Of a DNA stretch of 44,347 nt, positions 1-44,347 are shown piece by piece. Within the stretch, counting starts at the first letter, position 1, and every line of letters starts with the position of its first letter. The stretch is from Candidatus Krumholzibacteriota bacterium (lineage in GTDB: Bacteria > Krumholzibacteriota > Krumholzibacteriia > JAJRXK01): assembly GCA_029262065.1 (NCBI GenBank), contig JAJDAC010000035.1, positions 1 to 44,347 of the forward strand, read 5' to 3'. The position numbers and the translations under genes were made by a program. The notes under the pieces were generated by a model, which saw only the letters and a list, made by a program, of their open reading frames with translations, made no database searches and was not told where the DNA came from.

Positions 1-1
1 G

Positions 2-1042
2 CTTGTCGACCGGGGCTTGTTTGACGTGAGCGAGGCATTGGCCGAGGGGTTGATCGACGTCGTCGCCGACGCACCCTCGCTCTGGGTGCAGTTGACGGGC
101 GATGAGGATCCGCCGCGGCTCTCGCCGTTGCCGTACTTGTCCGCCGCATTGCGTGATGGCGGTTCCTCGTCGGGCGCGGTGGCCGTGGTGTTTGCCGACG
201 GGACGATCGTCACCGGCGTCAGTGGTCGTAGTCAGGTTGATGGCAAGATGGTGGGGAGCGAGACCCTGATCGAACGTTTGCGGCGTGCCCGCGAAGACAA
301 ATCCATTCGAGCCGTGGTTCTGCGAGTGAATTCTCCCGGCGGGTCAGCTCTGGCCAGCGATCTCATCGTGCAGGAAATCAAACGATTGCGCGGCGTGAAA
401 CCGCTGGTGATTTCGGTGGGGAACATGGCCGCCAGCGGCGGCTACTATATCGCCGCGCCGGCCGACCGTATTCTGGCTTCGTCACTCAGTATTACCGGCT
501 CCATTGGCGTGTACACCGGCAAACTCGATGTCGGTGGTTTGTACGACAAACTGGGCGTGAGTTTCGAGGTGCTGCAGCGTGGTGCCAACGCCGATATCTT
601 CAGCGATCTGACCACGTTCACGCAGGAACAACGCCTGCGCATCCGCCAGCAACTGGAAGCCTTCTACGGTCGCTTTCTCGATCACGTGGCCAACGGCCGC
701 TCGCTCGAAGTAGAGGCAGTTGGCGAAGTCGCGCAAGGACGGGCTTGGTCTGGCGCCAGAGCCGTTGAGTTGGGACTGGTCGACGAGCTGGGCGGATTGT
801 CGGAGGCGGTGGCCGTGGCCAGCGCGCTGGCTGGCATCGATGATCCCACGCCGACGGGATTCCGCACGTTTCATCGCGAGCCCACGTTCTTTCAACGCGT
901 CTTTCGACAGTTCATCGACCAGAACGTCCGGACTACCCCCGTGGGTCCCGCGGCCCGTGCACTCACCTGGTGGAGTCAGTTGCCGCGAACCCTGGATGGA
1001 TCACCGCAGTTCCACACTCCGTGGCGGTTGTCGGTCGAGTAG
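2..1042 (+). CDS. sppA: Signal peptide peptidase SppA, 3' part (5'-truncated)
   Basis: This is the C-terminal part of a 67K-type SppA, a membrane-bound serine protease that degrades cleaved signal peptides in the envelope. The reading frame is open from base 2, so the start lies outside the window and the first in-frame TTG at 17 is not a real start. The first ~25 residues look like the end of the N-terminal SppA repeat. The second repeat follows, with the nucleophile motif MAASGGYY (the Ser of the Ser-Lys dyad) and the conserved GSIGV stretch. The catalytic Lys would lie in the missing N-terminal half. The 3' end overlaps the convergent protease gene by 80 nt. Family assignment is secure. 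Confidence 0.93.
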   Translation, partial: LVDRGLFDVSEALAEGLIDVVADAPSLWVQLTGDEDPPRLSPLPYLSAALRDGGSSSGAVAVVFADGTIVTGVSGRSQVDGKMVGSETLIERLRRAREDKSIRAVVLRVNSPGGSALASDLIVQEIKRLRGVKPLVISVGNMAASGGYYIAAPADRILASSLSITGSIGVYTGKLDVGGLYDKLGVSFEVLQRGANADIFSDLTTFTQEQRLRIRQQLEAFYGRFLDHVANGRSLEVEAVGEVAQGRAWSGARAVELGLVDELGGLSEAVAVASALAGIDDPTPTGFRTFHREPTFFQRVFRQFIDQNVRTTPVGPAARALTWWSQLPRTLDGSPQFHTPWRLSVE

Positions 1043-1946
1043 CTTTTTTCGGTGGGGGCTTGGGCGGCCATCGCCGACCAAGCGCCACCAGATCGATCCC
1101 GTTGGGTAACGACCAGAACCAGCGGGCGGCACGGACTTCGTCGGTGTGCAATGAGTCGGCCGTGACCGCGACTCCGTTCATGATGTGCGCCCGCTCCCGG
1201 CTGTGGTTCCACAGACCCAGTACGTGACCAAACTCGTGTAGATAGACCCGGCGTACATAGGCCTCGCTGCCCGGCGCGTAGAGCGGACTCACATGTACGC
1301 GCATGGTGAGCGGAAGGTCGTTCTCGTCGCGCTCCAACAGTTCGGTGTAGGCCAGGCGCGGCTCATTGGACACTTCGCAAACTACGTCCCATTCGTCCTG
1401 ATTGACCGTGAAACGGGTGACGCCAAGGGCTTGGTTCCAGGTATCCATGGCGTCGGCGCAGGCGGCGGCGTAATCGACCTCGTCCACGTTGACGGGGAGC
1501 GAAACCCGCAGAGTCTCGGTCTTCCATCGAAGGATTCGCGAGCCCGAGAATGACCAGAGGAACTCCTGTAGCAGATCGATCTGGTCTACGTAGACGCTGT
1601 CGTCCAGTTGGTGCGTAGGCACCATGGGCATCCACGGCGGGGTCTCGGGCCCGCGAGCGAAAAGCAGAGGTTGGAATTCGTGCGACGATGACTCGAAGTC
1701 GACGCGGATCAGGGATCCCCAGGGTAACTCCGGCGGCAGCTGCCAATGGGGCGGTCCCGTCCATGTCTCATGTGCTCCCCACTGGACGTGGGCCCTTTCG
1801 GCCACGGGTTCTTGGGCCAACGCCCTCAGGACAAGGGTCGACTTACCGGGCGTTTCTGGAGCCACCGGCGACGGCCAGCGGCACGCCAGGGGAGCCACCG
1901 CCAGCAGCACGACCACAAGCGAAAATGGATGGGTTGGTGTTCGCAT
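963..1946 (-). CDS. Matrixin-like zinc metalloprotease, exported (putative lipoprotein)
   Basis: The protein has 327 residues from the ATG at 1946; an in-frame start 16 codons upstream would only lengthen the tail before the signal sequence. Residues 1-22 form a hydrophobic export signal ending in PLAC, a poor lipobox because of Pro at -3, so lipidation is uncertain. The zinc site is HEFGHVLGLWNH (residues 237-248), the metzincin HExxHxxGxxNH pattern, followed by a Met-turn HIMN near 256. This matches matrixin-type peptidases active outside the cytoplasm. The substrate is unknown. The gene is convergent with sppA and its last 80 nt lie inside sppA. The region between its start and thiG holds promoters in both directions. 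Confidence 0.8.
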   Translation of the reverse strand: MRTPTHPFSLVVVLLAVAPLACRWPSPVAPETPGKSTLVLRALAQEPVAERAHVQWGAHETWTGPPHWQLPPELPWGSLIRVDFESSSHEFQPLLFARGPETPPWMPMVPTHQLDDSVYVDQIDLLQEFLWSFSGSRILRWKTETLRVSLPVNVDEVDYAAACADAMDTWNQALGVTRFTVNQDEWDVVCEVSNEPRLAYTELLERDENDLPLTMRVHVSPLYAPGSEAYVRRVYLHEFGHVLGLWNHSRERAHIMNGVAVTADSLHTDEVRAARWFWSLPNGIDLVALGRRWPPKPPPKKATRPTTATECGTAVIHPGFAATDSTR

Positions 1947-2092
1947 GAACGGGTCCCCGTGCAGGGTTCGAGCCCGGTGCCGACGGAACGCCACAACTCA
2001 AAGCAAGGAGATGGCTTGAAGGATTCCAGCGACTCGCCTCGGTGTCGCCCTCGATTGACAGAGCGTGTCCGGAGAACCGACCGTCGGGTGCG

Positions 2093-2120
2093 TTGACGTA
2101 CACCGAGGGTGTGCTAGATA
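2093..2120 (+). promoter_or_regulatory. Possible sigma-70 promoter of the thi operon
   Basis: TTGACG (2093-2098) is followed after 16 nt by TAGATA (2115-2120), preceded by TG as in an extended -10. It lies about 30 nt upstream of the GTG start of thiG. No TPP riboswitch consensus is visible between here and thiG. The call rests on hexamer matching only. Confidence 0.35.
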
Positions 2121-2156
2121 GTGGTCCGTAGGACAACACGAGGGTCGGTCTGACCC

Positions 2157-2996
2157 GTGGTCAGAACCGCAGTCAGAACGGCCCCGCCAGTGCCAGCAAC
2201 CGTGGCCGGAGGAATCTTGGAAGACTCATTCGTGGTGGCGTCTCGTGCCTTCAGCAGCCGATTGCTGTTGGGTACGGGCAAGTTTCCCTCGGGCGCATCC
2301 ATGGCTGCGGCCATTGCTGCCAGCGGGACCGATATCGTGACCGTGGCGCTGCGCCGGGTTGACCCCACGGCCACCGGCGATGACATTCTCGACTTCATCC
2401 CCACCCAGGATGTCCTGCTCCTTCCAAACACCAGCGGAGCCCAGACCGCCGAGGAAGCTCTGCGTCTGGCCCGGTTGGCCCGTGCCGCGGGCATGCCCGA
2501 TTGGATCAAGCTCGAGGTCACGCCGGACCTGCGCTATCTGCTGCCGGATCCGGTGGAAACGTTGAAGGGTTGCGAGTTGTTGGTGGCCGATGGATTCACG
2601 GTGCTTCCCTACATGCCGGCCGACCCGGTCCTGGCCAAGCGGTTGGAGGAAGCCGGCGCGGCCACCGTGATGCCCCTGGGTAGCCCGATTGGTAGCAACC
2701 AGGGCCTCACCACCGAAGCGGCCCTTGCTATCATCATTGAACAGGCGGGGGTACCCGTCGTGGTGGACGCCGGCATTGGCGCACCGAGTCAAGCGGCCCG
2801 TGCCATGGAGATGGGGGCCGACGCGGTGCTCGTCAACACGGCCATCGCCGTCGCGCAAGACCCCGTTCGCATGGCCGGGGCATTCGCCGAGGCGGTTCGG
2901 GCGGGGCGAAACGGTTACCTGGCTGGACTTCCCGCGGTGTCCGACACCGCCCAGGCATCGAGCCCACTCACCGGTTTCCTGCAGGGCAACGCGTAG
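2157..2996 (+). CDS. thiG: Thiazole synthase ThiG
   Basis: ThiG makes the thiazole phosphate moiety of thiamine from deoxyxylulose 5-phosphate, dehydroglycine and ThiS thiocarboxylate. The protein aligns with the whole family: [10 protein letters not shown] at the N-terminus, LLPNTSGA, the Schiff-base lysine in WIKLEV (K118 from the GTG), [12 protein letters not shown] and the phosphate-binding DAGIG...[10 protein letters not shown]. The GTG at 2157 gives 279 aa, about 20 longer than usual. A TTG at 2217 with GGAGGA just upstream (2208-2213) would give a typical length, so the start is uncertain. It is first in a thiG-thiH-thiS operon; its TAG overlaps the thiH GTG by one base. Confidence 0.95.
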
Positions 2997-4123
2997 TGCT
3001 GGGCCGCACGTTCCAGGAGAGTTTCGACCGCGCGGACCTCGCCGGCTGGCGCGAGCGCTCGCTATCGTGCACCGCCGACGATGTCAGTCGGGCGTTGAAC
3101 GGGCAAGGCGCCACGCTGGGTCGATTCGCCGCACTCATCAGCCCCGCCGCCGCGCAGCAGCTGGAACAGCTGGCCACGCGCGCCCACGCCCTCACCGTGC
3201 AACGGTTCGGTCGTGTGTTGCAGATGTACGCGCCGCTGTATCTCTCCAACGAGTGCATCGATACCTGTACCTACTGTGGCTTCAGTCGCGAGAGTGGCAT
3301 ACGGCGTCTGACGCTTTCTCCCATGCGGGTCGAGAGCGAAGCCGAGGTGCTTCTGCGTGAGGGGTTTCGGCACGTGCTGCTGGTAAGTGGCGAGCACCCA
3401 CGCATTGTCAATGCGGGTTACCTGAGCGAGTGTGTCCGGCGTTTGCGCAAGCGGTTCGCGTCGATTTCGATCGAGGTGGCACCGCAGTACGAGGACGCCT
3501 ATCGCGAATTGGTGCAGGCCGGGGTCGACTCGTTGGCGGTGTACCAGGAAACCTACGATCGCGACGTGTACGATCAGGTCCACCTTGGCGGCCGCAAGAA
3601 GAACTTCGACTGGCGGTTGGAAACTCCCGAGCGCGCGGCGCGGGCGGGTATGAAACGCATTGGTATCGGCGCGTTGTTGGGGTTGGCCGACTGGCGTTAC
3701 GATGCGCTGGCCACGATGCTCCACGCCGACTGGCTGCAACGCGCATGTTGGCGAACGCAGATCTCGGTAAGCGTGCCGCGTTTGCGCACGGCCGAGGGCG
3801 CCATTGAATCGCTCAATCCGGTAACCGATGTCGACCTGGCCCAGTACGTTTGCGCGCTGCGCATATGCCTGCCGGACGCGGGAATCGTTCTATCGACACG
3901 CGAACGCGAGTCGCTTCGCGATGGTTTGGTGAAGCTGGGCGTAACGCAACTCTCGGCCGGCAGCCGCACCGAGCCGGGCGGGTACGAAGAACCAGACCAT
4001 GAGGCCGAACAGTTCGATGTGGCCGACCATCGTAGTTCACGCGAGGTGGCCGCCACGCTCGTGGCCATGGGCTACGAAGTGGTGTGGAAAGACTGGGAGG
4101 CGAGCCTGCATGGAACCGCGTGA
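2996..4123 (+). CDS. thiH: 2-iminoacetate synthase ThiH (tyrosine lyase, radical SAM)
   Basis: ThiH is a radical-SAM enzyme that cleaves tyrosine to p-cresol and dehydroglycine, the imine used by ThiG. The 375-aa protein carries the CxxxCxxC cluster motif as CIDTCTYC (C87, C91, C94) and the ThiH-type continuation GFSRES. The length is normal for the family. The GTG start at 2996 shares its G with the thiG stop, implying translational coupling. Using ThiH rather than the glycine oxidase ThiO points to the oxygen-sensitive route to the imine. The 3' end overlaps thiS by 14 nt. Confidence 0.95.
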   Translation: MLGRTFQESFDRADLAGWRERSLSCTADDVSRALNGQGATLGRFAALISPAAAQQLEQLATRAHALTVQRFGRVLQMYAPLYLSNECIDTCTYCGFSRESGIRRLTLSPMRVESEAEVLLREGFRHVLLVSGEHPRIVNAGYLSECVRRLRKRFASISIEVAPQYEDAYRELVQAGVDSLAVYQETYDRDVYDQVHLGGRKKNFDWRLETPERAARAGMKRIGIGALLGLADWRYDALATMLHADWLQRACWRTQISVSVPRLRTAEGAIESLNPVTDVDLAQYVCALRICLPDAGIVLSTRERESLRDGLVKLGVTQLSAGSRTEPGGYEEPDHEAEQFDVADHRSSREVAATLVAMGYEVVWKDWEASLHGTA

Positions 4124-4328
4124 ATCGGTCGCCATCGTCGTGAACGGGAAGCCGCATGAGGTGTCGGTGGGACTTCCGCTCGAATCCCTGTTGTCGGACC
4201 TGGGCCTCGATCGACGTTTCCTGGTGGTCGAGTACAACGGTCAGGCCTTGACCGCGCACGAGCGGGGTACGGTGCGCCTGGCCAAAGGTGATCGACTGGA
4301 GCTGGTACGGCCGGTCGCCGGTGGCTAG
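4110..4328 (+). CDS. thiS: Sulfur carrier protein ThiS
   Basis: This 72-aa ubiquitin-fold sulfur carrier ends in VAGG, the Gly-Gly tail that is adenylated by ThiF and converted to a thiocarboxylate. The ATG at 4110 is chosen because GGAGG (4096-4100) sits 9 nt upstream and the protein then has normal ThiS length. It starts inside the last codons of thiH. No thiF, thiC or thiE lies nearby, so the activating and pyrimidine enzymes must be encoded elsewhere. Confidence 0.92.
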   Translation: MEPRESVAIVVNGKPHEVSVGLPLESLLSDLGLDRRFLVVEYNGQALTAHERGTVRLAKGDRLELVRPVAGG

Positions 4329-4353
4329 TAGCGTTGGCCTGGTACTTCGTGCA

Positions 4354-5007
4354 TCACAGGTCGGCGATGGATTCTTCGTCTTCGAGCGTGGTGATGAACC
4401 AAAGCAGTAGCGCCGCGGCACCCGTTCCAATCCAGAACGCGGGGGCCATGAAGGTCGATCGCGCCAGGTTGGCCTTGAACAACTTCACGGTATGGATGCT
4501 GGCCAGATCGACCGACCGAATCTCGCCGTCCTGGTTCAGCTCGAGCGCCAATCCATCCGGCGACCAATCGTAGGTCAGGTTGTCGTCGGACAGGTCCAAC
4601 ACGGTACCGTCGGTGAGTTCCAGGGACTGGAAACGCGGAATGTCTTCGAGGTCCTTCAGGTCCTCGGGCGTGAGGATCTTGGTGTGGCGGTCGTAGCCTT
4701 CCTCGTCCACCCAAAGCAGCGAGGCGACCTGCGAGACGCGCCAGCGCGCGGCATCGCTGCGTGGTGCGACCGTGCCGTCGCCGGTCACCACCTCCAGGTA
4801 GCCACCGTCGAAGCGTAGGCGTTCTCCGGCCTGCAGCTCCACCTTGGCGCCATCTTCGAATTCGATTGCCGTGGCTACGTCCAGCGGGACGGGCAGTCCA
4901 TCAATGTCAACCGGGTCGACGCTATAGATGTACTGCGCTGGCGCGCAGCCGAGCACGAGCAGAGCGCACAGCACGGCGCAGAGGCGAAAATGAACGGGTC
5001 GTTTCAT
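4354..5007 (-). CDS. Lipoprotein of unknown function with C-terminal membrane segment
   Basis: The 217-aa product starts with a lipoprotein signal ending in LVLGC (C21). The middle is a beta-rich acidic region of about 160 residues. A hydrophobic segment at roughly 185-207, followed by the acidic tail LEDEESIADL, suggests a second membrane anchor. I do not recognise a named family. No clear Shine-Dalgarno precedes the ATG. The gene is convergent with thiS (25-nt gap, no terminator seen) and lies 78 nt downstream of the MocR-type regulator on the same strand, so the two may be co-transcribed. Confidence 0.7.
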   Translation of the reverse strand: MKRPVHFRLCAVLCALLVLGCAPAQYIYSVDPVDIDGLPVPLDVATAIEFEDGAKVELQAGERLRFDGGYLEVVTGDGTVAPRSDAARWRVSQVASLLWVDEEGYDRHTKILTPEDLKDLEDIPRFQSLELTDGTVLDLSDDNLTYDWSPDGLALELNQDGEIRSVDLASIHTVKLFKANLARSTFMAPAFWIGTGAAALLLWFITTLEDEESIADL

Positions 5008-5085
5008 GGTATGAAGATACGGGGTAGGTAGGTCGAAGGTGCAACCAGCGTATCGTCTGGGAAGCCAGGTGGCCAGGCCGAAACG

Positions 5086-6411
5086 TCAGACCAAAGCCCC
5101 ACGGCCCCGGCGCGAGGCGAGGCAGGCGGCCAGATCCTTGGCCAGGCGGGGAGCATCGGCGGGGCGAAGTTGTGCGATCGTCACCCTGATGGCCGGATCG
5201 GCGTTCAAACGGAATCCTTCGCCGCCGGTCACTCCCCAGCCCGCTTCAGCCAGGGACTGGATGACCGGAATCTCCTCGCGCACGGGAATCCACACGTTCA
5301 GACCCGAAGGAGCCACCGCGGCGATTCCCTGGCGCTCCAGAGCTTCGATCAGGGCCGTTCGCCGCCGGGCGTATTCCTTGGTTGCCCGTTCCAGCGTGCG
5401 CAGAGTTGTCTCGGACTCCCACAGGGCGCATACCAGCTGCTGGAGGATGTGGCTCACCCATCGCATGCCCACCATCCGCTGATCTTCCATGCGAGCCAAC
5501 GTGTCCACGTCCCCCGCCAGGATCGCCAGTCGTAGGTCGGGCCCCAATGACTTCGAGACCGACTGCACCAGTACGTGTGGCCCGCGATGGGGCAGAAGGT
5601 GAAGCGGGGCGCCGGATATGGGACCGGCGTGATCGTCTTCGAGTAGAAGGAGGTCGGCACTATCGCGCAGGACGCGGCCCAGAGTTCGGGCGCGGGCGGC
5701 GGTCGTGCGAGCGCCTGTGGGGTTCTGCGCCCGCGGAGTCACGATCACGGCGCGCGCCGCGGGCGTCAGCGCATTGGACAAGGCGGCGGGAAGCATGCCT
5801 TCGCTGTCGATGGCAACGCCTCGTGCTCGCAATCCCAGGCTGGCGATGAGATCGAGTACGCCGGAAAACCCCGGGTCTTCCACCAGCACCGTGTCGCCGG
5901 CACGGCAATGCAAGCGCAGTGCGCGCTCCAACCCGTCCATGGCGCCGCCGGCGACGCCGTGGGCCGGCTGCCGCACTCCCTCCGCCAACAGGCGTTCGCG
6001 AGCCACCGACAGCAGTCGGGGGTCGCTTGCTTCGTTGTCGTAGCCGCGCGGTGTTGCGTCGATCCGGGCCAACGCGGGCCTCAGCCGCGGTAGTAGCTTG
6101 GGGTCAGGGCCACCGCTGGCCAGGTCCACTGCGTGCGGCGGTAGTGATAGCCTACGCGGGCCGGCCAGGGTACGGCGGGCGCTGACTCGCGTGCCGCGTC
6201 GCCCTTCGGCCACGACGATGCCGCGGCGTCCCAGTTCGGCGTAGGCGGCCGCGACGGTACCCGGACTCACGCCCAGATGGGACGCCAGGGTGCGAACCGG
6301 CGGCAGCACCTCTCCGGGCGCCAGGCGACCGTTGCGCACCTCGGCCTCGACGCTCGACGCGATGTTGACGGCGCTGTCCCCTTGGATGTATTTTTGTACC
6401 GAATCAGTCAT
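5086..6411 (-). CDS. MocR/PtsJ-type GntR regulator with aminotransferase domain
   Basis: The 441-aa protein has an N-terminal GntR winged helix-turn-helix (about 10-80, with PPVRTLASHLGVSPGTV) joined to a fold-type I aminotransferase domain. PLP-binding residues are visible: K287 in SVSKSLG, N230 in AQNPTG and D259/D260. MocR proteins use PLP or amino compounds as effectors and usually control a divergent B6 or amino-acid gene as well as themselves. Here the divergent neighbour is a PPOX flavoprotein, an arrangement like that of PtsJ/PdxR-type regulators. The intergenic region is only 35 nt, so the operator probably overlaps both promoters. Confidence 0.88.
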   Translation of the reverse strand: MTDSVQKYIQGDSAVNIASSVEAEVRNGRLAPGEVLPPVRTLASHLGVSPGTVAAAYAELGRRGIVVAEGRRGTRVSARRTLAGPRRLSLPPHAVDLASGGPDPKLLPRLRPALARIDATPRGYDNEASDPRLLSVARERLLAEGVRQPAHGVAGGAMDGLERALRLHCRAGDTVLVEDPGFSGVLDLIASLGLRARGVAIDSEGMLPAALSNALTPAARAVIVTPRAQNPTGARTTAARARTLGRVLRDSADLLLLEDDHAGPISGAPLHLLPHRGPHVLVQSVSKSLGPDLRLAILAGDVDTLARMEDQRMVGMRWVSHILQQLVCALWESETTLRTLERATKEYARRRTALIEALERQGIAAVAPSGLNVWIPVREEIPVIQSLAEAGWGVTGGEGFRLNADPAIRVTIAQLRPADAPRLAKDLAACLASRRGRGALV

Positions 6412-6429
6412 AGAATTGTACTATAACAA
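6394..6429. promoter_or_regulatory. Candidate MocR operator / divergent promoter region
   Basis: TTGTAC occurs twice as a direct repeat (6394-6399 and 6416-6421), 22 bp apart, about two helical turns. The second copy is the left half of an inverted repeat TTGT...ACAA (6416-6429) that also holds -10-like hexamers for both strands. Paired direct repeats are typical targets of dimeric MocR regulators. One copy lies inside the regulator's first codons. Pattern-based only. Confidence 0.35.
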
Positions 6430-6446
6430 AAATGAGGTCACTGTCC

Positions 6447-7103
6447 ATGTCGAATCCACCTACTTCCCGCACGCGGGTTCGACGTCGCCCCGAGCGGGGT
6501 GACTACGATCGGGCTACCATCGATGCCATCGTCGACGAGGCACACTACTGCCATGTGGGCGTGGTGCACGAAGGTGTGCCGGTGGTGTTGCCGACCATCC
6601 ACTGGCGCCTGGGCGACCAGCTCTACGTGCATGGCTCCGCGGTAAACGCGGTGTTGAAGACAGCGGTTGGTACGCCCACGATATGCGTCACGATCACTTT
6701 GCTCGATGGACTTGTTCTGGCGCGTTCGGCGTTCCATCATTCCATGAACTACCGGTCGGTCGTGGTGTTCGGACCGGCGACCCTGGTGGAGGATCGTGAA
6801 GAGAAATTGACGGCCTTCGCGGCGCTGATGGAATCGGTCGTGAGCGGCCGGGGGGGCGACTGTCGCCCGCCGTCGGATAGCGAACTGGAGGCAACCGCGT
6901 TGGTTCGGGTGCCACTGAACGAAGCCTCGGCCAAGATCCGCGGCGGCCCCGTGGCCGACGATGCCAGCGACATGACGTTGCCACACTGGGCGGGCGTGGT
7001 GCCCGTGAAGACGGTGCTGGGCGAACCGCTTGCCGCGGCCGAGATGCCATCGGGAACCGAAGTGCCCGCGTATTTGCGAGCCTGGGTCGATAGCCACAAG
7101 TAA
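6447..7103 (+). CDS. PPOX-family flavoprotein (pyridoxamine 5'-phosphate oxidase-like / NimA-like)
   Basis: The 218-aa split-barrel protein is of the Pyridox_ox_2/NimA type: the N-terminal ACHVGVV-like strand (HYCHVGVVHEGVP), PTIHWRLGDQLYVHGSA, and the later FHHSMNYRSVVVFG stretch typical of FMN- or heme-binding members. The ATG at 6447 is preferred because TGAGGT lies 9 nt upstream; the in-frame ATG at 6432 is an alternative. Its divergent MocR-type regulator suggests a role in B6-vitamer or amino-compound metabolism, but these proteins have varied substrates. Confidence 0.85.
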   Translation: MSNPPTSRTRVRRRPERGDYDRATIDAIVDEAHYCHVGVVHEGVPVVLPTIHWRLGDQLYVHGSAVNAVLKTAVGTPTICVTITLLDGLVLARSAFHHSMNYRSVVVFGPATLVEDREEKLTAFAALMESVVSGRGGDCRPPSDSELEATALVRVPLNEASAKIRGGPVADDASDMTLPHWAGVVPVKTVLGEPLAAAEMPSGTEVPAYLRAWVDSHK

Positions 7104-7124
7104 CGGGAACACGAAAGGTCGATC

Positions 7125-8285
7125 ATGAGCGATTCGGAAAAGTGGGGAGTCTCCACGAAGTTGGTCCATGCCGGCGAATGGCGTCCGCGCGTGCTGGGGG
7201 CGGTTTCCATGCCCATCTTCCAGACGGCCAACTGGGTGGAAGACGGCGATGCCTCGGACTATCATTCCGTGCACTACATGCGGCTCAGCAACCTGCCAAA
7301 CCATACGGTGCTGGCCGAGAAGATGGCTGCGTTGGAAGGGGCCGAGGCCGCGTTGGTCACGGCCAGCGGCATGGCGGCGATCAGCGCGGCGCTGTTGTCG
7401 GTCCTGAAGGCGGGCGACCACATCCTGGTGCAGGATGAACTGTACGGAGGGACCCACAGTTTCGTGGCCAACGATCTGCCGCGTTGGGGTATCGAAGTGG
7501 ATTTCATCGACGGCGAGAACCCATCGTCGTGGGAGGGCAAACTTCGCCCCAATACCCGCGCCATCTATTTCGAGAGCATCACGAACCCACGGTTGCGCGT
7601 GGCCAACCTCGATGCGGTGGTACCGTTTGCCCAGGCTCACGACCTGGTCTCCATGATCGACAACACCATGGCTACGCCGCTGTACTTCAAGCCGGCCGAA
7701 TGGGGATTCGACCTGTCGCTCCATAGCGCAACGAAGTACCTGAATGGCCACAGCGATATCGTGGGAGGCGTGGTCATCGGCAAGGCCGACCTGGTAACGC
7801 AGGTTCACCACAAGTTGGATCACCTGGGCGGCAGCATGGATACGCATACGTGCTCGTTGCTGCACCGCGGCGTTCGTACGCTTGCGCTTCGACTACCCGC
7901 GCAGACGAAGACGGCCCAGGCTCTGGCCCAGATGTTCCAGGATCATCCCCGGGTGACGCGGGTCTACTATCCTGGGTTGGAAAGCAGCGCGGGGCATGAC
8001 AACGCGAAGCGATTGTTGGCGGGGTACTCGGCCATGGTGAGCATAGATATCGACGGCGGCAAGGAGGCGGCCAAACGTTTCGTGGAACGCTCGCAGCTGA
8101 TTACCGATGCGCCCAGTTTCGGCGGACTGGAAACCCTGGCTACGCGCCCGGCGGCATCGAGTCACGCGGGGCTCACGCCGGCCGAGCGTGCAGAGCGAGG
8201 CATTGCCGACGGACTCGTGCGCCTGTCGGTGGGTATCGAAGATACGGCCGATCTGCTGGCCGACTTCACGCAGGCTCTGGACTAG
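7125..8285 (+). CDS. Cys/Met metabolism PLP-dependent enzyme (cystathionine gamma-lyase/synthase family)
   Basis: The 386-aa protein belongs to the trans-sulfuration family. It shows the PLP lysine in SATKYLNGHSD (K204), the cofactor-binding aspartate in MIDNTMATP (D179), DELYGGT with the ring-stacking tyrosine (Y107) and the C-terminal SFGGLETLATRPAASSH. The usual TR.xNPT motif of the partner-subunit loop is replaced by MRLSNLPNHT, so substrate preference cannot be given. It lies 21 nt after the PPOX gene and probably shares its transcript. Its stop codon overlaps that of the convergent Rieske-ThDP gene by 4 nt. Confidence 0.9.
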   Translation: MSDSEKWGVSTKLVHAGEWRPRVLGAVSMPIFQTANWVEDGDASDYHSVHYMRLSNLPNHTVLAEKMAALEGAEAALVTASGMAAISAALLSVLKAGDHILVQDELYGGTHSFVANDLPRWGIEVDFIDGENPSSWEGKLRPNTRAIYFESITNPRLRVANLDAVVPFAQAHDLVSMIDNTMATPLYFKPAEWGFDLSLHSATKYLNGHSDIVGGVVIGKADLVTQVHHKLDHLGGSMDTHTCSLLHRGVRTLALRLPAQTKTAQALAQMFQDHPRVTRVYYPGLESSAGHDNAKRLLAGYSAMVSIDIDGGKEAAKRFVERSQLITDAPSFGGLETLATRPAASSHAGLTPAERAERGIADGLVRLSVGIEDTADLLADFTQALD

Positions 8286-10225
8286 ACCAGCAACGCGTCG
8301 GTCATGATCTCGAGCATGGCGGGCCCGTCGTGTGCGAACACGCGGGCCAATCCGTCGTCCAACGCATCCATGGATTCGACGCGCACGCCCAGCGCGCCGC
8401 AGTTTTCGGCAAATTTGGAGAAGTTGGGATTGTGCAGCGACGTTTGCCACACGTCCCATTCTCCGGCCCGTTGCTCCTTGCTGATCTTTCCCAGCTCGTG
8501 GTTGTTCAGCAGGATGTGGCGAATGGGCATCTTGTATTTCACAGCCGTGGTCATCTCGGCCAGGTACTGTCCGAAACCACCGTCGCCGGTAATCGCCACG
8601 ATCTCGCGATCGGGGGCGGCGGCCCAGGCACCCATGGCGCCGGGGAAACCAAACCCAATGGAGCCCAGGTAGCCGGACATGAGAACCGACTGCTGCTGGC
8701 ACTCGAAGTACCGGCCAAAGCTGTAGGTGTTGTTGCCCACATCCACCGAGATCACGGCGTTGGGGGAGATGTGGCGCTGCAGCGCGGCAAACACCGCGGC
8801 CGAGTTCAGGCCCTCGCCGCGGTCATCGGCTGCGCGCCGTTCTTTTTCCGCGCGCCAGATCTTCCAACGCTCGGCCAGTTCGCCACGTTGATCCTGGCTG
8901 GCCGTGTGGCCCTTCAATTCCGATTTCAGTCGATGCAACGTGGTGCTGATTTCGCCCCACACCGGAACGTCGACGCCGTGGAACTTGCCCAGCGCCATGC
9001 GGTCGAAGTCGACGTGGATGGTCGTCTTCTTGGGTGTGAGGCCGGTGTGGTTGGAGAACGAAGCGCCCAGCACGATCATCAGGTCGCACTCGTTCATGAA
9101 CCAACTGGCGATGGGGGTTCCACTTCGTCCCAAGACGCCGGCGGCGAGCGGGTGATCGTCGGCGACAAGGCCCTTGGCCTTGAAGGTGGTGAGAATGGGA
9201 GCGCCCAGGGTTTCAGCGAAGGCCAACACGCTTTGACCGTTGAAGCGGGCGCCGTGGCCCACCACGACGATCGGTCGTTTGGCCTGGCGAATGTGATGCA
9301 GAGCCTCCGAGATTGACTCTTCTGGCGCGCTGATGTGGTCGCTGCCGATGCGGCCTTCCGAAGACGATGGCTCGCTGTGCGATGGAAGCGTCTGAACCTC
9401 GTCGGGGAAGATCAGGTGGGCAACATCGCGTTCGACGATGGCGCTTTTCATGGCCAGCGACATGAGCTCGGCGTGCCGACTGCCCGAGAGCACGGTTTGG
9501 CTCCAACGGGCCACGGCCGAGAACGCAGCCGCGAGATCTACTTCCTGAAACGCGCCCGGGCCCAGGACCTGGGTGTCGACCTGACCGGTAAGGGCCAGGA
9601 TGGGGGCGCGATCGACTTTTGCATCCCAAAGACCGGTCATCAGGTTTGTCGCGCCTGGTCCGGCAATGGCCAGACAGGCGGCGGGATTGCCCGTGAGCTT
9701 GGCGTAGGCGGACGCGGCGAACGCGGCAGCTCCTTCGTGGCGAATGCCAATGAACTTCAGGTGGCCGCCTTCTTCGGCTCGGCGCAGAGCCTCGGCGAGG
9801 CCAAGGTTCGAGTGGCCCACCATGCCGAACACATGGGTAATGCCCCAGTTCACCATGGTCTCGACCATCACGTCAGAGACCGTGCGCGTGGGCAGCGCCT
9901 CCGCGGGTACGCCGACATACACACCGTCGGCCCGCTCTTCCACCGGAAACGTGTCCACGCCATCGTCGAAGCCGCCCGGCGGCTTGCCGGTGCAGGGGTG
10001 ATAGTCCCAACCGTGCCACGGACACCGCAGCCACCCGTTCTCAATCGACCCCTCGCCCAGAGGGCCGCCCTGGTGGGGGCAGCGATTGTCCAGGGCGCAG
10101 AGCTTGCCCTCGAAGTTGCTGAGCGCCAAAGAACGATGTCCCGCGGTAACGGTGGTTACCCGCCCGGGGGGAAGTTCCTTTGCGTCCGCCAAAACGCGGA
10201 TCCAGTCCTTCTTGGATTCGGCCAT
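8282..10225 (-). CDS. Rieske [2Fe-2S] domain fused to ThDP-dependent pyruvate-oxidase-like enzyme
   Basis: The 647-aa fusion starts at the ATG at 10225, which has AAGGA 7 nt upstream. Residues ~5-108 are a Rieske domain with both ligand boxes: CPHQGG (C49, H51) and CPWHGW (C68, H71). Residues ~112-645 are a complete ThDP enzyme of the pyruvate oxidase/acetolactate synthase family: catalytic glutamate in IRHEGAAAF (E164), IAGPGATNL, a central nucleotide-binding-like domain, and the ThDP/Mg motif GDGGFG...LNN (about 545-575). The family decarboxylates 2-oxo acids and, in pyruvate oxidases, passes electrons through FAD to quinone. The Rieske domain suggests a one-electron exit or entry route. 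It is divergent from an operon encoding a cytochrome b-Rieske protein. The exact substrate is unknown. Confidence 0.9.
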   Translation of the reverse strand: MAESKKDWIRVLADAKELPPGRVTTVTAGHRSLALSNFEGKLCALDNRCPHQGGPLGEGSIENGWLRCPWHGWDYHPCTGKPPGGFDDGVDTFPVEERADGVYVGVPAEALPTRTVSDVMVETMVNWGITHVFGMVGHSNLGLAEALRRAEEGGHLKFIGIRHEGAAAFAASAYAKLTGNPAACLAIAGPGATNLMTGLWDAKVDRAPILALTGQVDTQVLGPGAFQEVDLAAAFSAVARWSQTVLSGSRHAELMSLAMKSAIVERDVAHLIFPDEVQTLPSHSEPSSSEGRIGSDHISAPEESISEALHHIRQAKRPIVVVGHGARFNGQSVLAFAETLGAPILTTFKAKGLVADDHPLAAGVLGRSGTPIASWFMNECDLMIVLGASFSNHTGLTPKKTTIHVDFDRMALGKFHGVDVPVWGEISTTLHRLKSELKGHTASQDQRGELAERWKIWRAEKERRAADDRGEGLNSAAVFAALQRHISPNAVISVDVGNNTYSFGRYFECQQQSVLMSGYLGSIGFGFPGAMGAWAAAPDREIVAITGDGGFGQYLAEMTTAVKYKMPIRHILLNNHELGKISKEQRAGEWDVWQTSLHNPNFSKFAENCGALGVRVESMDALDDGLARVFAHDGPAMLEIMTDALLV

Positions 10226-10332
10226 GTCACGTTCCTTCATGGGTTTCCGTAGTTCGTTCCAAGCCGAGGGTAAATGGACATCTTTCGTGGGTTCAAGTAA
10301 GTTCGCCAGCAAGTTTGTGAGGTTGCCTACGA

Positions 10333-10608
10333 ATGGGGGGGCACGTGCCGACACAGTGGGCCGAAGTTCTGGTCGCCTTTCTACAGGGATACCTGCTTTT
10401 GGGCCTCGTGTTCGCGCTCGCGTTCGTCACCCGCGGTGTCGCCAAAGTGGATCCAGCCGCCCAAGGTGGCAGCACCTGGGGATTCCGGCTGCTCATCTTG
10501 CCGGCGTCCGTGGCTCTCTGGCCGCTCCTGGCCTGGCGCTGGCTGCGCCGCGCGGGTCCGACCACCGAATCCAATGCCCATCGCGACGCGGCCCGGAGCC
10601 GTTCATGA
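10333..10608 (+). CDS. Small membrane protein, first gene of the redox/lipid operon
   Basis: This 91-aa protein has two hydrophobic helices (about 9-33 and 50-70) with a short loop and a basic, hydrophilic C-terminus. No family is recognised. The ATG at 10333 has no strong ribosome site, and a GTG at 10345 is possible. Its TGA overlaps the ATG of the next gene (ATGA), which supports it being real. It may be a small subunit of the downstream cytochrome b-Rieske complex; this is inferred from position only. Confidence 0.6.
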   Translation: MGGHVPTQWAEVLVAFLQGYLLLGLVFALAFVTRGVAKVDPAAQGGSTWGFRLLILPASVALWPLLAWRWLRRAGPTTESNAHRDAARSRS

Positions 10609-11132
10609 TCGCCGGACTGCGTTCACGCCATCGGGTCACGTTCACGGTTCTGGCCGTGGTGTTGCCGGCGTGCTTCGCGATAGCGTTGGCATCCCGACCC
10701 AGCGCTCATCGAGTCGTCGCGGCCGATTTGATGAACGAACTGACGGGCCCGTCAGTGCATTTCAGAGACGCGCAGCAGTGGAACCCGCTCATCGTAACCG
10801 ACTCCGTCGTCGACGGAATCGCCTTCGAGATGATCCCCGGATGGGTGCGGGTACGAATACCTGACGACGTTGCGCGCCCAGACGTACTGCTCTACTGGTC
10901 GCCAGACCCAGGATCTATCGACCTTGCTGGCGCCAGTCTTGTCAGCGAGGTAGCGGGCGCCGGGTCGCACTTGTTCAGTCTCCTTGCACGGGAATACCTC
11001 AGTCGCCGGAGAGCCGGGACGGAACTCGGAGAGTTCGTTCTCTATTCGCTGGGTCACCGGGAAATTCTGGCCCGCGCAAGGGTCGATGAACTTGCCGTTG
11101 CACCCGCCATTCCGGATGTGATTGACCCATGA
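10605..11132 (+). CDS. Exported or membrane-anchored protein of unknown function
   Basis: The 175-aa product has an uncleaved anchor or signal peptide at about 10-30, followed by a ~145-residue extracytoplasmic domain with alternating hydrophobic strands. No known motif or metal-binding cysteine pattern is visible. The start at 10605 is set by the ATGA overlap with the previous gene, and its own stop overlaps the next gene the same way. Position between two membrane genes suggests a periplasmic subunit of the same complex. Confidence 0.65.
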   Translation: MIAGLRSRHRVTFTVLAVVLPACFAIALASRPSAHRVVAADLMNELTGPSVHFRDAQQWNPLIVTDSVVDGIAFEMIPGWVRVRIPDDVARPDVLLYWSPDPGSIDLAGASLVSEVAGAGSHLFSLLAREYLSRRRAGTELGEFVLYSLGHREILARARVDELAVAPAIPDVIDP

Positions 11133-12160
11133 GCGTCGGCTACCAGGCAGTGCTCTGGAACCGCCAGAAGCGCATCTATGACGTGTGGCTACTTGGTGGC
11201 GTACTCGCGTACATGGCCGCGTTCGTCGCCTTCGGGCTGGCTCTACGCCCCGGTATCACGGCCGAGACCCTGATCATCCGCGCCGCCGGAACCGCGTCCT
11301 TGGTGCTGCTACACGTGATTCTCTCGATCGGCCCGTTGACCCGTTGGGATCGTCGCTTCATGCCGTTGCTGTACAACCGTCGCCACATGGGTGTGACCAT
11401 GTTCTTCCTGGCGCTGGTGCACGGTGTATTCGCCATCTTTCAGTTCCATACGTTGGGCGACACGCATCCGTTGGTGAGTGTGCTCACCAGCAATCCGCGT
11501 ATCGACGACATCAGTCAGTTTCCGTTTCAGCCTCTGGGGCTGGTGGCGCTCATCATTCTCTTTCTCATGGCGTCGACGAGTCACGATTTCTGGTTGCACA
11601 ACCTGAGTGCCCCGGTGTGGAAGGCGCTGCACATGCTGGTGTACGTAGCCTACGCACTGGTCGTGTTGCACGTTGCGCTCGGCGCCCTGCAGTCCGAGAT
11701 GCATCCCGCCTGGCCAACCACGTTTGGAGTGGGTGTGCTCTGGATAGTGGGCCTGCACGTGGCCACTGCATACCGGGAGCAGAGGGCGGTGCCTCGCCCG
11801 GCGGTTCTGGACAACCGCGTGTGCGTGGGTTCGGCGCACGACATTGTCGATGGTTGCGCGCGAGTCGTCGACGTGGCCGGCGAGCGTGTAGCGGTGTTCC
11901 GATACGGCGATCGCGTTTCGGCCGTGTCCAACGTGTGTCAGCACCAGAACGGGCCGTTGGGTGAGGGACGCATCATCGACGGTTGCATCACGTGCCCGTG
12001 GCACGGATACCAGTACGACCCCGCGACCGGCGCATCGCCGCCACCGTTTACCGAAACCATTCCTACGTTCTCGGTGTTCGTGGAAGAAGGCCAGGTGTGG
12101 GTCGATCCCACGCCACATCCGCCCGGTACGCCCATCGAACCCGCCCGGATTCCATCATGA
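11129..12160 (+). CDS. Ferric-reductase-like cytochrome b membrane domain fused to Rieske domain
   Basis: The 343-aa protein has about six membrane helices in residues 18-212 carrying histidines suited to heme ligation (H62, H86, H98, H168, H181), the pattern of the ferric reductase/MsrQ-like family. Residues ~225-335 form a Rieske domain with CQHQNG (C270, H272) and CPWHGY (C289, H292), closely resembling the Rieske domain of the divergent ThDP enzyme. The combination suggests transmembrane electron transfer between a [2Fe-2S] cluster and heme. It overlaps both flanking genes by ATGA. Donor and acceptor are not shown by the sequence. Confidence 0.85.
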   Translation: MSVGYQAVLWNRQKRIYDVWLLGGVLAYMAAFVAFGLALRPGITAETLIIRAAGTASLVLLHVILSIGPLTRWDRRFMPLLYNRRHMGVTMFFLALVHGVFAIFQFHTLGDTHPLVSVLTSNPRIDDISQFPFQPLGLVALIILFLMASTSHDFWLHNLSAPVWKALHMLVYVAYALVVLHVALGALQSEMHPAWPTTFGVGVLWIVGLHVATAYREQRAVPRPAVLDNRVCVGSAHDIVDGCARVVDVAGERVAVFRYGDRVSAVSNVCQHQNGPLGEGRIIDGCITCPWHGYQYDPATGASPPPFTETIPTFSVFVEEGQVWVDPTPHPPGTPIEPARIPS

Positions 12161-12945
12161 GTGGCAACGAAGAGTTCTATGTGGGGTATCACCCGCAGGC
12201 GCCCGCGGGCATCGGCAGGTTCCTGCGCACGCGCATTACCGGGCTCATTCTCCTGGTCGCGTTGGTGGGCGCTGGCTTGGCGGCGTTGCAGAATCCCTTT
12301 CCAGTCAAGGTCTTCGAGTGGGGCGTGCCGCGTGAATTCGTGGGTCTGATGCAAACCAAGCCCTACCCCGAGCTCCTGGTCCGCCGGCCGGGGACGACGA
12401 CGGCGAACTCCAGCGACAGCCAGTGGTCGCGCTACAGCCTGGTGGCCCAGGGCAAGATGGGCGCAGATGAGCTGGTGGCTGGCAACCAGGGGAAGTGGGT
12501 GACGGTCCGAGGGTCTCTGATCTATCGCGGCGGCCAGACCATGATCGAGGTGGCGCCCGGTGGCGTTCAATCGGTAGAGTCGACCGGCGACCCCGCCACC
12601 GCGGTGGTCAACACGGGCGATTTCGAGAATCTGGGTACCCATACCCTGGTGGGGGAGATCGTCGATTCCAAGTGTTGGTTGGGCGTGATGGCCCCTGGTA
12701 GTACCAAACCGCATCGTGCCTGCGCCGCACGATGCATCAGCGGTGGGATTCCTCCGGTTCTGCTGGTACGCGGCGCCGATGGCAGCGCGGTGTACCTGCA
12801 GCTGGCATCGCACGCCGGCGAGGCGGTCAACCAGGATGTGCTTCCCTACGTGGCGGAAATCGTCGAGATAACCGGTGAGATATACCGGGACGGTCAGCGA
12901 TTGATTCTGCAGTTCAATCCCGAAGGGATTCGACGGACGTCGTGA
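12157..12945 (+). CDS. Single-span membrane protein with conserved Cys motif (CAARC type)
   Basis: The 262-aa protein has one membrane helix at about 24-45 and a large extracytoplasmic domain. Its second half carries GEIVDSKCW, then HRACAARC and GGIP, followed by strands ending in an ITGEIYRDG segment, so it has an OB-like beta pattern with three cysteines. The same arrangement occurs in the small exported protein at 35231-35632, so this is a family rather than chance. The motif could bind a metal or heme or form redox-active disulfides. It overlaps the cytochrome b-Rieske gene by ATGA and probably acts with it. Confidence 0.7.
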   Translation: MSGNEEFYVGYHPQAPAGIGRFLRTRITGLILLVALVGAGLAALQNPFPVKVFEWGVPREFVGLMQTKPYPELLVRRPGTTTANSSDSQWSRYSLVAQGKMGADELVAGNQGKWVTVRGSLIYRGGQTMIEVAPGGVQSVESTGDPATAVVNTGDFENLGTHTLVGEIVDSKCWLGVMAPGSTKPHRACAARCISGGIPPVLLVRGADGSAVYLQLASHAGEAVNQDVLPYVAEIVEITGEIYRDGQRLILQFNPEGIRRTS

Positions 12946-13775
12946 GTATGAAGCCAGAGCCGTTGCCGCGGTCGTTCGAGACCAGGCACCCCGCGCGCAA
13001 TCGCCGGCCGGATTTCCAGCCGTCCGCGGGTGGATACCAGTGCCGCTTCGTGAATTCCGATGAGGATCTCCAACGCGTGTTGAGACTACGGTATGAGGTG
13101 TTCAACCTCGAGTTGGGCGAAGGGCTCGATGAGTCGCATGCGCTTGGACTGGACTGTGACCGATTCGACGCGCACTGCGATCACCTGATGGTGGTACACG
13201 AGGCTACCAATGAAGTAGTCGGTACGTACCGATTGCAGTTGTACCAGGCGGCCATGGCCGGACAAGGTTTCTATTCGGCCCAGGAGTTCCAGCTGGACGC
13301 GCTACCCATTCGGGTGCTCGAGGCGTCGTTGGAGATTGGTCGCGCGAGCATTGCTCGCGAGCATCGTCATCGCTACGTACTGCTGTTGTTGTGGCAGGGT
13401 CTTACCGCGTATGCACTGTCCAATCGGGCGCGGTACATGTTTGGTTGTTGTAGCCTCACCAGTCAGGATGCAGCGGAAGGCACCGTGGCGTACGAGCACC
13501 TCATTCGCAACAGCCTGGTACACGAGCAACTGCATGTGCCACCGCAGCCCGAGGTTGCCTGCGACATCGTGGAGAGCGCCAGGGTTGGATGGAAAGACTA
13601 CAGACTCCCGAAACTGTTTCGTACGTACCTCAGGTATGGAGTGAAGGTGTGCGGCCCGCCGGCTATCGATCGCGAGTTCAAGACCATCGACTTCCTGGCG
13701 TTGCTGGACGTAGTTGAGCTTACATCCACCATCCTGGTGCCCATGCACGACGGCGATCTGGACCTCTTGCCATGA
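12942..13775 (+). CDS. olsB: OlsB-like N-acyltransferase (ornithine/amino-acid lipid synthesis)
   Basis: This 277-aa GNAT-fold protein is of the Acetyltransf_5/hemolysin-like type. Members such as OlsB and GlsB transfer a 3-hydroxyacyl chain from ACP to the amino group of ornithine or glycine, the first step of aminolipid synthesis. Supporting segments are LRYEVFNLELGEG, a DxDxFDxxCDHL region and VVGTYRL, followed by an EIGRASI strand typical of the family. The GTG at 12942 overlaps the previous stop (GTGA); an ATG at 12948 is equally possible. The next gene encodes the partner O-acyltransferase. The acceptor amino acid cannot be read from sequence. Confidence 0.82.
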   Translation: MSMKPEPLPRSFETRHPARNRRPDFQPSAGGYQCRFVNSDEDLQRVLRLRYEVFNLELGEGLDESHALGLDCDRFDAHCDHLMVVHEATNEVVGTYRLQLYQAAMAGQGFYSAQEFQLDALPIRVLEASLEIGRASIAREHRHRYVLLLLWQGLTAYALSNRARYMFGCCSLTSQDAAEGTVAYEHLIRNSLVHEQLHVPPQPEVACDIVESARVGWKDYRLPKLFRTYLRYGVKVCGPPAIDREFKTIDFLALLDVVELTSTILVPMHDGDLDLLP

Positions 13776-14590
13776 GCCACGCTCGTGCCGTGGGGCGGCT
13801 GCTCATCCTGGCTCCGTTTACCCTGGTCATGTATCTGATCTACCTGGTGACGCGCGTACTCCGGCTGGTTTCGTCGCGCCGCGCATTGGTGGTCAAGGCC
13901 TGGTGTTTCCAGACGTGGTCGCGCGGTGTAGTCCATACTATTGGATTGACCGTGCATCAAAAGGGTGGCGCTCCTCCCACGCCGTTTTTCCTGGTAACCA
14001 ACCACTCCAGCTACCTTGACGTGATCGTGCTGTCGAGTTGCGCGCCGTGCTGGTTCGTGGCCAAGTCAGAAGTCGCCCGCTGGCCGGTGCTTGGTTATCT
14101 TGCCCAGACCATGAATACGATCTTCATTGACCGGTCGCTCCGTGCCGACGTTCCCCGCGTGGTACGGCGCATGCAGAACGCGCTCGGCGCCGATCAGGGC
14201 ATCGTGTTCTTTCCTGAGGGAACCAGTAGCGACGGGACCGGCGTGCTGCCGTTCAAGAGTTCATTGTTCGAGGCGCCGGCCAGCCTGGGGGCCGATGTGT
14301 GGTGTGGTCGTCTGAACTACACCAGCGGCGACCCCGATCGTCCCGCGGTTTCACACGTTTGCTGGTGGGGTGACATGGGATTCGTGGGACATTTCTATGG
14401 GCTGTTGCAGATTCCGGCGGCCCGAGTCGACATAGAATTTCATCCCAAACCGGTGGCGGCGGCCGATCGCAAGACGATGGCCCAACGAACCTTTGACGTC
14501 GTAAGCAAGGGCCTATCGGCATCCGTGGTCGAGGTACCGGTAGTCGAGTCGGGTGGGCTTGCACGGGCAGCCACCGGAGGTGGGGAATGA
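13772..14590 (+). CDS. olsA: OlsA-like 1-acyl-glycerol-3-phosphate O-acyltransferase (PlsC family)
   Basis: The 272-aa PlsC-family enzyme has an N-terminal membrane helix (about 9-28), the catalytic NHSSYLD motif (H78, D83) and the acyl-acceptor motif FPEGTSS (147-153). Directly after the OlsB-like gene, with an ATGA overlap, it most likely adds the second acyl chain to lyso-ornithine or lyso-glycine lipid. A role as an ordinary lysophosphatidic acid acyltransferase is possible from sequence alone; the pairing favours OlsA/GlsA. Confidence 0.82.
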   Translation: MSHARAVGRLLILAPFTLVMYLIYLVTRVLRLVSSRRALVVKAWCFQTWSRGVVHTIGLTVHQKGGAPPTPFFLVTNHSSYLDVIVLSSCAPCWFVAKSEVARWPVLGYLAQTMNTIFIDRSLRADVPRVVRRMQNALGADQGIVFFPEGTSSDGTGVLPFKSSLFEAPASLGADVWCGRLNYTSGDPDRPAVSHVCWWGDMGFVGHFYGLLQIPAARVDIEFHPKPVAAADRKTMAQRTFDVVSKGLSASVVEVPVVESGGLARAATGGGE

Positions 14591-15105
14591 GCGCCTGGAA
14601 CCTGGGCGTCGAACTGAACTGTGATCTGCTTGAAACCATGGCCGAACAGGTCACTGGTCTGTCGCCCGAAGTCTATTCGACTCCCAACGAGTTGGTGGGT
14701 TCGGTGGGAGTGGGAAGTCACGTGCGCCACTGCATGGATTTCTATGGTGCGTTCCTGGCCGGCGCGGCCCAGGGACGGGTGGACTACGACGCGCGTACGC
14801 GGCAGCTTGAACTGGAGCAGGACCCAAGCGAGGCCGGAAAGGTACTGGCGCAGCTGCCCCCACGCTTGCGCGCGTTGGCGCCGCTCGAAGCCATGGTGGT
14901 TCGCCTGGATGCGGTTGACGATGACCCCGTCCATTGGTCGCCGACCTCGGGCGTACGGGAGTTGCGGTTCCTGGCCGCGCACACGGTACATCACGCGGCC
15001 ATGATTGCCATGTTGCTGCGCCTGGCCGGCGTGGAGATACCCACGGACTTTGGCATTGCCCCCTCGACCTTGCTTCACTGGAAGGACGCACAGGCGCGGG
15101 CCTGA
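14587..15105 (+). CDS. DinB-superfamily protein
   Basis: The 172-aa helical-bundle protein carries the DinB-type metal-binding histidine pattern: H45 (with H48) near the end of the second helix and H132/H135/H136 in AHTVHHAAM. Family members are metal-dependent thiol transferases or have unknown substrates. The start is set by the ATGA overlap with the acyltransferase gene. Its presence in a lipid/redox operon is odd; a thiol- or metal-linked role is possible but unproven. Confidence 0.8.
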   Translation: MSAWNLGVELNCDLLETMAEQVTGLSPEVYSTPNELVGSVGVGSHVRHCMDFYGAFLAGAAQGRVDYDARTRQLELEQDPSEAGKVLAQLPPRLRALAPLEAMVVRLDAVDDDPVHWSPTSGVRELRFLAAHTVHHAAMIAMLLRLAGVEIPTDFGIAPSTLLHWKDAQARA

Positions 15106-15116
15106 GCGTCGGCTTC

Positions 15117-17720
15117 ATGAAGCGTAGGATCGCGTTTGGTCTGTACGCGGGGCTTCTGCTTCTGACGCACACCTGGGCGCCTTTGTCGCCTTCGCGCGAA
15201 AAGCCTGTCGCGGTCGACACCATTGCCATTGCCCACGCCAACGGCGAGCGTGGCGTTCTGGCCTACCGCGAGAGCGGCGACCCCCGGGGGCCGGTGTTGC
15301 TGTTGCTGCACGGGAGCCCGGGCGGCAGCGACAACTTTGACCAGTTGCGGGCCCAGTTACCTTCGAACCTTCGCTGCATCGCGGTAGACATGCCCGGGTT
15401 CGGCTTCTCCACGCCCGATCCGGATGGCTTCTCCATTGTTACCCATGCCAAGGCCACACTTGGCCTGCTCGACCGGCTAAATATCGATCGCGCCCACGTC
15501 GTTGGCTTCAGCATGGGCGGTGGCGTAGCCCTGTCCATGATCGACCTGGCCCCGCAGCGTGTGGTGTCGCTTACGCTGTTGGCCGGTCTGGGTGTGCAGG
15601 AGTTGGAGTTGCTGGGCAACTACACTCTCAACCATGCGGTGCACGGTATTTCGCTGGCCGGAGCGTGGGTCATGGAGAACGCCGTGCCGCACCTGGGCAA
15701 ATTGCAGGGCTGGCCGCTGGGCATGGCCTACGCGTGTAACTTCTACCAAACAGACCAGCGCCCCCTGCGAGGCATTCTGGAGCGACTCGAGATCCCGACA
15801 CTCATTCTCCACGGTCGCGAAGACCCCCTGGTTCCCTACTCCGCCGCCGTCGAACACGCGCGCGTCGTGCCCCATGCCCGGCTCGTGACCTACGAGTCCG
15901 ATCATTTCCTGGTTTGGAATGAGACCGAGGCGGTGGCGCGCGACCTCAACGAATTCGTCGCGCAGGTTGAGTCGGGCACGGCGCCACGCCGGATTGATGC
16001 ATCGGCCGAGCGGGTGGCACGCGCAAGCCTTACCTACGCGCAGGCGGGAACCGCGCGTCGAACGGGCATCGCCGTGGTCGTGTTGTTGTTGGTGCTGGTG
16101 CTGGGCACGTTCCTGGCCGAAGACCTCACTTGTATCTCGGCCGGATTGGCCGTGGCCTACGGGCAGATCAGCTGGGGGCAAGCGGTGGGGGCGTGCTTCT
16201 TCGGCATCTTCTTTGGCGACATGATGCTCTATGGACTGGGCCGCTGGCTGCGCCGAGGCCACCACCTGCGGGCACCGTTGTCGTGGTTCGTGCACGAAGA
16301 CCGTCTGAATCGCGCCGCGAACTGGTTCGAGCGCCGCGGTTGGATGGCCATCGTGCTCAGCCGTTTCCTGCCCGGTACACGATTGCCCACCTATGTCGCG
16401 GCGGGGGCTTTGCGGGCGAACTTCTGGTTGTTCACGCTGTACTTCTTTCTGGCGGTTGCGATCTGGACACCGGCCGTGGTTTCGCTCGCGTCTTGGCTGG
16501 GGGCCTCAGCCATTGGCCGCTGGGAGACTTTTCAGCGCGTGTCGGTCGTGCTGATCCTGGCCGTGTTGGTCGCGACGTTCGTGCTCATGCAGATCGTGGT
16601 TCCCCTGTTCACCTGGAGAGGGCGGCGCGACCTGGTGGCGCGGTGGCGTCGGTTCACGCGTTGGGAGTTCTGGCCCGCGTGGGCGTTCTATCCGCCGCTG
16701 GTTGTATACGTGGCGGGTCTGGCCTTGCGGCACCGGAGCCTGACGGTGGTCACGGCGGTCAACCCCGCGATTCATACGGGGGGGCTGGTGGGGGAATCGA
16801 AGGCCAGCATCCTGGCCGGGCTGAGCCCTCATCCCGCGGTGGCCGCCTGGGCTCTGCTCGACTCGTCTCCGCACGAATCGCGGGTCGCGCGGTTGCAGGA
16901 GTTCATGACGGCAAACTCGTTGGACTACCCGATCGTACTGAAGCCGGACGTCGGCGAGCGCGGGCGCGGCGTACGCATCGTCGATTCGTCGGGGCAGGCC
17001 ACCGACGTACTGCGTTCGGACCCGCAACGACTCATTGCGCAGGAGTACGTGGGGGGGGCGGAGTACGGGGTGTTCTACGTCCGCCATCCCGATCAGGCAC
17101 ACGGTCGCATCATCTCCGTAACGCACAAGGTCATGCCGCACGTCATCGGTGACGGTTCGTCGGACCTGGAAACGTTGATCCTGCGGGACGAGCGCGCGGT
17201 GATCATGGCCAATGAATACTTTCGCGCCAACGCTGGTCGGTTGGCCTGGGTGCCCGATCGCGGTGAGTCCGTGAAGCTGGTGGACCTGGGGACGCACTGT
17301 CTGGGAGCGGTGTTCCTGGACGGGAATCACCTCATTACTCCGGATCTGACGGCCGCGGTGGACGAGATGAGCCGCGGCTTCGAGGGGTTCTTCTTTGGGC
17401 GCTACGACCTGAGGGTTCCCGACGAGGCCAGCCTGCAGGCGGGGCAGGGCCTGAAGGTCATGGAGCTGAATGGGCTGACTTCCGAAGCGACCCATATCTA
17501 TGATCCGCGCCATTCGTGGTGGGTGGCCCAGCGCACGCTGCGACGACAATGGTCGCTTGCGTTTTCCATCGCCGTCGCCAATCGTGCGCGGGGAACGGTA
17601 CCGACTTCGTGGCGTACCCTGTGGCCCCTTCTGCGCGACCACCTGCGCGGCAAAGCAGCGGTGGCCGGACCCATTTCAAACGAACCCAACGCCGAAAGGG
17701 TGCACGCCGATGGCGCCTGA
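15117..17720 (+). CDS. Alpha/beta hydrolase - DedA/VTT membrane domain - ATP-grasp-like fusion
   Basis: This 867-aa protein contains three modules. Residues ~35-285 form an alpha/beta hydrolase with oxyanion HGSPGG, nucleophile elbow GFSMGG (S132), D236 in GREDPLVP and H263 in SDHF, so the catalytic triad looks intact. An N-terminal hydrophobic segment (5-17) suggests export or anchoring. Residues ~315-500 are a DedA/VTT domain with FFGDMMLYGLGRWLRRG and LSRFLPGTRLP; DedA proteins translocate lipid carriers. Residues ~590-800 resemble ATP-grasp, with YPIVLKPDVGERGRG (K609) and VMELNGLTSE (E783, N785). The start ATG at 15117 lies 11 nt after the DinB-like gene. Location beside aminolipid acyltransferases suggests lipid modification or transport; the reaction is unknown. 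Confidence 0.8.
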   Translation: MKRRIAFGLYAGLLLLTHTWAPLSPSREKPVAVDTIAIAHANGERGVLAYRESGDPRGPVLLLLHGSPGGSDNFDQLRAQLPSNLRCIAVDMPGFGFSTPDPDGFSIVTHAKATLGLLDRLNIDRAHVVGFSMGGGVALSMIDLAPQRVVSLTLLAGLGVQELELLGNYTLNHAVHGISLAGAWVMENAVPHLGKLQGWPLGMAYACNFYQTDQRPLRGILERLEIPTLILHGREDPLVPYSAAVEHARVVPHARLVTYESDHFLVWNETEAVARDLNEFVAQVESGTAPRRIDASAERVARASLTYAQAGTARRTGIAVVVLLLVLVLGTFLAEDLTCISAGLAVAYGQISWGQAVGACFFGIFFGDMMLYGLGRWLRRGHHLRAPLSWFVHEDRLNRAANWFERRGWMAIVLSRFLPGTRLPTYVAAGALRANFWLFTLYFFLAVAIWTPAVVSLASWLGASAIGRWETFQRVSVVLILAVLVATFVLMQIVVPLFTWRGRRDLVARWRRFTRWEFWPAWAFYPPLVVYVAGLALRHRSLTVVTAVNPAIHTGGLVGESKASILAGLSPHPAVAAWALLDSSPHESRVARLQEFMTANSLDYPIVLKPDVGERGRGVRIVDSSGQATDVLRSDPQRLIAQEYVGGAEYGVFYVRHPDQAHGRIISVTHKVMPHVIGDGSSDLETLILRDERAVIMANEYFRANAGRLAWVPDRGESVKLVDLGTHCLGAVFLDGNHLITPDLTAAVDEMSRGFEGFFFGRYDLRVPDEASLQAGQGLKVMELNGLTSEATHIYDPRHSWWVAQRTLRRQWSLAFSIAVANRARGTVPTSWRTLWPLLRDHLRGKAAVAGPISNEPNAERVHADGA

Positions 17721-18282
17721 ACTGGACAAGCAACCACCGACCGATACCATGGTCTGGATCGACATGGAAATGACGGGTCTCGACGCCGAACGGGAACGGG
17801 TGCTCGAGATCGCGGTGATCGTCACCGATGCCGAGTTGAACGAGGTGGCGGTGGGACCCGAGCTGGTGATCCACCAATCAGAGGAACAGCTGGCCGGCAT
17901 GGACGAGTGGAACCAGAGTCACCACGGGGCCTCGGGGCTGATCGGCCGCGTCCGCGATTCGAAGGTCACCGAGCAACAAGCCGACGCCCAGATCGTCGAA
18001 TTTCTTCGTCTGCATTGCGCGCCAGGGTCGGCGCCGCTGGCGGGGAACTCGGTGCATCAGGATCGGCGATTCCTACGCCGCTACCTGCCCGGCATCGACG
18101 CCTTCCTTCACTACCGCATCGTGGACGTCTCCACCGTGAAGGAGCTGGCCCGGCGCTGGTATCCCAGCGAGTTGGCCAGCGCGCCGCCCAAGAAGGAGCT
18201 ACATCGGGCCCTGGAGGACATCCGTGAGTCGATTGCGGAGCTTCAATTCTACCGGGAGAGGCTGTTCCGGGCCGGGGGATGA
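17710..18282 (+). CDS. orn: Oligoribonuclease (DEDDh 3'-5' exonuclease)
   Basis: Orn degrades 2-5 nt RNAs, including pGpG from cyclic di-GMP turnover. The 190-aa protein has the full DEDDh set: D18 and E20 in WIDMEMTGLD, D118 in NSVHQDRRFL, and H165/D170 in HRALEDIRES. Length and motifs match the family. The ATG at 17710 overlaps the previous gene by 11 nt and has GAAAGGG upstream. Its stop codon TGA coincides with the outer inverted repeat of the element that follows. Confidence 0.95.
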   Translation: MAPELDKQPPTDTMVWIDMEMTGLDAERERVLEIAVIVTDAELNEVAVGPELVIHQSEEQLAGMDEWNQSHHGASGLIGRVRDSKVTEQQADAQIVEFLRLHCAPGSAPLAGNSVHQDRRFLRRYLPGIDAFLHYRIVDVSTVKELARRWYPSELASAPPKKELHRALEDIRESIAELQFYRERLFRAGG

Positions 18283-18510
18283 CCCATCATGGGATACGCC
18301 CTCACTAGGCTTCGGGGCCGGGGGCGTCGGGCTGGCAGGTGACACCAAATGGTTACGTCCTCACTAAGCTTCGCCCCGGGGGCCATCGGGGGTCGAAAGT
18401 GCGGGTTCGGGCCGGGGCTGCAGAATCGTTCGGCCGTAACCATTTGGTGTCACCCGCCGGGGCGAAGCTTAGTGAGGGCGTATCCCTGATGGGTCATCCG
18501 CCGGCCCGAA
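18265..18510. repeat. Nested inverted-repeat element between orn and ahcY
   Basis: About 246 bp of non-coding DNA are built from nested inverted repeats. The outer arms are TGACCCATCA (18280-18289) and TGATGGGTCA (18487-18496), continued inward by a perfect 17-bp pair (18291-18307 with 18470-18486) and outward into the orn 3' end. Inside are an 18-bp perfect pair (18340-18357 with 18435-18452) and a 21-bp perfect pair (18359-18379 with 18457-18477). Segment 18457-18477 can pair with either 18359-18379 or the imperfect copy at 18299-18319, so two folds exclude each other. It could be a MITE-like element, an extragenic palindrome, or a regulator of ahcY. It occupies most of the 324-nt gap; no gene is seen there. 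Confidence 0.85.
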
Positions 18511-18606
18511 GCCCCCGGCCTCAAGGCGTTGCTGAGTGGCGCATTGGGCCCGTTTTCCCTAGATTACGGCGCTGAAACCATCGTTCATTTCCACCCTGGA
18601 GGATGC

Positions 18607-20082
18607 ATGTCCACGCCCACTTCCGTCGACAATCGCGTGGCCTACAAGGTCGCCGACATGAAACAGGCCGCGTTCGGCCGCGAAGAAATTCGCCTGGCCG
18701 AGCACGAGATGCCCGGGCTCATGACCCTGCGCGAGCGTTTCGGCAAGGCGAAGCCCCTGGCCGGCGCCAAGATCATGGGCAGCCTGCACATGACCATTCA
18801 GACCGCCGTGCTCATCGAGACGCTGGTCGAGCTGGGTGCCGACGTGCGTTGGGTCAGCTGCAACATCTTTTCTACCCAGGACCACGCGGCCGCGGCCGTG
18901 GTTTGCGGACCCAAGGGTAGCCCCGATGACATCCAGGGCGTTCCGGTCTACGCCTGGAAGGGCGAGACGCTCGAAGAGTATTGGTGGTGCACCGAACAGG
19001 CACTGGTATGGCCTGACGGCACCGGCCCCGACCTGATCGTGGACGACGGTGGCGACGCCACGCTGCTCGTGCACAAGGGTAAGGAGTTCGAGGCGGCCGG
19101 GAAGGTTCCCGACTACGACGCCAAGAGCGAACCCGAAGAGTGGAGCGTCATCCTCGATCTGCTGCGCAAGACGGTCAAGGATGAGCCGCAGAAGTGGACC
19201 AAGGTAGCCTCGACCATCAAGGGTGTGAGCGAGGAGACCACCACGGGCGTGCATCGCCTGTACCAGATGGCCGAGGAAGGTAAACTCCTGTTCCCGGCCA
19301 TCAACGTCAACGACTCGGTGACCAAGAGCAAGTTCGACAACGTCTACGGCTGTCGTCACTCGCTTCCCGACGGCATCGCGCGTGCGACCGACGTCATGTT
19401 GGGCGGAAAGACCGCCGTCGTGTGCGGCTTTGGCGAAGTTGGCAAGGGTAGCGCGGAAGCACTGCGCGGCCAGGGTTGTCGTGTGATCATCACCGAGATC
19501 GATCCCATCTGCGCGCTGCAGGCCTCGATGCAGGGTTACGAAGTGGCCCGCCTGGAAGATGCTCTCGAAAAAGCGGACATCTTCATTACCACGACTGGCA
19601 ACAAGGACGTCATCATGGCCGGCCACATGGCCAAGATGAAGGACAAGGCCATCGTCGGTAACATCGGTCACTTTGACAACGAGATCGACATTGCGGGCCT
19701 GAGCAAGGTCGCCCGCAAGCACAACATCAAGAACCCTCGCGAGCACAACAACCAGCTCGACGAGTGGATCTTCGAAGATGGTCATTCCATTCTCGTGCTG
19801 GCCGAGGGGCGTCTGCTGAACCTGGGTTGCGCCACCGGCCATCCCAGCTTCGTGATGTCGGCATCGTTCACGAATCAGGTTCTGGCCCAGATTGAACTCT
19901 GGAAGAACCGGGATGCGTACGAGATCGGCGTGACCATGTTGCCCAAGCACCTCGATGAAGAGGTCGCGCGGTTGCACCTGGACCACCTGGGCGTGCGGCT
20001 TACCAAGCTCAGCACGGATCAGGCCGAGTACCTGGGCATTCCCAAGGACGGGCCGTACAAGCCGGATTACTATCGATACTAG
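18607..20082 (+). CDS. ahcY: Adenosylhomocysteinase (S-adenosyl-L-homocysteine hydrolase)
   Basis: AhcY hydrolyses S-adenosylhomocysteine to adenosine and homocysteine, relieving inhibition of SAM-dependent methylation. The 491-aa protein matches the family from end to end: [28 protein letters not shown], the active-site [11 protein letters not shown] (near 235), the NAD-binding GFGEVGKG (near 274), [11 protein letters not shown] and the C-terminal PYKPDYYRY. It is the longer form with an insertion in the substrate domain (about 150-195). TGGAGGA at 18597-18603 precedes the ATG. A strong terminator follows. It could supply homocysteine to trans-sulfuration. Confidence 0.97.
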
Positions 20083-20120
20083 ACAGCGCTACTAGACCCG
20101 GCTCCGGAATGTTTCTGAGA

Positions 20121-20151
20121 AGCGCCCGTGGATTACCACGGGCGCTTTTTT
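20121..20151 (+). terminator. Rho-independent terminator of ahcY
   Basis: A perfect 11-bp stem (20121-20131 with 20136-20146) with loop ATTA is followed by a run of T to 20151. It lies 39 nt after the ahcY stop and separates it from the convergent CBS-domain gene. Confidence 0.93.
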
Positions 20152-20195
20152 CGTGAGCCCACGAACCGTCTTCGCGATCGCTTGCGACCTGTTGC

Positions 20196-20669
20196 CTAGA
20201 TCGGAGTCTTGCGCGGCGTTGTCAGCGAATTGGTTCGCACTTCACGCAGCGTATCAACGATCGTCTCTTTCGTGAAACCACCCTTGTTGGGCTTTTCGGT
20301 GCTCGCGCGCACGAAATCGGTGATCGAAAGCAGCCCTTCCAGCTTGCCCTTGTCGTCCACCACCGGCAAACGATGGATGTGGTGCTTGCGCATGGCCTTG
20401 AGGGCTGTTTCGTCTTCGTCGGTCGGAAGGCAGGTAACGACGTCGCGTTGTGCTACGTCGGCTACCTTCAGTCGATCGGGATGTACGTGGTTGAGCGTCG
20501 TGGCCATGCAGATGTCCCGGTCCGTGATCATGCCAATGACCTTTTCCTTACGGTCGATGACCGGAATGCTACCGCAGTTCATATCCCACATCATGCTCGC
20601 GGCGGTCGACAGAGCCGTGTCCTTGAAACAGGCTCGCGCCGGTCGCGTCATGAGTTCCTTTACCTTCAT
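20196..20669 (-). CDS. CBS-domain-pair protein
   Basis: The 157-aa protein consists of two CBS domains: the first around VKELMTRPARAC...GSIPVIDRKEKVIGMITDRDI and the second ending in HRLPVVDDKGKLEGLLSITD. Such stand-alone pairs bind adenine nucleotides, SAM or related ligands and act as sensors or inhibitors of partner proteins. The ATG at 20669 is chosen because GGGGAGGA (20676-20683) lies 6 nt upstream; a longer open frame reaches 20831 but has no ribosome site. It follows ahcY convergently; a link to adenosyl ligands is speculative. Its promoter shares the intergenic region with the sigma-54 operon. Confidence 0.88.
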   Translation of the reverse strand: MKVKELMTRPARACFKDTALSTAASMMWDMNCGSIPVIDRKEKVIGMITDRDICMATTLNHVHPDRLKVADVAQRDVVTCLPTDEDETALKAMRKHHIHRLPVVDDKGKLEGLLSITDFVRASTEKPNKGGFTKETIVDTLREVRTNSLTTPRKTPI

Positions 20670-20761
20670 GTTGGGTCCTCCCCGAGAATTGGCGTCGGCT
20701 ACATATGTCCACAATGCAAGTTCGCCAGCCGACTTGAAGGGACCAGTGTGGACGTGTGAGG

Positions 20762-20798
20762 TGTCCGGTTCCGGACAACGGGTTGTTCGGGAACGGAC
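20762..20798. promoter_or_regulatory. Tandem palindromes, likely enhancer sites of the NtrC-type regulator
   Basis: Site 1 is the perfect palindrome TGTCCGGTTCCGGACA (20762-20777). Site 2, around GTTCGGGAAC (20785-20794), resembles the complement of site 1 over 16 bases (13 matches in TTGTTCGGGAACGGAC). Their centres are 20 bp apart, close to two helical turns. They lie about 90-110 bp upstream of the predicted sigma-54 start site, the usual distance for enhancer-binding proteins. Confidence 0.6.
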
Positions 20799-20824
20799 GG
20801 TCGCCGGCCTGCCGTTCAAGGTAA

Positions 20825-20840
20825 GCTGCATAATTGCAGC
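20825..20840. promoter_or_regulatory. 16-bp palindrome upstream of the sigma-54 promoter
   Basis: GCTGCA (20825-20830) and TGCAGC (20835-20840) form a perfect inverted repeat around TAAT. It lies 11 nt upstream of the -24 element, between the putative enhancers and the promoter. It could be an operator for another regulator; function unknown. Confidence 0.4.
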
Positions 20841-20851
20841 GTATTAGGTCG

Positions 20852-20867
20852 TGGCATCTCGGTTGCA
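20852..20867 (+). promoter_or_regulatory. Sigma-54 (-24/-12) promoter of the ABC/two-component operon
   Basis: TGGCATCTCGGTTGCA matches the RpoN consensus TGGCAC-G-N4-TTGCA at all invariant positions, with the GG and GC pairs correctly 12 nt apart. The predicted start site is near 20878, about 22 nt upstream of the GTG of the membrane fusion protein gene. The operon itself encodes a sigma-54-type activator. Confidence 0.75.
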
Positions 20868-20899
20868 ATGGACCTCGCGGAGAAAGGCGAGGGAGCTGC

Positions 20900-22144
20900 G
20901 TGGACCGACCAATCGAAGACAGCGTCATTCAGAACAGGCGCCGGCGTCGCGGCGCGGTGGGTGCGTTGTTGGTGGCCCTCATTCTGGTGGCGGTGTTTCT
21001 GCTACCGGCCTGGATCAAGCCATCGGTCGAGCGCGATCGTATCCGCACGGCGGTTGTCGAACTTGGTCTCATGGAAGAGACCATCACTGCCTCGGGTCTG
21101 GTTCTTCCCGAACACGAGCACGTGATCACCAGCCCGTCGCCCAGTCGGGTGCAGGAAATCCTGCGTCGCCCTGGTGACGCGATCGAACCCGGAACGCCCA
21201 TCGTGAAACTCGACATGGGTGAGGCGCGACTCTCAGTGGAACGTCTGGAGCGTCAGATTGCGCTGAAGGAAAACGAACAACTCCAGGCCAGGATCGAGCT
21301 CGAAAGCAAGCTCGCCGACCTTTCGGGTCAGGAGGCAATCAAGCGGCTTGAGTTGAAATCATTCGAGTTCGAACGCGAGCGCAACCGCAAGCTATTCGAG
21401 GAAGGCCTCATCGTCGAAGACGCCTACCGCAAGAGCGAGACCGACGTCGACCGGGCCACGATCGAGCTGGAGCAGTTGGCCATTTCCAGGAAGAACGAAC
21501 GGCGAGCCTTGAACGCCCAGCTCTCGCAACTGGATCTGGAAATGCAGATTCTGCAAAAGGAACGCGAAGGCGCTGAGGTCACATTGGAACAGGGGACCGC
21601 CACCAGCCAACTCGCTGGCGTGCTTACCTGGGTGGTTTCCAGTGAAGGTACGGCCGTGTCCCGCGGTGACGAGGTCGCTCGCGTGGCCGATCTCAGCTCT
21701 TTCAAGGTCGAGGCCACGCTCTCGGATGTGCATGCCGAGCGAATTCGCGTGGCGCAACCGGTTACCGCTCGCTCGGGCGACCATCGCCTGCGCGGCCACA
21801 TTGCCAAGGTCCTGCCCACCGTCGAGAACGGCATCGTCCGTCTCGAGGTGACGTTGGACGAACCATCCAACCCGCTTCTCCGCCACAACCTGAGGGTCGA
21901 CGTTCATATCGTCGTCGACCGACGTGAGGAAACCGTTCGCATAAAGCGCGGAACGTTCGCCAACGTGGAGGGACAGCAAGTCGCCTTCGTGATTCACGGT
22001 GACATTGCTGTCCGTACGCCCATAAAGCTGGGGCTCACCAACTTCGAAATGTACGAGGTTGTTGAAGGCCTGGCGGCCGGTGACGAGGTAATCCTCTCGG
22101 ACATGAGTGACCATCGAACCAGCAAGGAGGTTCGGATAAGATGA
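20900..22144 (+). CDS. Membrane fusion protein (HlyD/MacA-like periplasmic adaptor)
   Basis: The 414-aa adaptor has one N-terminal membrane helix (about 17-38), a lipoyl-like half motif around VITSPSPSRVQEILRRPGD, a long alpha-helical coiled-coil hairpin (roughly 100-225, rich in Glu/Arg/Leu), the second lipoyl half and a beta-barrel with membrane-proximal domain. Such proteins link an inner-membrane ABC transporter to an outer-membrane channel. GTG at 20900 is preferred because AGGGAG lies just upstream and the longer open frame would include promoter sequence. No TolC-like gene is seen in the window. Its stop overlaps the ATPase start (ATGA). Confidence 0.85.
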   Translation: MDRPIEDSVIQNRRRRRGAVGALLVALILVAVFLLPAWIKPSVERDRIRTAVVELGLMEETITASGLVLPEHEHVITSPSPSRVQEILRRPGDAIEPGTPIVKLDMGEARLSVERLERQIALKENEQLQARIELESKLADLSGQEAIKRLELKSFEFERERNRKLFEEGLIVEDAYRKSETDVDRATIELEQLAISRKNERRALNAQLSQLDLEMQILQKEREGAEVTLEQGTATSQLAGVLTWVVSSEGTAVSRGDEVARVADLSSFKVEATLSDVHAERIRVAQPVTARSGDHRLRGHIAKVLPTVENGIVRLEVTLDEPSNPLLRHNLRVDVHIVVDRREETVRIKRGTFANVEGQQVAFVIHGDIAVRTPIKLGLTNFEMYEVVEGLAAGDEVILSDMSDHRTSKEVRIR

Positions 22145-22857
22145 CAAGCCCAGCCGCCCAACCCATACCCAAGAACCAGCCACGGGCGTCAGCGATTCAG
22201 CTGGACGAAGTGAACAAGGTGTATCGCACCGATCGAATCGAGACGTTGGCTCTGAGCAAGATCGACCTCGATGTTCAGAAAGGAGAGTTCATCAGCATCA
22301 TGGGCCCTTCAGGATCGGGAAAGAGTACCCTGCTCAACCTGATCGGTTTGCTCGATCGACCGTCGAGCGGTTCAATCCTGGTGAACGGGAAGCCCGCCGC
22401 CGAGCTCAGCGATCGTTCCATGGCGCGCATGCGCAACGAAGAGATCGGCTTCATCTTCCAGACATTCCATCTGATTCCCGACCTGAACGTGGTCGACAAT
22501 GTGGAACTACCGCTTCTGTACCGCCGATCGTCGGGGAACGAGCGTCGGCTCATGGCCGAAGCCGCTCTGCGTCGCGTAGGCCTGACGGCCCGCATGCGGC
22601 ATTTTCCGTCACAGCTCTCGGGCGGTCAGCGGCAACGCGTTGCCATTGCCCGGGCGATCGTGGGCAATCCCGGGATTCTCCTGGCCGACGAACCCACCGG
22701 AAACCTCGACAGCCAAATGGGCGATGAGATCATGGGGATCCTCGAAGATCTGAACCAGGCAGAGTCGGCCACGATCATCATGGTGACCCACGATCAGAAG
22801 TTGGCCGAGCGAACCGAGCGTACGGTTCGCTTGTTCGACGGGCGTCAGGTGTCGTAG
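22141..22857 (+). CDS. ABC transporter ATPase (MacB/LolD-like)
   Basis: The 238-aa nucleotide-binding subunit has Walker A GPSGSGKST (55-63), Q-loop FIFQTFHLIP, signature LSGGQ (159-163), Walker B ILLADE (179-184) and the H-loop H217 in VTHD. The sequence is closest to the MacB/LolD class that powers mechanotransmission with FtsX-type permeases. It lies between the adaptor and two permeases with 4-nt overlap and 2-nt gap, so the products form one complex. Confidence 0.95.
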   Translation: MTSPAAQPIPKNQPRASAIQLDEVNKVYRTDRIETLALSKIDLDVQKGEFISIMGPSGSGKSTLLNLIGLLDRPSSGSILVNGKPAAELSDRSMARMRNEEIGFIFQTFHLIPDLNVVDNVELPLLYRRSSGNERRLMAEAALRRVGLTARMRHFPSQLSGGQRQRVAIARAIVGNPGILLADEPTGNLDSQMGDEIMGILEDLNQAESATIIMVTHDQKLAERTERTVRLFDGRQVS

Positions 22858-22859
22858 CC

Positions 22860-24104
22860 ATGCTCATCAACTACCTGAAAATTGCCTATAAGGTTCTTCT
22901 GCGGCGGAAATTCTTCACGTTCGTGAGCTTGTTCGGGATCAGCTTCACGTTGGTGGTACTCATGGTCGTGGCTTCCATGCTGGATCACGTGCTTGCTCCC
23001 GCGGCTCCGGAGGTAAACCTCGGCCGGAGTCTGCATGTTTCCTACATGTCCATGTCGGGCGAGAACCGCGAGAGCTCGGGCAGCCCGGGGTTTGGATTCC
23101 TGGACCAATACTGCCGAGATCTTCCCGGCGTCGAGCAGATGTCGGTGTTTTCTGAGGCGTATTCGGTCGTGAGTTTCCTGGGCGGACAGAAGATCGTGTC
23201 TGAGATGCGCCACACCGACGCCGAGTACTGGCATGCTCTGGACTTCACGTTCGTGGCGGGGAACCCCTTCAACCAGGCCGACTACGACGCGGGTCGGCGT
23301 GTCGCGGTGATCAACCAACAGACGCAGACCCGGTTCTTCGCAGAAGAGGAGGCCGTGGGCAAGTCGATCGACGTTGATGGCCAGACGTTCGTAGTCATCG
23401 GCGTGGTGAAAAACGTTCCGCCGGTGAGGTTCGCCGCGGCGGGAGATGTCTACGTGCCTATCAGTACCGCCAAGTCCGATGTGTACCTCAAGCGCCTGAT
23501 GGGTTCGTTCAACGCTCTTCTGGTGGCCGAATCACGGTCGAGGTTCCCGGACATCCGGGCCGAGTTCGCATCGCGACTCGAGCATGTGGAGTTTCCCGAC
23601 AACAAGCACTACGACACCATGCGGGGCGAACCCAAGACGCGTTTGGATGAGGTCGCCATGGAAACCGCGGGCCCCAACGATGACGCCTCGTCGAAGACCC
23701 AGGAGTTCGTGGTCATGTTGGCGGGAGGAGGGTTGCTTTTCATGCTGCTGCCGGCCATCAACCTGGTGAACATAAACATCAGTCGAATCTACGAGCGAAC
23801 TTCGGAGATCGGCGTGCGTAAGGCTTTCGGAGCATCAACGGCGCACCTGGTGGGACAATTCGTGGTGGAGAATGTTTTTCTGTCCCTGGTGGGTGGAGTC
23901 ATCGGTTTACTCGGCGCGGCCTGGGTTCTTCAGATGATCAACAGCTCGGGTTGGATTCCCCACGCAGACTTCCATCTCAACCTTCGGATCTTCGGATATG
24001 GGTTCGTATTGGCCACGCTGTTCGGACTTCTTTCCGGGGTCTACCCGGCCTGGAAGATGTCGCGCCTGGATGTCGTGGATGCATTGCGGGGAGGTTCACG
24101 ATGA
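22860..24104 (+). CDS. MacB/FtsX-type ABC permease 1
   Basis: The 414-aa permease has an N-terminal helix (about 22-42), a ~240-residue periplasmic MacB core domain, and three C-terminal helices (about 288-312, 338-360, 375-397) of the FtsX domain, with the typical ERTSEIGVRKAFGAS cytoplasmic loop and PAWKMSRLDVVDALRGG end. This is the mechanotransmission-type permease used in export of peptides, antibiotics or lipoproteins. The stop overlaps the second permease ATG (ATGA). Confidence 0.92.
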   Translation: MLINYLKIAYKVLLRRKFFTFVSLFGISFTLVVLMVVASMLDHVLAPAAPEVNLGRSLHVSYMSMSGENRESSGSPGFGFLDQYCRDLPGVEQMSVFSEAYSVVSFLGGQKIVSEMRHTDAEYWHALDFTFVAGNPFNQADYDAGRRVAVINQQTQTRFFAEEEAVGKSIDVDGQTFVVIGVVKNVPPVRFAAAGDVYVPISTAKSDVYLKRLMGSFNALLVAESRSRFPDIRAEFASRLEHVEFPDNKHYDTMRGEPKTRLDEVAMETAGPNDDASSKTQEFVVMLAGGGLLFMLLPAINLVNINISRIYERTSEIGVRKAFGASTAHLVGQFVVENVFLSLVGGVIGLLGAAWVLQMINSSGWIPHADFHLNLRIFGYGFVLATLFGLLSGVYPAWKMSRLDVVDALRGGSR

Positions 24105-25336
24105 TTCGTCATGTCATGAGGATTGTTTGGAACCGCAAGCGTTCCACGGCGCTGATGATGACCGAACTGTTGATTTCATTTCTGGTGCTCTGCACGGTGC
24201 TGAGTATCGGGGCTTATTACCTGGACAACTGGCGTCAGCCCCTGGGGTTCGACTACGAAGATGTGTGGTCGTTGAGCGCGTTCTATCCGGTGGCGAATCG
24301 AAATGATCCTGTCGAGCGGGCGGCGCTCCTGGCCACCTCACGCCAGGTCATGAACTCGATCCGAAGTCATTCCGAGGTCGTGGTGGCGTCTCCCACGGCC
24401 AATGTTCCCTACTCCGGGGGGTCCAACAACTGGGGGACCTTCTTGCCCGACGGCACAATGGCGCGCTACTTGTGGTCGGAGGTGCGCCCAGAGATCAAGG
24501 AAGTCTACGGGCTGGAAGTGGTGGAAGGACGCTGGTTGGAAGATGGAGACGAGTCGCTGGCTGACTTGCCTATTGTCATCACGCGTTCGATGGGTCGGAT
24601 GTTCTTTGGTGAGGAGAGTCCCCTGGGCAAGATCATCCCTCGTCTTGACGAAACGGGCGCTCCAAGAGAGGCCGAGAAGTACTATCACGTGCAACGAGTG
24701 GTGGGCGTGGTTGAGATATTTCGCAAATCGGGGGAGCTGGCGCAAGAGCCGCATGCAGCGTTTGTGGCTCGCAGCCTGGACGACCCCGAGCGCGGCCGGG
24801 CACCGGGTGGCTACGTCGTCAGGGTTGAACCCGGTACGACCGCTGCATTCGAGGAGCAGCTGATTTCGTCCTTGCAGCAGATCGCGCCCGAATGGAGTTT
24901 CGAGGTTGAACCGGTGGCGACCATGCGCTCGCGCAGCCTGCGGAACAGCATGATGCCGCTGGTTATCGGTGCGACCGTCGCAGCGTTCCTGATTCTGATG
25001 GTTGGAATGGGACTGGTCGGCATTCTGTGGCAGAATGTAACGCAGCGGACGCAGGAACTCGGTCTCCGTCGCGCCTTGGGCGCGACTTCGGGGGCGGTGC
25101 AAGGGCAGATCCTGGGAGAGTTGCTGGCTCTGACCACGTTGGCCGTGGGCCTGGGCTCGCTTCTCTTCCTGCAAGTGCCCCTCCTGCACTTTCTGGACTT
25201 CGTTCCGGGAAGGATCTTCTTCGGAGGCACCTTCGCGGCGCTCTTGCTGATCTATCCCTTCGTGCTGATCTGTGGGTTGTATCCGAGTTGGTTGGCCATG
25301 CGTGTCCAGCCGGCCCAGGCCCTGCAGTACGAATAA
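24101..25336 (+). CDS. MacB/FtsX-type ABC permease 2
   Basis: The 411-aa protein has the same topology as its upstream neighbour: one N-terminal helix (about 19-40), a periplasmic domain of about 240 residues, and three C-terminal helices with QRTQELGLRRALGAT and YPSWLAMRVQPAQALQYE. The two permeases differ strongly in the periplasmic region, so they probably form a heterodimer. GGGGAGG lies 6 nt before the ATG at 24101. Confidence 0.92.
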   Translation: MIRHVMRIVWNRKRSTALMMTELLISFLVLCTVLSIGAYYLDNWRQPLGFDYEDVWSLSAFYPVANRNDPVERAALLATSRQVMNSIRSHSEVVVASPTANVPYSGGSNNWGTFLPDGTMARYLWSEVRPEIKEVYGLEVVEGRWLEDGDESLADLPIVITRSMGRMFFGEESPLGKIIPRLDETGAPREAEKYYHVQRVVGVVEIFRKSGELAQEPHAAFVARSLDDPERGRAPGGYVVRVEPGTTAAFEEQLISSLQQIAPEWSFEVEPVATMRSRSLRNSMMPLVIGATVAAFLILMVGMGLVGILWQNVTQRTQELGLRRALGATSGAVQGQILGELLALTTLAVGLGSLLFLQVPLLHFLDFVPGRIFFGGTFAALLLIYPFVLICGLYPSWLAMRVQPAQALQYE

Positions 25337-25358
25337 CGTTGGATCTGCGGCGGACTTC

Positions 25359-26726
25359 ATGATCCTCGTCATCGACGACGACTATTCCATCACGGCGTCG
25401 CTCGGCCTGCTGCTCAAACAGGCCGGGTACAGCAGCTTGATGGCCAGTACACCAAAAGACGCTCTGACCCATCTGGAGAACGGTGAGGTTCGCCTGGTCC
25501 TACAGGATATGAACTTCTCGCGTCAGACCACCGGGGAAGAGGGCCTGGAGCTGCTTGCGCAGATAAGAGCCGCGCGACCCGACGTTCCCGTCATTCTCAT
25601 CACCGCCTGGGGTTCTATTTCCCTGGCGGTGGCCGGGATGCGAGCGGGGGCGTCGGATTTCATAACCAAGCCGTGGAGCAACGAGCAGGTCCTCCAGAGC
25701 ATCGGCACCGCGCTCGGTCTCGCTGGAACCAGCGGTGCGGCGCCGCCGAACATCACGCGGGCAGAACTGGAGTCGCAGTACGACCTGAGCGGTGTGGTCG
25801 GCGAGGATCCCACGTTCCTGAGTGCGCTCGAGTTGCTGCTTCGTGTGGCTTCAACCGACGCATCGGTTCTCATTACCGGCGATACCGGGACCGGCAAAGA
25901 GGTCGTGGCCGATGCAATCCATCGCAACAGCGCGCGTTGGAAGGGTCCGTTTGCCAAGGTGAACCTGGGAGGAATTCCGCCTGGCCTATTCGAGAGTGAA
26001 ATGTTTGGACACGTCCGGGGCGCCTTCACCGATGCGAATCAGGATCGCAGCGGGTGGTTCGCCGATGCGCAGGGGGGAACCCTGTTGCTCGATGAAATAG
26101 GCGATCTCGATCTCAGCTGCCAGGTGAAGCTGCTACGTGTGCTCCAGGAGCGAAAGTTCCAGAGGTTGGGTACGAACCGTTCGAACCCGGTCGATGTGCG
26201 TATCGTGTCAGCCACCAATGTAGATCTGAACCAGGCCATTCAGGAGGGTGCGTTCCGGGAAGACCTGCTATACCGGATCAACCTCATCAGCGTGCGCCTG
26301 CCATCGTTGCAGGAGCGGGCTTCCGATGTTCCGGCCCTGGCCCGTCATTTTCTTGGTACGGCCGCCACCCACCACAAGCGCGAGTCCAGCCGGCTGACCG
26401 ACGCAGCGGCCAAGTGGTTGCAGACGCGGGTCTGGCCGGGCAATGTGAGACAATTGCAGCACCTCGTGGAGCGTACGCTGCTGCTCAGCCGTTCGACTGA
26501 ACTAGGTGTCGAAGAATTCCGTCGGACTTTGCATCAGGATTCAGGTGAAGATCCAGTCGATCAGTTGCCGTCGGTGGGTAGCATGACCATGGATGAAATC
26601 GAGCGTGCCATGATTCTCAAGAGCCTGCAGCATCATCAGCGCAACATCAGCCGCGCCGCCGAGTCATTGGGGATGAGCCGTGCCTCGCTGTATCGGCGCC
26701 TGGAAAAGTACGGTATCAGTTCGTGA
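25359..26726 (+). CDS. NtrC-family sigma-54-dependent response regulator
   Basis: The 455-aa activator has a receiver domain (phosphoacceptor D50, acidic pocket D6/D7, T82, K104), an AAA+ domain with Walker A GDTGTGKE (174-181) and Walker B TLLLDEIGDL (241-250), and a C-terminal Fis-type helix-turn-helix (NISRAAESLGMSRASLY). The sigma-54 contact loop reads GAFTDA (221-226) in place of the canonical GAFTGA. It most likely activates the sigma-54 promoter at 20852-20867, which drives its own operon. The ATG at 25359 lies 22 nt after the permease stop. Its stop overlaps the kinase start. Confidence 0.94.
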   Translation: MILVIDDDYSITASLGLLLKQAGYSSLMASTPKDALTHLENGEVRLVLQDMNFSRQTTGEEGLELLAQIRAARPDVPVILITAWGSISLAVAGMRAGASDFITKPWSNEQVLQSIGTALGLAGTSGAAPPNITRAELESQYDLSGVVGEDPTFLSALELLLRVASTDASVLITGDTGTGKEVVADAIHRNSARWKGPFAKVNLGGIPPGLFESEMFGHVRGAFTDANQDRSGWFADAQGGTLLLDEIGDLDLSCQVKLLRVLQERKFQRLGTNRSNPVDVRIVSATNVDLNQAIQEGAFREDLLYRINLISVRLPSLQERASDVPALARHFLGTAATHHKRESSRLTDAAAKWLQTRVWPGNVRQLQHLVERTLLLSRSTELGVEEFRRTLHQDSGEDPVDQLPSVGSMTMDEIERAMILKSLQHHQRNISRAAESLGMSRASLYRRLEKYGISS

Positions 26727-28030
26727 CCCTGCGCCAGAAGTACCTGGTGTACCTGGCGGTGATCCACGCGATCTTTCTGACCGCCTCGGCGTTGTTCCTG
26801 CGTGACCATCGGCCGTGGTTGTTTGCCGTTGAGGCACTGTTCCTCGTGTCGGGTGTGGTGGGGTGGCGTTTGGTGCGGCAGCTAACCGAACCGCTGGAGT
26901 TCGTGCGGGCGGGTGTGGAACTGATGGACGCGGCCGACTTCACGGCCAGTTTCCGAGAAGTCGGGCGTCCCGAGATTGACCGTCTCATTCGGCTGTACAA
27001 CCGCATGGTCCAACACCTGCGCGAGGAGCGAATCCAAGGTCAGGAGCAGGAGCAACTGCTTCGTAGGATCCTGGAGATCTCCCCTTCAGGAATGGTGTCC
27101 TTGGATCTGGAGGGGCTGGTGCACCAGGTCAACCCCGCCGCTGAGCGTCTTCTGGGAGAATCGAGGGACCACCTCATCGGTCGCTCGCTGAAAGATCTGG
27201 ATGAGACGCTGGGGCCGCGCCTGGCCGCGCTTGAAGAGAACGAGACACGAGTGCTCACCGTGGGTGGTCGGCGGAGGGTTCGATGTCGTCGGATGTCCTT
27301 CATGGATCGCGGCTTCGCTCGGCCATTTCTGTTGCTTGACGAGATGACGCGCGAGTTACACGAAAGCGAGAAGTCCGCCTACGAAAAATTGATTCGGGTG
27401 ATGTCCCATGAAATCAACAACACGAGTGGTGCGGTGATTTCCCTGCTGGAAAGCTGTCTGAACTACCGCGATCAGTTGGACGAAGAGCATCGTGACGACT
27501 ACAGCAACGGCCTTTCCGTGGCCATGGCCCGAACCCAACATATGAACGACTTCATGCGCGCCTTTGCCGACGTCGTTCGATTGCCCCCGCCCCGGCGCAC
27601 CCTGCAAGACATCGATACGCTGTTGGAGAACATCCATCGCCTCATGCTTCCGCAGTTCGAGCAGCGGCGAATTCGGTGGAACTGGGAGAAGTCCGACAGA
27701 TTTCCCCGCGTGCTGATGGATGCGTCACAGATGGAGCAAGCGCTGCTGAACGTGGTGAAGAACGCGATGGAAGCCGTGGGGGAGGACGGAGAGATCGTAG
27801 TCCGCTCCGTCCACACCGCACGTGAACGGCCCCGCCTCGAGATCGAGGACAACGGCGGCGGAATCCCGCCAGATGTCGAGCAGCGGCTGTTTACGAGCTT
27901 CTTTACCAACAAGAAAACCGGCCAGGGGATTGGCCTGACCCTGGTGCAGGAAATTCTGTTGGGGCACGGGTTTGAGTTTCGGCTCGAGAATGTGGCTGCG
28001 GGACGAGCGCGTTTCACGATCGAGATGTGA
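26723..28030 (+). CDS. Membrane sensor histidine kinase (HAMP-PAS-HisKA-HATPase)
   Basis: The 435-aa kinase has two adjacent N-terminal membrane helices (about 7-26 and 31-50) with almost no periplasmic loop, a HAMP-like region, a PAS domain (about 112-210), the phosphoacceptor H229 in RVMSHEINNT, and an ATPase domain with NVVKNAMEA, DNGGGIPP and GQGIGLTLV. The small extracytoplasmic part suggests sensing within the membrane or cytoplasm, or through the ABC complex encoded upstream. GTG at 26723 overlaps the regulator stop (GTGA). It is the cognate partner of the NtrC-type regulator. Confidence 0.92.
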   Translation: MTLRQKYLVYLAVIHAIFLTASALFLRDHRPWLFAVEALFLVSGVVGWRLVRQLTEPLEFVRAGVELMDAADFTASFREVGRPEIDRLIRLYNRMVQHLREERIQGQEQEQLLRRILEISPSGMVSLDLEGLVHQVNPAAERLLGESRDHLIGRSLKDLDETLGPRLAALEENETRVLTVGGRRRVRCRRMSFMDRGFARPFLLLDEMTRELHESEKSAYEKLIRVMSHEINNTSGAVISLLESCLNYRDQLDEEHRDDYSNGLSVAMARTQHMNDFMRAFADVVRLPPPRRTLQDIDTLLENIHRLMLPQFEQRRIRWNWEKSDRFPRVLMDASQMEQALLNVVKNAMEAVGEDGEIVVRSVHTARERPRLEIEDNGGGIPPDVEQRLFTSFFTNKKTGQGIGLTLVQEILLGHGFEFRLENVAAGRARFTIEM

Positions 28031-28044
28031 CCCGGTACCGGGGG

Positions 28045-28917
28045 CTAGAGGATTCGTCGCAACGCTACCATCGTGATGTCGTCGGTGCGGTCGGCGCCAT
28101 CGAGAAATTGCTCCAGATCGTGGCGGCAGGCCGCAAGCAGCTGTGAAGGCGGCAGGTCCCGATGGCGGCGAAGCGCAGCCGCGGCGCGGCCCACGCCGTA
28201 CTCTTCGTCGTTCACTTCAGGTTCGGTCCAGCCGTCGGTGTACAGGAGGAGCGTTTCTCCGGGTCGAAGCACCAGTTCGCGCTCAGTATAGTGTACACCG
28301 TCGATGGCGCCCAGCGGCAGGGACGCATCTTCCACCGGTCGCACTCCGCGGCGGTCGTTGAGAAGGGGGCGCGGATGCCCCGCGTTGGTAATGACCGCGC
28401 GGCCGTCGGCAAACAGGCGAAGGCCGATGAACGTGGCAAAGGTATTGGACGCGGTGGCTGCGAAAAAGAGGCTGCCGACGCGATTGAACAGCTCGGACAG
28501 ACTGACTTCCACCGGGGCCAATGCCCGGAACAGCGCGTGCAGATGAGATTGCAACAGGGCCGCCGCGATGCCTTTTCCCGATACATCACCCAGTAGGACG
28601 TGCAGGGGTTGGTCATCGTTCGCGGGGACCAGCAAGTCGATGTGGTCGCCAGACACCGCTCCGTGAGGTTCCCATAGATACGTTACCTCCCATCCTCCGT
28701 GGCGCAGTTCCCGCGGGGGAAGGAGCGTGCGTTGGACGGTGCCCGCCAACTCCAGGTCGCTCTCGAGTGCAAGTAGCTGTTCCTCGGAAAGGCATTCCAG
28801 GCACACTGAGGCCAGTGGATGATCGAATCTCTGCTCCGCTGAGATGGGCTCGTGGCACGCCAGGCATTCATCCAGATCGCGGGAGTCGTCGTGTGGTAGA
28901 GGTTCGGGCCCGGTCAC
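28045..28917 (-). CDS. SpoIIE-type PP2C serine phosphatase with N-terminal Cys4 motif
   Basis: The 290-aa protein has an N-terminal zinc-ribbon-like segment (C18, C21, C39, C42 in CLACH...CLEC) and a SpoIIE/RsbU-type PP2C domain (about 58-290) with metal ligands in SGDHID (D91), DVSGKG (D111) and TDDITM near the end. Such phosphatases usually dephosphorylate anti-sigma-factor antagonists in partner-switching pathways. The GTG at 28917 overlaps the stop of the DinB-like gene (GTGA), fixing the start; an in-frame extension to 29151 overlaps that gene and is not credible. It is last in the FIST operon. Confidence 0.88.
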   Translation of the reverse strand: MTGPEPLPHDDSRDLDECLACHEPISAEQRFDHPLASVCLECLSEEQLLALESDLELAGTVQRTLLPPRELRHGGWEVTYLWEPHGAVSGDHIDLLVPANDDQPLHVLLGDVSGKGIAAALLQSHLHALFRALAPVEVSLSELFNRVGSLFFAATASNTFATFIGLRLFADGRAVITNAGHPRPLLNDRRGVRPVEDASLPLGAIDGVHYTERELVLRPGETLLLYTDGWTEPEVNDEEYGVGRAAAALRRHRDLPPSQLLAACRHDLEQFLDGADRTDDITMVALRRIL

Positions 28918-29396
28918 GACCGGTTCCTCATGAGCTTTACAATCTGCATGATCTGTCCGGCGTGATAGGCGTTGTGTTGCAGGATGCCCATCAGCAGGCC
29001 GCGCACGGTAGGGTCGGCGTGCGACACCGGTTGATCCAGCGCGTCGCCGTTCAGCTCGCTCACCGACGCATGAAGCTGGCGGTAGGATTGTTCCAGGGCG
29101 GCCAGCGCGGCTATCCACGCATCGGGCGAGCCATCGTCTTGTGGTTTCCAATCATCATCTGGGTTGTCCTCGGGCTCTCCGGCGATTCGCGCGCACGCGC
29201 TCGTCATCGAGAAGGCAATGTGACTGACCATTTCGAAGATGGTATGACCGCCCCCCGGAGGACTCTGACGCGCCAGCGAGGGGTCCACGTCGTGCAGAAC
29301 CTCAGTCAGCGCCGGCCCGTGCCAGGCTCCGCCCCGGAACGAACGTTCCAGTTGATCGAGAAGGGTCTTGCTTTCGGTGTACTGTGGCTTCGACAT
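28914..29396 (-). CDS. DinB-superfamily protein (second copy type)
   Basis: The 160-aa helical-bundle protein has the expected histidine triad: H51 or H59 in GHTIFEMVSH, and H141/H145 in QHNAYHAGQI. The ATG at 29396 is preferred over a TTG six bases upstream because AGGGG lies 6 nt before it. It lies 32 nt downstream of the hybrid kinase and overlaps the phosphatase. It is only distantly similar to the DinB-like protein at 14587. The substrate is unknown; these proteins often bind a metal and act on thiols. Confidence 0.87.
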   Translation of the reverse strand: MSKPQYTESKTLLDQLERSFRGGAWHGPALTEVLHDVDPSLARQSPPGGGHTIFEMVSHIAFSMTSACARIAGEPEDNPDDDWKPQDDGSPDAWIAALAALEQSYRQLHASVSELNGDALDQPVSHADPTVRGLLMGILQHNAYHAGQIMQIVKLMRNRS

Positions 29397-29428
29397 TGCC
29401 AACCCCTTTGAAGAGCACGGTGACCGGG

Positions 29429-31117
29429 TCAGTCGTGCTTGGCGCTCGCGCCGTTGTGGTCCGACAGTTCAGGCACGAGTTGCACCAGGGCTTGACCCAG
29501 CGAGGCGATGGTAAACGGCTTCTGAATGAAGCCCGCCTGGCCTTTGCCCGAAAAGCGTTCGGTCGTAGCTTGCCCGTCGTAGCCGCTGCACAGTAGTACC
29601 GGCAGGTCGGGTCGCATGTCCCGCATGTGGCGAAGCGCCTCTTCGCCGCCCATACGAGGCATGGTCAGATCGAGCAGCACGAAGGTTATCTCGTTCTTGT
29701 GGGAGCGGATCAGGTCGAGCGCATCGTACCCGTCGGCTGCGGCCACGACAGCAAAGCCCATGCGTTCAAGCATCTGCTGGGCCACATCACGCACGGTCGC
29801 CTCGTCGTCGACCACCAGCGCCAGTCCTTTCCCTTGCCACGTCAATTTCCTGGCATCGATGTCCGACGGAGGCAGGGCCTGGTTCTCCGTAAAGTCGGTG
29901 GCTGGAAACAGGACCTTGAATGTGGTACCCCGCCCAACCTCGCTCAGTACCTTCAGTGCGCCTTTGTGTCCGCGCACGATCCCAAGCACGGCCGACATGC
30001 CCAAGCCTCGACCCGTGAACTTGGTGGAGAAGAATGGGTCGAAGATGCGTTTCTGGGTGGCGGTGTCCATGCCGCAGCCGGTATCGGTGACCTGGAAGTA
30101 CACGTAGGGTCCGGCTGGACCGGAAGTATCTACGTCGGCTCCCAAGATCGCGCTTGCCTTGTCCGCGTGCGCGGCATGGCTTGTCATGGAGCCGGTCGAC
30201 AAGGTGATCGTGCCACTCGAATCGCCCAAGGCGTCCGAGGCGTTGGTGATGAGATTCAGGACGACCTGTCGAAGTTGGGTCGCGTCACCGTCGAGATGGG
30301 GGAGGCCCGCGGCGAGCTCGAGGTGCAGCGTGGCTTTCTTGGACACCGATACCTTGAGAAGGTTTTCCATATCGGCGACCAATTCGCTCAGTTCAATTGG
30401 TTCGACGACGAACCGCCCCTTGCCAGAATAAGCGAGCATTTGTCTGGCCAGTTCCGCCGCGCGAATCGAGGCCTTTTCGATTTCTTTCAGGTGATCGTAT
30501 GCGGCGGAGTCTTCGGAAAGTTCATGGCTGGCCAGGTCTGCGTTGCCCAGGATGGCGGTCACAATGTTGTTGAAATCGTGCGCGATTCCTCCCGCCAACA
30601 CGCCCAAGCTTTCCAATTTCTGCGCGTGAAGAAGCTGGCGCTCGAGGGCCAGTTTTTCTTCTTCGGCCCGCTCGCGGGCGGCAATCTCGCGCCGTAGGTC
30701 TTCCACCCTCGCCACCAGCCGTTGGCTGTTGTCGTTGTAGCTACGCCTGGTCTGTTCTTGGGCCACTCGTCTTCGTTCGACCTCGACATGCAGGTTGCGA
30801 TTCTCGTCCCAGGTTTCGTGGCCAGCCCACAGTACATCCAGGAGGCAGCGTGCCCTCTCCCGGAGACCCGGCAGATCCTGGGTGCGAACTCCCAGGTGCC
30901 AGAGTCCCGGTCCCAGGTGGGTGTGCTCTGGAGCTTCGCTCAGTGTGATGATCAGGCCGCGCACACGGGGTCGAAATTCTGCGTGCAGGGCCAGGGCACG
31001 GTCGATCGAGTCAGAGTAGAGCGCAACGCAGCTACCCAACAGGTCGCGCTTGCTGGGAGTTCTGTACTCGAATCCGTCGGGCCCATCGGCAACCAGGCTG
31101 ATGAAAGTGTTTCTCAT
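29429..31117 (-). CDS. Hybrid sensor histidine kinase / response regulator
   Basis: The 562-aa soluble kinase has an uncharacterised N-terminal region (1-110), a coiled coil (about 112-165), an NtrB-like HisKA with H180 in GGIAHDFNN, an ATPase domain (NLITNASDAL, DTGCGMD, GRGLGMSAV) and a C-terminal receiver with D483 and K533. It has no membrane helices, so it probably reads signals from partner proteins. The start overlaps the stop of the upstream FIST gene (ATGA), which strongly suggests that the FIST proteins feed this kinase. Confidence 0.92.
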   Translation of the reverse strand: MRNTFISLVADGPDGFEYRTPSKRDLLGSCVALYSDSIDRALALHAEFRPRVRGLIITLSEAPEHTHLGPGLWHLGVRTQDLPGLRERARCLLDVLWAGHETWDENRNLHVEVERRRVAQEQTRRSYNDNSQRLVARVEDLRREIAARERAEEEKLALERQLLHAQKLESLGVLAGGIAHDFNNIVTAILGNADLASHELSEDSAAYDHLKEIEKASIRAAELARQMLAYSGKGRFVVEPIELSELVADMENLLKVSVSKKATLHLELAAGLPHLDGDATQLRQVVLNLITNASDALGDSSGTITLSTGSMTSHAAHADKASAILGADVDTSGPAGPYVYFQVTDTGCGMDTATQKRIFDPFFSTKFTGRGLGMSAVLGIVRGHKGALKVLSEVGRGTTFKVLFPATDFTENQALPPSDIDARKLTWQGKGLALVVDDEATVRDVAQQMLERMGFAVVAAADGYDALDLIRSHKNEITFVLLDLTMPRMGGEEALRHMRDMRPDLPVLLCSGYDGQATTERFSGKGQAGFIQKPFTIASLGQALVQLVPELSDHNGASAKHD

Positions 31118-32328
31118 GGAGCTCCGCCTGGCGACGTCAGGGGGATGGTGTCTCCCATGACGACGAGTATGAAGGTCATGTTGTGGTACGACGTCTTGCT
31201 GTATCCATTGGTACCCTTGACCGGACCGAACTCGCCGTAGGAAGGAAAGCCGGCGAGCGCCGTGAGTGAGGACGTACCTTGGACAAGGTCACTGACTTCG
31301 CGCTCGATGGCGTCACCGAGCACCCATTTTCTCCCGGCGCAACTTACGACCAGTGCGGCTGTCGGCTCGAACGAGAGCGTCTTCAGTTGCTTGGCAATGT
31401 CTTGTATCTCGCCCAGGATCTGTTCCGGGGGAGCCAGACACACCTGGGCGTGACTACAATCTTCGATACCGCCGAAGAGCTGCACGCTATGGCCAGTAGG
31501 GCCCTCGCGAAATCGCAGTGATCGAATCAGATGTTTCGGGTCGTCCGGGTCACGCGTGAGTTTGAAGGTCAGAACACCTTCGTCTTCTGCATAAAGCGGC
31601 TTGCCGAGTTCGCGTTCGATGAACTCCAGCGCCGGGACGCCGTCGACCTCATGGATGGTGGTCGCTTCGCTGCTCGTAATGGCGCCGACGCGACCGGTCG
31701 GTTGGAAATGATGGGCGACGATGATGTCGAACGAGAGCGGTCCGTCGATGGCCAGAATCGCTACATGGTCGGTCAGTACCTGCCGATTGACGTACACGAA
31801 GCAGTGATCGAATGCGTTATCGTCGGCGGCCGAGCCGCCGACCACCGGCGCGTTGGCCTCCTCGCTGAGCGCCGAGATGATCTCGCTGGTGTCGGTGCGA
31901 AAGTCGGTGGCCAGGTAGTAGAGCGCCGGTCCATTGCAATCCTCTTTCAGGCGCCGAATGCAGCGACGTGTGGCTTCGAAAGGGTCTGCCCCGACCCTCG
32001 ACTCCCAATCAAGGCGCCAGGTGATGGCGCCACCCGAGTTTATTCCCAGCGCTGACACGCCACTTTCAGCCACGCAGTCCTTCTCGTAGAACCCGTCGCC
32101 GGAAGTGCCAATGAGTACGACGTCATCGCGACCGAGTTCGTCGAACAGAGCCTCAACAAGCTCAGGCGAGCCGTCGTAGTGGATCGAGACGAACAGGAAG
32201 ATTACCTCGGGAGCAATGTCAGCGAGCGCGGTCCCAAGTTCAATGCCCGCTCGGTAGGGGTCGGACTGTGTCGAGGCACACGACTTTGTGCGAAGAGACC
32301 TGGCGGTGTTGGCTTGCGTCTGCGCCAT
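31114..32328 (-). CDS. FIST-domain sensory protein (copy 1)
   Basis: The 404-aa protein contains FIST_N (about 30-230) and FIST_C (about 235-380) domains, predicted from genome surveys to sense small ligands such as amino acids. Marked segments are LIGTSGDGFY, VVGGSAADD, and LAGFPSYGEFGP at the end of FIST_C. It is a close paralogue of the next upstream gene, clearly a tandem duplicate. The ATG at 32328 is 3 nt after the upstream stop, with no strong ribosome site, so translation may be coupled. Confidence 0.9.
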   Translation of the reverse strand: MAQTQANTARSLRTKSCASTQSDPYRAGIELGTALADIAPEVIFLFVSIHYDGSPELVEALFDELGRDDVVLIGTSGDGFYEKDCVAESGVSALGINSGGAITWRLDWESRVGADPFEATRRCIRRLKEDCNGPALYYLATDFRTDTSEIISALSEEANAPVVGGSAADDNAFDHCFVYVNRQVLTDHVAILAIDGPLSFDIIVAHHFQPTGRVGAITSSEATTIHEVDGVPALEFIERELGKPLYAEDEGVLTFKLTRDPDDPKHLIRSLRFREGPTGHSVQLFGGIEDCSHAQVCLAPPEQILGEIQDIAKQLKTLSFEPTAALVVSCAGRKWVLGDAIEREVSDLVQGTSSLTALAGFPSYGEFGPVKGTNGYSKTSYHNMTFILVVMGDTIPLTSPGGAP

Positions 32329-32331
32329 CGT

Positions 32332-33558
32332 TCACCCGAGTCGGGGGTCGGCGCCAGGCGCCAGTGGAATGGAGTCTCCCAATACAATAAGGATGAAGGT
32401 CATGTTGTGGTAGGAGGTGTTGCTGTAGCCGTCCCCACCCCGAACGGGCCCGAACTCCCCGTAGGACGGAAATCCCGCCAAGGCGGTCAAAGAAGGTGCG
32501 CCTTTTACGAGATCGGCCACTTCGCGGGCGATCGAATCTCCAAGCACCCATTTCCTGCCCGCGCAACTCACCGCCAAGGCCGCCGCGGGTGTAAAGGGAA
32601 GGGTGTGCAAGGCCTGGGCGACTTGCTGTATTTCGCCCACGATCTGCTCGGGCGGAACCATGCAGACCTGGGCATGTTTGCAGTCTTCGATGCCACCAAA
32701 TAGCTCGACGCTATTCCCTGAGGGTCCGTCGGGAAACCGCAGTGACCTTATGAGGTGTTTCGTGTCGCCTGGTTCCCGCGTGAGCTTGAAGGTGAGCACG
32801 ACCTCGTCCACCGCGTACAACGGCTTGCCGAGCTGACGTTCGATGAAGTCCAGCGCCGGGACGCCATCTACCTCGTGGATGGCGGTAGCGTCATTCTGCG
32901 TAATGGTACCGACGCGACCGGTTGGCTGGAAATGATGGGCAACGATGATTTCGAAGGTCAGGGGTCCATCAACGGCCAGGATGGCTACGGAGTCGGTGAG
33001 CACATTTCCGTTGGCGTAGACAAAACAGCGTTCGAAGGCGTAGTCATCGGCCGCGGACCCGCCGACCACCGGCGCATCCGCCTCGTCGCGGAGGGCCGAG
33101 ATGATCTCGCTGGTGTCGGTGCGATAGTCGGTGGCCAGGTAGTACAATGCTGGCGTCGACCCTGCACAGTCTTTCTTGAGGCGCTGAATGCAGCGCAGAG
33201 TCGATTCAAAGGGATTGGCGCCGACTCCCGGTTCCCAGTCGAGTCGCCAGGTGATGGCGCCACCGGAGTTGATGCCCAACGCCGATACGCCACAGTCGGC
33301 CACGCAGTCCTTCTCGTAGAAACCGTCGCCCGACGTGCCGATGAGCACAACGTCTTCGCGTCCGAGCTCGTCGAACAGCGCCTCAACCAGCTCGGTCGAG
33401 CCCTCGTAGTGGATCGAAGCGAAAAGGAAGATGACCTCGGGGTTGGTCGCAGCCAGAGCGGCGCCCAGTTCGACGCCGGCCCGGTAGGGATCCGTTTGGG
33501 TGGAAAAGCAGGATCTGGTTTGGAGTGTCTCGGTCGCCTGGTCCTGGATCCTGGTCAT
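32332..33558 (-). CDS. FIST-domain sensory protein (copy 2)
   Basis: The 408-aa first gene of the operon has the same FIST_N-FIST_C layout as its neighbour, with long identical blocks and a two-residue insertion (CAGSTPALYY versus CNGPALYY). GGGAGGG precedes the ATG at 33558. Differences cluster at the N-terminus and in short surface segments, so the two copies may bind related ligands or form a heterodimer. It heads a minus-strand operon of two FIST genes, hybrid kinase, DinB-like protein and phosphatase. Confidence 0.9.
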   Translation of the reverse strand: MTRIQDQATETLQTRSCFSTQTDPYRAGVELGAALAATNPEVIFLFASIHYEGSTELVEALFDELGREDVVLIGTSGDGFYEKDCVADCGVSALGINSGGAITWRLDWEPGVGANPFESTLRCIQRLKKDCAGSTPALYYLATDYRTDTSEIISALRDEADAPVVGGSAADDYAFERCFVYANGNVLTDSVAILAVDGPLTFEIIVAHHFQPTGRVGTITQNDATAIHEVDGVPALDFIERQLGKPLYAVDEVVLTFKLTREPGDTKHLIRSLRFPDGPSGNSVELFGGIEDCKHAQVCMVPPEQIVGEIQQVAQALHTLPFTPAAALAVSCAGRKWVLGDSIAREVADLVKGAPSLTALAGFPSYGEFGPVRGGDGYSNTSYHNMTFILIVLGDSIPLAPGADPRLG

Positions 33559-33576
33559 CGGCCCTCCCTGGGACTT

Positions 33577-33596
33577 GCGGCCATCCGATTGGCCGC
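33577..33596. promoter_or_regulatory. Inverted repeat upstream of the FIST operon
   Basis: GCGGCCA (33577-33583) and TGGCCGC (33590-33596) form a perfect 7-bp stem with a 6-nt loop, 19 nt upstream of the first FIST gene. On the minus strand a -10-like TAGAAT lies at 33601-33606. It may be an operator or leader hairpin. Confidence 0.35.
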
Positions 33597-33726
33597 GTCG
33601 ATTCTAACGCCTGGGCGAGGGTGTAGGCTACTTTGGTCCTCTTTGACGACCCTGAGGCGAGCGATCCGGGCTGAATCGGCGTTGGGGGTGGGGTCAGAAA
33701 ACGAGTATACCCGGGTTCACCTGAAT

Positions 33727-33765
33727 GGAAGAATCCGGCGATTGGCTTCGTCCAACCCTTGGACG
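33727..33765 (+). promoter_or_regulatory. Candidate ECF promoter with overlapping palindrome
   Basis: GGAAG (33727-33731), 17 nt, then CGTC (33749-33752) resembles ECF-type promoters (GGAA-/CGTC). A perfect inverted repeat CGTCCAA-CCC-TTGGACG (33749-33765) overlaps the -10 element. It lies 24 nt upstream of the ECF sigma factor start, consistent with autoregulation. Motif-based only. Confidence 0.35.
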
Positions 33766-33789
33766 ATACCGCTGGCCGCCACGAGGACC

Positions 33790-34359
33790 ATGAGCCCAAA
33801 CCGCTCCGGAATAGACGAGGCGACTCTTATTCGGGCCTGCCGCGCGGGCGAGCCGGGGGCTTTCGCACGCCTGTACCAGGCCCACAAGGACCGCGCCTAT
33901 AGCCTTGCCCTGTACATGACGGGCCGGCCTGACCTGGCCGACGATATCACCCAGCAAGCATTCCTGCGCGTACACCGTTCGCTCGATCGATTCCGTGAAG
34001 ATGCACGCTTCGAGACCTGGCTGCACCGCATAGTGGCCAATATCTGTATCGACGAACAACGCAAGGAAACCCGCTCGCGGTGCGTCCCATTGGAGGAAGC
34101 CACGGTGGCCGAGCTGATCGCCGACGACCAGTCCGATACCGCCACGTTGGCCCGTGATCGGGCGGTACTGCTGGGATCGGTCCTCTCGACCATCAATTCC
34201 GAATCGCGAGCCGCCATCTTGATGAAGTACGTCAGCGGCATGTCCTACGAAGAGATTGCCCAGGCGCAACAGACCACTTCGGGCACGGTGGGCTCGCGCA
34301 TCAACCGCGGTTTGCGGGCGCTTCGTGACGAGCTGGAAAGGCGGGATGAACATGTCTGA
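33790..34359 (+). CDS. ECF-type RNA polymerase sigma factor
   Basis: The 189-aa sigma factor has region 2 (LYQAHKDRAYSLALYMTG, DDITQQAFLRVHRSLDRF, FETWLHRIVANICIDEQRK) and region 4 with the helix-turn-helix MSYEEIAQAQQTTSGTVGSR. The ATG at 33790 is preceded by GAGG; the open frame extends far upstream but only over the opposite-strand FIST gene. The downstream zinc-finger anti-sigma gene overlaps by 14 nt, giving a standard sigma/anti-sigma pair. Confidence 0.93.
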   Translation: MSPNRSGIDEATLIRACRAGEPGAFARLYQAHKDRAYSLALYMTGRPDLADDITQQAFLRVHRSLDRFREDARFETWLHRIVANICIDEQRKETRSRCVPLEEATVAELIADDQSDTATLARDRAVLLGSVLSTINSESRAAILMKYVSGMSYEEIAQAQQTTSGTVGSRINRGLRALRDELERRDEHV

Positions 34360-35152
34360 GCATGTCGCTGACCGGCTGGCCGCGTACCTGCACCATGAAC
34401 TGTCCGCGGAGGAACGCAGGGGAGTTCAGGCGCATCTGCAGGCCTGCGGATCTTGCGTCGACCAAATGGCTTCTCTACGCGACGCTCACGCGTTGCTAGA
34501 GAATGCGCCGTTGTTGACAGCCCCTGACGCAGTCTGGGATCGGATCGAAGCCGAACTGAACCCGGAAGCCTCCCGCCCTCGTCGGCGGTTGTCGCTGAGC
34601 CCTCGATGGCTCGCGGCCGGTGCCGTCGCGGCGGCCGCGGCCGTTCTCCTCCTGCTTCTTCCTCGTGATGATGGGGGAGCCGTGGCTCTGGATCCCTACA
34701 TCTCGACGGTCGAGGCCGCGATATCCCAGCCCAACGCGCTGGACGCGATAGAGGGCGGGTTCAAGTCCGCTTCGCTGGACGAGGCTTTTCGCGCGGTCGG
34801 AATGACAGACGCGCAGAGGACTTCACCTTCACCCGAATTCACGTTGCAACGCGCGCGGACGCAAGGTGTTGCCGACGAAGACGTCGTGCAACTGGTGTTC
34901 GCGGGAGCCAGCGGAGGGTTCAGTGTATTCATCGCCTCGTCCGCGACTGAACTGGATTTTGGCGATCGGACAACCCAGCGCGTAAAGATGGGAACCTGGG
35001 AGTGCACCCAGGTCGCTTCGGAGACGCTGGCTGTTTACTGGGCGGTGTGGCAGAATCGCCAGAGCGTGCTGGTTGCTGCCGCCGATCAAGAGCTCGACGT
35101 CGCTCGAATCCTCAGTTTCTTCGTCTACGGCAAGTGGAACGAGTCTTCGTAG
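34346..35152 (+). CDS. Membrane anti-sigma factor with zinc-finger (ZAS) domain
   Basis: The 268-aa protein has an N-terminal anti-sigma zinc-finger with the HxxxCxxC motif HLQACGSC (about residues 28-35), a membrane helix at about 89-110 (WLAAGAVAAAAAVLLLLLP) and a periplasmic domain of about 155 residues without recognised motifs. It should hold the upstream ECF sigma factor inactive until an envelope signal arrives. The ATG at 34346 follows AAAGG; a second ATG two codons later is possible. Confidence 0.87.
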   Translation: MNMSEHVADRLAAYLHHELSAEERRGVQAHLQACGSCVDQMASLRDAHALLENAPLLTAPDAVWDRIEAELNPEASRPRRRLSLSPRWLAAGAVAAAAAVLLLLLPRDDGGAVALDPYISTVEAAISQPNALDAIEGGFKSASLDEAFRAVGMTDAQRTSPSPEFTLQRARTQGVADEDVVQLVFAGASGGFSVFIASSATELDFGDRTTQRVKMGTWECTQVASETLAVYWAVWQNRQSVLVAAADQELDVARILSFFVYGKWNESS

Positions 35153-35230
35153 GCAAGAAACGTCCGGGTACGGCCGTCCAAATTGATGAATGCCCCGTAA
35201 TTCGACATTGCCTGATCAAAGGACCGAATC

Positions 35231-35632
35231 ATGAAGAAAGTCATAGTGCCCGTCATTTTCCTGGTGTTGGGCATCGCCGCCCTGGCGCTGGCCGATGGTA
35301 AGAAACCAGAATCGGTCACGATCGAGGGTGAGATCATTGACATCGGTTGCTACGCATCGCGCGAAGCGCGTGGGCCCGAGCACCAGGCGTGCGCAGCTCG
35401 CTGTCTGACCAACGGTAACCCGGCGGGCGTACTCGACGCAGAGGGCAACGTGTACACGATTGCGGCCACCGCTCCTGCCTTCACGGCGCTGGCGGCTGAG
35501 ACCGTGCGGGTCACCGGATCGTTACGCGGCTTCCTGCTGAAGCCCAGTGAAATGTCAGTCTTGAAGGACGGCGAATGGCAGCCGGTTGCACTGAACGATT
35601 ATGGTGCGCCAAAGACGGAAGAATCAGACTGA
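35231..35632 (+). CDS. Small exported protein with conserved Cys motif (CAARC type)
   Basis: The 133-aa product has a Sec signal peptide (about 1-21, ALA cleavage). The mature part carries GEIIDIGCY, HQACAARC and GNPAGVL, followed by strands with VRVTGSL. This is the same order of residues as in the membrane protein at 12157-12945, so both share one domain, possibly metal- or heme-binding or redox-active. AAGGA lies 8 nt before the ATG. It sits 78 nt after the anti-sigma gene and may belong to that regulon. Confidence 0.75.
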   Translation: MKKVIVPVIFLVLGIAALALADGKKPESVTIEGEIIDIGCYASREARGPEHQACAARCLTNGNPAGVLDAEGNVYTIAATAPAFTALAAETVRVTGSLRGFLLKPSEMSVLKDGEWQPVALNDYGAPKTEESD

Positions 35633-35648
35633 GTTCTGACGGTCACCA

Positions 35649-35678
35649 TTGGTGGTGCGGCTACAGTCGCACCACCAA
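35649..35678. terminator. Perfect hairpin between convergent genes
   Basis: TTGGTGGTGCG (35649-35659) and CGCACCACCAA (35668-35678) form an 11-bp perfect stem with an 8-nt loop. It covers the stop codon of the OmpA-family gene and lies 17 nt after the small exported protein's stop. There is no T-run on either side, so it could be a bidirectional barrier or an RNA-stabilising hairpin rather than a classical terminator. Confidence 0.45.
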
Positions 35679-36608
35679 CTCCACGCGCCGATTCTGGGAT
35701 CGACCGGCCTCCGTGTCGTTCGATCCCACCGGCGCCAACGGACCAACTCCGCGAGGCGCCAGTTGATCCGGTGCGATTCCGTGCTGGCCCACGAGGGCCT
35801 TCACCACGGCATTGGCTCTACGATTCGACAGTGACACGTTGTGATCGAGGTCGCCCGTGCCGTCGGTATGTCCCACCACGAAGAATCGTCGGTCGGCGTG
35901 CTCCTTGAGAACCTGGGCGATGACCTGCAGAGCGGATTCTGATTCGGAGCGGATCTGATCTGCGTTGGTGTCGAAGAGGATGTCGTAGATGGCGACCTTG
36001 CCCGACTGTTCCAGGGCCGATCGCAACCCGTCTGCATTCAAGGTTACGGTGCCTGTCTCCATGGCGGCTGAATGTAGAACGTCAACCGCGTACAGGTCCT
36101 TCTTGGACGAAATCATCACGGCTACATGAATGGTGCTCTCATCAGTGGTCTTGCGGGCCAGGAGGTACCATTCAGTGAAGGTGAACAGGAAGCCCAGGCG
36201 ACCTCTTGGCGACTTCTTGCCGTCGATCATGTAGGGCCGGTCGTCAAATCGGGGCGCGGTGCGAAACATCTCCCACACGACGCTCTTCACCCGGCGTTCT
36301 CCGTTGGGCAGCGCCGTCACTGTTTCGAAGCCCGCGGCTTCGAGCTCGCGTTGGTAGCTTCGGTACACCTCGAGTGGGCTTTTCTCGGCGGGCTTGGTCC
36401 ACACGCGTGAGTAGAGACGGCCCTCGAGCTTCTCGGTGCTCAGGGCGCTTGCGCCGCTGGTCACAACGATAGGTAGTTCGACGAAGTCCTGGGAGGCCTC
36501 GCCCACCAGAGTACTGCCCTCGAAGGCCGAGATGATTGCCTCGCCTTTGGCCACCTGGGTGTTCATGGTCAAGATGACGGCGACAGCGAAAAGCAGCGAG
36601 CGGTACAT
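35661..36608 (-). CDS. OmpA-family protein with DUF4892-like N-terminal domain
   Basis: The 315-aa protein has a signal peptide (about 1-22), an N-terminal domain (about 25-190) resembling the DUF4892 group (EGRLYSRVWTKP...SPLEVYRSYQRELEAAGFE), and a C-terminal OmpA-like peptidoglycan-binding domain (about 200-315) with DILFDTNADQIRSES, VGHTDGTGD and SNRRANAV. It should reside in the periplasm bound to peptidoglycan. GGAGGA precedes the ATG at 36608. The N-terminal assignment is less certain than the OmpA domain. Confidence 0.87.
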   Translation of the reverse strand: MYRSLLFAVAVILTMNTQVAKGEAIISAFEGSTLVGEASQDFVELPIVVTSGASALSTEKLEGRLYSRVWTKPAEKSPLEVYRSYQRELEAAGFETVTALPNGERRVKSVVWEMFRTAPRFDDRPYMIDGKKSPRGRLGFLFTFTEWYLLARKTTDESTIHVAVMISSKKDLYAVDVLHSAAMETGTVTLNADGLRSALEQSGKVAIYDILFDTNADQIRSESESALQVIAQVLKEHADRRFFVVGHTDGTGDLDHNVSLSNRRANAVVKALVGQHGIAPDQLAPRGVGPLAPVGSNDTEAGRSQNRRVELVVRL

Positions 36609-36826
36609 ACCCGTTCCTCCGAGGAAGGTTTGTGGAAGCGATTCTATGGATCAGGTCGCCGCACCGAACCATCTGTGACCGGGTTTGAGGTTACGGGCCT
36701 GATCTCGCGGGAATGACGGATCCCAGATATGAGCCTGGCGGGATCACCGAGCTTCCGTCGCGTGGTGAGAAAAGAGTCAGCCGGAATTCGACCGGCGGCT
36801 CTCACTCTGGCCCGCAGGTATTGCCC

Positions 36827-39800
36827 ATGAATCGCCTCTCATCCAAGTTCTTTTGCGGCCTGACGGCTCTGGTCAGCCTCTTCGCGTTGTCCATCCTTGC
36901 TCCGGCCACGCTGCTCGCCGCCTGGCCCGACGATGGAGTTCCCACGGGTTCCGGCTCCGGAGACCAGTTCCCGGGCACCGCCGGTGGCCCCACGCTGGCC
37001 CATGACGGGGCGGGGGGAGTCATTTCTGCTTACCGCATCGGCGGCAGCGAAATCCGCATCAACCGGGTCGACGGGTTGGACGGCGATCGTCAGTGGGGCG
37101 GTGCCTCGTTGCAGGTGACGAGCACAGCCGGTGGCCCGCCCCACGTGGTTGCCGACGGCGAGGGCGGCGCATGGGTCGCCTGGTACGACACCCGCGTTAC
37201 GGGCTCGGGGTCGGGCCTCTACATCCAACACTACGATGCCTTCGGCGCCACGCTCTATTCGTTCGGGGGAACGCGCATTGCTGGCGGCGCCGCGACCGAT
37301 CCTTTCGGCAACCATATCGATGTCGACGCCACGCCGACCGGTAACCTCATCCTGGCCTGGCAAGGCACCGGCAACAGCGAGGGCGTGTGGACCCAACGCA
37401 TCCTGCTGAGCGGAGTGCTCAGCAACTTTGCCAAGGTTTCCACCGACGACGACATGTCGCGGGTTCAGGTCGAGGCCAATGGCGAGGGCGCTATTGTGGT
37501 TTGGCAGACCAATCGCAATGGCGATACCGGCATGTGGGCCAATCGCGTGCTCTCGTCGGGCACCATATTGTGGGGAACCGAGGGCAAGCAGGTCATGAAC
37601 CGCGGCTTCGGCCCGCCCCCGGCCCAACATAAGATCGATTACTACCTGGGAAATCTGTTCGTGACCTGGTCGTTCCAACCCAGTGGGTCGCGCACGGGAT
37701 TGCGCGACGTCTACGCGCAGAAGCTGAACTCAAACGGCGACTGGCAGTGGGGTAGCGCGAGTTTCGGTCGGTCCGTGCTGGTTGCTCCGTTCGTGTCGGG
37801 CGTCACGTCGTCGCCGCAACAACATACCGAGCCGCAGATCGTGGCCGATGGCACCGGCGGTTGCATCATCTTCTGGCGCGACGAACGCAACTTCGGGCTG
37901 ACCAACATCGACATCTACGGCCAGCGCCTCGACACCTCTGGAACGGCGCAATGGACAGCGAATGGGAAGGCGTTCGATGCCGCGGCCGGTACCCAGAAGT
38001 CGCCGCAGCTGGTCAGCGACGACAACGGCGGCGCGATCGTGACCTACATGACATACTTCGGTAGTACGCGCGACATCCGGGCCAAGCGTGTCACCTCGAC
38101 GGGGGGCACCAGCTGGTCCAGGTACGCTTGCCAGTCCGCGGGAGAGCAGGAAGAACCGGTGGCAGCCTCCGACGGGTACGGCGGCGTGATCGTCGCCTGG
38201 GAAGACGATCGCAACGGAAACATCGATACGTACGTGGCCCATCTGGGGAGCAACGGATTGAAGTTCGTACCCACGCTCGACGTGACTGCCCTCAACGGCG
38301 GCAACTTCGTATTGGCCGGATCGAAGGTCGACGTGACATGGGCCTCGAACCTGGGCGGCGACGTTTCATTGCGGTACCGGCGCGATGGTTTCGTCCCCAA
38401 CAACATCAGCACCTCCACGGCCAATGACGGACTATTCACGTGGACCGTTCCCAATCTCCCCTCATCTTCGGTGCGGATCCTGATCGACGAACCCACCGCC
38501 ACGCTGGCTGACAGCAGTGACGCCACGTTCACGATCTGCGGACCGGCCTTTGTCGACGGCACATCCCAGTTCGGGTTGACGCAGGCACGCGACGTGGCCG
38601 TGGCTGATTTCAACGAAAATGGTGTGCTCGATCTGGCCGTGGCCGTCAGCGGTGGCATGGCCATCGTACTGGGCAACGGCGACGGCACGTTCGGTACTCC
38701 GGTGGTCTACTCCATGAGCACCTACGGACGCGGTGTTGTCGTGCAGGACTTCGACCAGGACGGCATTCTCGACGTGGTGGCCACCGACGGGAACGGATTC
38801 GATGTGTTCTTTGGCCAAGGTGCCTTCAACACGGGCGATGGTACGTTCGCGCCTGGCATCTCCTACAGCACAGGTGTCGAACCACTTGGAGTTGCCAGCG
38901 CCGATTTCAACGAGGATGGCAGGATGGACCTGGTCGTCGCGACGAGCGGAGATGACAAACTCTCTTTCTATCTGGTTGTTGCCAACGGTGTGTTTGTTCC
39001 CACTGGCAGCTACGCCACCGCGGGCACCCCCACGCGACTCGCGGTAGGCGATTTCAACAACGACGGGATCAGCGACGTGGCCACAACCTGCAATACGGGC
39101 AGTACAGTATCGGTTCTCATGGGCCAGGGAGTCGATGGCGACGGCGACGGAACCTTTGCGGTGACCACGACCACGTGGACCTTCTCCGGCCCCAACGGCA
39201 TCGCCACCGGTGATTTCAACGAAGATGGCGACCTGGACCTGGCCGTGGGCAACAGCGCGCAGAACATCTCGGTGTGCCTGGGAAACGGCGACGGTACATT
39301 CGCGGCGCCGCAGGTCGTCGACGGCGAGGGCAGCAACTACGACTTCGTGGTGGGCGACTTCACCGGCGACGGAATTACAGATCTGGTTTCAGCGGCCCGT
39401 GATTTCGGCCAGGCCACACTGTACGCCGGCAACGGTAGCAACGAGACCGGCGACGGCACGTTTACGTTCCATTCCACGTATGCGGCGGCAATCTTTCCCG
39501 AGGCAGTCGGCGCGGGCGACTTCAATGGCGACGGACGCGTGGACATTGTTACAGCCAACCGTGCGAGTGGTGGATTGCTGACCGAGTTGGGCAACCTGAC
39601 CGATTGCCAGCTGGCTAGCCTGGATCTCACGCTCACCGCTCCCAACGGGGGCGAGGCCTGGGCGCCCGGAACGGACAAGTCCATCCAGTGGCAGTCCGGG
39701 GCGGGTATCAGCGCGGTCAACATCCAGGTGTCACGCAACGGGAGCGCCAACTGGGAGACCCTGGTCGAGAACGTTTCGGGAAACTCGTGGCTGTGGGACG

Positions 39801-40216
39801 TTACCGGCCCCAATTCGGCCAATACGTTCGTGCGGGTGGTCGACGCCATCAACCCGGCTCGACTCGATGAAAGTGACGCGTCGTTCAGCGTTGACGACAG
39901 CGCCACGGCCGTCGAGCCGTTGCCCGGTGCGCCGAAGCGGTACGTGTTGGGACCCGCGGTTCCGAATCCATTCAATCCTCGCACTAGGTTTAGCTTCGAG
40001 TTGCCCGCCGCCGGGCCGGTGACGCTGCGAGTACACGACACGTCGGGTCGTCTGGTGCGAACGCTGAGTGCCGGAGCGTGGTTTGACTCAGGTCGACATC
40101 GCGTGGAATGGAACGGCAAGGATGATCGCGGGGCAAGCGTAGCCTCGGGCGTCTACAGCGTGAGGATGAGCGCGGCTGGCTTCGAACAAACACGCCGCGC
40201 GGTGTTGGTACGATGA
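36827..40216 (+). CDS. Large secreted protein with FG-GAP repeats and FlgD-like Ig C-terminus
   Basis: The 1129-aa protein starts with a signal peptide (1-32). Residues ~35-480 hold five repeats of the type DGxGGxxVxWxDxR...DIYxQRLxxxGxxxW. Residues ~483-580 and ~931-1025 are Ig-like modules, the second beginning TAPNGGEAW. Between them seven FG-GAP/VCBS units each carry a calcium-type loop DFNxDGxxDL. The last ~100 residues form a FlgD-like Ig domain (NPFNPRTRFSFELP...GRLVRTL...DDRGASVASGVYSVR), which resembles C-terminal sorting domains of FCB-group secreted proteins. Probably a surface or secreted adhesin-like protein. An upstream in-frame ATG at 36713 would put 38 residues before the signal peptide and is rejected. 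Confidence 0.85.
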   Translation: MNRLSSKFFCGLTALVSLFALSILAPATLLAAWPDDGVPTGSGSGDQFPGTAGGPTLAHDGAGGVISAYRIGGSEIRINRVDGLDGDRQWGGASLQVTSTAGGPPHVVADGEGGAWVAWYDTRVTGSGSGLYIQHYDAFGATLYSFGGTRIAGGAATDPFGNHIDVDATPTGNLILAWQGTGNSEGVWTQRILLSGVLSNFAKVSTDDDMSRVQVEANGEGAIVVWQTNRNGDTGMWANRVLSSGTILWGTEGKQVMNRGFGPPPAQHKIDYYLGNLFVTWSFQPSGSRTGLRDVYAQKLNSNGDWQWGSASFGRSVLVAPFVSGVTSSPQQHTEPQIVADGTGGCIIFWRDERNFGLTNIDIYGQRLDTSGTAQWTANGKAFDAAAGTQKSPQLVSDDNGGAIVTYMTYFGSTRDIRAKRVTSTGGTSWSRYACQSAGEQEEPVAASDGYGGVIVAWEDDRNGNIDTYVAHLGSNGLKFVPTLDVTALNGGNFVLAGSKVDVTWASNLGGDVSLRYRRDGFVPNNISTSTANDGLFTWTVPNLPSSSVRILIDEPTATLADSSDATFTICGPAFVDGTSQFGLTQARDVAVADFNENGVLDLAVAVSGGMAIVLGNGDGTFGTPVVYSMSTYGRGVVVQDFDQDGILDVVATDGNGFDVFFGQGAFNTGDGTFAPGISYSTGVEPLGVASADFNEDGRMDLVVATSGDDKLSFYLVVANGVFVPTGSYATAGTPTRLAVGDFNNDGISDVATTCNTGSTVSVLMGQGVDGDGDGTFAVTTTTWTFSGPNGIATGDFNEDGDLDLAVGNSAQNISVCLGNGDGTFAAPQVVDGEGSNYDFVVGDFTGDGITDLVSAARDFGQATLYAGNGSNETGDGTFTFHSTYAAAIFPEAVGAGDFNGDGRVDIVTANRASGGLLTELGNLTDCQLASLDLTLTAPNGGEAWAPGTDKSIQWQSGAGISAVNIQVSRNGSANWETLVENVSGNSWLWDVTGPNSANTFVRVVDAINPARLDESDASFSVDDSATAVEPLPGAPKRYVLGPAVPNPFNPRTRFSFELPAAGPVTLRVHDTSGRLVRTLSAGAWFDSGRHRVEWNGKDDRGASVASGVYSVRMSAAGFEQTRRAVLVR

Positions 40217-40223
40217 GCCTCTG

Positions 40224-40730
40224 TCAGTCGCCGTCGGCTACTTTCTGGACCACGACATTGTTCGCTCCCGAACCCACGATCGCAAGGAAACGCGTTTCCA
40301 CGACCGCGCCGGGAGAGAGCAAAGTCGTGGTTCCCACCGCCGTCCACGCTGGTCGGTTTTCGCCGAAAAATTCGCGGTGGATTGGCATGTAGAGCTGGAA
40401 CTCGGCTTGGAACTGCGCGCTGTCCTTCGACTCCGCGTGGAAACTGCTGACCTCGACCACGTCCTGGAAAGTGGCCCCTGCCGCTTCGAGCAACCCCTTG
40501 GCGCGCTCATACATGCCCCGCACCTTGTCTTCGTACGATCCGGCTCCGGCGGCTGGGATGCCCGAGATGATCACCATATCGCCGACGCGGACGGCCGGTG
40601 CGTAGCCGTAGTCGTAGGCACCTTGCCAGCCGGGGGGAACCACGGTCTGCCGCGTGGGGTCGTCGGCGAGTGATGCCGTTGACGCTAGCGTGAGCAGCAG
40701 AATGGCGGTCAGAGTGCGGAATACGTGCAT
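40224..40730 (-). CDS. Exported Rid-family (RidA/YjgF-like) protein lacking the usual arginine
   Basis: The 168-aa protein has a signal peptide (about 1-22, ASLA-DD) and one Rid domain with DMVIISGIPA, a helix ending VVEVSSFHA, and NRPAWTAVG. In RidA the position after PA is the arginine (PARS) that binds the imine substrate's carboxylate; here it is Trp, so imine deamination of the RidA type is unlikely. GGGAG lies 7 nt before the ATG. It is convergent with the large secreted protein (7-nt gap). Export of a Rid protein is uncommon. Confidence 0.85.
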   Translation of the reverse strand: MHVFRTLTAILLLTLASTASLADDPTRQTVVPPGWQGAYDYGYAPAVRVGDMVIISGIPAAGAGSYEDKVRGMYERAKGLLEAAGATFQDVVEVSSFHAESKDSAQFQAEFQLYMPIHREFFGENRPAWTAVGTTTLLSPGAVVETRFLAIVGSGANNVVVQKVADGD

Positions 40731-40973
40731 GGCTTTCTCCCGGGGTTGGAAGCGAGATCGCGAGGCGGTGGAGGCGCTGTCTACTGGGTACGGCTATCAC
40801 GCCGTCGGTGTTTCGGGCGACAACCTTCTTTTTGAATCACGCAACCAGGTTCTTCCTGGGAGTGGCCCAGGCCAGCTCATCTACGTGTTACCGGAGTACG
40901 ATGTGGTGGGGTTTGACCGGCGTCCGCGCGCTTGGTAGCCTCCCTGCACCCGCCGCCACAGATGAGGTTTTTC

Positions 40974-42521
40974 ATGCTTGCCACGATCGTATTCGCAGCA
41001 CTCGCGCTGAGTATGTCCGCCGCCGCGCATTTGCCAGCGGGGAGCTGGCTCGGTTGGGCCTTCTTCGACGACAATAGCGATATGCCACTGCGTGTACAGA
41101 TCCACTCCGACGGCACGGCCGCGTTCGACGGCGTCGTCTGGAAAAAGTTCGGGTGGGAGGCATCGCTCGAACGCGACGAGGCGGGCCAGGTCGTGCTCAC
41201 CAGCGCCACGTCCAAGGGAACACCCATTACCCTCACCGGTGAGTTCGCGGGCGGCGGCTTCGCTGGTGATCTGGCGCTCGGAGAGTACCCGGGCCGCTTC
41301 GAGCTCTTGCTGGCGGCAGAGCCGGTGGAGTCCCTGGACCCGGCCACATATGCGGACCTCGCTGGCTACTACTCGCAACCCGACGGAGACGTCCTCGAGG
41401 TTCGCGCGCGTGACTGGGGCGAACTGGTTCTTCGCTCCATTCGCAGCGGCGAGCAGCGTACCCTCTTTCCGAAATCCACGACGGAGTTCTGGACCGGCCC
41501 GGCCATCTACGACCCGCGCCGGGTCGAGAGCCGCTTGGCCTTCGAGCGCAACGACAACGGCCGGGTCGTCGCGGTGTCTCTCGACGGCGAGCGGGGCGAA
41601 CGCTTCGATCTTCGATTCGACGATGTCGAATTCGTTGCCGACGGCGACACCCTGCGCGGGCTCACTACTCAGCGAGACGATGACCTCCCGCGCGATGGTG
41701 TGGTTCTCATTGGAGGCTCCGGGTGGCGCGAACGCCGAGATCACATCTTCCATCTGCGCAACCTCGCGGCACTCGGCTACCGGGTGCTGAGTTACGACAA
41801 GCGTGGCTTCGGTGGGTCGGGGGGTTCAGATCCATCCTCCTTCGACCGCGCGGCCCGCGATGCGGTGGCCGGTGCGCAATGGCTGCGGCGGCAACCCGGT
41901 GTCGCTCGCGTTGGTTACATGGGCATCAGCCGCGGCGGATGGATCGCGCCGATCGCCGTCCACCTGGACACCGATGCCGCGTTTGCAATCCTGATCGTGC
42001 CGCCCGCGACCAGCCCCGCCGTCCAGGAGCACGGATCGCGCCTTGCGCGCATGCGCGAGGATGGCTTCGACGAGGCTACGACACAAGTCGCCGAGCGGAT
42101 GCTCGAGGCGAATTGGGCGTTCTCGCGCGGCGAGGGCAAGTGGGAGAATTATTCTGAACGCGTTGAAGCCGCTCGCGCCGCGGGTGTGCCCGACTATGTC
42201 TTCGGCCCCACGACGCCCGACCCGATCGAATGGGAGTGGGCACGGCTCAACATGCACTTCGATCCCACGCCGTATCTGGAGTCGCTCGACGTTCCGGTGC
42301 TCGTGATCTTTGGCGAGCACGACCTGAGTGTTCTGACCGAAGTCCACCGGCCCCGGCTCGACCGGCTGCTCGCGGCTGCTGGCAACGATGACGTGACGAT
42401 TCACGTGATCGAAGGCGTAGGCCATGGCCTGAGTCGGCGCTCAGATCTTCCGATCCATCTATTCAGGGGTGTTGGACCCGAAGGCTACGACCGCGTGTTG
42501 GAATGGGAGCGGCCGGACTGA
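40974..42521 (+). CDS. Exported alpha/beta hydrolase
   Basis: The 515-aa protein has a signal peptide (about 1-18), a beta-rich N-terminal region (20-215) without recognised family, and a C-terminal alpha/beta hydrolase (about 220-515). The triad is visible: S319 in GISRGGW, D450 in FGEHDLS and H484 in GVGHGLS, with oxyanion region LIGGSGWRERRDH. The ATG at 40974 is chosen because TGAGG (40963-40967) lies 6 nt upstream. It resembles periplasmic dienelactone-hydrolase/peptidase-like enzymes; the substrate is unknown. The 243-nt gap to the divergent Rid gene shows no other feature. Confidence 0.85.
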   Translation: MLATIVFAALALSMSAAAHLPAGSWLGWAFFDDNSDMPLRVQIHSDGTAAFDGVVWKKFGWEASLERDEAGQVVLTSATSKGTPITLTGEFAGGGFAGDLALGEYPGRFELLLAAEPVESLDPATYADLAGYYSQPDGDVLEVRARDWGELVLRSIRSGEQRTLFPKSTTEFWTGPAIYDPRRVESRLAFERNDNGRVVAVSLDGERGERFDLRFDDVEFVADGDTLRGLTTQRDDDLPRDGVVLIGGSGWRERRDHIFHLRNLAALGYRVLSYDKRGFGGSGGSDPSSFDRAARDAVAGAQWLRRQPGVARVGYMGISRGGWIAPIAVHLDTDAAFAILIVPPATSPAVQEHGSRLARMREDGFDEATTQVAERMLEANWAFSRGEGKWENYSERVEAARAAGVPDYVFGPTTPDPIEWEWARLNMHFDPTPYLESLDVPVLVIFGEHDLSVLTEVHRPRLDRLLAAAGNDDVTIHVIEGVGHGLSRRSDLPIHLFRGVGPEGYDRVLEWERPD

Positions 42522-42733
42522 CCCGCTCCGTGGACGGTTGGGAGGAACTTTGACGTGGCAGTTAGGGAGGACATTCTCATGTAAAGCAGCCGCAAAATTC
42601 CCAACGCTGGCGGAACCCGGGCGTAGTTCTCGGCTACACTAGCCGTCAGCCAGGGGGTCGGGAGCCACGCAGCGAACCGTCCCACCGCTCGCGACCCCGA
42701 AGATCCCCAGGATCCAGCCGGAGACAGTGACCG

Positions 42734-43903
42734 ATGCACGCACTTGCCCCATCGCCTCGAACGGTACCACGCGGACAGATCCTCCTTTGGATCTTGCTCG
42801 GCAGTCTTTGGACAGGTCCCGCATCGGCGGACCCAACCGTCGTCAGGAATCTGGGTCTGGAGATCTCCCCCGATAGCACGACGGCAATTGCGCTCGAAGC
42901 GTCCATCAACGGGTTTCTGGCCGAGACCTACGCGGGCGAATACTCCGACAAGTACGTGGATCCGAACCATTACATGCAGAACGAGTTCTTCTTCGAGAAT
43001 CTGCCCACAGGTGCGAGTAGAAACGAAGCGACCAGGTTCGATCCGCCGTCGATCTTGCGATCGTACTCGGCCAACGAGAAGGACTACTACGTCACGCTCA
43101 GCTTCACCGGGACCCGCGGCGAGGAACCGTTCGTCTACAAGATCGTTGAGCTCAAGGCCGTGCCCGTGTCCGATCACTTTCAGTTCTACTGCCTCTTTGA
43201 CGAGCGGACGGCGGGAATGAAGACCGAGTCCGTGGACGATGTCACTTTCTACTATGAAGACTCCCTCGACCTGGAAAAGGCGCGCGAGTTCGTCCAGTTC
43301 AAGAGTCGATTCAACGCCCTTACCAGCACGAAGCCAGATCAAATGCAGTATTACAAGTTCAGCACCTTGCAGAGTCTACTCGAGGCGCACGGTGTCATCT
43401 TCGATGCGAGCAAATGCAACTTCCTCTGCAACGACCTGGGCATTACCTACAACGAGGGGCGTACCTTCGTCACAGGGATGAACAACGAGTGCTACATCCG
43501 CGACTTCATCCACGGGCACTTCTTCTACAGGATGGGCAACACGGACAACCTGTACCGGCCCTTCCGGGAGGGAATGGCGATCTACTACGGGGGTTCATGG
43601 GGAGGCGTGCGACTGCCTGAGATGGCAGACCGCTTCCGGGAAGAGATGGTGAGGCGTCCGGACATCGATTTTCTGGAAGAGTTCCAGAAGGGTCGAGGAT
43701 CGAGCGTGAGTCCTCACTTCTCCTACTTCTTCATGTCGGCACTTCTGTGCCGGGAGGTCATCGAGAAGCATGGGTTCGAGGCAGCGCTGAAGCTTGTGTA
43801 TTCCGGTCCTGAGGGGGAGCATTTCTTCGCGAATCTCGACGAAGTCATGCAGGTGAATGAGTCGAACTTCCACGACACGATCGTGCGACTGATCGGAGAC
43901 TAG
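42734..43903 (+). CDS. Exported metallopeptidase-like protein with degenerate active site
   Basis: The 389-aa protein has a signal peptide (about 12-33, ASA-D). The C-terminal third resembles gluzincin (peptidase MA-like) folds: FREGMAIYYGGS (near 278) looks like the third-ligand helix NEGLAxYxxG, and a preceding helix reads RDFIHGHFFYRMG (near 256) where HExxH would be expected. The catalytic glutamate is missing, so it is probably inactive or not a peptidase. GGAGA lies 9 nt before the ATG. The 212-nt upstream gap shows no clear promoter. Confidence 0.6.
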   Translation: MHALAPSPRTVPRGQILLWILLGSLWTGPASADPTVVRNLGLEISPDSTTAIALEASINGFLAETYAGEYSDKYVDPNHYMQNEFFFENLPTGASRNEATRFDPPSILRSYSANEKDYYVTLSFTGTRGEEPFVYKIVELKAVPVSDHFQFYCLFDERTAGMKTESVDDVTFYYEDSLDLEKAREFVQFKSRFNALTSTKPDQMQYYKFSTLQSLLEAHGVIFDASKCNFLCNDLGITYNEGRTFVTGMNNECYIRDFIHGHFFYRMGNTDNLYRPFREGMAIYYGGSWGGVRLPEMADRFREEMVRRPDIDFLEEFQKGRGSSVSPHFSYFFMSALLCREVIEKHGFEAALKLVYSGPEGEHFFANLDEVMQVNESNFHDTIVRLIGD

Positions 43904-43907
43904 ACTC

Positions 43908-43933
43908 CGTTCTGCGAAAGAACGATGCTTTTT
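43908..43933 (+). terminator. Weak candidate intrinsic terminator
   Basis: CGTTCT (43908-43913) and AGAACG (43919-43924) form a 6-bp stem with a 5-nt loop, followed after 4 nt by five T. It starts 5 nt after the upstream stop codon. The short stem and the gap before the T-run make it weak. Confidence 0.4.
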
Positions 43934-44274
43934 CGGATTGTCCGTCAAACCGGGTGATAACCGCTAAGACGGTTCGGATCCTGGCCAGTGCTGTTGTGGA
44001 GCGGGCTTCGTAGAACGCGGAGAAGGTGTTGGCGCCTGAGAGCTACTGGTTTCTTGGTCTGCCTAGGGATCCGCTGGGACTCGCAGCGTCCTTGTCGTTA
44101 GGTGGTAACGGGCAGAGATCGCGGAACGCATGGTAGAAGACGATGTCTGCGACCGGGATTCTCTGTTTGCCGATCTTGCGATGATTCACGATATTTACTG
44201 AAGGGTCAGCGGGCTGGCACTGGGCCCTCAGCACCTCAGGAGTTACGCGGCTTCCCTTCGTTCATCGGGGGTTG
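43934..44274. other. Gap without recognised gene
   Basis: About 340 nt with no convincing coding region, RNA gene or repeat. A minus-strand frame of 63 codons (44043-44234) has no ribosome site or known motif and is not called. The region must contain the promoter of the lipoprotein gene that follows, but no clear hexamers were found. Confidence 0.5.
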
Positions 44275-44347
44275 ATGGTGATTCGTATCACTTGGATCGT
44301 TGCAGCGTTCCTGGTCCTTGCAGCGGGTTGTTCTGAGCAAAGAAGCT
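44275..44347 (+). CDS. Start of a lipoprotein gene (3'-truncated by window end)
   Basis: From the ATG at 44275 the 24 visible residues form a lipoprotein signal peptide: MVIRITWIV, a hydrophobic core and the lipobox LAAGC (C19), followed by SEQRS. A G-rich stretch (GGGG) lies just upstream. The rest of the protein is outside the window, so no function can be given. Confidence 0.7.
   Translation, partial: MVIRITWIVAAFLVLAAGCSEQRS

Follow-up and report, generated by a model that had tools for sequence, protein, structure and literature searches.

We found that one open reading frame in the window (the whole 44,347-nucleotide stretch of DNA that was analyzed) joins an alpha/beta hydrolase, a DedA/VTT membrane domain and an ATP-grasp domain in a single chain, with the catalytic residues of both enzyme domains intact, and that this chain belongs to a conserved gene cassette linked to OlsB, OlsA or OlsF. 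The system is a novel combination built from known superfamilies, and its family is widespread and unnamed. We rate at about an even chance the explanation that we favor, namely that the protein is a membrane-bound enzyme that modifies and translocates the head group of an acyloxyacyl aminolipid, with the hydrolase as an accessory. The protein and its parts are as follows:

15117..17720, + strand: hydrolase-VTT-ATP-grasp fusion, 867 aa (Pfam domains, homologous fusions, AF2 model)
15123..15185, + strand: N-terminal hydrophobic helix, residues 3-23, signal-anchor-like, with KRR on its N-side (model; charge bias in homologues)
15204..15986, + strand: alpha/beta hydrolase domain, about residues 30-290 (Abhydrolase_1 4.7e-28, triad)
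16068..16607, + strand: DedA/VTT domain with C-terminal helices, about residues 318-497; E335, R416, R422, W450 (VTT_dom, UptA model, conservation)
16650..17588, + strand: ATP-grasp domain, residues 512-824; K609, E649, D764, E783, N785 (profile, structure model, conservation)

The frame (15117-17720) is free of internal stops, and the full-length AF2 model of the fusion has a pLDDT of 90.8. An earlier sequence-only reading had assigned the three domains from a Ser-Asp-His triad, DedA motifs and ATP-grasp signatures; each of these was recovered in the one frame, and the assignment was right. Moreover, the hydrolase-VTT-ATP-grasp arrangement occurs in 38 loci, and the parts, fused or as neighboring genes, occur together in most homologues rather than in unrelated contexts. 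The one observation that might point to a chance fusion, a frameshift or an assembly artefact is that the ATP-grasp match falls below the cut-off in single-sequence Pfam. Since a single frame holds all three domains and the fusion recurs in 38 loci from many assemblies and several phyla, with models of high confidence, we rule out such an artefact as vanishingly improbable. Thus, the three-part protein is real.

The third domain belongs to the ATP-grasp superfamily. Because the single-sequence Pfam match was sub-threshold (ATP-grasp_3, 18.5 bits vs 23.2), we used a family profile and a predicted model in its place. The profile, built from 78 relatives, matched PDB structures of CphA2, CphA1 and GshAB (4e-9) and covered both halves of the ATP-grasp fold, and the AF2 model of the domain (mean pLDDT 96.2) has this fold. 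The best solved structural match was the cyanophycin synthetase CphA1 (Foldseek 4e-11; superposition Z 17.6, rmsd 4.1 over 272 residues); GshAB, ArgX/LysX and RimK came next. Thus, the ATP-grasp-like call made from the letters stands up to profile search, and the structure search agrees with it. NCBIfam likewise placed cyanophycin synthetase over the C-terminal part (1.4e-9). The signatures VLKPDVGERGRG and MELNG are at the expected positions, and K609, R615, G616, Q642, E649, K671, D764, E783 and N785 are invariant (83/83 sampled relatives), so that the ATP-binding lysine, the glycine-rich loop and the metal-binding acidic and Asn residues of the superfamily are all in place. R515, E517, W519, P520, H727, R762 and Y795 are also invariant in these 83 relatives and look family-specific. 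As none of the named subfamilies (cyanophycin synthetase, RimK, Ddl and others) scored above its curated cut-off (best TIGR02068, 36.6 bits vs 850), we file the domain only as ATP-grasp. ATP-grasp enzymes phosphorylate a carboxylate and then couple it to a nucleophile, usually an amine.

The membrane domain is of the DedA/VTT type. Residues 343-457 match VTT_dom (PF09335; 5.2e-16, 59.7 bits vs a gathering score of 33.9), and the DedA motifs FFGD..LYGLGR and RFLPGTR are present. The Glu of the first re-entrant helix and the two Arg of the second, which mark DedA proteins, are conserved among the 72 VTT-bearing members (E335, 71/72; R416, 71/72; R422, 72/72). By spacing, E335, R416, R422 and W450 equate with E32, R112, R118 and W146 of UptA, residues that affect binding of undecaprenyl phosphate (PMC11474028). 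A 2023 DedA survey assigns the two arginines to the UndP-type subfamily (PMC10127716). The best NCBIfam match to the VTT domain is the UptA model (1e-12), far under its equivalog cut-off. Judged by these residues, the domain could bind either a lipid carboxylate or a phosphate.

The alpha/beta hydrolase match spans residues 59-275, and the domain retains its triad, S132, D236 and H263, as judged by the Pfam fold match and the alignment of homologues, and these residues are conserved in 36, 38 and 37 of the 38 sampled fusions, respectively. Among solved structures, esterases and related hydrolases are closest to it. The serine nucleophile is lost only in two relatives from the same family, L002 (1480-4131; GVGQGG) and L003 (1471-4035; ATADAA), while the window keeps GFSMGG. 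A dead hydrolase, the reading given by these first relatives, is rejected for the family as a whole, since the serine is present in 36/38; the loss of serine in the two does imply that hydrolysis is dispensable in some lineages. The hydrolase is also an optional part, missing from the chain in 45/83 sampled loci. The helix that precedes it is more positive on its N-side in 17/25 fusions, and the reverse is seen in 3/25. This signal-anchor-like bias suggests a periplasmic hydrolase and a cytoplasmic ATP-grasp domain, such that one chain might act at both faces of the membrane.

To survey homologues, we scanned GTDB contigs using the C-terminal domain as seed and retained the 80 best further loci, which come from Planctomycetota, Acidobacteriota, Verrucomicrobiota, Gemmatimonadota, Pseudomonadota and others; the proportions in this sample are not a census. 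The 83 sampled members comprise 38 hydrolase-VTT-ATP-grasp fusions, 34 VTT-ATP-grasp fusions and 11 ATP-grasp domains alone. Two genomes of the same family as the window encode the same protein at 42-43% identity, in each case 3' of OlsB-like and OlsA-like genes. Paracoccus denitrificans encodes the three parts as separate neighboring genes, and in Salinivibrio adjacent, overlapping genes encode the VTT and ATP-grasp parts, with DinB and NRDE after them. On a maximum-likelihood tree of 103 ATP-grasp domains, the hydrolase label must change 13 times, and well-supported branches force at least 6 of these changes; a single origin of the fusion is therefore unsupported, and fusions must have formed or broken up repeatedly, as expected if the parts work together.

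In the window, five closely packed genes, in which neighbors overlap by 4 bases, precede the fusion:

11129..12160, + strand: ferric-reductase-like membrane domain fused to a Rieske domain (Pfam; 21 loci)
12157..12945, + strand: U12, a conserved membrane-anchored protein, family unplaced (19 loci; no Pfam match)
12942..13775, + strand: OlsB-like N-acyltransferase (PF13444 4.9e-30; NF052555 6e-39)
13772..14590, + strand: OlsA-like O-acyltransferase (NF052552 6e-44, under the equivalog cut-off; HX4D and FPEGT motifs conserved)
14587..15105, + strand: DinB-like protein with conserved His 48, 132, 135 and 136 (sub-threshold DinB_2/DinB 1e-3; near-constant neighbor, 57 loci)

Only 11 bases separate the end of the DinB-like gene from the start of the fusion. 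The two acyltransferase genes, which overlap by 4 bases, encode a GNAT (PF13444, 4.9e-30) and a PlsC-type acyltransferase (PF01553, 3.8e-23) in tandem; the first of the two is described only as OlsB-like, since it falls under the curated OlsB equivalog cut-off (NF052555, 134 bits vs 320). Enzymes related to OlsB and OlsA make glycine, glutamine and other aminolipids. The ferric-reductase/Rieske protein and U12, which carries invariant Cys/His, might supply electrons to a lipid-modifying step. Upstream, on the reverse strand (8282-10354, -), is a 690-aa frame in which a Rieske [2Fe-2S] domain is fused to a complete three-domain thiamine-pyrophosphate enzyme, an unusual pairing. Many loci have an NRDE gene between DinB and the fusion, but the window lacks it; a TANGO2-family gene, with a weak NCBIfam match to C45 acyltransferase/hydrolase, is found off the cluster in the same genome (L132; G000:C7:128186-128836).

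We defined the cassette by clustering all ORFs around the sampled loci. The recurrent neighbors were DinB (57 loci), OlsB (55), TANGO2/NRDE (44), OlsA (38) and, at about 20 loci each, the ferric-reductase/Rieske and U12 pair, a YHS-domain protein and a DoxX-like protein. OlsB or OlsF was within about 6 kb in 40 of the 54 loci with full flanks, and OlsB/OlsF or DinB was near in 51/54. The unfused order VTT, ATP-grasp, DinB, NRDE and then OlsF occurs in 8/12 sampled Pseudomonadota genomes and also in Photobacterium; in the modules where they were read, YHS and DoxX-like genes separate NRDE from OlsF. The YHS-domain protein and the DoxX-like membrane protein are adjacent in the cassette of Pseudomonadota and Verrucomicrobiota (L116, 8345-9245; L085, 2754-3764; L073, L084-L088). 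Since the cassette is found with OlsB and OlsA or with OlsF, its association is with ornithine-lipid-type synthesis as such and not with one synthase. Some members, such as the one on a Komagataeibacter plasmid, have no recognizable aminolipid gene nearby. In Vibrionaceae (L131, L100), the cassette adjoins OlsF. The OlsF of V. cholerae, VCA0646, is encoded last in a four-gene operon, vca0646-0649, which is activated by quorum sensing and causes cell death when overexpressed, and the function of the partners of VCA0646 is not known there (PMC11573629, PMC12186959). We sought VCA0647-0649 through published primer sequences and found nothing.

The association extends to whole genomes. PF13444, the OlsB/OlsF-type N-acyltransferase domain, was present in 37 of 40 carrier genomes, picked mostly for the absence of a nearby OlsB, and often in OlsF-sized ORFs; the three without it are possibly incomplete. 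Among sampled Pseudomonadota, PF13444 occurred in 13/13 carriers vs 191/299 overall (one-sided Fisher p 0.0025), and among Verrucomicrobiota in 18/21 carriers vs 112/194 (p 0.004), both tests being rough in that they ignore shared ancestry. The three Verrucomicrobiota carriers without PF13444 have divergent or partial members. In the phylum of the window, the ATP-grasp family was found in 3/80 genomes, with PF13444 in the same 3 and in 0/77 others, although these genes are linked and the genomes related, such that the counts are not independent. The guess in the sequence-only reading that the protein serves the aminolipid of the adjacent acyltransferases is thus well supported by both gene neighborhood and genome co-occurrence. 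Two small verrucomicrobial genomes, G268 (L125) and G295 (L126), have a divergent triple fusion in frames of 1036-1072 aa with no PF13444 found; a different lipid substrate is possible there.

The mechanism that we infer would begin on the cytoplasmic side, where OlsB and OlsA (elsewhere OlsF) would make an N-acyl amino acid lipid. The cytoplasmic ATP-grasp domain would then use ATP to form an acyl phosphate and from it an amide at the lipid head group. Because the aminolipid offers a free carboxylate and, if it is ornithine lipid, a free amine, ligation could run in either direction: the lipid's own alpha-carboxylate could be joined to an added amine, or the carboxylate of an added amino acid to the side-chain amine of the lipid. 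The fused VTT domain would flip the product (or the acceptor) across the inner membrane, and in this lineage the hydrolase, probably at the periplasmic face, would trim or turn over the translocated lipid.

Against this explanation stand the carriers without PF13444, the members with no aminolipid gene nearby, the loss of the hydrolase serine in the two same-family relatives and the fact that the DedA residues fit undecaprenyl phosphate too. As a rival, we considered that the VTT domain might act like UptA and recycle undecaprenyl phosphate, or else a different phospho-lipid, with the ATP-grasp domain modifying an envelope intermediate other than an aminolipid, and OlsBA or OlsF co-regulated under envelope or phosphate stress. 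We regard this as unlikely, and retain it at that level because the VTT residues could bind either group. UptA is the best NCBIfam match, both arginines assigned to the UndP flippases are conserved (PMC10127716), and the ATP-grasp fold resembles the D-Ala-D-Ala ligases of cell-wall synthesis, among others. However, the UptA score is far from equivalog level, and the tight linkage and co-occurrence are with OlsB and OlsF, not with peptidoglycan or O-antigen genes.

Two further alternatives give the hydrolase a central role, and each seems to us distinctly improbable. In the first, the protein would be a second route to aminolipids, proposed because the OlsH/OlsI pathway, which can make ornithine lipid, uses an ATP-dependent GH3-type ligase and an alpha/beta hydrolase (PMC12493201): the ATP-grasp domain would join a free fatty acid to an amino acid, as OlsH does, and the hydrolase would O-acylate the product, as OlsI does. 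The verrucomicrobial triple fusions without PF13444 would suit such a route, but OlsB or OlsF is already present in nearly every carrier, and the ATP-grasp structures closest to this one belong to ligases that act on amino acids or peptides. The other, comparably improbable, is degradation or recycling, in which the hydrolase would cut the ester-linked fatty acid outside, the VTT domain would return the lyso-lipid, and the ATP-grasp domain would tag or re-modify it. This agrees with the esterase-like relatives of the hydrolase, with conservation of the triad in most fusions and with the signal-anchor-like N-terminus. Both are opposed by the absence of a hydrolase from the chain in most sampled members; for this reason, hydrolysis cannot be the core activity.

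A more general role can be proposed for the family. Tentatively, and at somewhat below an even chance, we suggest that membrane-attached ATP-grasp ligases add a second amide to ornithine-type lipids, giving dipeptide-like or taurine-like heads, and export the product through the fused or partner DedA protein. Aminolipids are known that carry ornithine, glycine, glutamine, lysine, serine-glycine or ornithine-taurine as the head group, and the literature found names no gene for the second amide of the last two (PMC12493201, PMC4484230). Within the literature covered, we found no enzyme that couples a second unit to the head group of an aminolipid through an amide bond, and no flippase that carries ornithine lipids across the inner membrane; the family is a candidate for the two activities, whether as a single chain or as a pair of adjacent genes. 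Culturable carriers (Solimonas, Hydrocarboniphaga, Salinivibrio, Azospirillum and Paracoccus) make the reaction directly testable. Ornithine lipids influence how cells economize on phosphate, how well they tolerate stress and how susceptible they are to polymyxin. We found no publication describing the family, the fusion or the cassette when ATP-grasp was searched together with ornithine lipid or DedA, in a literature whose coverage was incomplete, such that absence is no proof. The available part of the 2023 survey names DedA fusions to rhodanese, PAP2 and pyridine-nucleotide oxidoreductase, with ATP-grasp fusions unmentioned there (PMC10127716).

Each part of this system has known relatives from which it differs. 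With the ATP-grasp peptide ligases (CphA/CphA2, GshAB, RimK/LysX and D-Ala-D-Ala ligase), the family shares the fold, the ATP-binding lysine, the glycine-rich loop and the metal-binding acidic residues and Asn, but it is only about 18% identical to them, begins with a membrane-linked RWEFWP helix, has its own invariant H727, R762 and Y795, and is fused or adjacent to a VTT domain. Similarly, the VTT domain has in common with UptA, PetA and YghB/YqjA the conserved Glu, two Arg and Trp at positions important in UptA, but it differs from them in being joined to an ATP-grasp ligase, by fusion or as its neighbor, and in its association with aminolipid genes. Of the ornithine-lipid enzymes, OlsB/OlsA or OlsF are encoded beside the fusion, and OlsI, like the fusion, uses an alpha/beta hydrolase fold; unlike this cassette, none of the OlsBA, OlsF and OlsH/OlsI pathways is reported with an ATP-grasp enzyme or a DedA protein. 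The closest functional analogy is with MprF, the aminoacyl-phospholipid synthase-flippase, in that one chain or pair would modify and flip a lipid head group. Neither the LPG-synthase catalytic domain nor the TM domain of MprF was detected by Pfam or NCBIfam in the fusion or its pieces; MprF uses aminoacyl-tRNA and unrelated domains, whereas this protein combines ATP-grasp and VTT. If the general role proposed above holds, which we consider a little less probable than its opposite, the family would be a tRNA-independent, phosphorus-free counterpart of MprF across Planctomycetota, Acidobacteriota, Verrucomicrobiota, Gemmatimonadota and Pseudomonadota.
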